Shown piece after piece: positions 1 through 64,000 of a stretch of 64,000 nucleotides of DNA (position 1 is its first letter; each line of letters opens with the position of its first letter). Source of the stretch: an uncultured bacterium. GTDB taxonomy: Bacteria; Desulfobacterota_D; UBA1144. Under the pieces are notes generated by a model. The model saw nothing but the letters and a program-made list of their open reading frames with translations, searched no databases and was not told the origin of the DNA. Where the stretch lies: positions 1-64,000 of the forward strand of contig CAJWZP010000002.1 of assembly GCA_913050325.1 (NCBI GenBank), written 5' to 3'. The position numbers and the translations under genes were made by a program.

Positions 1-2
1 TT

Positions 3-521
3 GAAATTTTAATACGATTTATTGGAGAACCTAAAAAGTTAAATTTTTTTAAAAGTGGATGGAATATATTTGATACATTAATCGTTTTACTTTCATTAGT
101 TCCAATACCAAATAATTCAAGTTTTTTATTGTTAAGATTGTTGAGAGTATTTAGAGTGTTAAGACTTATCTCTGTTGTTCCAGAATTAAAAAAAATAATA
201 GAGGCATTATTATCCTCAGTTGTAAGAGTGTTTTATGTAGGATTATTGTTATTTATAATCCTTTATATCTATGCAACTATAGGATCAATTTTGTTTAGTA
301 ACGATATACCTGAAAGATGGGGTGATGTAGGGGTATCAATGATTACATTATTTCAAGTTTTAACCATGTCCAGTTGGGAGCAAGTTATGTTGCCCTTACA
401 AGATATTTATTGGTGGGCCTGGATTTATTTTTTCAGCTTCATTATAATTTGTGGGATTACCATGCTAAATTTATTGATAGCAATACTTGTCGATGTAGTG
501 ATTAACCAAAAAAAGATATAA
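3..521 (+). CDS. Voltage-gated cation (Nav-like) channel, 5'-truncated by window edge (S3 to S6 visible)
   Basis: Frame stays open upstream of the listed ORF to the window edge: EILIRFIGEPKKLNFFKSGWNIFDTLIVLLSLVP (S2-S3), LLRLLRVFRVLRLISVVPELKKI (S4 with arginines every third residue), pore FQVLTMSSWEQ, S6 MLNLLIAILVDVV. Confidence 0.85.
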   Translation, partial: EILIRFIGEPKKLNFFKSGWNIFDTLIVLLSLVPIPNNSSFLLLRLLRVFRVLRLISVVPELKKIIEALLSSVVRVFYVGLLLFIILYIYATIGSILFSNDIPERWGDVGVSMITLFQVLTMSSWEQVMLPLQDIYWWAWIYFFSFIIICGITMLNLLIAILVDVVINQKKI

Positions 522-564
522 CTTAATGTTACATTTAGATAATTAAACAGATAGGAATATTTAT

Positions 565-747
565 TTAGTTTTTAGTCAAATTTGAAACGGTCCATGCACA
601 AGAAGCAATTAATTGAAAATAATCAGCACTACTATTAAGTCCATATATAAGAACAGATACCATCCATGACACACTTGCTAAAAGTTGTAAACTTTTATTG
701 ATATTTATTCTATGACAAATTTTTTTCTTATTTATTAACATAAGCAT
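565..747 (-). CDS. Small (60 aa) predicted two-TM protein with internal repeat
   Basis: ORF overlaps the 3' end of the upstream oxidoreductase ORF by 13 nt on the same strand; two similar hydrophobic segments LQLLASVSWMVS / FQLIASCAWTVS. Confidence 0.5.
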   Translation of the reverse strand: MLMLINKKKICHRININKSLQLLASVSWMVSVLIYGLNSSADYFQLIASCAWTVSNLTKN

Positions 748-1877
748 TCACCTGAACAACAACTTAAATCATCTAAATAGAGACCCTCGTGCTTATAGCT
801 TTCAAGAATATCGGTATCCAGTCCTAGAGCTTTACCAATAGAGTTTGCTACAACACCAAAACGTTGACGGTATTTATAGATAAAACAAAAAATTAAATTA
901 TCATGCCTAACTTGTGGACCAACTAGAAATAGGCCAGGGGTTTTTGTTGATTCATCATCACTAGTTATTAATGGGAAAGATTCCTTACTGTCCCAATCAA
1001 ATAAATTTTTAATTATTTCAGGATTATTTTTAAAACCTGTGGCGAGTATTGGTCTTGTTCTACTTATTAAAGGATTTTTTATTCCTTTAATTTTTATTAA
1101 ATATTCACCATTTTGTTTTTTTATATCTTTAATTTCTGAATTTTTAAATAAGTTGATTCTCTTATTTAAAAGTTCATCTCTTAATCTTCCCATGGTGAAT
1201 GGTGAAAGATTTAAACTAGGATCACTTTCTTTTTGAACCCAAGGCTCTTTTCGATCTATAACATGAACGGTTTTATTTAGTTTGCTTAAGTTTATTGCAC
1301 TATCAATTCCACTTTCAAATCCACCTAAAACAAAAAATTCATCTCCCTTTAAATCTTTCCAATTATCTATTTGACTATTATGAATACAATTCTCAGCACC
1401 TTTAAAAGGGCTTAAATTTGGAGTTTGAAATTCACCACCTGCCCAAATCAAATACTTCGATTGTACTAAATCACTACCATTAATTTTTAGATTAAATGCT
1501 TTATCAGAATAATTTATTTCTTCAATTAATGTATTCTCAACTACAGGTAACTTAAAATAACCTGAAACGCTTTTTAAATAATGCGCATATTCTTTACCTG
1601 TAGGATGTTCAGTTTGAAGCATATAAGCAGGGGAGGTTGATGAAACTATTGCATTTAAATCCAGATGACCAAAAAAGTTAGTTGTAAATGAAGGAGTAAT
1701 TAATCTCATATCTTGTGGCCAATTTTCGAAAGAATTTCCAATTTTATTTTTTTCAAAAACTACTTGTTTTTTAACTCCAAGATCTGCAAGCATAGCACTT
1801 ATTCCGATACCCGCTGGACCTGCACCTATAATTGCTACATCAATTTTTTTCATTTTATTTACTTTTAAATTAATCAT
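735..1877 (-). CDS. NAD(P)/FAD-dependent oxidoreductase (flavin monooxygenase-like) with Cys-rich C-terminus
   Basis: GAGPAGIG dinucleotide-binding motif near the N-terminus, GGFESGIDSAINL second motif, ATGFK motif; C-terminal CCSGECLC. Likely start is the internal Met (MKKIDVAIIGAG) at about 1853. Confidence 0.85.
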   Translation of the reverse strand: MINLKVNKMKKIDVAIIGAGPAGIGISAMLADLGVKKQVVFEKNKIGNSFENWPQDMRLITPSFTTNFFGHLDLNAIVSSTSPAYMLQTEHPTGKEYAHYLKSVSGYFKLPVVENTLIEEINYSDKAFNLKINGSDLVQSKYLIWAGGEFQTPNLSPFKGAENCIHNSQIDNWKDLKGDEFFVLGGFESGIDSAINLSKLNKTVHVIDRKEPWVQKESDPSLNLSPFTMGRLRDELLNKRINLFKNSEIKDIKKQNGEYLIKIKGIKNPLISRTRPILATGFKNNPEIIKNLFDWDSKESFPLITSDDESTKTPGLFLVGPQVRHDNLIFCFIYKYRQRFGVVANSIGKALGLDTDILESYKHEGLYLDDLSCCSGECLC

Positions 1878-1904
1878 CTGTGATAATCAAGAATTAATAA
1901 TTTA

Positions 1905-1921
1905 ATGTTATAATATAACAT
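1905..1921. promoter_or_regulatory. Perfect 17-nt palindrome (8-nt arms) upstream of oxidoreductase; possible operator
   Basis: atgttataatataacat, in the divergent intergenic gap between 1877(-) and 2011(+). Confidence 0.3.
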
Positions 1922-2010
1922 ATAATTATTTAAATTTTTGTAATTTTTTAAAATATTTATAATAAGTAATTCACACTATTTAATATTTATTCTGATACAA
2001 TAACTAACTT

Positions 2011-2799
2011 ATGGGATCTTTAAATTCGAGTATATTAAAGACATTAAAAGTTGCTTCTAAATCTGCTTCAAAAATAATAATAGAGGCATATGAGAATAAG
2101 AATATTCATACATCTTATAAATCAAAAAAAAATCTTGTAACACAAACAGATGTTGAAGCAGAAAAAGAAATTATTTCCAAAATTTTAAAAAAATTTCCAG
2201 ATTCTAATTTTATTGCCGAAGAATCTGGAATAATAAAGAAGAATAAAAATAATATTACTTGGATTATTGACCCAATTGATGGAACAAATAATTTTATTTC
2301 AGGCTATCCTTTTTTCTGTATCTCAATTGCAGCTTTAGAAAATGGAGTGATAACACACGGTTCAATTTATAACCCAATTAGTAATGAATTTTTTTATGCT
2401 TCTAAAGGAAATGGTTCTTTTTTAAATGATAAAAAGATATTCGTTTCAAGGGTAAAAAAATTAAGCAATTCTATATTGGGAACAGGCTTTGTCATGTGCA
2501 GTGATAAATCTGTAAATGCAAATATGAGGAATTTAGTGAGAGTCATCAAGAATTTGAGGTCATTTAGGAGATCAGGTTCAGCTGCTTTAGACTTAGCTTA
2601 TGTAGCATGTGGAAGATTAGATGGGTTTTGGCATATAGATTTGAAAGTTTGGGATTTTGCAGCCGGTATTTTATTGGTTAAAGAAGCAGGAGGTAAAATT
2701 ACAGACTTTGTCGGAGACAAATTTCATTTAGACTCAAAAAACTTATTAGCATCCAATAAATTAATACATAAAAGCATAATTGAGAAATTAAAAATATGA
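2011..2799 (+). CDS. Inositol monophosphatase family protein
   Basis: WIIDPIDGTNNFISGYPFF and VWDFAAGILLVKEAGG motifs. Confidence 0.92.
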   Translation: MGSLNSSILKTLKVASKSASKIIIEAYENKNIHTSYKSKKNLVTQTDVEAEKEIISKILKKFPDSNFIAEESGIIKKNKNNITWIIDPIDGTNNFISGYPFFCISIAALENGVITHGSIYNPISNEFFYASKGNGSFLNDKKIFVSRVKKLSNSILGTGFVMCSDKSVNANMRNLVRVIKNLRSFRRSGSAALDLAYVACGRLDGFWHIDLKVWDFAAGILLVKEAGGKITDFVGDKFHLDSKNLLASNKLIHKSIIEKLKI

Positions 2800-4574
2800 T
2801 AAATTTAACGAATTTAATTAAAAAAAATAAAATATTTTTATATGCATTTATTATTTTTAATATTTATATACTGTCCTGGAATTACAGTTATCTCATAATA
2901 AGTGAAGGATGGTTTTTGTTGCCCGCCAAATTGATTAGTGAAGGGAAATTGCCTTATAAAGACTTTTATGCGTATTTGCCCCCATTTTATTATTGGTATT
3001 CATACTTTATTTATTCTTTAGGAGATTCAATAATTTATATTGCCAGAATAATTGGCCAGTTTGTTTTCTGTTTAATATTCTTTTTTACTTATAAATTTTT
3101 TAGAATAAACTTTAGTAAAATAGTCTCTGTAACTGTTACTTTTGTTTCGTTACTAATATATTTAAATACTAATGCAATTTTTACATATGATTTTACTCAT
3201 CTTGTAACACTGTTTTATCTAATTTCTTTTTTCTTTTTAATTAGATCTAATAAATCTGATTCCTGTGCATTCTTCTCTGGTTTTTTTGGAACTCTTTTGG
3301 TTTTAACAAAACAAAGTAATGGTAGCGTGATATTTATATTCTTAGTTATAATTTTTCTTTTAATTAATAAAGAAAATCTTAGCCGAATTTATATTCCTAT
3401 TTTAGGTGCATTACTAGCTGGTTTACCTTTTTTGATTCATATTATATCTTACGGTGGATTCGAAGATTTTATTGATCAAGTAGTTTTTCAAGCAGGAAGT
3501 ACCAAAGGTGGAATATATCATTCTTTAACTACTTTATTCCCACCAACATCCAATTATTATTCTTTCAATACTTTAAAATATTTTATTTTAGATATTTTTT
3601 TTCCACTTTTCATTTTTATTTTCATCTCAATAAGATCAAATAAAAATTTATACTTATTTAAAGATAATAATAGTGACAATAATAATATAATTATTTTCTA
3701 CATTATAATTATTGCTTCGTTAGTTGCAATATTTTTTGACTTTCCTAATATAAAGAATTTACCATACTCATCAGATGTAATTTCATATTTTTGGAATAGA
3801 GCATTTGTATGGAGTGGCTATTATGTGTGTGTATTATTTTTATTAAAAAACTATAATTTTTTTCAAAAAGAAACTTTGGTTTTACTTTTTTCTTTAATTT
3901 TTGCTTCTGCAACATCTGCTGGCTTAACGCCAACTTCTATATATCTGCATTTGGGATTTTTATTTGCAATTCTTTTATCGATGAAATCAATAGCGAATGT
4001 ACTAAAATACTCAGGTTTAATTTTTCTACTTGTTTTGACCGTTTCATCTATTCAAGGAAGAAGCCTAATACAATATCAATGGTGGGGGTATCTTTCTTTA
4101 AAAGGTGTAAATGTATCTAATGAAATTCCTTCAATCAGGAATATAAAAAATCAAACAATATCTGGCAATCTAGTATATTTAAACAAAATAATTTCAAATT
4201 GTAGTATCAAACCAAAAAATTTATTACCCTTTCCGCATGCACCATTAATTAATATAACCACGGGAATTAATCCACCTGGTAAATTTACAACTTACTGGTT
4301 TGATTTTGCTTCAAATAAAGATGTAGAAGATGATTTAGAAAGAATTAAAAAAATAAAAGTTGATGTAGTTTCAATTGTTAATTTAAATGAAAATGCTTAC
4401 AGTGGGCATAATAGGCTTTTTAGAGGTAATAAAGGGCTGTCTCAGACAAAAATGTTAAAGTATCTGAAATCTTTAGTTTCTACAAATGAATATGTACTTT
4501 TAATGAGTAAAGAAATTAGTGGATCTAAGGTTGACTTTTATTTTAGAAAAAATCTTGGGTGCTATTCACAATAG
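2796..4574 (+). CDS. Polytopic membrane protein, GT-C (GT39/ArnT-like) glycosyltransferase
   Basis: Many TM helices; LISEGKLPYKDFYAYLPPFYYW first-loop motif; 4-nt overlap with upstream IMPase. Confidence 0.7.
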   Translation: MINLTNLIKKNKIFLYAFIIFNIYILSWNYSYLIISEGWFLLPAKLISEGKLPYKDFYAYLPPFYYWYSYFIYSLGDSIIYIARIIGQFVFCLIFFFTYKFFRINFSKIVSVTVTFVSLLIYLNTNAIFTYDFTHLVTLFYLISFFFLIRSNKSDSCAFFSGFFGTLLVLTKQSNGSVIFIFLVIIFLLINKENLSRIYIPILGALLAGLPFLIHIISYGGFEDFIDQVVFQAGSTKGGIYHSLTTLFPPTSNYYSFNTLKYFILDIFFPLFIFIFISIRSNKNLYLFKDNNSDNNNIIIFYIIIIASLVAIFFDFPNIKNLPYSSDVISYFWNRAFVWSGYYVCVLFLLKNYNFFQKETLVLLFSLIFASATSAGLTPTSIYLHLGFLFAILLSMKSIANVLKYSGLIFLLVLTVSSIQGRSLIQYQWWGYLSLKGVNVSNEIPSIRNIKNQTISGNLVYLNKIISNCSIKPKNLLPFPHAPLINITTGINPPGKFTTYWFDFASNKDVEDDLERIKKIKVDVVSIVNLNENAYSGHNRLFRGNKGLSQTKMLKYLKSLVSTNEYVLLMSKEISGSKVDFYFRKNLGCYSQ

Positions 4575-6091
4575 TATAAATCAAATCTTTTAGTGGTTTT
4601 TGTTAAATTGCAATTTTTTGTTTTTTTAATAACTTGTAATAATTTATCCAGATAAGTGTTAAATTCTTTATCATAAAGTATATAGCCATTTTTATTCTTA
4701 TAACTTTTACTATTTGACAATAAATTTGATACATAATTAATATCTAGCGATATAAGTGCAAGTGGTGGTCCAGGAATTAGAGGAGAGTATCCCCCTGATT
4801 TAATTAAATTATATTTAATCTTACTCCATGTAAGAATAGATAAGTATCCTTTTGATTGATCAATCTTCTCAATCTCTTTTAATATGCTTTTATCTTCTTC
4901 TTCTAACTGAAATGATTTTTTAAATAAATTATTGTCTATTGTAAATGAATATGTTGACATTATTTCTGGAATTTTTTTATAATTTATTACTATGTTGCTA
5001 AAGCACAAACTAGCTATTAATACTGTTGGTAAAAGAATAACTTTTAAGCTGTAATTTTCCTCCTCTGAATTTCTATCTTTCATTTCATAATAAATAATTG
5101 AAAAACATAAAAAGAAAATTGGCCATAAATTATTAATATTATTTGCTATAGATCTCATGAAAGAATATGAAATAACGGCAATTATAATTGATCCGTAGCA
5201 TGCAATTGTTAAATAATTTTCTTTATTTTTTCGATTCATAATTAGTGCTAAAAGAAGTGGAACAGTTATTAAAAGGATAGGGCTGAATATATTTGGAATA
5301 ATTGCACCTAGTGTCATTCCAAAACCATAACTATAAGCCATTAAGTATGAAAAATGTAAGCCTAAATTTAGCGATTCAATATCAAAAGAATTTTGATAGA
5401 TTTTTAAAACTATATAGCTTAATGTTATAGATATTGTAATTATGGAAAAACCTTTAAATAAAACTTCTTTGAGTTTTTTTATACAGGGTTGATATAAAAG
5501 TTCTTGAAGATAATAAAATCCAATTGAAAACAAAACATAAAAGGATGCCTCTGCAGCCCATAGTAACGATGAGCATAGAACAATACTCAATATAGATATT
5601 TCTCTTGTTTTACTATAATTATTATTTCTAATAAAACATTGGCATAAAATTAAAATATAAACGGGAAAAAATCTAACAACTCCTGTTGATGGATAAACTT
5701 GAGGTCCAAACAAATCTGTACTAGATAAAAGTAATATTATTGAAAATAAAAATATAAAAAAAGAATAATTTTTTAATTTTAGAATTCTTACCGCTATAAA
5801 AAAAGCTATGAATATAGTAATTATATTTAGAACTCCTTGAAAAATATGAAATGAATTTATGGGTCCATTAATATCTAAAATATGAGGTATTAGAATATTT
5901 AAAAATCCATATTGAGAGGGTTGATCTAACAGAAGTTTGTATCCTGATTCGATACCCACTATAGGCTGAATAAAATAAGAGAGATGAAAGCCATGGTCAG
6001 AATTAAAAAGATAATCGGTTCGAAATGAAAGCTGTAAAGCAATAAAAAAAATTAATAAAAGAAAAAAAATATTATATAAATTTATTTTCAT
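4562..6091 (-). CDS. Polytopic membrane protein (GT-C-like), paralog of 7201..8745
   Basis: About 10 hydrophobic segments; N-terminal ~400 aa identical to the 7201..8745 product; C-terminus diverged. Confidence 0.75.
   Translation of the reverse strand: MKINLYNIFFLLLIFFIALQLSFRTDYLFNSDHGFHLSYFIQPIVGIESGYKLLLDQPSQYGFLNILIPHILDINGPINSFHIFQGVLNIITIFIAFFIAVRILKLKNYSFFIFLFSIILLLSSTDLFGPQVYPSTGVVRFFPVYILILCQCFIRNNNYSKTREISILSIVLCSSLLWAAEASFYVLFSIGFYYLQELLYQPCIKKLKEVLFKGFSIITISITLSYIVLKIYQNSFDIESLNLGLHFSYLMAYSYGFGMTLGAIIPNIFSPILLITVPLLLALIMNRKNKENYLTIACYGSIIIAVISYSFMRSIANNINNLWPIFFLCFSIIYYEMKDRNSEEENYSLKVILLPTVLIASLCFSNIVINYKKIPEIMSTYSFTIDNNLFKKSFQLEEEDKSILKEIEKIDQSKGYLSILTWSKIKYNLIKSGGYSPLIPGPPLALISLDINYVSNLLSNSKSYKNKNGYILYDKEFNTYLDKLLQVIKKTKNCNLTKTTKRFDLYYCE
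4859..6073. repeat. 1,215-bp direct repeat, copy A
   Basis: Constant offset +2648 to 7507..8721; encoded proteins identical and all compared lines identical, with no indels; first mismatches at 4858/7506 and 6074/8722. Confidence 0.95.
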
Positions 6092-7191
6092 AGAGATAAC
6101 TTCTTATTAATTAATAAAAAAGAAGGGATAAATATAATTAGAAAGTAAATAAATTCAGATACATATATAGATCCACTTCGAAACTCTAAAATACAAAGTG
6201 GAAAAATTAATGATAATATGAAATTAATTGTAATAAATTTTTTATATTTTGAAAAATAATAATAAATTAAAGTAAATAAAAATGAAACTATTAAAATTTT
6301 GTTTATGAATGGAGAGTCAGACATAGACCCTTGATATCCAAATCTACTTATAATTTGATGGATAAACATAACAAAAACAGTTATCAAAATAGCTTTGTTA
6401 AATATTAAAAATTTATAATTTGTATAATTTATTTTAGGTAGAAGCAAAATTGATAGTACAGTGAGTCCATAAAATAAATACCATAATTTAACATCACTAA
6501 AAATTTTAAACCATATCAGAAAACTAAACATTCCAATATAAATAATCAGTGGTGGCTCAATATATGAAAATTCATTTTTTTTGTTAATCCTTCTTTCTAT
6601 ATTTAATATATTTCTTTTAAAAACCGAGTAAAAATTTATTTTAGGAAAAATATAAAATGATAATCTAATTAATAATAGAATTGATATTGATAAAATGAAA
6701 AATAAATTCATATTATTTTTTATAATTCCAAGCAGTAATTTTTTGGAATCAGAATTCATATAAATAATTAATTCATTATCAAGCTTATCAGTCTCTACGT
6801 GAAACTTAATATAATTTTTTTTAATAAATAAATATTTATCTTTAATTAGCTTATTCTCCGGATCTTTATTAAGTTTTATATCAAGTCCGAATAATTCATT
6901 GTTATTCATAAAATATTCAATCTTGTTAATTTCAATATTTATATAATATTGAGTATCAGATTTTATTTTTTTAAATTGGTCAAAATATTTTCTATTTGAT
7001 TTATTAATCAGATCAATATATTTGATATCTTTTTTTCCAATAAATCCTTGGCTATTACTAAATTTTTCTTTTTTTAATACATTTTTATAAAAATATTTAA
7101 TATTTTCTTTGTGAATGAAAAATGAATTAAATATATGATAAGTAAACAGAATTACTAAAATAATTTGAGATAGTATTAATATTTTTCTCAT
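6088..7191 (-). CDS. Membrane protein: TM + ~150-aa extracytoplasmic domain + TM cluster
   Basis: ORF with one N-terminal TM, a hydrophilic segment with LNKDPENKLIKDKYLFIKKNY, then several TMs; 4-nt overlap with the downstream ORF. Confidence 0.65.
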   Translation of the reverse strand: MRKILILSQIILVILFTYHIFNSFFIHKENIKYFYKNVLKKEKFSNSQGFIGKKDIKYIDLINKSNRKYFDQFKKIKSDTQYYINIEINKIEYFMNNNELFGLDIKLNKDPENKLIKDKYLFIKKNYIKFHVETDKLDNELIIYMNSDSKKLLLGIIKNNMNLFFILSISILLLIRLSFYIFPKINFYSVFKRNILNIERRINKKNEFSYIEPPLIIYIGMFSFLIWFKIFSDVKLWYLFYGLTVLSILLLPKINYTNYKFLIFNKAILITVFVMFIHQIISRFGYQGSMSDSPFINKILIVSFLFTLIYYYFSKYKKFITINFILSLIFPLCILEFRSGSIYVSEFIYFLIIFIPSFLLINKKLSL

Positions 7192-7200
7192 TTCATTAAT

Positions 7201-8745
7201 TTACCTTTCCTCTACACTATAACATTCATAAAAATCGTATCTATTTGATTGAATTAAGGATTTACATGATTTTATATTTTTAACAATTTTAAGAATATTT
7301 TCATAAGTATTCCATTTTTTGTCATGAAGAATATATCCATTCCTATTTTTGAATATGTATGAATTTCTAAAAATTTTTTCAATATAATCATTTGAATGAT
7401 ATGTCATTGATACTGAAGGACCAGGTAAAAATGGCTTGTAATTTTCATTAAATGTATTACCTGTTTTACCGCTCCACGTTAATATAGATAAACTTGATTT
7501 TTTCCAATCAATCTTCTCAATCTCTTTTAATATGCTTTTATCTTCTTCTTCTAACTGAAATGATTTTTTAAATAAATTATTGTCTATTGTAAATGAATAT
7601 GTTGACATTATTTCTGGAATTTTTTTATAATTTATTACTATGTTGCTAAAGCACAAACTAGCTATTAATACTGTTGGTAAAAGAATAACTTTTAAGCTGT
7701 AATTTTCCTCCTCTGAATTTCTATCTTTCATTTCATAATAAATAATTGAAAAACATAAAAAGAAAATTGGCCATAAATTATTAATATTATTTGCTATAGA
7801 TCTCATGAAAGAATATGAAATAACGGCAATTATAATTGATCCGTAGCATGCAATTGTTAAATAATTTTCTTTATTTTTTCGATTCATAATTAGTGCTAAA
7901 AGAAGTGGAACAGTTATTAAAAGGATAGGGCTGAATATATTTGGAATAATTGCACCTAGTGTCATTCCAAAACCATAACTATAAGCCATTAAGTATGAAA
8001 AATGTAAGCCTAAATTTAGCGATTCAATATCAAAAGAATTTTGATAGATTTTTAAAACTATATAGCTTAATGTTATAGATATTGTAATTATGGAAAAACC
8101 TTTAAATAAAACTTCTTTGAGTTTTTTTATACAGGGTTGATATAAAAGTTCTTGAAGATAATAAAATCCAATTGAAAACAAAACATAAAAGGATGCCTCT
8201 GCAGCCCATAGTAACGATGAGCATAGAACAATACTCAATATAGATATTTCTCTTGTTTTACTATAATTATTATTTCTAATAAAACATTGGCATAAAATTA
8301 AAATATAAACGGGAAAAAATCTAACAACTCCTGTTGATGGATAAACTTGAGGTCCAAACAAATCTGTACTAGATAAAAGTAATATTATTGAAAATAAAAA
8401 TATAAAAAAAGAATAATTTTTTAATTTTAGAATTCTTACCGCTATAAAAAAAGCTATGAATATAGTAATTATATTTAGAACTCCTTGAAAAATATGAAAT
8501 GAATTTATGGGTCCATTAATATCTAAAATATGAGGTATTAGAATATTTAAAAATCCATATTGAGAGGGTTGATCTAACAGAAGTTTGTATCCTGATTCGA
8601 TACCCACTATAGGCTGAATAAAATAAGAGAGATGAAAGCCATGGTCAGAATTAAAAAGATAATCGGTTCGAAATGAAAGCTGTAAAGCAATAAAAAAAAT
8701 TAATAAAAGAAAAAAAATATTTAATACTTTCACTTTTATAATCAT
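7201..8745 (-). CDS. Polytopic membrane protein (GT-C-like), paralog of 4562..6091
   Basis: Same N-terminal ~400 aa as 4562..6091; diverged C-terminus. Confidence 0.75.
   Translation of the reverse strand: MIIKVKVLNIFFLLLIFFIALQLSFRTDYLFNSDHGFHLSYFIQPIVGIESGYKLLLDQPSQYGFLNILIPHILDINGPINSFHIFQGVLNIITIFIAFFIAVRILKLKNYSFFIFLFSIILLLSSTDLFGPQVYPSTGVVRFFPVYILILCQCFIRNNNYSKTREISILSIVLCSSLLWAAEASFYVLFSIGFYYLQELLYQPCIKKLKEVLFKGFSIITISITLSYIVLKIYQNSFDIESLNLGLHFSYLMAYSYGFGMTLGAIIPNIFSPILLITVPLLLALIMNRKNKENYLTIACYGSIIIAVISYSFMRSIANNINNLWPIFFLCFSIIYYEMKDRNSEEENYSLKVILLPTVLIASLCFSNIVINYKKIPEIMSTYSFTIDNNLFKKSFQLEEEDKSILKEIEKIDWKKSSLSILTWSGKTGNTFNENYKPFLPGPSVSMTYHSNDYIEKIFRNSYIFKNRNGYILHDKKWNTYENILKIVKNIKSCKSLIQSNRYDFYECYSVEER
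7507..8721. repeat. 1,215-bp direct repeat, copy B
   Basis: See copy A 4859..6073. Confidence 0.95.
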
Positions 8746-8837
8746 ACTTTAATTATATTTGAAGTACATTAAAGATCCTTAAAATCGTTTAATTTTGACT
8801 TGTATTTATTTTTATATAGTTAATTATTTCAATACTC

Positions 8838-9236
8838 ATGAAAATATATGAATTTTTTAAAATTAGCTTTTTATCAAAAATTTTTAATTTAACACTTATA
8901 AAATATTTTTTAGTTGGATTATTTAATACCGCTGTTAGTTTTGGCATATTCAGTTTATTATATTTTTTAGGTTTGCATTATTTTATTGTTTCAATGGTTA
9001 ATATGGTTATTGGTGTTGGAATTAGTTACTATAATCATAGAAGGTTTACATTTAGTATTAAAGGTGATTTCTTAGAAAAATTTACTCCTATAGCTTTAGC
9101 ATATTATTTAGCAACAAATATTTTGTTGTATTGTGGCGACATTATGGGATTTAATATTTATATTACTTATCTTTTTATTTTACTACCCGTGAGTGTTATT
9201 AATTATTTTGTTTTAAAAATATATGTTTTTAAATAA
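8838..9236 (+). CDS. GtrA-like family protein
   Basis: KYFLVGLFNTAVSFGIFSLLYFLGLHY...SYYNHRRFTF, four TMs, 132 aa. Confidence 0.88.
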   Translation: MKIYEFFKISFLSKIFNLTLIKYFLVGLFNTAVSFGIFSLLYFLGLHYFIVSMVNMVIGVGISYYNHRRFTFSIKGDFLEKFTPIALAYYLATNILLYCGDIMGFNIYITYLFILLPVSVINYFVLKIYVFK

Positions 9237-9247
9237 TGTATTTTTTC

Positions 9248-10153
9248 TTATAAGTATTTTGTAATATTTTTATATATATTTTTGGCGTCAAGTTTATTTC
9301 TTAATCTTAAATATTCTTGAGTACCAACTTCATAGATTGTTTGTCTTTTTATCCCAAAGCTCAAAATTCTCGGTGGACTTGATAATTCTGAAGCAATTTC
9401 TTTTAAGAAAGAGCCAATACCTCCAATTGTGGAATGCTCTTCAAAAGTAAAAATTAGTTTACTTTTTGATATAACTCTTTGTATTTCTTTCTTTGTAACA
9501 TCATTAATAATTGGCATTGAAATAAGTCCAATATTTTTATTATTTAAGTTATTAAATGCTTTCTTAACTTCCCCTAAAATAGTTCCAGAACTTATTATAT
9601 TTATTTTTTGAGGTTTATTTAAAATAATATAATTTTTATCTGTTTTGATTTCCCTATGATGAATATCTGGTTCCCCTCCACGTGCCAGACGTAGATATTT
9701 AGGTGATTTATTTATCATTAGTTTTTTATAACAATATGTTAGTTCTTTTCTATCTGCAGGAATATATATAGTCATATTGGGTAGAACCCTTGTTATTGCT
9801 ATATCTTCCATGCCATGATGAGTATATCCCAGATTTCCATAAGGTAGTCCTCCGCCAACAGCAACTATCGATACATCTAAATTATGATAACAAACATCAT
9901 TTCTTATTTGTTCATGACACCTTGAAGTAGCAAAATTAGCAATCGAATAAGTAAAAACTTTTTTTCCAGACATTGATAAACCTGCAGCGATACCAACCAT
10001 ATTTTGTTCAGCTACACCAACATTAATAAAATTATTTGGAAATTTATCCTTAAAGTTATCTAGAACACTAAAGCCTAAATCACCAGTCAATAGATATATA
10101 TTTTTATTTTTTTTTGTTGATTGCTCAAGATACTTAGCAAATAAATTTCTCAT
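9248..10153 (-). CDS. Transketolase C-terminal subunit family protein
   Basis: NFINVGVAEQNMVGIAAGLSMSGKKVF...YTHHGMEDIAITRVLPNMTIYIPAD. Confidence 0.9.
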   Translation of the reverse strand: MRNLFAKYLEQSTKKNKNIYLLTGDLGFSVLDNFKDKFPNNFINVGVAEQNMVGIAAGLSMSGKKVFTYSIANFATSRCHEQIRNDVCYHNLDVSIVAVGGGLPYGNLGYTHHGMEDIAITRVLPNMTIYIPADRKELTYCYKKLMINKSPKYLRLARGGEPDIHHREIKTDKNYIILNKPQKINIISSGTILGEVKKAFNNLNNKNIGLISMPIINDVTKKEIQRVISKSKLIFTFEEHSTIGGIGSFLKEIASELSSPPRILSFGIKRQTIYEVGTQEYLRLRNKLDAKNIYKNITKYL

Positions 10154-10956
10154 TTCTCTCCTTTTACTTCTATGTACTCATTGCTAGTAGGAGGTCTATA
10201 ATGAGATATTAGCTTATTTTCAAAATTTTTAATTCCTTTTCCCTTGATTGTCTCAAAAATAATTACATTTGGACCCGTTTTTTTCTTAATTGCAAGTTTA
10301 AAGGTTTCTAAAATTTTCTTATGATCATGTCCATTAGATTTAAAAGTATTCCAACCAAAATTTTGAAATTTTTTACTTAAATCTTTTAAATTAATAATAT
10401 CTTTCGTATTACCATAGCTTTGAATATTATTTTTATCTACTAAACAATAAATTGAGCTAAGCTTATGATGACCTGCAAACATTATAGATTCCCAAGTACT
10501 ACCACAGTTTAATTCACCATCACTTATCATACAGAAAACTCTATTATCATATTTCATATGTCCAATACCGAGACCTATTGAAATAGGTAATCCATGACCT
10601 AAAGAGCCAGTTGAGACTTCAACACCTTTAACTTTATGACTTATATGAGCAGATAAAATAGAACTATTTTTTCCAAAATTTTTTAATTCTTTTTTATTAA
10701 AAAAATTTAGATTAGCCAAAGTTGCATATACAACAGCAGCAACGTGGCCTTTACTTAATACAAAAATATCTCTCTTTGAATCATTTGGTTTTTTTGGATT
10801 TATCCTTAGAACATCTGAGTATAAAACGCTTAATATATCTAAACATGATAGTGCACCCCCAAGGTGAGAACTTTGTGCATCATATATCATTTCAACGATA
10901 TTTTTTTTAAGAACTTTTGCAAGTTTTTGAGATTTAGAAATATTTTTTGATTGCAT
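10150..10956 (-). CDS. Transketolase N-terminal subunit family protein
   Basis: SHLGGALSCLDILSVLY, LSKGHVAAVVYATLA, SDGELNCGSTWESIMFAGHHKL (TPP site). Confidence 0.9.
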   Translation of the reverse strand: MQSKNISKSQKLAKVLKKNIVEMIYDAQSSHLGGALSCLDILSVLYSDVLRINPKKPNDSKRDIFVLSKGHVAAVVYATLANLNFFNKKELKNFGKNSSILSAHISHKVKGVEVSTGSLGHGLPISIGLGIGHMKYDNRVFCMISDGELNCGSTWESIMFAGHHKLSSIYCLVDKNNIQSYGNTKDIINLKDLSKKFQNFGWNTFKSNGHDHKKILETFKLAIKKKTGPNVIIFETIKGKGIKNFENKLISHYRPPTSNEYIEVKGEK

Positions 10957-12850
10957 CTTTTAAAGAATTAACACCATATAATTTATCTGCCTTTACAGAT
11001 AGTAACCCAATATAAATGAGTAATAAAGTATTAAATAAGGTATTAGTGTTTGCATAAATATTATCATAAAAATAAATAAAGCTTTTTGATATCATTAATA
11101 AGCAAATTAAAATTATAATTTTTAAATATTCAGAACTCTTTCTTTTACTTTTTATCAAATATATTAAAGGAATCATAAAATGTAATAATTTATAATCAGT
11201 TGAAGTCGGGGCGAATAAACAAACTATACATAAGCATAAAATAAACTTATATATGTGACTATTCATTTTTATTAAAAAAATAAATCCAGAAAAAATAGAT
11301 ATAAATAAAAAGCCAACAATAATTGAATAGTAATTGGCTATGTTAAAGTTAGGACCTAAAATTAACCATATTGAATTCAGAAGTGAATGGCCAAAATGAA
11401 CACCACTCCATCCCAAAACCATATGATTCTTGTAAAATTTTAATCCTTCTGGGTAAGTATTAAGCCATATATTTATATTTTCAATCGGTTCTCCGTATGG
11501 AAAGATAATTGATGACAGTAGAAATGGTAAAAAGAATAAAATAGTAAATCCACAAAAAGTACCTAAAATTATATCCTTAAGATTATTTTTTTTTAGATAA
11601 ACAGTTAAAAATAATATAGGATATATTTTTAAAGAAGTTGCAAATCCTATTAAAAAACCTGATAAAAAATATCTTCTTTTTATAAAATATAAGAATGACA
11701 ATGCTAAACCAATGAAAACAAATCCTTCAAAGTTTGCCGTGTGCAAAGTAAATAAAAAAGGATAACAACAGAAAATGAATATTGTTGTAAATATAATCTT
11801 TTTTGTTTTTTCTAAATGTTTTGTAAAATTATTTAAGTAAAAGATTGTAAACAATATATAAGAAACTAATATTATTTTAACCCCAAGATAGGGATTGCTG
11901 AGAGTTGATAATTTTAATATTTGTATTATTAATAAACTTCCTGGCAAATAGTTATTTTTTGATGAATCAAAGCCATTTATATGAAAATGATTATCTATAG
12001 AGTAATAATCACAAAAAATACTAATGACATTGTGGAAAGGTGTAAAAATAACAGGAGAGGGAGGATATATTAAAGATTCAATTAAATAATAATAAAATAT
12101 GGAAAATAAAAATCCCAATAAAATTATAGATCCTACAAGATCAAATTTTTTATCACTATTTAAATTTTGATTTAAATCAATCTTAATATTAATAATTTTG
12201 AGTATTCTTTCTTTAATTTTTTCAACTAAATTTGAATAAATCAAATCAAGTTTTCTTTTAGGAGTTTTAATCAAAATATAGTTAAAAATAATAATTAATA
12301 TTATTGAAGTTATTAAAAATTTAAGAAATGTTTTTTCGAAAATAGATTTAAATATGAATTTCCCATCAGACTCAAATTTAAAGAGAATTTTTTCATTAAG
12401 TTTATCGTTTATTTTTACATACTTATTATAGTTTCTTTTCAAAAATAAAAATCTTTCAGAATTAATATTACTCTCATGATCTTTATCTAATTTGTTATCA
12501 ACTCCTATATTTTTAAAATTTTTATACGCATAATCAAAATTATAGAACGAGAACAAAATCTTATAATCAATATTTCCTTTAATTTGGATAAAATTTTTAC
12601 TTCTATCTATTTGTTTAATATCATTAAAATTTATTTTTTTATTCTTGTAAATATTATATATTTCTATTATTTTACCCTGGTCGGCATTAATTGATTTATA
12701 TAGATTTTTAATATTTCCTTTATGAAAATAAAATGAATTATATAAGAAAATTATATATAAAATACTAAATAATATGCTCAAAAAAATTGTGAATTTTCTT
12801 TTATTCATAAAACTTATATAAACTATAACATTCAATTTATTTTTGTTCAT
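10934..12850 (-). CDS. Polytopic membrane protein, GT87/DUF2029-like mannosyltransferase domain with extracytoplasmic N-terminal domain
   Basis: NYLPGSLLIIQILKL, GFLIGFATSLKIYPILFLTVYL, FAPTSTDYKLLHFMIPL; N-terminal segment resembles the 6088..7191 product. Confidence 0.7.
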   Translation of the reverse strand: MNKNKLNVIVYISFMNKRKFTIFLSILFSILYIIFLYNSFYFHKGNIKNLYKSINADQGKIIEIYNIYKNKKINFNDIKQIDRSKNFIQIKGNIDYKILFSFYNFDYAYKNFKNIGVDNKLDKDHESNINSERFLFLKRNYNKYVKINDKLNEKILFKFESDGKFIFKSIFEKTFLKFLITSIILIIIFNYILIKTPKRKLDLIYSNLVEKIKERILKIINIKIDLNQNLNSDKKFDLVGSIILLGFLFSIFYYYLIESLIYPPSPVIFTPFHNVISIFCDYYSIDNHFHINGFDSSKNNYLPGSLLIIQILKLSTLSNPYLGVKIILVSYILFTIFYLNNFTKHLEKTKKIIFTTIFIFCCYPFLFTLHTANFEGFVFIGLALSFLYFIKRRYFLSGFLIGFATSLKIYPILFLTVYLKKNNLKDIILGTFCGFTILFFLPFLLSSIIFPYGEPIENINIWLNTYPEGLKFYKNHMVLGWSGVHFGHSLLNSIWLILGPNFNIANYYSIIVGFLFISIFSGFIFLIKMNSHIYKFILCLCIVCLFAPTSTDYKLLHFMIPLIYLIKSKRKSSEYLKIIILICLLMISKSFIYFYDNIYANTNTLFNTLLLIYIGLLSVKADKLYGVNSLKDAIKKYF

Positions 12851-12875
12851 AATTAAAAGATGATATTATGATTCT

Positions 12876-13808
12876 GTGAAAAAAATAACTATTTTAAGTC
12901 CTACATACAATGAAGAGGATAATATTGATGAACTTGTTCAAAGAATTATTAATATTTTTGATAAAAAACTCATTGAATATAAATATGAAATAATTTTTAT
13001 TGATAATAGTTCTACAGATAATACTGTTGAATTAATAAAAGAAAAAATAAAACAAAATGATAATATCCGACTTATTGTAAATAAAGAAAATTATGGTCAT
13101 ATAAGGTCCCCCTTTTATGGCTTACAACAAACTAACGAATCAGCAACTATTCTTCTAGCTTCAGATTTACAAGATCCTCCAGAGCTGATATATGATTTAG
13201 TTAAGAAATGGGAAGAAGGTTATAAACTTGTATTGGCAACTAAACCAAAGAGTGATGAGGGCTTTGTAATCAATAATTTAAGAAAGTTATATTATAAAAT
13301 CATGAAAAAATTTGCAGAATTTGATCATGTAGAAAATTTTACTGGTTTTGGACTGTATGATAGAGAGATTATTGAACGTTTTAAAGAAATCAAAGATACA
13401 TATCCTTATATGAGAGGCATTGTTTCAGATATGCCATATGAAAAGGGATTTGTAGAATTCCATCAGCCTTTGAGAAAAAGAGGAAAAACTAAAAATAATT
13501 GGTTTACATTAATTGATATGGCATTGCTAGGTATGACACACTCAACAAAGATGCCCTTGAGATTAGTTACTATAACTGGGATGATTTTTTCTTTTTTTAG
13601 TTTTCTGACTGCTGTTGGTTATTTTATTTTTAAATTATTATATTGGGATGAGATTTCTTTTGGTATTACTCCTCTTATATTAGGTTTTTTTATATTCGCT
13701 TCTTTGCAAATGTTATTTCTTGGTATTATTGGAGAATATATATCTAGTATGAATACCAAACTTAATAAAAATAAAATAGTTGAAGAGAAAGAGCGGGTAA
13801 ATTTTTAA
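12876..13808 (+). CDS. Glycosyltransferase family 2 (GtrB/DPM1-like, two C-terminal TMs)
   Basis: ILSPTYNEEDNIDELVQRI, IDNSSTDNTVE, LLASDLQDPPELI; C-terminal TM pair ending in GIIGEYISSM. Confidence 0.92.
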   Translation: MKKITILSPTYNEEDNIDELVQRIINIFDKKLIEYKYEIIFIDNSSTDNTVELIKEKIKQNDNIRLIVNKENYGHIRSPFYGLQQTNESATILLASDLQDPPELIYDLVKKWEEGYKLVLATKPKSDEGFVINNLRKLYYKIMKKFAEFDHVENFTGFGLYDREIIERFKEIKDTYPYMRGIVSDMPYEKGFVEFHQPLRKRGKTKNNWFTLIDMALLGMTHSTKMPLRLVTITGMIFSFFSFLTAVGYFIFKLLYWDEISFGITPLILGFFIFASLQMLFLGIIGEYISSMNTKLNKNKIVEEKERVNF

Positions 13809-14698
13809 GATTTTGAGTATAAAAAACAAAAATTACCCAGATACAATGGCAATTGCCAACCACCCTTTAAATTGTTTTTCTTTTTCAATATGACTCTTAA
13901 TCCATGACCTATTAAATAAAGAATAGGAAAAAAATTTTTTGTTGGCTTTATAAATATTTTTTTTAGTTTGAAATTGTTAAGAAAGAAATCAATTGAATTT
14001 TGATTATAAAGTTGAGGATGTTGTAAGCAAAATGCCGGCCATCTTTTTCCTAATATACTCGCAAGCGTTGAGCTTTCATCATGTACTACACCAAATATTT
14101 TTCCATCATCTTTTAATAGGTTTGATATTTTTAATATTGTTTCTGAAATATTAACAATATGATCAAAAACATGAATACCAATTGCAAAATCAAATTTTTT
14201 TTCAATATTATTTATATCAAATATATCAGTGTAAATTGAAGATGAAATTTTCTTTAATTCAGAATGCATTTCGAGATTTGGTTCAATGAAGGTGAACTCT
14301 ATATCTGGTCTTTTGTTTAAAACTTCTAAAGCAAATGCACCGTTATCTGCACCTATTTCAATAATCTTTGCATTTTTGGGGAGATAATCAATTATAAAAT
14401 CCAGGTAATATATTTTAGTTCTTTTTTCAGATTCATAGTCTCCCGAATGAACATTATCTGGCATTGATCCATATAAATTAACTAGTTCATTAGGTGAAAA
14501 ATATTTTTTCGTATATAAAAAGCCACATTTGCATCTTGAATACTTAAAAAAAACATTTTCTTCGCTAAAACCAATGAATCTTTCTTTGGCTAATTCATAG
14601 TTCTCTGAAGCATCGTATTGTGGATTTACGAAATCATTTTCTAAACACGATGTACTATCACAAACTGGACAGTTTCTATTTATGAATAATTGATTCAT
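13805..14698 (-). CDS. Class I SAM-dependent methyltransferase with N-terminal zinc-ribbon-like region
   Basis: RNCPVCDST...CKCGFLYTKKYF; KIIEIGADNGAFALEVL motif I; IHVFDHIVN. Confidence 0.85.
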   Translation of the reverse strand: MNQLFINRNCPVCDSTSCLENDFVNPQYDASENYELAKERFIGFSEENVFFKYSRCKCGFLYTKKYFSPNELVNLYGSMPDNVHSGDYESEKRTKIYYLDFIIDYLPKNAKIIEIGADNGAFALEVLNKRPDIEFTFIEPNLEMHSELKKISSSIYTDIFDINNIEKKFDFAIGIHVFDHIVNISETILKISNLLKDDGKIFGVVHDESSTLASILGKRWPAFCLQHPQLYNQNSIDFFLNNFKLKKIFIKPTKNFFPILYLIGHGLRVILKKKNNLKGGWQLPLYLGNFCFLYSKS

Positions 14699-14701
14699 TT
14701 T

Positions 14702-15670
14702 TTACCCTATATTATTTGCTCTAAAAACTTCGTAAGGTTTAGTATTATAATATTCAGGACTATTCCTGAAAGAAATAGATAAGGTATTATCATCTATTAT
14801 CTCAATACAATAATCAATACTTGGAATAATTTTAAAATTTCTATCTTTATCAATTTCGAACAAATGACTTATTCTTCTATGATGCCAAGGACATAGAATT
14901 CTTTGGTTAACCATACATTTACTATTTAGCTTTGCACCCTCATGAGGACAAGTTGTGGGCCAAAGTAATATTTTTTGATCTTTATTTGTTGTAAAAAAAC
15001 TCATAATACCTTCTTTTTCACCTATAACAGCTTCTTTATTATTGTTTATTATTGAATCTATAGAAATTTTAATAGATGATTTTCCTTCTTTTATATAAGC
15101 ATTTGCTCTATAAATCTCTTCGGTAAAATCGAAAGAATATGTTTTATCTGGATTGTAAAAATCATGATTGATTGCTCTAAGGTCTGCTTTACGACATCTC
15201 ATAGGCATGTCTTCTGACATTAACACATCATTATTTTTTTTAATAACCTTCAATATTAAAGGCACTAGGAAATTGAATAATGGTTTATTCACTACTGCAA
15301 ATCTTGATTCAACTTCGACCCCACCAGGCTTATCTTTACTTTTAGTATTAACAACAATTAAAAAAGGGCCAAAAGAGCTATAATAAATTTGATCGTATTC
15401 ATCAAACTCATAATTAACAACAACAATTGGTATTTCTATTCCAAAAATAGGTAATTTTGTTAAATTTATAGATCCAACATAAGAATTACTTACTACGGGT
15501 TGAACACTTTGAATAGATTCATGAACAATATTCAGATGAGGAACATCTTTATAGTTCCAATCGGAATCTTTTGATGTATATCTTCCATTCATGTTTACTT
15601 GTAATATTTTGGAAGAATATCCTTCATTCTCTAGTTCCGATATTATTGTTTCAAAAGACTTTTTTAACAT
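14702..15670 (-). CDS. Rieske [2Fe-2S] domain protein
   Basis: CPHEGAKLNSKCMVNQRILCPWHHRR matches CxH-Xn-CxxH. Confidence 0.82.
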   Translation of the reverse strand: MLKKSFETIISELENEGYSSKILQVNMNGRYTSKDSDWNYKDVPHLNIVHESIQSVQPVVSNSYVGSINLTKLPIFGIEIPIVVVNYEFDEYDQIYYSSFGPFLIVVNTKSKDKPGGVEVESRFAVVNKPLFNFLVPLILKVIKKNNDVLMSEDMPMRCRKADLRAINHDFYNPDKTYSFDFTEEIYRANAYIKEGKSSIKISIDSIINNNKEAVIGEKEGIMSFFTTNKDQKILLWPTTCPHEGAKLNSKCMVNQRILCPWHHRRISHLFEIDKDRNFKIIPSIDYCIEIIDDNTLSISFRNSPEYYNTKPYEVFRANNIG

Positions 15671-15677
15671 AGATTAC

Positions 15678-15683
15678 ATTATA
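15678..15683 (-). promoter_or_regulatory. -10 box TATAAT 7 nt upstream of ATG (15670)
   Basis: Minus strand reads TATAATgtaatctATG. Confidence 0.5.
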
Positions 15684-15735
15684 CTTAAATCGATTTTTTT
15701 TATCCATAATAAGCTCATTAGTGCTAAATTTATTT

Positions 15736-16200
15736 TTAAGTTGATTTAAAAACATTATTATTCTTCTTTATAATTCTTATTATCAATGGAGTTAAAAAAT
15801 TAAAAAAAGGTTTATTAAGCACAGCAAATCTGGATTCAATTTCGTACTCATTATTTGTAATCTTTCTTTTATTGTTTATTACAATTAAAAAAGGCCCAAA
15901 AGAGCTATAATAAATTTCATTATTTACAGCATATTCGTAATTTACTACAACGATAGGTATCTCTATACCAAAAAGAATAGGTAATTTTGTTAAATTTATA
16001 GATCCAACATAATTTTCATCTACAATAGGCTGTAGAGATTGTTTTGACTCATAAACAATATTTGGTTTAATAAAGTTATTATTATTTGGTTCAGAATTTT
16101 TATCTAAATTCTTAGTTTTTGAATTTACCTGAACTATTTTTGACGAATATCCCTCTTTTTCTAATGCAGAAATTATTATTTCAAATGATTTCTTTGCCAT
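15736..16200 (-). pseudogene. Truncated tandem paralog of the 14702..15670 protein lacking the Rieske domain
   Basis: Shared SYVGSINLTKLPI..FGIEIPIVVVNYE...IYYSSFGPFLIVxN...ESRFAV.NKP.FNFL.PLI; ends just after that region. May be a functional short form rather than a pseudogene. Confidence 0.65.
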
Positions 16201-16207
16201 TGACTAC

Positions 16208-16213
16208 ATTATA
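16208..16213 (-). promoter_or_regulatory. -10 box TATAAT 7 nt upstream of ATG (16200)
   Basis: Minus strand reads TATAATgtagtcaATG; flank duplicated with 15671 onward. Confidence 0.5.
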
Positions 16214-16253
16214 CTTAAATGGATTTTTTTTATCTATAATTTAAAGTTCTACT

Positions 16254-17270
16254 ATGAAACGAAAAATTTTATTTTTATTATTGTTTGTTTTTATTTTATT
16301 GCTTCTAGATTTTAACAATCAAAAGTCTTTATTTAAAGATACTTTCTCGAATGGCATTCATGTTTTTGGTCTTGAAGTTCAAAAAAAATGTTTTAAAAAT
16401 CAAATTGATAAAAATTGTTTAAATGATTCGTTGTTATTAAAGAAAGAAATTATTAATTATTTAAATGCTACTTCAGTTAGTTCAAATTTTATATTTAAGA
16501 ACGTTGAATTACATTATATTAAGAAGGAATTGATTATTGAAAGTTTATCGTCATTTGGTTTAACTAAAAATCTTGTTAAAGATCATAGAAATGATTATTT
16601 TGATAGATACAAAATTCTCGGATTCCCAACTATTTTAAAAAAATATACAAGATATTTATTTTTTAAAAAAGATAATATGTCTTACCTCCATAAAAGCTTC
16701 AATGATTCTTTTCAAAACATTGATGCAATTTATGTTTCAGAAGTATCATTAGATGATTTTTTTAGATCATATTTTAATAATAGGTTTCCATTAATATTAG
16801 TAGTCATATCTCTTTTTGGCATTTTTATTTATTACACTTTAAAGGAAAAAATTAATACAAAGACTGGTATTAATAAAAATTTTTTACTTAATTTTTTATT
16901 TTTTATAAATATTCTCTTTATAACAATTAGACTTATTGAATTTTCTAAGTATTCATTTATAAACATACCTAATGATAATTATTTTTTTTGGGTGCATGAT
17001 AAAATTCACGATAAATATAATGAATTATTTTTGTTCCTAACTTTATTGGTTGTATCTTTTATTCTAATAATTTTTAATTCTAAATTTAAAATAAATGAAA
17101 ATATATCAAAATTTAAAAAATTTATAATGTATATACTTCTAATCTCTTTAGCTTTTTTTGCATCCTATAATTTAGCTCTTGATAGTACATATAGGTATTA
17201 TGAATTTTTTGTTTCTATTTCCATCTCTTCCTTAGTTGCAATTAATATTTTTACAAAGGAGAGAAAATGA
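16254..17270 (+). CDS. Membrane protein: TM + ~150-aa extracytoplasmic domain + TM cluster
   Basis: Same topology as 6088..7191; 4-nt overlap with the next ORF. Confidence 0.65.
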   Translation: MKRKILFLLLFVFILLLLDFNNQKSLFKDTFSNGIHVFGLEVQKKCFKNQIDKNCLNDSLLLKKEIINYLNATSVSSNFIFKNVELHYIKKELIIESLSSFGLTKNLVKDHRNDYFDRYKILGFPTILKKYTRYLFFKKDNMSYLHKSFNDSFQNIDAIYVSEVSLDDFFRSYFNNRFPLILVVISLFGIFIYYTLKEKINTKTGINKNFLLNFLFFINILFITIRLIEFSKYSFINIPNDNYFFWVHDKIHDKYNELFLFLTLLVVSFILIIFNSKFKINENISKFKKFIMYILLISLAFFASYNLALDSTYRYYEFFVSISISSLVAINIFTKERK

Positions 17271-18934
17271 GATTCCATATATTTTATTTATCTTTTATTT
17301 TTTTATTTTTTTTGAATTTATTATTTATATTATTTCCATTCATAAATAATGAGATAGTAATAATAAATGAATTTATGAATATTCCTGATATTTTAAAAAA
17401 TGGTTCCATTGTTAAGTTAGGAAATGAAAATGATTTATTGAAAGGAGTTGCTGATAATCTCATAAAACTTAGGTTTTTTCCATACAAAATTTTAGAGGGA
17501 ATGTTTTTTCATCATCATATGAGCTTTATTGAACCTGCATGGCTTCTAAATCAAGGTGATAATACACCAATCCATCAATATGGTATTTTAGTTTCATTAC
17601 TAATCTCTTCACTTGCTTCAATATCTAATGATATGTTATCAATAGAATCTTATTTTAAAATTAATTATGGTTCATATTTTATCTTTTATTTTTTTATATT
17701 TTTATTGTTAAAGAAATTTATAAAAAATAAAATAAATATATTGATTTATTTTTCATTGATTTCTTTACTAATTTACTCATTAGGTTTTTTGATACTTTAC
17801 ATGACACCTACAGTTTCACCATTAAGACAAATTTTCTCGCCTATCATTATTTATATTGTACTTCTCTATTTCACAAATTTTAAAAAAATTTTTATTAATT
17901 GTATTTTTATCTTTTTGGTTATTTATAGTTTTTATAATTTTCACGCAAGTGTTTTTATTATTTTTTCAATTATTCTTATTTACCTTTTATTATTTATAAC
18001 AAAGAAAAAAACTTGTAAATATAGTTTATATTTAAGTTCTACTTGCTTCATAATAATTCTAGTATTAAATTTTTATTTTAACTTTAATTCTGGTAATTCT
18101 TTTTCAGAGATTGGAATATTTTTTGGTAGTAGTCTTACTTTTAGTTCGACATTGCTTATTGTTTTTATATTAGGTTTATTTTATTCAATAATATCCTCAA
18201 CAGACTGTTTAAAAAATAATGATTTACAATTATTATTTTTGATATTTTATTCTTCTATGTCTTTAGTTTTTTATGCATGGAACCCCTCTATAGTTCATTT
18301 GTCACAAATTTTTTGGATTATATTGTTTACATTAATATTTTGGATAGATAAATATTTAAAGAAAATTAATTCAATTTCTATATTTTTTTTCGCATTCACT
18401 ATATTAACGATAATTCCTACAGCTGAATCATATTTTTATAAGAAAACTTTTTACTATGATAAAATTATTGATAAAATATCTGTTTTTAATTGGGATTTTC
18501 CCAATGCAAAAATTAAATCAACCATAGATCCAAGATTAATTGATGATTCATGTAAAAAATTTCAAAAATATCATATTAATAAAGATATTGTAATGGTTTC
18601 GGAATATGATCTTTTTCTTCCCTATGTCTGTGGTTTTAAGAATAAAGGATTTTACCCACAGCTTGGTCAAGGTTTAATATCAGAAAAATTTTACAATAAG
18701 GCTTTAGAATATTATGATAAGCAGAAGCCAGAATATATTTTTGTAGATAAAGCAATATCCAATAATAATATGGACAAAGATAATTTTGGATTTTATAGTA
18801 TGATTAGTGACTATGCATTTAAAAAAATTAATTATATCTCACAAATCGAAAATGTTTATAATGATTTAAAGATTCATTATGATTTAGTAGAAAAGGGTAA
18901 ATTAATCAATGTCTATAAAAGAAAAAATAAATAA
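17267..18934 (+). CDS. Polytopic membrane protein, GT-C-like
   Basis: About 10 TMs; FFHHHMSFIEPAWLLNQGDNTPIHQYGIL loop resembling DHGFHLSYFIQPIVGIESG...SQYGFLN in 4562..6091. Confidence 0.68.
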   Translation: MRFHIFYLSFIFLFFLNLLFILFPFINNEIVIINEFMNIPDILKNGSIVKLGNENDLLKGVADNLIKLRFFPYKILEGMFFHHHMSFIEPAWLLNQGDNTPIHQYGILVSLLISSLASISNDMLSIESYFKINYGSYFIFYFFIFLLLKKFIKNKINILIYFSLISLLIYSLGFLILYMTPTVSPLRQIFSPIIIYIVLLYFTNFKKIFINCIFIFLVIYSFYNFHASVFIIFSIILIYLLLFITKKKTCKYSLYLSSTCFIIILVLNFYFNFNSGNSFSEIGIFFGSSLTFSSTLLIVFILGLFYSIISSTDCLKNNDLQLLFLIFYSSMSLVFYAWNPSIVHLSQIFWIILFTLIFWIDKYLKKINSISIFFFAFTILTIIPTAESYFYKKTFYYDKIIDKISVFNWDFPNAKIKSTIDPRLIDDSCKKFQKYHINKDIVMVSEYDLFLPYVCGFKNKGFYPQLGQGLISEKFYNKALEYYDKQKPEYIFVDKAISNNNMDKDNFGFYSMISDYAFKKINYISQIENVYNDLKIHYDLVEKGKLINVYKRKNK

Positions 18935-19709
18935 TTCATTATCTCATGACCTTTTTTTTCAACAATTATGTTCAGATGTAGATCATGTAATTTCTTTAAC
19001 TAATATAAAATCAATAGAAGAAAAATCATACAAAGAATGGGTAACTAATATTGATTATTTGGTTGAAGATTTTGTAATAAAAAAATTAAAAGCAAATTTT
19101 CCAAATTCAATCTTCATTTCAGAGGAGAGATCTAATGTTAAAGATTTATTAAGTAATGGAGAATCCATTACATGGATAGTAGATCCAATTGATGGAACAA
19201 ATAATCTCATTAAAAATTATCCATTCTATGCTCTTTCAATATGTGGAATAGTTGATAACGAAATGCAAATTGCATGTGTCTATGATATTTCTAGAAAAGA
19301 AATTTTTTATGCAGAAAAAGATAAAGGTTCTTTTTTAAATGGAAATAAGATATCCGTATCTTCTGTGGAAACATTAAAAAATTCTATAGTTGCTACAGGA
19401 TTTGTAATGTCTAAAGTAGACTATGCGGCTGAAAATTTTGAAAATTTAAAAAGAATTTTTTTTAAATGTAAATCTTTTCGTAGGCTTGGTTCAGCTGCAT
19501 TAGATTTAGCTTATCTAGCAACTGGCAGAGTTGATGCTTGTTGGTATAAAGGCCTTGAAAAGTGGGATTTTGCAGCAGGTTGTCTCTTAGTTTCTGAAGC
19601 GGGGGGCAAAATAACTTCTTTCAAAAACGAAAAATTTAATCTGAATTCGGATACTTTAATAGCGTCAAATTCACTGATTCATGATGATTTATCAGATCTA
19701 TTTGATTAA
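18909..19709 (+). CDS. Inositol monophosphatase family protein (second paralog)
   Basis: WIVDPIDGTNNLIKNYPFY; KWDFAAGCLLVSEAGG. Confidence 0.92.
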   Translation: MSIKEKINNSLSHDLFFQQLCSDVDHVISLTNIKSIEEKSYKEWVTNIDYLVEDFVIKKLKANFPNSIFISEERSNVKDLLSNGESITWIVDPIDGTNNLIKNYPFYALSICGIVDNEMQIACVYDISRKEIFYAEKDKGSFLNGNKISVSSVETLKNSIVATGFVMSKVDYAAENFENLKRIFFKCKSFRRLGSAALDLAYLATGRVDACWYKGLEKWDFAAGCLLVSEAGGKITSFKNEKFNLNSDTLIASNSLIHDDLSDLFD

Positions 19710-21460
19710 ATAAATTTAAAAAATTTTTTAATTTCTTCTTTACTGGGTAATGGTGACATTAAATGAATTGGATTAGATTCCATTGATCCTTTAGATGTAA
19801 TTCTACTTGTTATTTTAGGATAATAAGTTTGTAGTGGGTCTATAGGAACTACAAATACAGCAGGCTTTTTTTGATTCATTAAATTTAAAAATTTTTTATT
19901 TTTTTCAAAGTTTGGATTTAGCTTCATGAAGCTAATATTCCATGATTTAAACAATTTATCCCAGTTTGGAATACCTAGTAGGGTTTCCTTATCACAACCC
20001 ATGTAAGCACCTTTAAAATAATTTTTTTGTGTCATCCGTATGGATGCATAACCATTATCATCAAAAATAAATGTCTTAATATTCAAATTGTTAATACTAA
20101 CTGTACCAAATTCTTGCATATTCTGAGTGAGTCCTCCGTCACCTTCAATGTGTATTGTACGTTTATCTTTATCTGAAAAAGAAGCACCAATTGCACCAGA
20201 AAGTCCATAACCCATAGATGCTAATCCTTTATTGTTTGCAATCAATTGACCATATTTTTGAAGAAATGATTGCTGAAACGTTGTATAAGCACCTCCACTA
20301 CTACATGGGATTACTATGTCATTTTTAGTTAAAATATTTGAAAGTTTTTTATAAAAATCATAGGGTGAAATGTATTTTTTCCTTGTTTTATTATGCCTAT
20401 CATTTAGTGGATAATAGTTTTTTATACCTTTACAATATTTCATCCAATCAAAATTTCTACCAAGATCAAATTCTAATAAACTTTTTAAATACTCATTAGC
20501 ATCTGAATTAATTGGATACTTAACAAATGGATGTTTCTTTGTTAATTCTTTTTTATCTATATCAACTTGTATAATATCACCATTTTTAATGAATTCACGC
20601 CAATTGAATCCACTTTGCTGTAAACCTAGCCTGGTCCCTAATGCTATCAACAAATCAGATTGTTGAATTATGATATTTGAATGCCTTTGACCCCAAGTAT
20701 TAGGTCTACCAAAATAATTATTTGCTGTCGAGCAAATTCTATCAGCTGCATTCCATGTTGTAAAAATAGGAATATCTAATTTGGTTAATTTCTTCTGTAA
20801 CTTTGAGGCGACAAATCTTGAAATACCGCCTCCTAAAAGAATAGATGGCCTTTTAGCGTTTTTAATCATGTTAATATGATTTGACATTAATTGTTTTCTA
20901 ATTTTTGGTTTTGAAATTATTTTAATTTTTTTAGGTATTTTAAAATTCACATTGGCACCTTGCACATCGAGGGGTATTTCCATAAAAACAGGGCCTTTTC
21001 TTCCAGTAAAAGATTTTTTTATGATTTTATCAAGCTCATTATCTGATAAGGGTTTATGAAACCTCTTTGATAATTTTGTAATATTTTTAACTATGCCATG
21101 CCCATCAATTTCTTGAATACCTCTTTGTATCAAATCTCCGTTGGATAAATCCTCTCTCTTAACTTGACCACCAATAACTAATAATTCTCTACTTTCTAAA
21201 AATGCTCCTGCAATTGAAGTAACAATATTAGTTAACCCTGGACCTGCTGTGACAAGTGCAAATGCTTTTTTATTATTTAAATTTAATTCATTAAAGTATT
21301 CCGATGCAATACCCGCAGCTACTTCATGAATTATGGGAATACAGCTAAAATGAGTCCTGAAGCTATTTTGTAGATGCATTATATTTCCACCCGAAAGGTA
21401 AAAGCAATGAGTATATCCATTTTTTTTCAGATACTTCGCAAGATAGTCACTGTATTTCAT
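19706..21460 (-). CDS. Thiamine-pyrophosphate-dependent enzyme, acetolactate-synthase-like
   Basis: HEVAAGIASEYF catalytic Glu region, ALVTAGPGLTNIVTSIAGAFLES, IEGDGGLTQNMQEF...FDDNGYASIRMTQ (GDG-DN TPP motif). Confidence 0.9.
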   Translation of the reverse strand: MKYSDYLAKYLKKNGYTHCFYLSGGNIMHLQNSFRTHFSCIPIIHEVAAGIASEYFNELNLNNKKAFALVTAGPGLTNIVTSIAGAFLESRELLVIGGQVKREDLSNGDLIQRGIQEIDGHGIVKNITKLSKRFHKPLSDNELDKIIKKSFTGRKGPVFMEIPLDVQGANVNFKIPKKIKIISKPKIRKQLMSNHINMIKNAKRPSILLGGGISRFVASKLQKKLTKLDIPIFTTWNAADRICSTANNYFGRPNTWGQRHSNIIIQQSDLLIALGTRLGLQQSGFNWREFIKNGDIIQVDIDKKELTKKHPFVKYPINSDANEYLKSLLEFDLGRNFDWMKYCKGIKNYYPLNDRHNKTRKKYISPYDFYKKLSNILTKNDIVIPCSSGGAYTTFQQSFLQKYGQLIANNKGLASMGYGLSGAIGASFSDKDKRTIHIEGDGGLTQNMQEFGTVSINNLNIKTFIFDDNGYASIRMTQKNYFKGAYMGCDKETLLGIPNWDKLFKSWNISFMKLNPNFEKNKKFLNLMNQKKPAVFVVPIDPLQTYYPKITSRITSKGSMESNPIHLMSPLPSKEEIKKFFKFI

Positions 21461-21565
21461 TCGTAAAATTTTAAATGATTTGGTTTTGATTGTATAGGAT
21501 AAAATTAAAACTTATGATATATTAATGAAAGTTTTTTATTCTAAGATTTTATTTAAGGATTTATT

Positions 21566-22357
21566 TTGAATCAACTTGAAAGGAATATGCTTAATGTTTT
21601 GTCTGAACTTAAAAATGAGTTCAATATTTTAGGTATAAAAGCAGAATTTGAGGCGGAAGGGACTCGTAATGATGACCTTTTGAGACTATCAGATGTGGTA
21701 AAAAGATCCGATTTAGACTTAGTAATTAAGATAGGCGGTTGTGAAGCGATAAGTGATCTTATAAATTGTAAAAAAATTGGTGCAGAAAGAATTGTTGCCC
21801 CAATGATAGAATCAAATTTTGCATTAACCAAATATATTGATTCAATTAATAAAGTATTTGATGAGGATGAGATATCAGATATTTCTTTTTTTATTAATCT
21901 TGAAACAATAAGCGCAATGAACATTATAGATGAGTTAATTTCAACTTCATTAAAATCTAAAATTATTGATGGATTTGTTTTAGGCCGTGTTGACTTCACA
22001 GGTTCTATGGGTTTTGGAAGAGATGATATTAATTCCGATGAAATCTTAAACCATGCAAAGAATTTTTGTTCAAAATTAAATAAAAATTCATTAACTTCGG
22101 TTGTTGGAGGTGGAATCTCTAAAGAATCATCTGAATTTATAAAAGTTTTAAATCAGAACCATTCTCTTTATTCTTTTGAAACTAGAAAAGTTCTATTTCC
22201 CTCTGAGGCCGTTAATATTGACTATGAGAGAGCCATAGATTTAGCGGTGACATTTGAACTATATTATCTTAAAAATAAATTCAATTACTATAATAAAATT
22301 TCTAATGAGGATACTGTTAGAATTGAAATGTTAGAAAAAAGAGTTGGCAATAAATAA
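21566..22357 (+). CDS. HpcH/HpaI aldolase/citrate lyase family protein
   Basis: DLVIKIGGCEAISDL..KKIGAERIVAPMIES, INLETISAM, DGFVLGRVDFTGSMG. Confidence 0.75.
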   Translation: MNQLERNMLNVLSELKNEFNILGIKAEFEAEGTRNDDLLRLSDVVKRSDLDLVIKIGGCEAISDLINCKKIGAERIVAPMIESNFALTKYIDSINKVFDEDEISDISFFINLETISAMNIIDELISTSLKSKIIDGFVLGRVDFTGSMGFGRDDINSDEILNHAKNFCSKLNKNSLTSVVGGGISKESSEFIKVLNQNHSLYSFETRKVLFPSEAVNIDYERAIDLAVTFELYYLKNKFNYYNKISNEDTVRIEMLEKRVGNK

Positions 22358-23248
22358 TTAAACGGCTATTTCATCTATATTAATTTTGTTTTTAAATTTT
22401 TTCAAATAATCATAAACTATCTTTATTGAATTATTAATATTGACAAATTCATGATTACCGATTGTATTTTGTAATTTTTGATTATTACCACCATACTTTG
22501 TTTCAATCTTCTCATTGTTTACTATTAAATTTAAATCTTTATTTGAAACTTGCTTAACGATATTAGCGATTTCAATTAATTCCAATGCTCTTGATGAGCA
22601 AAGATTATAATCACCATTGGGATATGTGTTAGTAATAAATTTATTTGTAACCTCACAAATATCATTAACATAAGTAAAATCAAATAGCGCATTTTGATTA
22701 ATTACTAAGTCCAAATCAAAAATAGCTTTTACACATATATTTGGGATGAACCGGTATCTCCAATTATCTAATTCTCCAAAGACTCCAAAAAGTCTCAAAT
22801 TATAAATTTTATTATGATTTTTTGCATAATTATTCATTATTATTTTTGATAAACCATAGGGATCGGTTGGAATCTTATTTCCAATATCATTTTCTGATAT
22901 TTTTTCAAACCACATTTCACGAGGGTATTCAGCACCTGAACCGAAATAAATTAATTTATCTACTTTATCTATGTTCCTTAAAAGATTAAAAAACATAGTG
23001 ATATTATTATTTAGTTGAAGATCTAAATCTTTACTATTTATGTCCCTAGGATGAAAATGGTGATTTGCCGTATGAACTATTACATCTATTTGATTTAGCA
23101 TTAAAAAATTATCTACCATTGTTGAATTTGATAGGTTCAATTCTTTTGAGGAAGGAGTATAAATTTTATAATCGGTCGACCATTCAAAGAAATCTTTTAG
23201 TGATTCACCAATAAATCCTGATCCACCCGTGATAAGTATTTTTAGCAT
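22358..23248 (-). CDS. NAD-dependent epimerase/dehydratase (extended SDR)
   Basis: ILITGGSGFIGESL; DPYGLSKIIMNNY (YxxxK). Confidence 0.9.
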   Translation of the reverse strand: MLKILITGGSGFIGESLKDFFEWSTDYKIYTPSSKELNLSNSTMVDNFLMLNQIDVIVHTANHHFHPRDINSKDLDLQLNNNITMFFNLLRNIDKVDKLIYFGSGAEYPREMWFEKISENDIGNKIPTDPYGLSKIIMNNYAKNHNKIYNLRLFGVFGELDNWRYRFIPNICVKAIFDLDLVINQNALFDFTYVNDICEVTNKFITNTYPNGDYNLCSSRALELIEIANIVKQVSNKDLNLIVNNEKIETKYGGNNQKLQNTIGNHEFVNINNSIKIVYDYLKKFKNKINIDEIAV

Positions 23249-23296
23249 TAATTAATATAATATACATTTTGGATTAAATGCAAAATTTAATCTATT

Positions 23297-24787
23297 ATGT
23301 TAGTTATGTTTAAGAGCTTTAATCTTTCTTATTGTTTTTATATAGGAATTTTTTTATTTCTATCCTATATACGATTTTATGGTTTGACATTAGATTCGGT
23401 TACTTGGGATGAGGCAACTTATATGATTGCGGGTAGATATATTACTGAAGGCTTAATACCTTATAAAGATTTTTTAGAATTAAAGCCACCTTTGACTTTT
23501 TTTATATATTCCATCCCGTCTTTTATTGATCAAAATTCATTTATTATTTTTAGAATTTTTGGATATTTATTTTTATTCTTAACAGCAATTATATTATTTA
23601 GAATTTTAATCAAGAATCAAAACCATAAAATTTCATTTTATTTAGTTTTATTGTTTGTTTCAATTATGAATTATCACTTCTGGTTATGTAATACTACAGA
23701 GTTAATCAGTCTACCTTTTTTACTTCTTTCCTATATTTTCTATAAAGACAAAAAATTTTTTTCATCAGGTTTAATGATATCATTTGCAACTTTAATTAGA
23801 ATTAATTTCTCAGTTTTAGTTTTAGCCTTAGTCAGTGAGATAATTTTTAGAATTTATAAAAAAAATTATAACATCAAAGATTTAATAAGATTTGGTATAG
23901 GAGGCTTGCTTCCTTTACTTCTTTTTATCATTTATTTTTTTATGAATGATGCAATTTTAGATTTTAAAATTTCAAATTTTGATATTTTTATTGCATATTC
24001 AGGTGAAAATACTTTTTATGAAGGGTTTTATAATTTTTTCAAGGCAATATTTAAATTAAATTATTTTTATTATTATGTTTTTCTTCCTTTTACGTTTCTA
24101 ATTATAATTTCTTTTTTTGAAAATAATAAAATTAATACCTTATTATCGATTTATATATTTTCTATATCTATTTCAATAATAGTAAGTGGTCATTCCTATT
24201 CGCACCATTTTATTCAATTAATTCCTTTTTTAATAATATATTTAAGCACTAAGAATTTTTCTAATTCAAATTTTCTTTTAAGTTCAAAAAAAATAATTTT
24301 ATATCTTTCCATATTCATAAGTTTCACTATCTCTACAGTTGATAATATAAATCTAATTATTAAAAATAAAAATATAAGTGAATATCATTTGTATAATAGA
24401 GTAATAAATTTAATTAAAGACCAAGATCGTCCGATAACATTATTAGCTCTTGATTATCCAATAATTGATTGGAAATTAAATCCTAAAAGAATTACAAAAA
24501 TTATTCATACCCCATCAATCTTTAGAAATACTACAGACAAAAGATTATTACCATATATTGAAAATAATATTTTTGAACGAAATTATATAGATAGTTTGTT
24601 TGAGTTAAGACCCGATATTATCATTTGTTCTGTTCGAATCTGTGAGGAAGATAGAAAAAATTATAAAAGTGAGAAGATCAAAAAATTAATTTCTAACTAT
24701 AAAGAAATATATCGTGAAAAAGATGTTTCTAGGTGGGAATATACTCAAACAGGCACAATTATTGTGTATAAACTGGATAGCTATTAA
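23297..24787 (+). CDS. GT-C family glycosyltransferase (ArnT/GT39-like)
   Basis: SVTWDEATYMIAGRYITEGLIPYKDFLELKPPLTFFIY first-loop D-E motif; multiple TMs. Confidence 0.82.
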   Translation: MLVMFKSFNLSYCFYIGIFLFLSYIRFYGLTLDSVTWDEATYMIAGRYITEGLIPYKDFLELKPPLTFFIYSIPSFIDQNSFIIFRIFGYLFLFLTAIILFRILIKNQNHKISFYLVLLFVSIMNYHFWLCNTTELISLPFLLLSYIFYKDKKFFSSGLMISFATLIRINFSVLVLALVSEIIFRIYKKNYNIKDLIRFGIGGLLPLLLFIIYFFMNDAILDFKISNFDIFIAYSGENTFYEGFYNFFKAIFKLNYFYYYVFLPFTFLIIISFFENNKINTLLSIYIFSISISIIVSGHSYSHHFIQLIPFLIIYLSTKNFSNSNFLLSSKKIILYLSIFISFTISTVDNINLIIKNKNISEYHLYNRVINLIKDQDRPITLLALDYPIIDWKLNPKRITKIIHTPSIFRNTTDKRLLPYIENNIFERNYIDSLFELRPDIIICSVRICEEDRKNYKSEKIKKLISNYKEIYREKDVSRWEYTQTGTIIVYKLDSY

Positions 24788-24812
24788 AATATTCTAGGAT
24801 ATTATTAACTAA

Positions 24813-25583
24813 ATGAAATGTGTAATATTAGCCGGTGGTAAAGGAACTAGACTATCAGAAGAAACAAATCTTCTTCCCAAGCCAATGATTGAAATAGGTG
24901 GAAAACCTATTTTATGGCATATAATGAAAATTTATTCTTCTTATGGCATAAATGAATTTATTATTTGTGCAGGATATAAATCAAATATCATAAAAGATTA
25001 TTTTATTAATTATAATGCTAACAATTCTTCTTTACATATTGATTTGGAGTCTAATGATATAACATTTGAAACTTCGCATAGTGAAAATTGGAAAATATCA
25101 ATAATTGATACAGGTTTAGAAACTAATACTGGTGGAAGGCTTAAATTGATTAATAACTATATAAAAGAAGAAAATTTCTTGATGACATATGGAGATGGGG
25201 TCGGTGACATTAAAATTGATGAATTAATTAAATTTCATAATAATCATGGAAAATTAGTTACGCTCACGGCTACTGTTCCTGAAGGAAGATTTGGTGCTAT
25301 AAATATTGATGGCGACAAGATCCATAGTATAAAAGAAAAGTTAGATACAGCTGATAAATTTATAAATGGTGGTTTTTTTGTAATCAACAAAAAGGCACTA
25401 TCTTATGTAGATAACTTAAATCAGCAGTGGGAAATGGAGCCATTATCTAAGATTGCTGCTGATGGTCAATTGATGGCTTATAAACATAGAGGTTTTTGGA
25501 AGGCGATGGACCATTTAAGAGATAAAGTTCAGTTAGATGATTTAGCAAGCCAAGAGAATCCACCATGGAAAAAGTGGAAATAA
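24813..25583 (+). CDS. rfbF: Glucose-1-phosphate cytidylyltransferase
   Basis: MKCVILAGGKGTRLSEETNLLPKPMIEIGGKPILWHIMKIYSSYG; FWKAMDHLRDK. Confidence 0.95.
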   Translation: MKCVILAGGKGTRLSEETNLLPKPMIEIGGKPILWHIMKIYSSYGINEFIICAGYKSNIIKDYFINYNANNSSLHIDLESNDITFETSHSENWKISIIDTGLETNTGGRLKLINNYIKEENFLMTYGDGVGDIKIDELIKFHNNHGKLVTLTATVPEGRFGAINIDGDKIHSIKEKLDTADKFINGGFFVINKKALSYVDNLNQQWEMEPLSKIAADGQLMAYKHRGFWKAMDHLRDKVQLDDLASQENPPWKKWK

Positions 25584-25586
25584 AAT

Positions 25587-26636
25587 ATGTTAAAAGGATT
25601 TTATAAAAATAAAAAAATTTTGGTCACTGGACATACAGGATTTAAAGGTTCCTGGCTTTCATTAGTTTTAAAAAATTTTGACGCTCATGTTTATGGTATT
25701 TCTCTTAAACCTGAGGATAAAAGGGGAAATTTATATAATATTTTAAAATTAAATCAAAAAATAAATTCATACTATATTGATTTGAGAGATATTAAAAAGC
25801 TAGAAAAAGTAATCGAAAAAATAAAGCCTGATATTGTATTTCATTTAGCTGCTCAGCCATTGGTTTTTGAATCTTATAGAAATCCTTTAGATACAATAGA
25901 GTCCAATATAAATGGTTTGTGTAATTTATTAAATATATTAAGAAACAATAAGAACTTAAAATCATTTTTAAATGTTACAACTGATAAATGTTATGAAAAC
26001 AACGAGGTAGGTAAGCCTTTTAAAGAATCTGATAGACTAGGTGGTGATGATATATATTCTGCCAGCAAAGCATGTTCAGAGATATTAACTAAATCCTATT
26101 TTAAAAGTTTTTATTCACATAATAAAATTGGTTTTGCTACTGCAAGAGCAGGCAATATAATAGGCGGAGGTGATTTCGGAATGGATAGAATAATTCCTGA
26201 TTTTATCGAATCTATTGAAAAAAATAAATATTTATCAGTAAGAAGTCCATTATCGATAAGACCATGGCAACATATTTTTGATGTCATTAATGGATATTTG
26301 CTTTTAATGAAAAAAACTTTTGAAAATGGAAATAATTTTGATTCATTTAATTTTTCTCCAAGTTATAGAAAATTTCAAAATGTGAAATATATTGTTACTA
26401 ATATGTCTAAGATTTTAAATTTTAATAAAATTAAGTTTTCTAAGGTTAATAAAAATTTTAAAGAATCAAAAATATTAAAGTTAAACTCCACAAAAGCTAA
26501 AAAAAAGCTTGGTTGGACAACTCAATATAATATTAATGAAACTCTTGAAAAAACAGCTAATTGGTACCTAGCATATATGAAAAAACAAGATATGTACGAT
26601 TATTCCTTGAACGAAGTTAAAAAATTTTTTAAGTAA
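25587..26636 (+). CDS. rfbG: CDP-glucose 4,6-dehydratase
   Basis: KKILVTGHTGFKGSWLSLVL; FHLAAQPLVFESYRNPLDT; NVTTDKCYEN; ARAGNIIGGGDF; RPWQHIFD. Confidence 0.95.
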   Translation: MLKGFYKNKKILVTGHTGFKGSWLSLVLKNFDAHVYGISLKPEDKRGNLYNILKLNQKINSYYIDLRDIKKLEKVIEKIKPDIVFHLAAQPLVFESYRNPLDTIESNINGLCNLLNILRNNKNLKSFLNVTTDKCYENNEVGKPFKESDRLGGDDIYSASKACSEILTKSYFKSFYSHNKIGFATARAGNIIGGGDFGMDRIIPDFIESIEKNKYLSVRSPLSIRPWQHIFDVINGYLLLMKKTFENGNNFDSFNFSPSYRKFQNVKYIVTNMSKILNFNKIKFSKVNKNFKESKILKLNSTKAKKKLGWTTQYNINETLEKTANWYLAYMKKQDMYDYSLNEVKKFFK

Positions 26637-27837
26637 AATCTTCTATAAAGCTATCTATGGTTTTATGAAGTCTTTTAAACATTGCATCTGTCATGCCATG
26701 GTGAACAGGCAATAGAACTCCTTTTTTCATTACGTTATCTGAATTTGGTAACTCTTTAAGTTTTCCTTTGTATATAACATTTTTCATCATCGGTTGTCTG
26801 AGAATATTTCCTGTAAAAACTACTCTTGTTTGAATGTTTTGTTTTTCCAAATATATTTGAAAGTCTTTTCTTGAAAAAGGTGCATTTTCCTTTATTAATA
26901 CTGGAAAAGCCAACCAGGCAGTACTAGCATTTTTTATTTCTTCAGGGTTGGTAAAATATTTCTCATATTTTTTAAAAAAATTACATTGTTTTATAAAATT
27001 TTTTTGTCTAATCTTGATATTTTTATTTAAATTTTTTAATTGAACAAGTCCAAAAGCCGCACCAATCTCACTTCCTTCTAAGTTGTAACCAATAGTTTCA
27101 AAAACAAATTTAGCATCATAATCAATCTTTCCTAGTTTGATGTTAAATCTATTTTCAATTGCTTCACTTTTTTCATCAAATAGCGATGAACTTCTACCCC
27201 ATGATCTAAGCAATTTTGCCCTCTCAATAGCTTTTTTGTTATTTAACGTAAGTGCCCCACCATTCCCTGCACAGTTAATAATATGTGATCCATAAAAACT
27301 AGTAATAGACATGTCTGAATAATGTCCAGATGAAACACCATTGATTTTGGCTCCTAATGTATCTGCGGAATCTTCAATAACTAATAAATTATGTTTATTT
27401 GCAATTTTTCTTATTAATTTCCAATCACACAAATTACCCATAAGGTTAGGAGCTAATATAGCAGCAGTTTTTTTTGTAATTTTTTTTTCAATTAAATTAG
27501 CGTTAATACAAAATGTATTTGGTTCAACGTCAACAAATACAGGTACTAAATCATTTTTTACTAAACACCCTACACTGGTACTAAAAGTCAGGGCAGGGGT
27601 AATAACCTCACTTTTCTTTGGTATGCCTAAGGCTTCTATTCCAATATATAATGCTGATGATCCTGAATTTACAAAAAGACCATATTTTTTATTAAATAAA
27701 TTTGCTATTTTTGATTCAAATTTTCGTGCGTTTTTACCCATCTGTGTTGAACGATTAAGGCATTTAACAACAGCATCAATCTCTTCTTTACCATAAACAG
27801 TTTTAGCATAAGATATATTTTCTTGTTTCAATTTCAT
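26629..27837 (-). CDS. rfbH: DegT/DnrJ/EryC1/StrS family, RfbH-like 3-dehydrase
   Basis: GLFVNSGSSALYIGIEALGI; SFYGSH (His at the usual PLP-Lys position); YNLEGSEIGAAFGLVQLKNL. Confidence 0.85.
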   Translation of the reverse strand: MKLKQENISYAKTVYGKEEIDAVVKCLNRSTQMGKNARKFESKIANLFNKKYGLFVNSGSSALYIGIEALGIPKKSEVITPALTFSTSVGCLVKNDLVPVFVDVEPNTFCINANLIEKKITKKTAAILAPNLMGNLCDWKLIRKIANKHNLLVIEDSADTLGAKINGVSSGHYSDMSITSFYGSHIINCAGNGGALTLNNKKAIERAKLLRSWGRSSSLFDEKSEAIENRFNIKLGKIDYDAKFVFETIGYNLEGSEIGAAFGLVQLKNLNKNIKIRQKNFIKQCNFFKKYEKYFTNPEEIKNASTAWLAFPVLIKENAPFSRKDFQIYLEKQNIQTRVVFTGNILRQPMMKNVIYKGKLKELPNSDNVMKKGVLLPVHHGMTDAMFKRLHKTIDSFIEDFT

Positions 27838-27877
27838 AAATCCTAGAATTAAAAGTGACTGATTTAATTATTACTGA

Positions 27878-30800
27878 TTAATTATTAATTTTGAAGAATT
27901 TATTTAATGCAACAATCATCATGGGAGTGAGGAATAGAGTAAAAAATGTTGATATCAAGAGACCTGATAAAATAATTACGGCCAAACCTTTATATAGTTC
28001 TGAACCTAAACTAGGAATTAGTGCTAATGGTAGAAGCCCAAAAGAGGTTGTGAAAGTAGTCATAAATATAGGTCTTACTCTTTGTTTTACAGCTAATAAA
28101 ACTGATTTTGTAGGCATAATTCCATTTCTAATATTATTTAATGATTTGTATACAATTAAAATTGAATTATTAACAACAATTCCTAATAGAATTATAAAGC
28201 CCAGCATTGATAGCATATTTAATGGTTCATAAATAAATATATTTAAAATTTTTAAACCATAAATTCCTGCAAGTGATGATAAAGGAACAATGGTCAAAAC
28301 AATTAAAGGATAAATAAAACTTTGAAATAAAGAACTTAGTAAGAAAAAACTAATCAATAATGCGTATATGAAATTTTTAGAAAGTGATGATTTTGCTTCC
28401 TTTAGCTTTCCGATAATACCTTCGATTGAAATAGTAATATTTTTATTGCCAATAAATGATTTAATATTTTCTTGATTGATGAAGGCATTAATTTCTTCAA
28501 CAGCGTTTTCAATATTTGTTTTTTCATCTGGTGAAATTTGTAATTTAATAGTTCTAAGTCTTTCAACATGATTAATCTGTTGAGGAGAATTCATTATTGA
28601 AATTTTTGATATTGAGCTGAGAGGAAAAATTTTATCATCATAATAAATAAACCTAGTATTTAACATGTTTGAAGATAAATCCGAGGGCTTATTGGCTCTT
28701 AGTCTAATATCAATTTCTCTTCCATTGTCATTAAATTTACTTATTTTAGCGCCATCTAAAATAATATTTGTTATCAATCCCAAGTCTTTTGTGGTCATAT
28801 TTACTTCTTGTAGCTTTAATGTCTGAGGTTTGATAATAATTTCTGGATTTGTATTACTAAGACTAGGTCTAGGTCTTATTTGATAATTAGGATATTCGTT
28901 CGTTAGTTTTGAAAATATAATCTGAGATAATTCAACAATACTTTCATAGTCTGAACCTTGAATGTTTATATCAATTGATCTTCTTTCACCTATTGATCTA
29001 CTAAACAAACTAGATTGATTAACAATATTTATAAAGCCAGGAAATCCCGAGGCTGCTGCTTTAAGAGGATTTTTTAATTGTTTAATATTTTTTGGATTTT
29101 TTGCAACTGCACCCATAAAAACGGATTTTGGTCTTGCAACAAAGAAAAAGTTAGAAATTTTGTCTTCTCCATCATAATCTTTTTGCCAGAACTTTTTAAT
29201 TTTCATTTCTGTTTTTTCACCAATATCTTTAATTTTATTTAAATTGTATCCTTGTGGCGGTATTAATATTGAAATAATTAAATTTCTGTTTCCTTCTGGT
29301 AAATATTCAACTTTCGGAAAGAAAATATATAAAATCAATATAGAAAAAATAAATATCATTGAAATATACAAGAAGATTTTCCTTCCTTGATTTAATATAA
29401 ATTCTAATTTTTCTAAAATAAAACTTATAAATTTTTGAGAGATTAAATCGATTTTTTCAAATATTTTATTTAAAAAAATATTATATAACTTTTTATTATT
29501 CGTACTTTTTGGTATTAATACTCTGGATGCAAGTCCTGGAATAAAAGTTATAGATACAAAAAAACTTATAATTACTGATATTGAAATAGATAATGCTATA
29601 TCTTTAAACAGCTGACCAATTTCAGTTGATAAGAAGAATATTGGAACAAATACTGCAACAGTAGTTAGAGTACTCGCTAAAATGGCACCTGAAACCTCTT
29701 TAGCTCCATCAACAGAAGCTTTCTTAATATCAATCTCACCTTCTTCAATCTTAGAAAAAATATTTTCAAGTACAACAAGTGAATTATCAACAACCATGCC
29801 TACAGCAAAACTAATTCCTGCAAGGCTAATTAAATTAATAGTTCTTCCTAACATTTCAAAGATAATGAAGGAGCTGACGATACTCAAAGGAATTGAAATT
29901 CCAATTATGAGCGTTGACCTGATAGATCTTAGAAAAATATATAGAATTAATATTGCAAGAATTGCACCAAAAATTAAATTTTCTTTTACTGCGGATATGG
30001 AGGAGTCGATGTACGTCGTATCAGAGTAAACATTAGTAAGTATTAATCCTTCTTTATTAAGTATTCCATTGTTTAATTCATCTGTAGCTTTTTTCAGTTC
30101 TTTGAAAATCTCAATTGTATTTGCATTATTTTCTTTAATGACATTTAAAGCTATTGCTCTTTCGCCTAAATGTCTAACAATATAATTCTCATCTTCAAAT
30201 CCAAATGAAATTTGTGAAATATCACTAAGCTTTATGTATTTATCATTTTCTTTTTTAACAATTAAATTCTTTAGGTCTTCAATGTTTGTTAATTCACCTG
30301 TAGTTCTAGCAGTATATTTTCTTTTACCTTCATCAATAAATCCTGAACTTATATCGATATTGTTGTTTTTAATAATTTCAACAATATCTAATAAATTAAT
30401 CTTTGATAATGCTAATTTATTACTATTTATATCAATATGAATTTCTTTTGGTCGCCCACCTCTGACACCTGATTCACCAACTCCTTTGATTCTTTCAAAT
30501 CTTGTTTTTATAAAATCCTCAGCAAAGTTTCTATAATTTGAAATTTCATTATCTTTATCTTTTGTTTTTAAAATGAACCAAGCAATAGGGGATGAGTCAG
30601 ATGAAATTGATTTTATAACAGGTTTATCGGCCTCAGGCGGTAAATCTTTAACTCTTGAGAGTATGTTAGAAACTTTTATTAATGAAGTATTGATATCTTG
30701 ACTCTCTTTTAATTCGAGAGTGATATAGGCTCTATTCTCAATTGATACACTCTCCATTAATTTTAGACCTTCTAAACTTTTCAGTTTATCTTCTTGTCTG

Positions 30801-30994
30801 ATTACGATTTCCCTTTCTATTTCTTCAGGGCTTGCCCCTGACCAGGTAGTCTGAACAGTAATTTCAGATTTATTTACGGTTGGAACAAGTTGGACAGGTA
30901 TTTTATTTAATGAAAAAATTCCAAAAAGAAAAGATAATGAAAAAATAGATATAATTGTAATAAATTTACTAACTGAATAATCAATAATCTTCAT
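27878..30994 (-). CDS. RND efflux transporter permease, AcrB family
   Basis: 1038 aa; VTVQTTWSGASPEEIEREI-like N-terminus, GMVVDNSLVVLENI, GIVVNNSILIV; 12-TM pattern. Confidence 0.95.
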   Translation of the reverse strand: MKIIDYSVSKFITIISIFSLSFLFGIFSLNKIPVQLVPTVNKSEITVQTTWSGASPEEIEREIVIRQEDKLKSLEGLKLMESVSIENRAYITLELKESQDINTSLIKVSNILSRVKDLPPEADKPVIKSISSDSSPIAWFILKTKDKDNEISNYRNFAEDFIKTRFERIKGVGESGVRGGRPKEIHIDINSNKLALSKINLLDIVEIIKNNNIDISSGFIDEGKRKYTARTTGELTNIEDLKNLIVKKENDKYIKLSDISQISFGFEDENYIVRHLGERAIALNVIKENNANTIEIFKELKKATDELNNGILNKEGLILTNVYSDTTYIDSSISAVKENLIFGAILAILILYIFLRSIRSTLIIGISIPLSIVSSFIIFEMLGRTINLISLAGISFAVGMVVDNSLVVLENIFSKIEEGEIDIKKASVDGAKEVSGAILASTLTTVAVFVPIFFLSTEIGQLFKDIALSISISVIISFFVSITFIPGLASRVLIPKSTNNKKLYNIFLNKIFEKIDLISQKFISFILEKLEFILNQGRKIFLYISMIFIFSILILYIFFPKVEYLPEGNRNLIISILIPPQGYNLNKIKDIGEKTEMKIKKFWQKDYDGEDKISNFFFVARPKSVFMGAVAKNPKNIKQLKNPLKAAASGFPGFINIVNQSSLFSRSIGERRSIDINIQGSDYESIVELSQIIFSKLTNEYPNYQIRPRPSLSNTNPEIIIKPQTLKLQEVNMTTKDLGLITNIILDGAKISKFNDNGREIDIRLRANKPSDLSSNMLNTRFIYYDDKIFPLSSISKISIMNSPQQINHVERLRTIKLQISPDEKTNIENAVEEINAFINQENIKSFIGNKNITISIEGIIGKLKEAKSSLSKNFIYALLISFFLLSSLFQSFIYPLIVLTIVPLSSLAGIYGLKILNIFIYEPLNMLSMLGFIILLGIVVNNSILIVYKSLNNIRNGIMPTKSVLLAVKQRVRPIFMTTFTTSFGLLPLALIPSLGSELYKGLAVIILSGLLISTFFTLFLTPMMIVALNKFFKINN

Positions 30995-30995
30995 T

Positions 30996-32039
30996 TCATC
31001 TTTCTATTTTAACAACCTTTACATTTTGTTTTGGAATCAAATTTTCATTACCATCAAGTACAATCAAGTCAGATGCACTTATAGGACCATTTGCAATAAA
31101 ATGTTCGCCGTATAAATCTAGAACTTTAATTTCGATGGGTATAGCTCTTTTATTCTTTATAACATAAATAATTTTTTTATCTTTTTTATTAATAACTGCA
31201 TCTTTATTGATTAAAAAAGAATTTTTTGGTGATTTAATTTTGATATTAACAATTAAATCTTCACCTGGAATAATGGAATTGTTTCTTTCAATGTATACCA
31301 TAGCTAAAAATGTACCAAAAGTATTATCTATTTTTTTAACTATACTAGAAATATAAGAATCAATTTTATTTTCAGTGCCATAATTTATTTCTACAGGGTC
31401 ATTAATATTAATTAGTTCGAAATAAATTTCGGGAATATATAGTTCAACCTCAATTTTTTCATTATCCAAAATTTCAAATATTTTATCACCCTCATCTAAA
31501 TATTGACCTTCATTTATAAATTTTTTACTTATTATTCCATTAAAAGATGCTCTTATATTACAATTTTCCAAATTTATCTTATTGAATTTCATTATTTCAA
31601 GCTGTGAATTAAAGTCAGATAATATAGAATTATGCTCATATAGAACTTCTTCGTATTCTTGATTTGAAATAATTTCTTTTTCTAATAAACCATTGTATCT
31701 TTTTAATTTTGAAGATGATTTTTTAAGATTAGATTCCAAAGAAAATAGTTTCTCTTGTGAGCTGTTGAATAATGCTAAATATTTTGAGTTTTCTATTTTT
31801 GCTATTATTTCATCTTTTTCTATTTTGTTACCTTCATATTTTAAAACTCTTAACACTTTACCTTTTATTTCAGAACTTATAATTGCCTCATTAAATGCTT
31901 TAGCTTTAGCTTCAATCGATATTTTTGTGTTTGATAACTTTTTTATTTTAGTAGCAGATACAATTGTTTCAGCAAATAAATTTAGATTAAGCACTATTAA
32001 AAAAAAATTGAAAAATAAAAATAGTATTTTAATGCTCAT
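30996..32039 (-). CDS. RND efflux periplasmic adaptor (HlyD/MFP family)
   Basis: Signal/TM N-terminus, GKVLRVLKYEGNKIEKDEIIAKIE lipoyl-like half, coiled coil, IRASFNGIISKKFINEGQYL. Confidence 0.92.
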   Translation of the reverse strand: MSIKILFLFFNFFLIVLNLNLFAETIVSATKIKKLSNTKISIEAKAKAFNEAIISSEIKGKVLRVLKYEGNKIEKDEIIAKIENSKYLALFNSSQEKLFSLESNLKKSSSKLKRYNGLLEKEIISNQEYEEVLYEHNSILSDFNSQLEIMKFNKINLENCNIRASFNGIISKKFINEGQYLDEGDKIFEILDNEKIEVELYIPEIYFELININDPVEINYGTENKIDSYISSIVKKIDNTFGTFLAMVYIERNNSIIPGEDLIVNIKIKSPKNSFLINKDAVINKKDKKIIYVIKNKRAIPIEIKVLDLYGEHFIANGPISASDLIVLDGNENLIPKQNVKVVKIER

Positions 32040-32086
32040 TTCAGTAGTATATCACTATCTTATTTTTTTTGGTTAATTTGAAATAA

Positions 32087-32542
32087 ATGTTACTCATAAA
32101 TTTAAATAAACTAATTTCTACTTTCTTCTTTTTTGGCTATTTTCCCAAATTACCAGGTACTTTTGGTACATTAGGAGGAGTATTTCTATATATATTGATA
32201 TTTCATTATTTTAAAATATCTAATATTCATTTTTTAATTGTGACAATTATTATAATTTTATTATCTATCTATACTTCAGATAAATCTATAAATTTTTTTC
32301 ATAATTCAGATCCAAAAGAGGTAGTCATTGATGAGGTTGCAGGCTTTTTTGTAACTATGTTATTTGTACCGTTTAGTATAGTTAATATAATAATAGGTTT
32401 TTTACTATTTAGACTATTTGATGTTTCTAAATTGTTTTTTGTTAAGAAATTAGAACGCTTGCCTGGAGGTATTGGAATTACAATGGATGATGTAGGTGCA
32501 GGAATAATCTCCAACGTTTTATTACAAATAATGATTTATTAG
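32087..32542 (+). CDS. pgpA: Phosphatidylglycerophosphatase A
   Basis: FFGYFPKLPGTFGTLGGV; DPKEVVIDEVAGFF; RLFDVSK; GGIGITMDDVGAGI. Confidence 0.95.
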   Translation: MLLINLNKLISTFFFFGYFPKLPGTFGTLGGVFLYILIFHYFKISNIHFLIVTIIIILLSIYTSDKSINFFHNSDPKEVVIDEVAGFFVTMLFVPFSIVNIIIGFLLFRLFDVSKLFFVKKLERLPGGIGITMDDVGAGIISNVLLQIMIY

Positions 32543-32555
32543 TTATTTTAAATTC

Positions 32556-32807
32556 ATGAAACTAGAAAAACCTGATATCTCTAGAATAATTGAAATGTGT
32601 TGGGAAGATAGGACACCATTCGAAGCAATTATGGAACTGTATTCTCTTTCTGAAAAAGAAATAATAAGTATTATGAAAACTAACTTAAAGAATAAATCTT
32701 ATATAATTTGGAGAGAAAGAGTTCAAGGCAGAAAAACTAAATTCAGGAAAAAAAATAATTTAAATTATTTACGTCATCAATCTTATGATCATAACAAATA
32801 TAGATAA
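32556..32807 (+). CDS. TIGR03643-type small conserved protein
   Basis: ISRIIEMCWEDRTPFEAIMELYSLSEKEIISIMKTNLK..SYIIWRERVQGRKTK. Confidence 0.85.
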   Translation: MKLEKPDISRIIEMCWEDRTPFEAIMELYSLSEKEIISIMKTNLKNKSYIIWRERVQGRKTKFRKKNNLNYLRHQSYDHNKYR

Positions 32808-32868
32808 TAATTATGGACAACAAATGTCCAAATCTTGACTAAAAATTTTTATAAATTAACATTGCTAG

Positions 32869-33654
32869 GTGGATATTATTCTATTAGGTTTTATTGCGAG
32901 TGGATTAGCTGGATTAGCAACAGCAGCAGGAGCAATTCCAGTATTTTTTGTAAATAAACTAAGTGAAAAATTTGAAGATGGATCTCTTGGTTTTGCAGCC
33001 GGTGTAATGTTAGCGGCTAGTTTTTTTTCGTTAATAATTCCTGGTTTTAACTTTGCGGTTGAAATGTATGATAGTGAAATTTTTTCCTTAGGAATTGTTA
33101 TTATTGGACTTCTGACTGGAGCTGGAATTATTTGGATTGTAGAGGACAAAGCACCTCATGAGCACTTTGTTTTAGGTCAAACACACGGTGTAGATGAAAA
33201 ATTAAAAGCTAAAATTTCTAAAGTTTGGCTTTTTATTATAGCTATCACTCTTCATAATATGCCAGAAGGTCTAGCCGTTGGCGTTGGCTTTGGTGGAGGT
33301 GATATCGATAATGGTATATCTCTTGCCACAGGAATAGGTTTACAAAATATTCCTGAAGGTTTAGCAGTTGCCTTTTCTTTAAAAGCTATTGGATATAGCA
33401 ATAAAAAAGCTTTTTTAATATCTGCAGCAACAGGATTATTTGAACCTATAATGGGTTTACTCGGTGTTAGTATCGTAACTATTTTTCAACATTTTCTCCC
33501 AGTTGCTTTAGGTTTTGCTGCTGGAGCTATGCTTTTTGTTATTAGCCATGAAATTATTCCAGAATCACACAGTAGGGGGAATGAGAATACAGCTACTGTA
33601 GGATTTATTATTGGTTTAACTGTAATGATGAGCTTAGACATTTTGTTAGGATAA
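32869..33654 (+). CDS. ZIP family metal transporter
   Basis: HNMPEGLAVGVGFGGG, LQNIPEGLAVAFSL, GLFEPIMGLLG, ISHEIIPESH. Confidence 0.95.
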   Translation: MDIILLGFIASGLAGLATAAGAIPVFFVNKLSEKFEDGSLGFAAGVMLAASFFSLIIPGFNFAVEMYDSEIFSLGIVIIGLLTGAGIIWIVEDKAPHEHFVLGQTHGVDEKLKAKISKVWLFIIAITLHNMPEGLAVGVGFGGGDIDNGISLATGIGLQNIPEGLAVAFSLKAIGYSNKKAFLISAATGLFEPIMGLLGVSIVTIFQHFLPVALGFAAGAMLFVISHEIIPESHSRGNENTATVGFIIGLTVMMSLDILLG

Positions 33655-33656
33655 AG

Positions 33657-34595
33657 TTAATAAGTTCTACTGAGTAAATAATTTAAAAAATTCTTAAAGA
33701 AAGGATTTCTTTTTCCAAAAAAATTATTTTTATTAGTACATTCTATTATTAGATTATTACAAATTTCTATTGCTTTTTTTTGAGAAATCTTACTCATTAA
33801 ATGATTTTTAATAATATCTTTGTTTGTTTTTTTACCAACTTTTTTAGAGGTACTATTTGCATCCAATAAATCATCAGTAATTTGAAAAATTAAACCTAAG
33901 TTTTTTGAATATAATCTTGCTGATTCAATATCATTATTCTTTTTATTTGCCAAAACAAAAGGCGATACTATGCAAAATTCAAATAGCTTTGATGTCTTTA
34001 ATTCATATATTTCTAGTATTTTTTTTCTCTGAAAATTGTTATTAGGTATTTCTAAATCTAATGATTGCCCTTTCGCAAGACCTTTAATCCCAGCTATATC
34101 ACATAATAATTTTATTATTTTAATTTGTTTTTTAATATCTTTTTTAAAATTGGTTTTAGATAGAATTTCAATTGCTAAAGTAAAGATAGAATTACCGGCA
34201 AGTATTGCAACTGCTTCGTTAAATTTTTTATGCGTTGTTGGTTTTCCTCTTCTAATATCATCATTATCCATAACAGGAAGGTCATCGTGAACCAAAGAAT
34301 AGGTATGTACAAGCTCTGCGGCAATTGATATTGCAATTTGATGAGATTTTTTAATCTTTAATAATTTACAAATTTTATTTACTAAATATGGCCTTATTCT
34401 TTTTCCTCCATTTGTTACAGAATATTTAATAGCCTGATCTAAATTATCACTGTTTAGATTATTTTTTAAAAAATTTAGTACTTCCAAATCAAATTTCTTT
34501 TTATTAAGGTCTATTTCTTTAATTAAATTCATTATTAAGTAACATATCACCATAAAATATTTTTTAAATTGATTTTTTTTGTTAGAATAAAGCAT
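33657..34595 (-). CDS. ispA: Polyprenyl (farnesyl) diphosphate synthase
   Basis: GGKRIRPYL, LVHDDLPVMDNDDIRRGKPTTHKKF, QITDDLLD; likely start is the internal MNLIKEIDL. Confidence 0.92.
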   Translation of the reverse strand: MLYSNKKNQFKKYFMVICYLIMNLIKEIDLNKKKFDLEVLNFLKNNLNSDNLDQAIKYSVTNGGKRIRPYLVNKICKLLKIKKSHQIAISIAAELVHTYSLVHDDLPVMDNDDIRRGKPTTHKKFNEAVAILAGNSIFTLAIEILSKTNFKKDIKKQIKIIKLLCDIAGIKGLAKGQSLDLEIPNNNFQRKKILEIYELKTSKLFEFCIVSPFVLANKKNNDIESARLYSKNLGLIFQITDDLLDANSTSKKVGKKTNKDIIKNHLMSKISQKKAIEICNNLIIECTNKNNFFGKRNPFFKNFLNYLLSRTY

Positions 34596-35259
34596 GTCAA
34601 ATATTGATGAACTTTTATCAAAAGCCGCAAAACTCCTTCAGGAAGGAAGAATATGGGAATCTTGTAAAGTTTATGATGAAGTTCTTTCTATCGATTCTAA
34701 GTGTGAAGCCGCCCTCCTTAACAAAGCAATAATATCTTTTCGAGACAATAAATATTCTGAAGCACTAGATTTATTATCGAATATTTCAAGTGTTGAAAAA
34801 ATAATTGATACAAAATTAATTGAGGCCAGCTGCTTTTATGAGCTAGGAGATTTATCAAAATCTGAGTCTTGTTATAATGTATTGTCTAGCAGAGTTGATG
34901 GAAATAATGATTTAATTTTTAGAGTTGGATTATCAGCTATGCAGCATGGTTTTTTTTTAAATGCAGCAAAAATTCTTGGTAAGATTGATAAAAAAAAGTC
35001 TTATTCATTTGAAAAAGAATATTATATGGCTCTTTCATATAAAGGTATAGGAGATTTGACTAATGCAATTAAGTGCTTTGGAAATGCAATCAGAGAAAAA
35101 AGTGACTCTTTTCAACTGTATCCAATAATTGCATCAGCGTGTTTTCAGAACAATATGATTGAAGAGGGTGATAAATTAATGAATATTTTAAAAGAGAAAA
35201 ATAATGCTTTCTTTCAGCATGTTGCAGGGATTGTGGCAAGTTATAGAAATAAAAATTAA
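34594..35259 (+). CDS. Tetratricopeptide repeat protein
   Basis: Successive helical TPR-like units (LLNKAIISFRDNKYSEALDLL, YYMALSYKGIGDLTNAIKCFGNAI). Confidence 0.8.
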   Translation: MSNIDELLSKAAKLLQEGRIWESCKVYDEVLSIDSKCEAALLNKAIISFRDNKYSEALDLLSNISSVEKIIDTKLIEASCFYELGDLSKSESCYNVLSSRVDGNNDLIFRVGLSAMQHGFFLNAAKILGKIDKKKSYSFEKEYYMALSYKGIGDLTNAIKCFGNAIREKSDSFQLYPIIASACFQNNMIEEGDKLMNILKEKNNAFFQHVAGIVASYRNKN

Positions 35260-35260
35260 A

Positions 35261-36421
35261 TTATTCATCATTTAAGAGATTGCTACCAAAAACAATTTTT
35301 ACAATTCCCAGAATAGCTAATCCTACAAATAGTGGCGCATTAAAACCAAAAGATTGAAAGAAAATACCCGCAAAAGGTTGACCACTGAATCTGGCAATAC
35401 TCATAGCTGACTGATTTATACTTAGAGCTGATCCTGTACTGGATTTTGAAATTTTTTTACTTATAAGACTATATATTGTAGGATTAAAAATTCCTATTCC
35501 TAATGTTAGAAAAAATATAGCAAACCCAAGAAAGTAGTAATTTCTAGTAATACTTAGAATTAAAACACCTATAAATATAGAAACTATTCCAATAAAAATG
35601 GTTTTTTTCTCCTTAAATTTAGATGCGATAATATTTATAGAAAAGGATTGGTGAAGGGCTAATAAAATTCCAACGAAGCACATTAAAAATCCTATTTGTT
35701 TAGGCCCCCAATTGAAAACTTCCTTACTCCAAAGCGCAAATACACCATTTAAACCTGAAAAAACAAAATTTACTAAAAAATATAAATAAAAAAGATAAGA
35801 AATATTTTTATTTGTTATGATTGAAAATATCTCGGATAAGAATTTTTTGCTTTTTTCTTTTGCTTTTTCAACAGGTTTACTTGGTTTTAGAAAAATAAAT
35901 AATATAAAAAAATTAATAAAATTTATTGTGGCGGCAAATATATTAGCTCTAAAATAATCAGGATTAGAAGGATTTGATCCTGCCAATAATCCACCAACAA
36001 TTGGTCCAATAACAAATCCTAAACTAAATGCTGCATTATAGTAGCCTATATACTTAGTCCTATCTTTTTCATTTGTTATATCTGATATATAGGCTGAGCC
36101 GACAGAGATATTACAAGAGAATAGTCCTGCTATTATCCTAGATATTAAAACTAAATTTAAAGTTGTCGCTATTGCCATTATTGAGTGAGATATGAAATCT
36201 GCTACACATGATGTTAATAACATAGGTTTCCGACCAAGTTTATCAGATAATCTTCCAATATATGGTGAAGCAAAAAATTGTATGAAAGAGAATGTAGACA
36301 TGTACAAAGTGACAATAAATGGACCGGCACCTAAAAACATAACATGAAAAGGGAGCACAGCTATTATTACAGAGCTAAAAGCTATTACATCTATAAATAC
36401 ATAAATAATTAAAGGAAGCAC
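35261..36421 (-). CDS. MFS transporter (TetA-like)
   Basis: 12 TM pattern; SPYIGRLSDKLGRKPMLL; GLFSCNISVGSAYISDIT; GFVIGPIVGGLLAG. Confidence 0.9.
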   Translation of the reverse strand: MLPLIIYVFIDVIAFSSVIIAVLPFHVMFLGAGPFIVTLYMSTFSFIQFFASPYIGRLSDKLGRKPMLLTSCVADFISHSIMAIATTLNLVLISRIIAGLFSCNISVGSAYISDITNEKDRTKYIGYYNAAFSLGFVIGPIVGGLLAGSNPSNPDYFRANIFAATINFINFFILFIFLKPSKPVEKAKEKSKKFLSEIFSIITNKNISYLFYLYFLVNFVFSGLNGVFALWSKEVFNWGPKQIGFLMCFVGILLALHQSFSINIIASKFKEKKTIFIGIVSIFIGVLILSITRNYYFLGFAIFFLTLGIGIFNPTIYSLISKKISKSSTGSALSINQSAMSIARFSGQPFAGIFFQSFGFNAPLFVGLAILGIVKIVFGSNLLNDE

Positions 36422-36457
36422 AAATTTAAAATAAACAAATTTTGATTTAAATCAATT

Positions 36458-37216
36458 TTATTTTGCGCAAAAGCCACCATCAATCATTAAAGTATGGCCC
36501 GTCACATAACTAGACTTATCAGAAAACAGCCATATTACCGCATCACTAATTTCCTTAGGCTCTCCAATTCGTTGCATAGGGACCATTCCACCGAACTGCT
36601 CTGGATGACCATCAGTGGGAACTTCTAGCATCGGGGTTCTAATAGGACCAGGACCAACTGCATTTACTCTAATGAAGGATTCTCCTAATTCAGCAGCCGC
36701 ACCTTTTGTTAAACCAGAAACTGCATGCTTGGTAGCACTATATACAGTAAGACCTGGATAAGCAGCATGAGATAAGATTGAGCTATTATTTACAATACTA
36801 CATGGGTTGCTGGCTGTAGCATATTTTTGCATTTCTTGAATTTGATAATGAAGACAATAAATCACACCTTTTATATTCACATCAACAATATATGAAGAAT
36901 CTGAAGGTTTTTGTTGGGAAATAGGTTCAACATCTCCAAGTAAGCCAGAATTATTAAAAGCATAATTAAATTGACCATATTCATCTAAAGTGAATTTAAT
37001 TAGATTTTTAACTTCGTTTTCTATTGAAACATCCGTCTTAATAAATTTTGCATCTCCGCCATTAGATTTAATAATTTCCACTACCTCTTCGCCTAACTTT
37101 ACATTTCTATTCCCTATGACAACTTTCATACCTAGTTTGCCTAATTCAATTGAAGTTTCTCTTCCTATACCAGTACTTGCACCTGTTACAATTACAACTT
37201 TGTCTTTTAAACTCAT
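36458..37216 (-). CDS. SDR family oxidoreductase
   Basis: VTGASTGIGRETS, NNSGLLGD, YSATKHAVSGLTKGAAAELG; upstream Shine-Dalgarno AAGGAG. Confidence 0.93.
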   Translation of the reverse strand: MSLKDKVVIVTGASTGIGRETSIELGKLGMKVVIGNRNVKLGEEVVEIIKSNGGDAKFIKTDVSIENEVKNLIKFTLDEYGQFNYAFNNSGLLGDVEPISQQKPSDSSYIVDVNIKGVIYCLHYQIQEMQKYATASNPCSIVNNSSILSHAAYPGLTVYSATKHAVSGLTKGAAAELGESFIRVNAVGPGPIRTPMLEVPTDGHPEQFGGMVPMQRIGEPKEISDAVIWLFSDKSSYVTGHTLMIDGGFCAK

Positions 37217-37260
37217 ATTAATTCTCCTTAAATTAGTTATACAATTTTAACATAAATAAC

Positions 37261-38106
37261 TTATATATTTCTTCCCATAAAGCGTTTGAAATTTTTTTGT
37301 GAAATATTTATTTTTGTTTTACTATAAATTGCTTTTTCAATTTTTAGTTTTGCATCTTTAATTTTTTCAATAGATTTAGATTGTTTATTGTTCTGAATTA
37401 TTTTTATTAAATATTGATATACAGTCCAAACTATACTTGAAGGACTAATTAATTTTTTTTCAATATAAATTCTTTCTTCTAAAGTATAATTTTTATTTTC
37501 TGGATTTATTTTTTGAAATGTATCATTAATGTCAATTGGTTCATCAAAATAAATTGATGGTTTTATTTCAATTGCATCAATAAGATAATCAAATATATTT
37601 GTTTTCAAATATAATTCAATCTTAGAAATTGATGAGTGGATGAGTGGAAGATCATAACCGTAAATTGAATCATAATTTATATTAATTCTGTCCAATATTT
37701 CTGGAAATAATTGATAATCAAAATTTAATTCATCTAATATTAATTTGTTTGCACCAGGAAACTCATATTTTTTTATTTCGTTTAATTTAATCCATCTATA
37801 CTCACTGTGAACAGTAAGCTTAAGACTAGGGATTTTTTCAATAAAAGAAACAAAAGAGGTTAAAATAATATTTATATCTTCATACTCATAATTAATTTTT
37901 TTATAAAGTCTAATATTTTTAATTCTAATATTTAGCTCTTCATATAATTCTCTTTTGGCACAATTTTCATCATTTTCATTCTCTTCTTTTTTACCTCCAG
38001 GAAACTCCCAAAGATTATCCCTAGGACCCATTGAATTTCTTTTCAGAATCAGTATTTTTTTATCGTTCATAATAATAATGCATGAAACATGGATATTTTT
38101 CTTCAT
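37261..38106 (-). CDS. NUDIX hydrolase (MutT-like) with ~150-aa C-terminal extension
   Basis: GGKKEENENDENCAKRELYEELNI Nudix box; extension lacks a recognised motif. Confidence 0.85.
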   Translation of the reverse strand: MKKNIHVSCIIIMNDKKILILKRNSMGPRDNLWEFPGGKKEENENDENCAKRELYEELNIRIKNIRLYKKINYEYEDINIILTSFVSFIEKIPSLKLTVHSEYRWIKLNEIKKYEFPGANKLILDELNFDYQLFPEILDRININYDSIYGYDLPLIHSSISKIELYLKTNIFDYLIDAIEIKPSIYFDEPIDINDTFQKINPENKNYTLEERIYIEKKLISPSSIVWTVYQYLIKIIQNNKQSKSIEKIKDAKLKIEKAIYSKTKINISQKNFKRFMGRNI

Positions 38107-38156
38107 ATGATTTTACTCTAACCAAAAAACTCTATTATGTATAATTATGTACTATT

Positions 38157-38897
38157 ATGAAAATTCGTCTCGATACCCATTTAGTAAATAATAATTTTTT
38201 CGATTCAAGATCTAAAGCACAGATTCATATTTTATCTGGAGAGGTTTTTGTAAATGGTATTAAAGAATTAAAACCTTCAAAAGAAATTAATGACAATTCA
38301 AAAATAACTATAAAATTATTATCCGAAAATTATGTAAGTAGAGGGGGAAATAAGCTAGAAAAAGCAATAAATTATTTCAACTTAGATTTAAACTTAAAAA
38401 TATGTCTTGATATAGGAGCATCAACTGGCGGTTTTACAGAATGTCTTTTAAAAAATGGAGCTAAGAAGGTTTATTGTGTTGATGTTGGATATGGTCAACT
38501 TGATTATAAGCTTAGAAATAAAAAAAATGTTATAAATATGGAAAAAAAGAATGCAAGATTTTTAAAGAGAAATGAAATTAATGATAATATCGACTTAATT
38601 GTTATGGATGTATCTTTTATCTCAATCACAAAATTTAATTTATTTTTTGATGAATTTATTAATGAAGCAACAGAATTGATTGTTTTAATAAAGCCTCAAT
38701 TCGAATTAGAAAAAAGTAAAATAGGTAAAAATGGGGTAGTCAAAATCGATAAATATAGGGATGAAGCATCAGATAATGTTATAAAGTTTTTAGATAAATA
38801 TTTTGTTTCTATTTCTGAGGTTATTAATTCACCAATTAAAGGTGCAAAGGGGAATCAAGAGAGCCTTATTTTTTGTTCCAATCGTTTAAAAACTTAG
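38157..38897 (+). CDS. tlyA: TlyA family rRNA methyltransferase/hemolysin
   Basis: [30 protein letters not shown]4 domain; [29 protein letters not shown]. Confidence 0.95.
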
Positions 38898-39510
38898 TAA
38901 TACCTGAATCAGTTAGAGGGTGATTAAATAGTTGCATTATCACACTGTATGGAAGAGTCGCGACATCTGCACCTAATTTTGCTGATTCAGTAAGATGTAT
39001 TGGATTTCTAATACTAGCCACCAAAATTTCAGTATGAAAACCGTAGTTCATGAACACCTCTGATAAGTCGGAAATTAAATCTAATCCAGATGATGAAATA
39101 TCATCTAATCTTCCAACAAAAGGACTTACGTATGCGGCTCCTGCCTTTGCGGCTATTATAGCTTGGCTAACAGAAAAAATTAATGTCACATTAACTTTTA
39201 TTTTCTTTTTATAAAGATAATTAGTTGCTTTTATACCATTAGGTGTCATGGGAAGCTTAATAACTACATTTTTATCGATTTTAGAAAGCTTGAGAGCCTC
39301 TTTAATCATTCCATCGTAATCAGTTGATATAACCTCAGCACTTACGGGACCTTTTACTATCTTACAAATTTCTTTAATTGTTTTTTCAAAATTCTTTTGC
39401 GCTTTTTCTTTAGCAATAAGCGAGGGATTTGTTGTAACTCCATCTAAAAGACCCAAATCTGCTATTTCTTTTATTTCATCAATATTTGCACTATCCAAAA
39501 AGAATTTCAT
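38866..39510 (-). CDS. Fructose-6-phosphate aldolase/transaldolase family
   Basis: [54 protein letters not shown]. Confidence 0.95.
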
Positions 39511-39552
39511 AATTATAATATTACTTCTTTTAAAAGAATTTTAAACTCTTTA

Positions 39553-39580
39553 TTGACAAAAAAAAATAATTGAGCAGAAT
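39553..39580 (+). promoter_or_regulatory. Candidate sigma70 promoter for rpsT
   Basis: TTGACA, 16-nt spacer, CAGAAT (weak -10), about 12 nt before ATG. Confidence 0.4.
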
Positions 39581-39592
39581 TAAGGCTTAATT

Positions 39593-39850
39593 ATGGCAAA
39601 TAAAAGTGCATCAGCAAAAAAACGAGCTAGACAAAGTATTAAGCGAAGAATGAGAAATAAATCTGTTCTCTCAAATTTAAAATCTAACTTAAAAATCTTT
39701 AATGAAGCGGTTTCTAATAATTCTGAAAATAAGAGTGAATTATTGAAAAAAATAATCTCCTTATATGATAAAGCAGCAGCTAAAGGAGTTATACATAAAA
39801 GAAACGCAGCACGAAATATATCTAAATTGTCAAAGTCCGCAAATACCTAA
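39593..39850 (+). CDS. rpsT: 30S ribosomal protein S20
   Basis: MANKSASAKKRARQSIKRRMRNKS; KGVIHKRNAARNISKLS. Confidence 0.97.
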   Translation: MANKSASAKKRARQSIKRRMRNKSVLSNLKSNLKIFNEAVSNNSENKSELLKKIISLYDKAAAKGVIHKRNAARNISKLSKSANT

Positions 39851-40818
39851 TTTATTTTTGTAATATTTTTTAACAAGTTAAAGGATACCAAGTTGGTTGG
39901 TATATCAGTGGATTTCAGTCGTCTATCAGCAATTACTAGTTCTCTTAAAACATTTAAAATTTCCTTAAGGGTTAAGTTGTTCGTTTCATTCTTGACGTAT
40001 TTATATTGATATTTGGATACTTTCGCAATTTTTTGAATTTCATAATCGCTCATTTTTTTTGATAATAAAATTTTTACTTTCAAATAAAGTCTAAATTTCC
40101 AAGTAATTCTTCCGAGTTCCATAAATATTTTTTCATCGAAATTTGTTTTCGAAACGTTTGCCAATAATAGTTTGATATTCTTATTATTGATATACAAATC
40201 TAATGAAAAAGTTTCGTTGTAATTTTCTCTTTTAATATTGTAAATATAATCCTTAATTAATGCTTTATCTTGAGTGCTATTATGAATTTCAATTATATTT
40301 TGTAATTCGCTTTCAAGAGCCATTCTGTTATTAGTACATTTTGATTCCAAACATTTTAAGTCTTCTGGATTTAAAATAATATTGTAATTTTCTAATTTAT
40401 TTTTTATAAAATTAGATATTTCGTTTCTATCTTTTTTTCCCTCAATAGAAATATCTGTCTTGATCTTCATTTTACTTTTATTGGTACAATAAATAACTTT
40501 TATGAATTTGTTTGGGTCTTCATTGTATTCATTAATATCTTGTAGTTTATCCTTACTCAGACTCTGTAAGTTTTTTAGTATATAAAATCTTGTTCTCATA
40601 TTCATAGGATATGTATTAAGCTCATCAATTAATGAATTGAAATCGATATCCTTCTCAAAATCTTTAATAATAAGACTGGTATTTATTTCATTTTCATCGA
40701 GTAATTTTTTTATCTTTTCCTTTATATTATTTTCTATATATGAATCATCTTCGGTAACTAATAAAGTGTAACAATCTTTACTATTTATGAATTCATCAAA
40801 TTCATTAATAAATGGCAT
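39847..40818 (-). CDS. holA: DNA polymerase III subunit delta
   Basis: Length, position after rpsT, TYPMNMRTRFYILKNLQSL..., C-terminal ELVIADRRLKSTDI. Confidence 0.82.
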   Translation of the reverse strand: MPFINEFDEFINSKDCYTLLVTEDDSYIENNIKEKIKKLLDENEINTSLIIKDFEKDIDFNSLIDELNTYPMNMRTRFYILKNLQSLSKDKLQDINEYNEDPNKFIKVIYCTNKSKMKIKTDISIEGKKDRNEISNFIKNKLENYNIILNPEDLKCLESKCTNNRMALESELQNIIEIHNSTQDKALIKDYIYNIKRENYNETFSLDLYINNKNIKLLLANVSKTNFDEKIFMELGRITWKFRLYLKVKILLSKKMSDYEIQKIAKVSKYQYKYVKNETNNLTLKEILNVLRELVIADRRLKSTDIPTNLVSFNLLKNITKIN

Positions 40819-41518
40819 AATATTGATATTAATGCAGAATATTATTTATACAAAAATTTTATTAAAACCAATCAAATATTTGAACCTAAATTCAATGTTT
40901 GAAAAATATACTCAATTTCTTAAATCTTCTAATGCCTTGGGATATTTAATATTTTTAGAGCATAATGAAGTCTTTACAGTAGGAAAATTTAAATATGAAA
41001 CATATAAGGATTCTTTAAATTTAAACAATTTACCTCTAATGGTTTCAGAGAGAGGAGGGGATATTACCTATCATGGACCTGGACAAATCATTTTTTATCC
41101 AGTTTTAAATATTAAAAAAATAATGCTAAAACCCAAGAAATTAATTGATATTTTGGAGAATTCGCTTTTTAGAGTTCTAATCAATCATAAATTGAATGCA
41201 AAAAAAAATTTAATTGGACCTGGGATTTGGATAGATGATAAGAAGGTAGGTTTTATTGGATTAAAGTTTTCAAAAGGTATAAGCAGTCATGGTATGTCAA
41301 TTAATTTGGATATAGATTTAAATAAATATAATAATATTAGTCCTTGTGGTAACAATTCAATTATTGTAGGTAATATTAAAAATTTTAAAAAAATTAAAAA
41401 AAATGTATTGATAAATGAATTTGTAAGTATTTTTTTTGAAGAATTGATAAACAGTATTAATTATCCAAAGAAGAATGAAATTTCTCTTTTGGCAGATTCA
41501 ACTGAATCAGATCCATGA
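40787..41518 (+). CDS. lipB: Lipoyl(octanoyl) transferase; true start probably internal (about 40832-40895)
   Basis: [66 protein letters not shown]. Confidence 0.92.
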
Positions 41519-41859
41519 ATTATATTACTATCAATACTGTCAGCAAAATCAAATCTTATTGTACCGGCATTTGCCTCTTCAGGATTTGTAGCACCCATTA
41601 TTTCACGAACACTTTTTATAGCATTTTTACCACGTATGACAAATGGAATGCATGGCCCTGACGTCATAAATTTTATCAACTCCGGATAAAATGGCTTATC
41701 TTGATGCATTTCATAAAATTTACCAGCTTCTTCACTTGTTAAGTTTATTAACTTTATATTTATAATTTCAAAACCAGCATCTTCAAACCTATTCAGAATT
41801 TTACCTATAATATTTTTTTTAACCCCGTCAGGTTTAATTATTGATAATGTATTTTCCAT
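41461..41859 (-). CDS. ndk: Nucleoside-diphosphate kinase
   Basis: [52 protein letters not shown]. Confidence 0.97.
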
Positions 41860-41905
41860 TTTATCACCTTTGACCTATATTAATGCTTGATTTATTATAG
41901 CTAGA

Positions 41906-43186
41906 ATGAGTGTAGATACTTTAGATCAAGATGTAAAGTCAAAAATTGATGATTTATTAAATTTAACAAAAGTATCATCATTTGAGATAGCAAAGATAGA
42001 TACAGATTTAAAAAATAAAATTTTAAGTGATTTAATAGTGGAAATTGATTCTAACAAGGATAATATTGTCACAAAAAATCATGAAGATTTAGAGCTACTA
42101 GATACTAAAAATTTTACAGATGCTTTTGTTGATAGACTTAAATTGGATGATAAAAGAATATCTCAAATGTCTGAAAATATTTCAGAAGTTATAGATCTTG
42201 AAGATCCGGTGGGAGCTTTAAACTTTAAATACGATAGACCCAATGGTTTAAAGGTTTATAAACAAAGAATTCCATTAGGGGTTATGTCAATAATTTATGA
42301 ATCCAGACCAAATGTTACAACAGATGCTGCTTCTTTATGTATAAAATCTGGGAATTCTGTAATTTTAAGAGGAGGATCTGAATGTTTTAATACTAATAAA
42401 TACTTAGTAACTTTAATTAAAAATGCTCTTAAAAAAAATAATCTTAATCCAAATTTTGTAAACCTCGTACCTTACACAGACAGAAATGTTATGAAATATA
42501 TTTTAAGAAAAGATGAATTAATTGATTTAATAATTCCTAGAGGAGGTGAGGGGCTTATAAGGTTCGTATCTGAAAATTCAAGTATTCCAGTAATAAAACA
42601 TTATAAAGGTGTTTGTCATGTATATATTGATAGTGATGCTGACTTGACCAAAGCAAAGGATATAGCTTTAAACTCTAAAATTCAAAGACCAGGTGTTTGT
42701 AATGCCATGGAGACTTTAATTATTAATAAAAATTTACCAAAGGAATTTATAATAAATTTAATCGAAAGTTTCCTTGAACATGATGTTGAGATATTCGCAA
42801 GTAGTGAAATGCAGGAATATATTACAAAAGAAAATTTTAATCAAATAAATGATAATGATTATCACACCGAATATTTAGACTTGAAATTAAATATTAAATT
42901 TGTTGATAACATTGATTCCGCAATTAAACATATAGAAGAATTTGGTTCATTGCATACAGAATCGATTGTTACTGAAGACCTTAATAAAAGAGATTTTTTT
43001 GTTAATAGTTTGAATTCATCAGCAATATTTCATAATGCATCAACAAGGTTCAACGATGGAAATGAACTAGGATTAGGTGCTGAGATAGGTATTAGCACAA
43101 CAAAACTTCATGCATTCGGGCCCATGGGTTTAAATGAACTTACATCTGAAAAATTTGTTATATTCGGATCTGGGCAAATTAAATAA
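41906..43186 (+). CDS. proA: Glutamate-5-semialdehyde dehydrogenase
   Basis: RIPLGVMSIIYESRPNVTTDAASLCIKSGNSVILRGGSE; GLGAEIGISTTKLHAFGPMGLNELTS. Confidence 0.97.
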   Translation: MSVDTLDQDVKSKIDDLLNLTKVSSFEIAKIDTDLKNKILSDLIVEIDSNKDNIVTKNHEDLELLDTKNFTDAFVDRLKLDDKRISQMSENISEVIDLEDPVGALNFKYDRPNGLKVYKQRIPLGVMSIIYESRPNVTTDAASLCIKSGNSVILRGGSECFNTNKYLVTLIKNALKKNNLNPNFVNLVPYTDRNVMKYILRKDELIDLIIPRGGEGLIRFVSENSSIPVIKHYKGVCHVYIDSDADLTKAKDIALNSKIQRPGVCNAMETLIINKNLPKEFIINLIESFLEHDVEIFASSEMQEYITKENFNQINDNDYHTEYLDLKLNIKFVDNIDSAIKHIEEFGSLHTESIVTEDLNKRDFFVNSLNSSAIFHNASTRFNDGNELGLGAEIGISTTKLHAFGPMGLNELTSEKFVIFGSGQIK

Positions 43187-43201
43187 TATAAATATATTAA
43201 A

Positions 43202-44782
43202 ATGCTGAAATCATTAGAATTAAAAAATTATTTAACAATCAAGGAATTAAAGGTTTGTTTTGAAGAAAAACTTAACATTATCACAGGTGAAACTGGAGCA
43301 GGTAAATCCTTAATTTTAAGTTCAATTCAAGTATTTATTAATAAAAAATTTCCAAAAGAATTAAAGAAAAATACTAATGAAAATTTAGAAATTCTTCTAG
43401 AGATTACTGATAATAGTAAAATATTAATTTTAAAAAGAGTTGTTAATAATAAATTTCAGTCAAGCTATTTTATAAATGATAAAAAAATATTATTTCAAGA
43501 CATAAAAGAAGTGTTCGATAAAAACTTTACTTTTTTTGGCCAAAAAAGTTATGTAGAACTTTTATCTGTAAAAAATCATATAAATTATTTGGATGTTTAT
43601 GGCTCGTATCAAAATTTTATTAAAGAATATAATATTTTATTTCATGAATATACTAAATTGAATTCTGAACTAGAAAAGTTTCAAAGAATTCGTAAAGACT
43701 ATATTGAGAAAAAAGACTTTTACTCTTTTCAGCTGAATGAACTGAATGGTTTGGAAATAGATTCAGAAGAAAAAGAACTAGAATATTCTGATTTGCTTAA
43801 AGTTTCTAGAGAAAAAACTTCTAATAATGAATTATTAACCAACTCACTTAATAATATAGATAGTAATGTTTTAAAAAATCTAGGAAGGATTATAAAGGAA
43901 CTTAATCAACTGGATTTTTTAAAAAAGGAAAGTGAAATATTAAATTCTTCTTATACTGATATTGAAGAAGTTTCTTTTAATTTATCAAAACTATTAAATA
44001 GTGCTGAACATACATATGAAGATTTAGAGAAAATTGAAAGTAAAATCTATTATTCAAAAGAGCTTAAAAGAAAGTATGGAATGACAATAACTGAATTACT
44101 CGAACAAAAAAATTATTTAAATAATTTGATTAATAACTCAGAGGATTATAGTAAGAAAATAAATGAATTAGAAGTGGCTAGAGAATCAAAAAAAAATGAA
44201 ATTATGAAATTAGCAAAAGAAATATCTAGAAAAAGAAAATTGAGTGCAGATAAACTAAGTAAAAAAATCATTAAACATCTTTCTGAACTAGGAATGAATG
44301 AGGCAGTTTGGATTATCTTGCAAAGAGAAATTCTTTTTAATAAAGATGGAATTGATGAAGTTGAATTTTTATTTTCATCAGCAAAAGATTTAACGCCGGA
44401 ATCATTAAGCAAGGTTGCATCAGGAGGAGAGGTTTCACGTATTATGCTATCTCTGGGATTAGAATTATCAAATTCCTACGAAGCTAAGACAATAATTTTT
44501 GATGAACCGGATGTAGGGTTAGGCGGTGCAATAGCTGAAAAACTTGGTCAAAAAATATATGATCTATCATTTAATACTCAAACAATATGTATAAGTCACC
44601 TTCCTCAAGTGGCATCATTTGCAAACAACCATCTATTAGTAAAAAAAACAGATTCTAGGAATATAATGATCGAAGTAATAGAATTAAATAAAAAGGAAAG
44701 AATTGATGAAATTGCTAGAATGCTGAGTGGTGAAATTATGGAAGAGGAAGCTTATATTTTAGCAAAAAAAATGATTAAATAA
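43202..44782 (+). CDS. recN: DNA repair protein RecN
   Basis: ITGETGAGKSLIL Walker A; LSKVASGGEVSRIMLSL; IIFDEPDVGLGG; coiled-coil middle. Confidence 0.96.
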   Translation: MLKSLELKNYLTIKELKVCFEEKLNIITGETGAGKSLILSSIQVFINKKFPKELKKNTNENLEILLEITDNSKILILKRVVNNKFQSSYFINDKKILFQDIKEVFDKNFTFFGQKSYVELLSVKNHINYLDVYGSYQNFIKEYNILFHEYTKLNSELEKFQRIRKDYIEKKDFYSFQLNELNGLEIDSEEKELEYSDLLKVSREKTSNNELLTNSLNNIDSNVLKNLGRIIKELNQLDFLKKESEILNSSYTDIEEVSFNLSKLLNSAEHTYEDLEKIESKIYYSKELKRKYGMTITELLEQKNYLNNLINNSEDYSKKINELEVARESKKNEIMKLAKEISRKRKLSADKLSKKIIKHLSELGMNEAVWIILQREILFNKDGIDEVEFLFSSAKDLTPESLSKVASGGEVSRIMLSLGLELSNSYEAKTIIFDEPDVGLGGAIAEKLGQKIYDLSFNTQTICISHLPQVASFANNHLLVKKTDSRNIMIEVIELNKKERIDEIARMLSGEIMEEEAYILAKKMIK

Positions 44783-45317
44783 TTAAAACAGTTGCGGAGA
44801 TAACAGTGACCCAATTTTTATTCTTTGGACCTTCTGCATAACTAGTAATTTCTCTAGTTTTAACAGATTGTCCGCTAATTTTCCAAATGTCTTTTTGCTC
44901 ATTATAGTTTTTATTAAGGTCAAATGGAGCACCAATAGTTGTAGCTAGCATGTAAGCTGCTAAATCTTCGGCATATTCACCTGCTTCTTTTTTTGTTTGA
45001 CCATAAGTATGATGTTCTGAAAGATAACCATGTTTTGATCTGTCTGATGGCAATGCTATACCGACAGAAGCTGCAACTTTTCTACCAGGTTCGTTAGTAG
45101 ATTGTTCGCTTAAGACAACAAAAACAATTTGACCCGCTGACAATTTTTTTAAACCATCTTTTTTATTAATTATTTTACAATGTGGAGGCATTATGCTTGA
45201 AACTTTAACAAGATTATATTCTGCAATACCAGCATCTCTTAAAGCCATTTCGAAACTAGTTAGTTTTTCTTTTGCCTCCCCAACTCCTTTAGTTATAAAA
45301 GCATATTTTGGTATCAT
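44775..45317 (-). CDS. pdaD: Pyruvoyl-dependent arginine decarboxylase
   Basis: LVKVSSIMPPHC cleavage-site region; HGYLSEHHTYGQTKKEAGEYAEDLAAYML. Confidence 0.93.
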   Translation of the reverse strand: MIPKYAFITKGVGEAKEKLTSFEMALRDAGIAEYNLVKVSSIMPPHCKIINKKDGLKKLSAGQIVFVVLSEQSTNEPGRKVAASVGIALPSDRSKHGYLSEHHTYGQTKKEAGEYAEDLAAYMLATTIGAPFDLNKNYNEQKDIWKISGQSVKTREITSYAEGPKNKNWVTVISATVLII

Positions 45318-45397
45318 ATAGCCCCTTCATATTTTTTATACTGAATAAATGAATATTATAGCTTGAAAAATTTTGCTGAAAAGTATTAATATATATA

Positions 45398-46189
45398 ATG
45401 ACTAATTTTACAAAAAGAGTCCTAACAAGTTTTGTACTGCTACCAATTTCAGCATATGCAATATTTGAAGGGGGATGGATTTTTTTGTTTTTTGTATCCT
45501 CAATAATTTTGGTTTCTTATTTTGAATTATCAAAGTTGATCAAGAAAAAAAATACTAGTTCATATTATTCAGGATTTATTTTTGTTGCCTTACTACCAAT
45601 TTCGGCTTTTTTGAATATTGAATTTTTTATTAATATTTCATTATTTTTAGTTGTTATTTACATAATAGGAATAATATATAAGAAAATTACTTTTATAGAT
45701 TTTTGGTCTTCATATATATTTATAATTTTTTATGCGGGTTTTGGCCTTAGTTTTGCAATAATAATACGTAATTTAGAGACTGGATTAATCTTTTCTATAA
45801 TACCAATAGTTTTAAGTTCTGTTAATGATATCATGGCATATATAGTCGGAAAAAACTTTGGTCAAAATTTAGCTTTTCCAAATGTCAGTCCTAATAAAAC
45901 ATATGAAGGCTCATTCGGAGGTATTTTATCAACAATATTAATTTCATTTTTACTCTTTAATTTATTTAATATTGATATTGGAATATATAAAATGGTATTT
46001 ATAGGCTTGATTATATCAATTTTTGGCATATTGGGTGATTTTTTTGAATCATTAATAAAAAGGAAATCTGGTATTAAGGATACTGGTAATATATTGCCTG
46101 GACACGGTGGAATGCTTGATAGAGTTGATAGCATTATATTTGTTTTACCAATTTTCTATTTAATTATATCAATTATTATAGTAAATTAG
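45398..46189 (+). CDS. cdsA: Phosphatidate cytidylyltransferase
   Basis: SPNKTYEGSFGG; GDFFESLIKRKSGIKDTGNILPGHGGMLDRVDS. Confidence 0.96.
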   Translation: MTNFTKRVLTSFVLLPISAYAIFEGGWIFLFFVSSIILVSYFELSKLIKKKNTSSYYSGFIFVALLPISAFLNIEFFINISLFLVVIYIIGIIYKKITFIDFWSSYIFIIFYAGFGLSFAIIIRNLETGLIFSIIPIVLSSVNDIMAYIVGKNFGQNLAFPNVSPNKTYEGSFGGILSTILISFLLFNLFNIDIGIYKMVFIGLIISIFGILGDFFESLIKRKSGIKDTGNILPGHGGMLDRVDSIIFVLPIFYLIISIIIVN

Positions 46190-46195
46190 AATTAA

Positions 46196-47575
46196 ATGGT
46201 TAGAAGAAAAAGGGTTTTTAGTGACAATAGATTCAATTTTTTTCCATTAATTATATTAATTCTTTTCTCTGTTTTTATATATGTTGGATATGTGTTTTTT
46301 TTCAATAAACCATCCGTTAAAGTTGAAAATAAATTATTATCTAGTGGTGGTATAAATAGTGTTATAGAAAGAAATGATACATTAATTAAAAGTGTTGAAA
46401 TTTATTTTGTATCTGAAAATAAAATAGAGAAAAAAATTTACGAGTCAAATGAAAATTTTATTAATGAGGAAATAATTCTTAATATCCCATATCAAAATGA
46501 TAATGAAATTCTAAAGTTTTTAAAAAAAAATGAAAATAAAGAAGTAATTGTAAAGCATAAATTAATTTATGAAAATATTTTTTTTGACTCAGAATACGTT
46601 AGTGAAAAAAAATTAAATGTCGATATCTTGCCTCCCAGAATTTTTAACATAGAAACTGATGGCTATACCTATATTGGTGGGCTAGGATTTATTATGTATG
46701 ATACCAGTCCTGATACCGAAAAAACATTTGTTGATAACGGAAATGGTGATCTATTTTTTCCTATAACACTAAAAAATAATGAAAATTTTAGCAATCTTGT
46801 TTTTTTTAGTTGTTCAAACAAGCCTTGTGCAAATAATAAACTGATAATAAATGCAATTGATAAAGCTGGAAATGTTTTGAAGTTTTCACAAAAAATTAGA
46901 ACTATTAAAAATAAAAAGTGGGATACAATAACTATTCCTTTACCTAGAGAGCTTATTAGAAATAAATTTAATATGATTTTTAATGATAATATTGAAGTTC
47001 TAGAAAAAGAAGATTTTTTAAAAATGAATATTGATGAAAGAATTCAGAATGACAATAAAATTAAAAAAATAACAGAAGCGATTCATCCATCATTATTGTT
47101 TGATTCATCATTTAAGCAATTAAGTAATTCTAAGGTTTCTTCTAAATATAGTGAAAAAAGAAGATATTATTTTAGAGGTAATCCCAAAGAAATAATTGAT
47201 ACAAAATTTCACTATGGAATTGATTTATCTTCAATAAAAAATGCTCCAGTTTATTCTTCTGAAAAAGGAGAAGTCGTTCATGTAGATGACTCATTAGGTA
47301 TCTATGGAAAAGTAGTAATAATAAATCATGGATTAGGATTTTATTCTTTATATAGTCATCTGAGCGATATATTTGTTCAAATAGACGATAAAGTTTCAAA
47401 AAAAACAAAAATTGGTACTACAGGGACGACTGGTTTTGCTTTTGGCGATCATTTGCATTATGGAATTTATTTGCAAGGAATACCAATAGATCCAGTAGAA
47501 TTTTTTGATAAAAATTATTTAAATATAAAAATATTTGAACCTTATAAAAAATTTATAAATAAAAAGAAAAATTAA
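46196..47575 (+). CDS. M23 family metallopeptidase
   Basis: FHYGIDLSS, YSSEKGEVVHVDDSLGIYGKVVIINHGLGFYSLYSHLS, GDHLHYGIYLQG. Confidence 0.93.
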   Translation: MVRRKRVFSDNRFNFFPLIILILFSVFIYVGYVFFFNKPSVKVENKLLSSGGINSVIERNDTLIKSVEIYFVSENKIEKKIYESNENFINEEIILNIPYQNDNEILKFLKKNENKEVIVKHKLIYENIFFDSEYVSEKKLNVDILPPRIFNIETDGYTYIGGLGFIMYDTSPDTEKTFVDNGNGDLFFPITLKNNENFSNLVFFSCSNKPCANNKLIINAIDKAGNVLKFSQKIRTIKNKKWDTITIPLPRELIRNKFNMIFNDNIEVLEKEDFLKMNIDERIQNDNKIKKITEAIHPSLLFDSSFKQLSNSKVSSKYSEKRRYYFRGNPKEIIDTKFHYGIDLSSIKNAPVYSSEKGEVVHVDDSLGIYGKVVIINHGLGFYSLYSHLSDIFVQIDDKVSKKTKIGTTGTTGFAFGDHLHYGIYLQGIPIDPVEFFDKNYLNIKIFEPYKKFINKKKN

Positions 47576-47576
47576 T

Positions 47577-48274
47577 ATGATAATTTATGGAGTTAAACCA
47601 GTTGAAGATTTTATTAGGCAAAACTCGTCAAAAGTTAAATTTGTATATTGTTCAGGTAGAAAATTTAATTCTTATAATTTAAATAAATCCAAAATTAAGA
47701 AAGTAACATCAATTGAATTAGATTCATTAGTGGGAAATAGCGATCATCAAGGTCTTGCTATGAAAATTGATAAACCTGAAATATTTGATTTTGAAAATTT
47801 AAAGAGAAGTATCAACAATCTTGGCAAAATAATACTTATATTAGACCATATTCAAGACCCTCATAATTTAGGAGCAATAATAAGAACCGGTGTTTTTTTT
47901 GGTGTTAAATCATTTGTTATTCCAAAAAAAAGATCTGCATCTATTACTTCTGGAGCTATTAAATCATCAGCAGGAGCTATCTTTCATTCAAACGTATATG
48001 AGGTATCCAATATATCAAATGTATTGAAACTGTTAAAAATAAATAATTATTGGACCTTGGGAACTGAAATAGATGGCAATGATATTAATTCAAAAAAACT
48101 TGATGGTTTTAAAAATCTTAATCTTGCTATAATTTTAGGATCTGAACAAAAAGGAGTCTCAAAACTATTGAAAAAGAAATGTGATTCCTCTATATCGATT
48201 TATGGCAATAAAAAAATTGACTCATTAAATGTTAGCGTTGCGACAGGAATAATTTTAAGTAAGTTTGCAAACCT

Positions 48275-48278
<4 letters not shown>
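47577..48278 (+). CDS. rlmB: TrmH/SpoU family RNA 2'-O-methyltransferase (RlmB-like)
   Basis: IIYGVKPVEDFI; ILDHIQDPHNLGAIIRTG; LGSEQKGVS; SLNVSVATGI. Confidence 0.93.
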
Positions 48279-51031
<2,753 letters not shown>

Positions 51032-51060
51032 TTAAAAGACTTAAATGCTATATTTTTTAA

Positions 51061-51810
51061 GTGGAGATAATAATTTTAGGATGTGGATCTTCTGTGGGTA
51101 GCCCTGTTATTGGGCGAGATTTAATAAAAGATTTTAATAATAAAGATTTTAGAACCAGAAGTTCTGTTTTAATAAAATATAAAGGTCAAAATATTTTAAT
51201 CGACACTGGTGCTGATTTTAGATATCAAGCTCTAAAAAATAATATAAAAGAAATAGATTTTGTTTTATTTACTCATTCTCATGCTGATCATACTCATGGA
51301 ATAGATGACCTTAGAATATTTAGTTATATGAAAGGTGAAAAAATTAATTGTTATGCAAACCATTATACAATTAGAGATCTTAAAAAGAATTTTTCATATA
51401 TTTTTGATTCAAATAATAATGCCCCTAGGCCTAGACTAAGTTTGATTGAGGTTGAAAAACAATTTAGTCAAAATGAAGTTGAAATTATTCCACTTCCTAT
51501 TAAGCATAAAGATTGGGATATTTTTGGGTATAGGATTGATAATTTTGCTTATATTACTGATTGTAGTTCAATACCTGAAAGTACATTTAGCAAATTATCA
51601 AATCTTGATGTTCTTATTTTGGATTCTCTTAGATTTTCAAGTCATGATGCTCATTTATCGGTTAATGAGGCTATTGAAATTTCAGAGAGAATAAATCCAA
51701 ATAAAACTTTTTTAACACACATGAGTTCAGAATTAAAATATGATGACTTGAAATCTTTTTTACCAGATAACATTTCACCAGGATTTGATGGAATGCAGAT
51801 TAAAATATAG
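51061..51810 (+). CDS. MBL-fold metallohydrolase (PhnP-like)
   Basis: LGCGSSVGSP; THSHADHTHGIDDLR; FLTHMSSEL. Confidence 0.92.
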   Translation: MEIIILGCGSSVGSPVIGRDLIKDFNNKDFRTRSSVLIKYKGQNILIDTGADFRYQALKNNIKEIDFVLFTHSHADHTHGIDDLRIFSYMKGEKINCYANHYTIRDLKKNFSYIFDSNNNAPRPRLSLIEVEKQFSQNEVEIIPLPIKHKDWDIFGYRIDNFAYITDCSSIPESTFSKLSNLDVLILDSLRFSSHDAHLSVNEAIEISERINPNKTFLTHMSSELKYDDLKSFLPDNISPGFDGMQIKI

Positions 51811-53047
51811 GATATTATTTATAATGCATCAATTAAGATCAAAATTATTTAATAAAAATAAAGCAAAATCCTTACTAGTTGTTTTAGACGGTGTTGGTGG
51901 AATTCCAAGAAATAATAAAACAGAGTTACAGGTTGCAAAAACTAAAAATTTAAATAAATTGGTCAAACTGTCTGAAACCGGATGTCATATTCCTATAAAA
52001 CCTGGATTAACACCTGGTAGTGGCTCCGCTCATTTAGCCTTATTTGGATATGATCCTATGGACTTTGATATTGGTAGAGGAGTTTTAGAAGCTTTAGGAT
52101 TAGATATAAAAATTACAAAAAAAGATATTGCAATTAGAGGGAACTTTGCCACTATTCAAAAAAATGGAGCTCGAAAAATTATCACTGACAGAAGAGCGGG
52201 TAGAATAAGTACAGTTGAGAATAATAGAATTGTAACTAAACTATCTAAAAAAATTAAATCTGTTGATTCAGTCAAAATTTCATTTAAATCTGGCCTTGAT
52301 CATAGATTTGTATGTAAACTTTCGTTTCCAAAAAATATAAATCAATTGCAATGTATGATAAAAGAAACTGATCCGCAAATTGATGGAGAACAACCTTTTG
52401 AACCTGATAATTTAAATAAGGAATCTGCTAAAGTTTCTAAAATTTTAAAAAAATTACTAATTTTAATTACAAAAATTTTAGAAGATGAAAAACAAGCAAA
52501 TTTTGTTCTGTTGCGAGGTTTTTCTACATATCCTAATATTCCAACCTTTAAGGAACTTTATAGTATAAAATCAGCTTCTCTTACTACTTATCCAATGTAT
52601 AAGGGGATTTCTAAACTCGTAGGTATGGAATCGCTTAATTTAGATTCTAATAATTTATTAGGTCAAATTAAAGCTTTGCAAAAAAACTATGATAACTATG
52701 ACTTTTTTTATTTACATATTAAAAAAACAGATAGTTATGGTGAAGATGGAAATTTTAATAAAAAAGTTAAAGTTATCGAAGATTTTGATAAATATATACC
52801 GTCCATTTTAAAAATGAATTTTGATACCATTACAATAACTGGTGACCACAGCACACCATCTATGATGAAATCTCATAGTTGGCATCCTGTTCCTACTCTT
52901 ATTTATTCAAAGAATGCTTTTTCTAATCTATCCAAAAGTTTTGATGAGGTTGAATGCCTTAAAGGTAATATGCAAATTTTTGAAGCAAAAAATTTACTCA
53001 CATATATTTTTGCTCATTCAAACTGTTTGGGTAAATTTGGCGCTTAG
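51785..53047 (+). CDS. apgM: 2,3-bisphosphoglycerate-independent phosphoglycerate mutase, archaeal type; start probably 51824
   Basis: SLLVVLDGVGGIPR; LTPGSGSAHLALFGYDP; TDPQIDGEQ; TITGDHSTPSMMKSHSWHPVP. Confidence 0.93.
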   Translation: MMECRLKYRILFIMHQLRSKLFNKNKAKSLLVVLDGVGGIPRNNKTELQVAKTKNLNKLVKLSETGCHIPIKPGLTPGSGSAHLALFGYDPMDFDIGRGVLEALGLDIKITKKDIAIRGNFATIQKNGARKIITDRRAGRISTVENNRIVTKLSKKIKSVDSVKISFKSGLDHRFVCKLSFPKNINQLQCMIKETDPQIDGEQPFEPDNLNKESAKVSKILKKLLILITKILEDEKQANFVLLRGFSTYPNIPTFKELYSIKSASLTTYPMYKGISKLVGMESLNLDSNNLLGQIKALQKNYDNYDFFYLHIKKTDSYGEDGNFNKKVKVIEDFDKYIPSILKMNFDTITITGDHSTPSMMKSHSWHPVPTLIYSKNAFSNLSKSFDEVECLKGNMQIFEAKNLLTYIFAHSNCLGKFGA

Positions 53048-53128
53048 CCGAAGTGGCGGAATTGGTAGACGCGCCATCTTGAGGGGGTGGTGCCTTCGGG
53101 TGTGCGGGTTCGAGTCCCGCCTTCGGCA
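53047..53128 (+). tRNA. tRNA-Leu (anticodon GAG)
   Basis: Acceptor GCCGAAG/CTTCGGC, anticodon stem CCATC/GGTGG with loop TTGAGGG, long variable arm, T-arm GCGGGTTCGAGTCCCGC, discriminator A; CCA not encoded. Confidence 0.95.
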
Positions 53129-53160
53129 TTTTTTTTCTTTTTAGTTATAATCAAATATAT

Positions 53161-53562
53161 ATGAAAAGAGGAATTGTAATCGTAGATCACGGTTCTAAAA
53201 GAGATGAAAGTAATGCAATGCTTGAAAGAGTAGCTAAACTTTTTGGAGAAAAATATTCTACTAAATACGATATAGTAGAACCTGCTCATATGGAATTGGC
53301 TGAACCATCGATATCTACAGCCTACAAAAGATGTGTAGAAAGGGGTGCTGACCAAATTGTTATTTGTCCTTTTTTTCTATCTAGAGGTAAGCATTGGAAA
53401 GAAGATATTCCCGCATTAGCAGATGAAGCTGCAAAAAATTTTCCTGGTACCAAATATTTTGTTGCTCTTCCACTAGGTGTGGACGGATTAATTCTAGATC
53501 TTCTAGAAAAAAGGCTAAGTGGAATTAACGATAATTCGTTCAGTGAGCCTTTGTTAAAATAA
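53161..53562 (+). CDS. Short CbiX/sirohydrochlorin chelatase family protein
   Basis: GIVIVDHGSKRDESNAML; EPAHMELAEPSI; CPFFLSRGKHWKEDIPAL. Confidence 0.93.
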   Translation: MKRGIVIVDHGSKRDESNAMLERVAKLFGEKYSTKYDIVEPAHMELAEPSISTAYKRCVERGADQIVICPFFLSRGKHWKEDIPALADEAAKNFPGTKYFVALPLGVDGLILDLLEKRLSGINDNSFSEPLLK

Positions 53563-53604
53563 AATTTATTTATCTCTTCTCTCTTTTATTTTAGAATATT
53601 ACTA

Positions 53605-54168
53605 ATGATTGTAAAAGGTGGATATTTAATAATAATTTCTGGGCCTTCAGGTTCAGGTAAATCATCTCTAACCAAATTACTTTTAGATAATTTTAAGAAT
53701 CTGGATTTTTCTATTTCATATACGACAAGACAAATGAGATCAGGTGAAACAGAAGGCGAACATTATAAGTTTATATCAAAAGAATCCTTTCAAGATATGG
53801 TTAAAAAAAATGAATTTCTAGAATATGAAAATGTTCATAGTGAGATGTATGGCACTCCTATTAATCCTATAAAAGAATCTATTAAATTTAACCATAGTAT
53901 TCTTTTGGACATTGATGTTAAAGGAGCTTCATCGATAATGAATACAAATCATTTTGATTGTTGCTCTATATTTATTAAAACACCTTCAGTTGAAATTTTA
54001 AAAGAAAGATTGCTTAAAAGAAATGATATTAGTGAAGAAAATATAAACAAGAGATTGGGTGAAGCAAAGAATGAGCTGAAAAAATCTACATACTTTGATC
54101 ATCTTATAATTAATGAAGAGTTGAACGATGCATTTGAAGAGGCAAAAAGAATTTTAGTGGGATTATGA
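53605..54168 (+). CDS. gmk: Guanylate kinase
   Basis: IISGPSGSGKSSL; SYTTRQMRSGETEGEHYKFIS; ILLDIDVKGA. Confidence 0.97.
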   Translation: MIVKGGYLIIISGPSGSGKSSLTKLLLDNFKNLDFSISYTTRQMRSGETEGEHYKFISKESFQDMVKKNEFLEYENVHSEMYGTPINPIKESIKFNHSILLDIDVKGASSIMNTNHFDCCSIFIKTPSVEILKERLLKRNDISEENINKRLGEAKNELKKSTYFDHLIINEELNDAFEEAKRILVGL

Positions 54169-56318
54169 TAAGACTTGATGATATTGTTGAAAAAATAAAT
54201 TCATATATGGATTTGAAGGATATTGAAGAGGTTAAAAAAGCTTATGCTTTTTCGGCAAAAGTACATGCTGGTCAGAAAAGATACTCTGGTGAACCATATA
54301 TGATTCATCCTATGGAAGTTACATCTATACTCGCAGATATTAAATTAGATAAATCTTCTATAATTACTGGATTACTTCATGACACTATTGAAGATACATT
54401 AGCAACAAATGATGACATTGAGTCTTTGTTTGGTAAAGAGGTATTTGATTTAGTAAATGGTGTAACTAAGATTGGACAGTTAAAAATAAGTTCAAAATTT
54501 GAAAGACAAGCTGAAAATTTTAGAAAGCTCATTCTTGCTACAGGTAAGGATATTAGAGTTATTATAGTCAAACTTGCTGACAGGCTTCATAATGCTAGAA
54601 CTATTGATTACTTGCCTGAAAATAAAAAAACTGATTTTGCCCGTGAAACTATGGATTTATACGCACCATTAGCAGATAGGTTAGGTATTTATTGGATTAG
54701 AACTGAGTTAGAAGATATTTGTTTTAAAATATTAAAACCATTTGAATATGCTGAAATAGACTATGCGTTTGCAAATAAAAAAAATGACTGGGAAGTTTAT
54801 ACATCTGAAATTCAAGATTTATTAGTTCAGCAATTAAATAAATATAATATTAAAGCAAGTATTCAGAGTAGATTTAAAAATTTTTATGGAATATATAAAA
54901 AAATGCTTTCAAAAGATTTAGATTTTAATAATGTTTTTGATATTAAAGCATTTAGAGTGATTGTGGATAAAGAAGAAGATTGCTATTCTGCTTTAGGAGC
55001 TGTCCATTCAACATGGCGCCCCGTCCCTGGCAGATTTAAAGATTACATTGCTTTACCTAAGAGTAATGGATATCAATCATTACATACTAACGTCTTAGGA
55101 CCATTCGGTGATAAAGTTGAAGTCCAAATTAGAACACAAAAAATGCATGAAATTGCTCAATTTGGAGTTGCAGCACATTGGAAATATAAGCTTGATAAAG
55201 ATTTTAAAAAATCAAAATCACTAGAAATACCTAATAGTATTTTAAAAATTTTTGATACTCAAACTTTAAATGACCCTAAAGAATTTATTGATGCTGTAAA
55301 AGATGAGTTGATAACAAATTTTGTATATACTTTCACTCCAAAAGGGGATTTGAAAGAACTTCCTATTGGATCCTCAATTATCGATTTTGCTTATTCAATT
55401 CATAGTGATATTGGAAACTCATGTTTTGGTGGAAGAGTTAATGGTGCCATCGTTCCAATTAGTTATAAACTAAAAAGCGGCGACATGATTGAAATAATAA
55501 CTAAAAATGATCAATCACCTAAAAGAGATTGGTTAAAACATGTTGTTACTTCTAAGGCTAAAACAAAAATAAGATCTTCTGTTAAAGATTCCAATATTAA
55601 TGATTCAATTAAAATTGGTAAGTCTATTTTAGCTCAAAAACTATTATCCTATGGATTAAGTATTGACAATTCTTCTACAATAAATAATTTAAAAGACTTT
55701 ATTAAAGAAAAGAAAATTAGAAACTTAGATGACTTATATATTAAATTTTCATTAACGCAAATTAATATATTAGAAATATTATCCTTTTTGAAAATTGACG
55801 TTAAAAATAAATTAAAAGTTCACAAGTCTTCACGCGTTATCGATACATCTAATGCTATAACTGTAGGTGGAAATCAAAATGTAATGGTAAGGTACGCAAA
55901 ATGTTGTTCCCCTATTTATGGTGATGAAATCATTGGTTTTATAACTATTGGTAGAGGTATTTCTATCCATCGAATATCTTGTAATCAAATTTTAGAGATT
56001 GATTCGACAAGGAAAATTGAAGCAAAATGGGATAAAGGTTTTGCTTCAAAATCTTCAACTAAATTGAAAGTATCATGTTTCGATAAGCCTGGAATATTAT
56101 CTGAAGTATCCAATATTATAGCAAAACATGATTCAAATATAATTAAAATAAATGCTAAGCAAATTTCATCATTAAAATCGTCAATTTACTTAGAACTTTT
56201 AGTTAGGGATGCTAATCATTTAAATGAAATAGTTGATAGCTTGTCATCAATAGGCAATGTAAATAATGTTGAAAGACTCAGAAATATGAATTTAGAACAA
56301 ATTGAATTAAATTTGTAA
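54165..56318 (+). CDS. Bifunctional (p)ppGpp synthetase/hydrolase
   Basis: HD domain GLLHDTIEDT, synthetase RFKDYIALPKSNGYQSLHT, TGS and ACT domains. Confidence 0.96.
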   Translation: MIRLDDIVEKINSYMDLKDIEEVKKAYAFSAKVHAGQKRYSGEPYMIHPMEVTSILADIKLDKSSIITGLLHDTIEDTLATNDDIESLFGKEVFDLVNGVTKIGQLKISSKFERQAENFRKLILATGKDIRVIIVKLADRLHNARTIDYLPENKKTDFARETMDLYAPLADRLGIYWIRTELEDICFKILKPFEYAEIDYAFANKKNDWEVYTSEIQDLLVQQLNKYNIKASIQSRFKNFYGIYKKMLSKDLDFNNVFDIKAFRVIVDKEEDCYSALGAVHSTWRPVPGRFKDYIALPKSNGYQSLHTNVLGPFGDKVEVQIRTQKMHEIAQFGVAAHWKYKLDKDFKKSKSLEIPNSILKIFDTQTLNDPKEFIDAVKDELITNFVYTFTPKGDLKELPIGSSIIDFAYSIHSDIGNSCFGGRVNGAIVPISYKLKSGDMIEIITKNDQSPKRDWLKHVVTSKAKTKIRSSVKDSNINDSIKIGKSILAQKLLSYGLSIDNSSTINNLKDFIKEKKIRNLDDLYIKFSLTQINILEILSFLKIDVKNKLKVHKSSRVIDTSNAITVGGNQNVMVRYAKCCSPIYGDEIIGFITIGRGISIHRISCNQILEIDSTRKIEAKWDKGFASKSSTKLKVSCFDKPGILSEVSNIIAKHDSNIIKINAKQISSLKSSIYLELLVRDANHLNEIVDSLSSIGNVNNVERLRNMNLEQIELNL

Positions 56319-56351
56319 TTATTTTTTAACAAAATATAATATGCTTTAGTT

Positions 56352-57080
56352 TTGGAACAAGATAATAAAAAAACTAAATTTTTTAATACAGTTAAATCAA
56401 TACTTATTGCTTTGATAATTGCATTGGTTTTTAGATACGTACTTTATCAACCTTTTAAAATTCCATCAAAATCTATGTTGCCAAATTTATTAGTTGGAGA
56501 TCATCTTATAGCCGATAGAATAAATTATGGATTTTCCATACCTTGCTCCTCATCTTTCACAATTAAACCATTTAAAGAAATAAAAAGAGGTGATGTAATA
56601 ATTTTTCATTGGCCTGGCTCTCCAAGTTCAGATTCATGCCCTAATGGAGGTTTCCTTGGCTTTTTTTCAATTTATTATATAAAGCGAGTGATAGGTGTTC
56701 CAGGCGATATAATTGAAATAGAGGGTAATGATATCTATATAAATGGCAAAAATATATCTTACCCAACTGATAAATTTTTTTATGATAATGATCAAAAGTA
56801 TAAGGTCATAATTAATATATTTGATGAAAAAGAAATCGAAACAATATATGTTGCTAATAATAATACGCCTGAAAATTTTATAAAAATTAAAGTTCCTTTA
56901 AATAGTTATTTTGTCCTTGGAGATAATAGAGATAATAGTTTAGATAGTAGATTCTGGGGTTTTGTTGATAGAAATAATATAATAGGAGTTCCTACAATTA
57001 TTCATTTTTCTTGGGATGGTGATTTTAAATCTCCTCAAGATATAATAAGATTTGAAAGATTTTTTAAGAGTATTGAATAA
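56352..57080 (+). CDS. lepB: Signal peptidase I
   Basis: PSKSMLPNLLVGDHLIADR; YIKRVIGVPGD; GDNRDNSLDSRFWGFV; probable TTG start. Confidence 0.97.
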   Translation: MEQDNKKTKFFNTVKSILIALIIALVFRYVLYQPFKIPSKSMLPNLLVGDHLIADRINYGFSIPCSSSFTIKPFKEIKRGDVIIFHWPGSPSSDSCPNGGFLGFFSIYYIKRVIGVPGDIIEIEGNDIYINGKNISYPTDKFFYDNDQKYKVIINIFDEKEIETIYVANNNTPENFIKIKVPLNSYFVLGDNRDNSLDSRFWGFVDRNNIIGVPTIIHFSWDGDFKSPQDIIRFERFFKSIE

Positions 57081-57934
57081 TGTTTAATGTTTTATCTGTC
57101 GATGACTTAAGTCAAGATTTTCTCATTAGTTTGTGGGACGAAGCTTATGATAGAAAAGGCAAGAGGAATAAAAAGCTCAATGGTAAAATTTTAACTAACT
57201 TATTTTATGAACCTTCAACACGAACTTCGTCATCCTTTTATAGTGCAATGAAGCTCTCTGGTGGTGATGTAATCCCAATAAATAATGTCACTTTTTCATC
57301 TGTATCTAAGGGTGAATCATTAGAGGATACTGTTAAAACAATTAGTCAAATGTGTGACCTTATTGTTCTCAGACATAATATCGCAGGGTCGGCAAAAATA
57401 GCTTCCCAAGTATCAGGAGTTCCAATAATAAATGCAGGTGATGGAAATAGTGAACATCCAACCCAAACTATTTTGGATGGATATACAATTTATCATTATT
57501 TTAATAAAAAAATTGATAACTTAAATATTACATTAGTTGGAGATTTAAAAAATGGGAGAACAGTTAAGAGTTTGGTTAAATTATTAACACGATTTAAAAA
57601 CAATAAATTTAATTTTGTAAGTCCTGAGAATTTAAGATTTGATGGTCAATTACCACCAAATTCATCAGAAGTGTCAGATATTAATAAAGTTATAGAAGAA
57701 ACAGATATTCTATATGTAACAAGAGTTCAGAAAGAAAGAGGAAGCAAGTATAATTATGAATTATCAATAGATCAGTTAGATAAAATTCCTAAAAATTCAA
57801 TTGTAATGCATCCTTTTCCAAGAGTTACAGAAATACCATCTTCCTTTGATAAAGATCCAAGAGCAAAATATTTTGATCAAATAAAATTTGGAGTTTGGTG
57901 CAGGCAAATTTTATTAGAGAGAATTTTACTATGA
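57080..57934 (+). CDS. pyrB: Aspartate carbamoyltransferase catalytic subunit
   Basis: FYEPSTRTSSSF; AGDGNSEHPTQTILD; MHPFPRVTEI. Confidence 0.97.
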   Translation: MFNVLSVDDLSQDFLISLWDEAYDRKGKRNKKLNGKILTNLFYEPSTRTSSSFYSAMKLSGGDVIPINNVTFSSVSKGESLEDTVKTISQMCDLIVLRHNIAGSAKIASQVSGVPIINAGDGNSEHPTQTILDGYTIYHYFNKKIDNLNITLVGDLKNGRTVKSLVKLLTRFKNNKFNFVSPENLRFDGQLPPNSSEVSDINKVIEETDILYVTRVQKERGSKYNYELSIDQLDKIPKNSIVMHPFPRVTEIPSSFDKDPRAKYFDQIKFGVWCRQILLERILL

Positions 57935-59217
57935 AAAATTTTTTTATTTTAAATGGTAGAGTTTTAGATCCATCCCAAAATTTAGATAAAAAAATAAATA
58001 TAGAAATTAGAAATGGGAAAATTTATAAATTTTTTTCTAATAAAATAAAGAATATTGATTCTTTAAATCATATCGATGCTAAAGGATTCATTGTTTCTCC
58101 AGGATTTATAGATTTACATGTTCATCTTAGAGATCCTGGGTTGACACATAAAGAAACAATTGGATCAGGATCTAAAGCTGCAGCTTTTGGAGGATTTACA
58201 TCTATAGCTTGCATGCCAAACACTTCCCCTCCTAACGATAACCCAAAAATCACTAATTATATTATGAAAAAATCAAAAAGAGATTCTCTAGTCAAGATTT
58301 ATCCTATTGGTGCAATAACTAAAGGACAAGATGGAAAGTCTTTAGCAAAAATTAAAGAAAATATACATGCTGGATGTATTGGTATTTCTGATGATGGATT
58401 TCCTGTTACTAATTCATCTTTATTATATGAGGCAATGAACATGGCAAAAGATTTACAAGTACCCTTAATTTCACATTGCGAAGAATGTTCATTATCTAAG
58501 AATGGTGTAATTAATGAAGGTTTTGTATCTAGAAAAAATAACCTTCCTGGAATTCCAAATATTTCTGAAGAGCTTGGTATTTTGAGAGATATTTTTATTT
58601 CTGATTTTACCGGATGTCATTTACATATTTGTCATGTTTCAACCGAAGGTTCGGTAAAAATAATTAAAGACGCAAAAGGAAGAGGCTCTAATATTACATG
58701 TGAAGCAGCTCCCCATCATTTTACATTGTCTGAAAAGGACATAGATATTAAAAATTCAAATTTCAAGATGAATCCACCATTAAGGTCTGATAAAGATAAA
58801 AAAGCTATAATTGATGGACTAAAAGATGGAACGATTGATATAATTGCAACTGATCATGCACCCCATGCTAAAAAAGAAAAAAAAACTGGTTTTCTGAAAG
58901 CACCTTTTGGAATTATTGGTCTCGAGACTGCATTACCTTTGAGTCTTAATTTGGTTAGAAATAAAAAAATAACCATGATGAATTTAATTAAAAAGCTATC
59001 TTTTATTCCTGCAAAAATTGCCAAAATAGAAGCTGGCAGTCTCAAGAAGGGTAATTTTGCTGATATAACAATTTTTGATCCTAATGAAAAGTTTAATTAT
59101 TCGGAAAATTTAATAAATTCAAAAAGTAAAAATAGCCCTTTGATAAATAAATTCTTACAAGGGAAGGTCAAATATACGTTTGTAAATGGAAATTTGATTT
59201 ATGATGATAGGAAATAA
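57931..59217 (+). CDS. pyrC: Dihydroorotase (start at the internal ATG, 57931)
   Basis: GFIDLHVHLRDPGLTHKETI; HICHVSTEGSV; IATDHAPHAKKEK; ATGA overlap with pyrB. Confidence 0.97.
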   Translation: MKNFFILNGRVLDPSQNLDKKINIEIRNGKIYKFFSNKIKNIDSLNHIDAKGFIVSPGFIDLHVHLRDPGLTHKETIGSGSKAAAFGGFTSIACMPNTSPPNDNPKITNYIMKKSKRDSLVKIYPIGAITKGQDGKSLAKIKENIHAGCIGISDDGFPVTNSSLLYEAMNMAKDLQVPLISHCEECSLSKNGVINEGFVSRKNNLPGIPNISEELGILRDIFISDFTGCHLHICHVSTEGSVKIIKDAKGRGSNITCEAAPHHFTLSEKDIDIKNSNFKMNPPLRSDKDKKAIIDGLKDGTIDIIATDHAPHAKKEKKTGFLKAPFGIIGLETALPLSLNLVRNKKITMMNLIKKLSFIPAKIAKIEAGSLKKGNFADITIFDPNEKFNYSENLINSKSKNSPLINKFLQGKVKYTFVNGNLIYDDRK

Positions 59218-59221
59218 ATAA

Positions 59222-60379
59222 TTGAAGTTATCTAAAAACTTAATTCTTATAACCTCCGCATCTTTCTTCTTTTTTTATGCATATCATTCATATTTGATTT
59301 TACCAATCAGGATAATTGATTTAGGCGGTGGAGAACATGATGTAGGATTAATTATGTCCGTTGCTGGTGCGAGTACACTTTTTTTTACACCAATTTCCGG
59401 GATTTTAGGAGACTCTTATAATAAAAAATATCTTCTATTTTTTGGTGCTCTAGGTCTATCAATTACTAATTTTTTATTTATTTATTTTAATGACTTATAT
59501 TTCTCTTATGTTATTTTAAGATTCTTTCAAGGTTGCTCTTTCTCTTTCTTTTTTGTTAGTGCTGGAACTTTTGTCGCTGAAAATATTGGTATTAAGAATC
59601 AGGCTCAAGCTTTAGGTTTTTTTGGTGTTTTTACAATTATTAATCATGCATTAGCGCCAACTTTATCAACATATATTATTGAACATATGGGCTATAAAAA
59701 TTTTTTTATTGTTTCATCAGTTTCTGCATTTGTGAGTTTTATAGTTTTAACTTTTATTAAAAGCAAAAAACCTAAATTAGTTCAAAACAAAAAAGAATCT
59801 TTAAGAATACTTTTTGAAACTTTAAAAGATATAAAAATTGTTCAGATTATGTTGGTCATGTTTTTAGTGGGAGGAGCTTTTGTAACGTGTTTAAATTTTG
59901 CTGCATTATTTGCATCAAATAATTTAGTTAAACCTATAACTATTTTCTTTATTTCTTATACTATTATGGCTCTTATAATGAGAATATTTTTTGGCTGGAT
60001 ACCAGATAAATTTGGTCAATTAAAAGTATGTTTCCCTGCTTTAATGGGTTTTGGGATTTCAATAGGTATTTTATCTTTTTCTACATCATATGAAATGTTT
60101 ATAATTTCAGGAGCGCTATTTGGATTATCTCATGCGCTTGTATATCCATCTTTGTATTCTTTAGCATTATCTTTTACTAGTGAATTAAACAAAACTAAAA
60201 CATTTTCTCTCTGTAGTCTTTCATTTACTTTTGGTGGAATGATTTTTTCTCCTTTATATGGTTATGTTGCAGAAATTGTTTCTTTCAAGGTCATGTTCTT
60301 ATCTTGTAGTATAATAGTCACTATAGGTTTTTATTTTTTAATCAATAAATTGAAATCTAATGTTAAGGATGTAATTTGA
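59222..60379 (+). CDS. MFS transporter
   Basis: 12 TM pattern; GILGDSYNKKYLL; FGWIPDKFG. Confidence 0.88.
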   Translation: MKLSKNLILITSASFFFFYAYHSYLILPIRIIDLGGGEHDVGLIMSVAGASTLFFTPISGILGDSYNKKYLLFFGALGLSITNFLFIYFNDLYFSYVILRFFQGCSFSFFFVSAGTFVAENIGIKNQAQALGFFGVFTIINHALAPTLSTYIIEHMGYKNFFIVSSVSAFVSFIVLTFIKSKKPKLVQNKKESLRILFETLKDIKIVQIMLVMFLVGGAFVTCLNFAALFASNNLVKPITIFFISYTIMALIMRIFFGWIPDKFGQLKVCFPALMGFGISIGILSFSTSYEMFIISGALFGLSHALVYPSLYSLALSFTSELNKTKTFSLCSLSFTFGGMIFSPLYGYVAEIVSFKVMFLSCSIIVTIGFYFLINKLKSNVKDVI

Positions 60380-61845
60380 TGAGCACTGAAAATGAATATA
60401 TAAAAGTTAGAAAAGAAAAAATTGATAGGTTAAAGAAAGATAACCAAATTCCCTTTAAAAATAATTTGATTCCATCTATATCATTAAATGAACTTTATAA
60501 TCTGTTAAAAGATTCTGATGGTGAATCTAATTTAGATGATACTAAATACAGAATTGTAGGGAGAATTAAAGCTATTAGAAGTTTTGGAAAATCAGCATTT
60601 ATTAATATTGTTCAGAATCATTCTGAATTTCAAATTTTTATATCTAAAAATTCCACAGGTGAGGATGCAATGGAATTTTTTAAAAAATTTATTGATATTG
60701 GAGATTTTATTTACTGCGAAGGCACATGTTTTTTCACCAAAACAAAACAATTATCTTTAGATGCTAAAAAAATTGATTTAATTACAAAATCCTTATCTCC
60801 TCTGCCTGAGAAATGGCATGGATTAACAAACATTGAAACAAGATATCGTCAGAGATATTTAGATTTGATTTCTAATAATGAGGTAAAAGATATTTTTATT
60901 GCTAGATCTAAGGTTATTAATTGTTTACGAGAGTCTTTAATAGGCAAAGACTTTCTGGAAGTGGAAACACCAATTTTACATAAAAAAGTTGGAGGTGCAG
61001 CTGCAAAGCCTTTTCTAACTTTCCACAATACTTTAGATATGGAATTAAAATTACGAATAGCTCCAGAGTTATATTTAAAAAGGTTAATTGTTGGTGGCTT
61101 TGATAAAGTTTTTGAAATAGGTAGAAACTTTAGAAATGAAGGAATGTCAACTCAACATAATCCTGAATTTACAATGATAGAAATTTATCAAGCATATTCA
61201 AATTATGAATCGATGATGATATTAATTGAAGAATTAATATCAAACTGTACCAATGCTTTAGGATTAAATGAAAATATAATATTTCAAGAGAGAACAATTA
61301 ACTTCAAAAGACCTTGGAAAAAAATAAGTATGATTGATTGGACCTCCGAATTTCTAGGTTTTGATGTTCTTGAAAATGATAAAAAATTATTTGATATAGC
61401 AAGTGATAAAAATATTGAGCATTTTAACCAAATTGGAAAGATTATTTCGGAGATTTTTGAGGAAAATTATTTCCAAAATAATTTTGATCCAGTTTTTGTT
61501 TATGATTTTCCTATAGATATTTCGCCACTTGCTAGAAGATATGATATTGATTCTAGACGAGCCGAAAGATTTGAATTATTTATTAATGGCAAAGAAATCG
61601 CAAATGCTTTTTCAGAATTAAATGATTCTGAAGACCAGAAAGAAAGATTTCAAAAGCAGCTCGATTTGAAAAAGCTTGGAGATGAGGAGGCGTCAGATAT
61701 GGATCTTGATTATATAGAAGCATTATCTTATGGAATGCCACCTACAGCTGGGGCAGGGATTGGTATAGATAGATTGATTATGCTTTTAACAAATTCTCCG
61801 TCAATTCGTGATGTTATATTATTCCCTCATTTGAGAGATGAATGA
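60376..61845 (+). CDS. lysS: Lysyl-tRNA synthetase, class II
   Basis: NIETRYRQRYLDLI; FEIGRNFRNEGMSTQHNPEFTMIEIYQAY; GIGIDRLIMLLTNSPSIRDVILFP. Confidence 0.97.
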   Translation: MMSTENEYIKVRKEKIDRLKKDNQIPFKNNLIPSISLNELYNLLKDSDGESNLDDTKYRIVGRIKAIRSFGKSAFINIVQNHSEFQIFISKNSTGEDAMEFFKKFIDIGDFIYCEGTCFFTKTKQLSLDAKKIDLITKSLSPLPEKWHGLTNIETRYRQRYLDLISNNEVKDIFIARSKVINCLRESLIGKDFLEVETPILHKKVGGAAAKPFLTFHNTLDMELKLRIAPELYLKRLIVGGFDKVFEIGRNFRNEGMSTQHNPEFTMIEIYQAYSNYESMMILIEELISNCTNALGLNENIIFQERTINFKRPWKKISMIDWTSEFLGFDVLENDKKLFDIASDKNIEHFNQIGKIISEIFEENYFQNNFDPVFVYDFPIDISPLARRYDIDSRRAERFELFINGKEIANAFSELNDSEDQKERFQKQLDLKKLGDEEASDMDLDYIEALSYGMPPTAGAGIGIDRLIMLLTNSPSIRDVILFPHLRDE

Positions 61846-62990
61846 ATTTAATATTTTTTTTAGTTAACAAGTTTTTTAAATCTATTTTTAAAAATAAGTC
61901 ATCAAGGCTTCCCGCTCTAATTTCACTTTTTTCCATTTTTATTTCAATTTTTTCTATCATGATTGTTATGTTTGTAATGAAAGGTTTTGAAATTAAAGTA
62001 CAGAATAAAATTCTAGAAAACTTTCCACATATTATTTTTCAAAGTCCTAAAAATGAAAATATATCTAAGTTAAATGAATTGAAAAATATTTTAAAAATTG
62101 ATAAAACCGTTGAAACATATGGCGCAATTATAATAAATAATGAATTTTCTATAGTTAAAATAAAGGGTAAAACTGAAGTTGAAGAAATAAATAATAAAAA
62201 AAATGATTCTAAATTACCTGTAGTAATTCTAGATAGAAATCTTTTCTTTCAAAATCGCACAAATACAACTATTGAGATATTTATACCGGCACCGAATACT
62301 TTGAAAAAAATCCGGAAAATAGATGTATTCGTTGGTGGCAGTTCGAATAATTCTTGCAATGTTCCATGTATTTTCATTGATTATAAAACTTCATTAAATA
62401 TACTAAATAAATCTGAGAGCTTTTATGAAGTTTTACTTAAAAATCCATTTAATTCAGATATTACAATAAAAGAAATTCTGTCAATTAAGCCAGAGTTGCA
62501 AGGAAAGATTATTGATTGGAAATCATTAAATTCTAATTTGTTTAACATAATGAAATTAGAAAGATTTTCGCTTGGTATTTTTTTATTTTTTCTGATTTTA
62601 ATATCTTCAACTACTTTATATTCAAATACAGTAAGCATGATATTTCAAAAGAAATCCGATATCGCTACACTCATATCATTAGGAGCCACAAATAAGCAAG
62701 TAGTTTTAGTATTTTTGATTACTAATCTTTTAATCGCACTTTGTGGATATTTGTTAGGAGTAATATTAGTTGTTTTAACAACTTACTTATTGATTAATAC
62801 AAACTTGATTGAAATACTAAATATTAATTTAACTTTTTATGGAATTGAAGGATTTCCAATTATATTTTCATTGGAATATTTTTTCTATATATCTTTTTTT
62901 TCTTTGCTAATTATTATTTTTGCAACTTATTTACCTACAAAAAATTATCTAGGTAAAAACATAAGGAATTTAATAAATAGGAATAATTAA
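61842..62990 (+). CDS. Lipoprotein-releasing ABC transporter permease (LolC/LolE family)
   Basis: N-terminal TM plus large domain, MIFQKKSDIATLISLGATNKQV FtsX-type motif; adjacent ATPase. Confidence 0.9.
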   Translation: MNLIFFLVNKFFKSIFKNKSSRLPALISLFSIFISIFSIMIVMFVMKGFEIKVQNKILENFPHIIFQSPKNENISKLNELKNILKIDKTVETYGAIIINNEFSIVKIKGKTEVEEINNKKNDSKLPVVILDRNLFFQNRTNTTIEIFIPAPNTLKKIRKIDVFVGGSSNNSCNVPCIFIDYKTSLNILNKSESFYEVLLKNPFNSDITIKEILSIKPELQGKIIDWKSLNSNLFNIMKLERFSLGIFLFFLILISSTTLYSNTVSMIFQKKSDIATLISLGATNKQVVLVFLITNLLIALCGYLLGVILVVLTTYLLINTNLIEILNINLTFYGIEGFPIIFSLEYFFYISFFSLLIIIFATYLPTKNYLGKNIRNLINRNN

Positions 62991-63613
62991 TGATAGAAAT
63001 TAAAAATTTAGTAAAAAATTACGATAACACATCGATTAAATATAGTGACTATAAAATAGAGAAAGGAGATTTTGTATCAATAATTGGCCCATCAGGGTCA
63101 GGGAAATCAACCTTAATCGATTTAATAGTAAATTTTATTACTTACTCGAGTGGAAATATTTATATTTTTGATAAAGAAATATCACAATATAGAAGAAAAG
63201 AAAAAAATATATTGATGAAAAGATTAGGAATAATGTCATCAAATAGTCTCTTATTGTCGGATTTAACAGTGATAGAAAATATTAAATTGCCTCAATTGAT
63301 TCATAAGAATCAAATCGAAGAGAGTCACATGAGCTACTTAATTAATAAACTAAATATTGAAAATTTACTTCTTAAATATCCTATGAGCTTATCAACAGGA
63401 CAAAGACAAAGAGTACTATTAGCAAGAGCTATGATCTTAAAGCCAGATATTTTAATAGCAGATGAACCTACTTCAAATTTAGACTCAGAAAATACAAATA
63501 ATTTAATTAAATGTTTAGTTAATTTGAATCATGAACTCAAAACTACTATAATAGTGGCAACACACGATAAGGTTGTTTCTAATGCATCAAAAAGGATATT
63601 TCAACTCAGATGA
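62990..63613 (+). CDS. lolD: Lipoprotein-releasing ABC transporter ATP-binding protein
   Basis: GPSGSGKSTLID; LSTGQRQRVLLARAM; ILIADEPTSNLD. Confidence 0.92.
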   Translation: MIEIKNLVKNYDNTSIKYSDYKIEKGDFVSIIGPSGSGKSTLIDLIVNFITYSSGNIYIFDKEISQYRRKEKNILMKRLGIMSSNSLLLSDLTVIENIKLPQLIHKNQIEESHMSYLINKLNIENLLLKYPMSLSTGQRQRVLLARAMILKPDILIADEPTSNLDSENTNNLIKCLVNLNHELKTTIIVATHDKVVSNASKRIFQLR

Positions 63614-64000
63614 ATTATAGTATTAAGTTCATAGTCATAAATTTTATTATTATTAGTATTGCATTTTCAACCTCTGCCTTGTCAGATAACCTTAATTTAG
63701 AAGATAATAAAGAAATTTATAGAATTGAGTTTTTTGGCAATAAAGTTATAAAAGACGATAGAATTTCAGATATAATCAAAACAAAAGTCGACTCAAAGTA
63801 TGATCCAAATCAAATTAAAGAAGATATTAAAAATTTATATAAAACGGAATATTTTTATAAAATTGATGTCGTTACTAAATTATTAAATGATAAATTACTT
63901 GTTATATACAGATTTGAAGAAAACCCTATTTTGGCTGACCTCAGGATATCAGGTAATGATAAAATAACAGATAAAGAAATATTAGATGTTATTCCAATTC
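63610..64000 (+). CDS. bamA: Outer membrane assembly factor BamA N-terminus (POTRA), truncated by window edge
   Basis: Own translation from ATG 63610: signal peptide then EIYRIEFFGNKVIKDDRISDIIKTKVDSKYDPNQIKEDIKNLYKTEYFYKIDV... POTRA pattern; no stop before 64000. Confidence 0.85.
   Translation, partial: MNYSIKFIVINFIIISIAFSTSALSDNLNLEDNKEIYRIEFFGNKVIKDDRISDIIKTKVDSKYDPNQIKEDIKNLYKTEYFYKIDVVTKLLNDKLLVIYRFEENPILADLRISGNDKITDKEILDVIPI

Follow-up and report, generated by a model that had tools for sequence, protein, structure and literature searches.

The window analysed here is a stretch of 64,000 nucleotides from a streamlined genome (about 1 Mb, 26% GC) whose host bacterium is probably marine. 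Two paralogous genes, W1 and W2, lie on either side of a third, M. The features of the locus are as follows.

4562-6091, minus strand: W1, 509 aa, a polytopic membrane protein with nine hydrophobic segments and a soluble C-terminal region (ORF call, hydropathy).
4859-6073, minus strand: the apparently homogenised core, W1 copy, 405 codons, with all nine predicted TM segments and about 40 aa more (exact match to 7507-8721).
4562-4858, minus strand: the diverged C-terminal domain of W1, about 100 aa (72% aa identity to copy B of the relative MED589, MB; 38.5% to W2).
6088-7191, minus strand: the intervening gene M, 367 aa, a membrane protein with a MED589 counterpart in the same place (42% aa identity).
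7201-8745, minus strand: W2, 514 aa, the first gene of the W2-M-W1 run (ORF call).
7507-8721, minus strand: the apparently homogenised core, W2 copy (exact match to 4859-6073).
7201-7506, minus strand: the diverged C-terminal domain of W2, about 100 aa (62% aa identity to MED589 copy A, MA; 38.5% to W1).

All three reading frames were called as intact. The three genes follow one another head to tail in the order W2, M, W1, with a gap of 9 nt between W2 and M and an overlap of 4 nt between M and the start of W1, and because of this spacing they look like one operon-like transcription unit. A Pfam search with M gave no match. Across genomes, M is approximately 34-35% identical to the N-terminal part of a 638-aa GT87 protein (10934-12850), which suggests that the two may have a membrane-anchored domain in common.

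The neighbouring genes encode a GtrA-like protein, a GT2 glycosyltransferase, the GT87 protein and PMT_2-like proteins (below cut-off), together with transketolase halves, a nucleotidyl transferase, a dehydratase and members of the inositol-monophosphatase family; by its predicted gene content the neighbourhood is a surface-glycan cluster. In a genome of the same genus (G001), the last 10 kb of one contig (C1; locus L018) hold pieces of the cluster in another order, and G001 gave no match to W1 or W2, so this surface-glycan region appears to be variable. A 17-kb stretch of the cluster is bracketed by two directly oriented paralogs of the inositol-monophosphatase family (2011-2799 and 18909-19709); both have one-to-one orthologs in MED589 and neither has any sign of recent homogenisation. 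A 322-aa gene (14702-15670) has a truncated 154-aa tandem copy upstream (15736-16200; 71-81% nt identity in blocks). MED589 has a counterpart of the full-length gene only, and the short copy therefore looks like a decaying duplicate.

The longest exact run at an offset of 2,648 is 1,215 nt, beginning at 4859 (4859-6073 = 7507-8721), precisely as the original prediction had placed it. The block comprises codons 7-411 of W1 and 9-413 of W2, so that the identity of about 400 aa claimed earlier amounts to 405 codons without a difference (pS = pN = 0; 272 synonymous sites, none differing). Outside the block, identity at this offset is down to background after one or two bins of 50 nt. The C-termini had been described as homologous and strongly diverged, in agreement with the 38.5% aa and 56.6% nt identity of the two tails over 96 codons (gapped alignment). 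The sharp switch from identity to divergence that had been proposed is found at the 3' edge (4859 and 7507), which lies within the coding region and is the sole true internal switch. It does not extend to the 5' edge: there the switch falls 6-8 codons into W1 and W2 and the DNA upstream of both genes is unrelated, so this edge is simply the end of homology at the gene starts, with no breakpoint inside a homologous region. A frameshifted copy as the source of the tail difference, a possibility that the original prediction had itself raised, is ruled out by the two open reading frames and by the orthologs of both tails described below.

Homologs of W1 and W2 were sought in 146 relatives, 58 genomes of the class, IMG/VR and the contigs of GTDB-species genomes. 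None was found in the first three sets, and the GTDB-species contigs yielded one other locus, on contig NZIV01000044.1 of the MAG MED589 (locus L003); the comparison thus has a single relative with the pair, itself a MAG contig. The order of the cluster is kept there over about 25 kb, with proteins that are mostly 57-85% identical to those of the window; identity is lower for M (42%), a 338-aa gene (49%) and an aminotransferase-like gene at 26.6 kb (31%). The ion-channel gene cut by the start of the window contig (1-521) has its 5' part at the end of contig C3, and the two together would make a complete gene; its protein shares 95% identity with the MED589 one, whereas the adjoining cluster genes mostly reach only the range given above. 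The paralogs of L003 flank the ortholog of M in the same arrangement as in the window.

L003:10001-11542: MA, at the W2 position, the ortholog of W2 by its C-terminus.
L003:12648-14195: MB, at the W1 position, the ortholog of W1 by its C-terminus.

The MED589 bin measures 2.9 Mb and contains a RelA that shares only 41% identity with that of the window, yet four genes beside the cluster on the L003 contig are arranged in the same way in G005, which belongs to the window's family. A truly distant host is therefore doubtful, and the contig probably comes from the window's family and was misbinned in MED589. The argument for conversion depends on this contig alone and not on the identity of the bin.

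A four-way comparison of W1, W2, MA and MB separates the histories of core and tail. In the tails, amino-acid identity is 72% for W1 and MB and 62% for W2 and MA, against 35-38% for all paralogous pairs. Of 27 informative tail sites, 25 support the pairs W1-MB and W2-MA, none joins W1 with MA and two join the paralogs within each genome (25 versus 2, binomial 2e-10). Among the core sites, none pairs W1 with MB and W2 with MA: the W1 and W2 cores are the same, and this shared core, MA and MB are about equidistant (60-63% aa identity), the MA and MB cores being 60.8% identical to one another. Since the tails are orthologous across the genomes, two genes with distinct tails must predate the split of the lineages, and the comparison thereby places the origin of the W1/W2 pair before the divergence from the MED589 relative. 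The window cores, by the same comparison, must have become identical, or nearly so, after that split. Faster evolution of the tails can be ruled out as the source of the contrast between core and tail, because the tail orthologs (62-72%) are no more diverged than the core orthologs (60-63%).

This pattern makes it highly probable that a partial gene conversion took place between the old paralogs W1 and W2 in the lineage of the window, because the pair and its distinct tails are old and only the core is young; we infer conversion as the mechanism by which the cores were homogenised. A recent duplication in the window of one gene, the C-terminus of which then diverged rapidly or was replaced, would be permitted by the identical core taken by itself. 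It is contradicted by the one-to-one orthologs that both tails have at the same positions in MED589, which make the tails old, and we regard it as extremely unlikely. The preference of the original prediction for gene conversion over a simple recent duplication is thus upheld by a relative that has both genes with orthologous tails. Its other suggestion, that the C-terminal domain was recently exchanged as a cassette, is not borne out: in the window as in MED589, each tail has remained at its own gene position.

Contig C3 ends with exactly the 55 nt with which the window contig begins. Such an overlap is what de Bruijn assembly of short reads at k=55 usually leaves behind, and the host genome looks like a product of it. 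A simple core-M-core loop can be walked without spanning reads. An artefact of assembly, in which the cores were collapsed or the assembler looped twice through one core while the genes differ in the cell, has in its favour that short reads cannot span an exact repeat of 1.2 kb and that metaSPAdes, with which the genome was presumably built, collapses strain variants (bulges) and so masks them (PMC8021871). The contig, however, depends on four distinct joins to the core, from both 5' ends and both tails. Collapse merges similar paths and would hardly turn a pair at 61% identity into one sequence, and the gene order in MED589 confirms both tails and gene M; an artefact of this kind is accordingly improbable. 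Because a k=55 assembly may collapse near-identical copies, the window cores could be identical or nearly identical, and the zero differences counted are a minimum divergence. Recent homogenisation survives either way.

As to the course of the conversion, W1 and W2 would be long-standing paralogs in a surface-glycan biosynthesis cluster in which the order W2-M-W1 has been maintained. Recent homologous recombination in the window lineage, presumably of the RecA type, would have copied one membrane core onto the other paralog in a non-reciprocal transfer of at least 1.2 kb. The tract may have reached the 5' end of homology and halted where the C-terminal domains (57% nt identity) were too diverged to pair, and the outcome would be two proteins with a common membrane core and distinct soluble tails. 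There is a hint that W1 may have been the donor: the window core has 48 sites in common with MB and 39 with MA (p = 0.39), and within a run of 30 columns (249-278), where MA has a 3-aa gap, the count is 11:0 for MB. The idea that the window core alternates between tracts resembling MA and tracts resembling MB was rejected as not significant (p = 0.32).

The two MED589 genes may record an earlier round. Their cores differ as paralogs about as much as ortholog cores do (pN of 0.24 versus 0.23-0.26), and their tails differ far more than ortholog tails (pN of 0.45 versus 0.16-0.25). At alignment column 381, close to the window's switch at column 413 but not coincident with it, paralog identity falls from 63% to 34%. 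The drop and the ortholog-like MED589 cores fit an earlier conversion, and they also fit a duplication just before the split in which a tail was replaced. We offer only tentatively the suggestion that homogenisation of the membrane core has recurred in different lineages, with the two C-terminal domains kept as separate lines of descent, such that one evolving core serves two fixed specificity tails. On a variant of the history that is compatible with the recent conversion, the duplication took place shortly before the split of window and MED589 and one tail was replaced at that time, with no concerted evolution besides the recent event in the window. MED589 cores that are as alike as orthologs, at 60.8% against 60-63%, beside much more diverged tails agree with this variant, but earlier rounds of conversion give the same pattern and recent homogenisation in the window is needed in any case; we consider the variant possible, if somewhat short of an even chance.

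The predicted architecture of W1 and W2 has about nine TM segments, all in the common core, with a stretch of approximately 58 residues after TM1 (a long first loop) that carries the invariant residues D28 and D34. About 140 soluble residues follow the last TM segment, and the final approximately 100 differ between the two proteins. The polytopic plan, the acidic loop residues and the soluble C-terminal domain weakly suggest a GT-C plan, to which such features are not specific. Every test of membership in a GT-C family by sequence or profile failed: the sole Pfam match was a sub-threshold, partial one of Acyltransferase 3 (Acyl_transf_3, PF01757) to a TM region (23.7 bits versus a gathering cut-off of 31); NCBIfam gave nothing and the PDB sequences nothing credible; and hhalign gave no match to the neighbouring PMT_2 and GT87 proteins. 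The structure model is too poor to judge the fold by (pLDDT of 51.8), and its best fold match, the DPY19 C-mannosyltransferase, is not significant (E of 0.23). We put it at about an even chance that the core is a sugar transferase of GT-C-like type and that the two tails recognise different acceptors.

Long direct repeats in a surface-glycan cluster would allow fusion of the start of W2 to the tail of W1 with loss of M, and deletion or duplication of M by recombination between them, as originally proposed, is mechanically possible. Programmed switching, in which the repeats act as a recombination cassette that varies the tails or deletes M, is nevertheless very unlikely, given that the assignment of the tails is stable between two diverged genomes, that no recombined form was seen among the assembled sequences and that inverted repeats of at least 40 nt are absent from the window.

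Conversion between W1 and W2 would be a clean, recent and domain-limited case in a streamlined genome, for which the relative distinguishes the old from the young parts of the genes. The cores and tails of surface-glycan enzymes can differ in history, and whole-gene trees and orthology calls for such genes can therefore mislead. The contrast between W1 and W2 also suggests which part of an unassigned membrane-protein family might set specificity.

Domain-limited gene conversion has been documented for RF1/RF2 in Bacteroidia and Chloroflexi (PMC4530459). As in W1/W2, conversion of these paralogs is restricted to the domain of common function and leaves the specificity domains distinct. The RF1/RF2 events are old and affect essential translation factors, whereas the W1/W2 tract is unmutated and lies in accessory surface-glycan genes of putative function. 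In another case, the duplicates tufA and tufB are alike throughout. Conversion of the tuf genes in Salmonella (PMC5485169) resembles that of W1/W2 in being a non-reciprocal homogenisation of duplicates limited by the bounds of homology; unlike tuf, the 3' fifth of W1/W2 was diverged and is still so. The Campylobacter jejuni genes cj1421c and cj1422c have a common N-terminus and different C-termini. These capsule MeOPN transferase genes (PMC4965091, PMC6003734), compared here with W1/W2 by description, differ in carrying polyG phase-variation tracts and in adjoining without an intervening gene. Domain-limited conversion or homogenisation of bacterial paralogs is thus already documented (PMC4530459, PMC5485169), and W1/W2 is a further instance.
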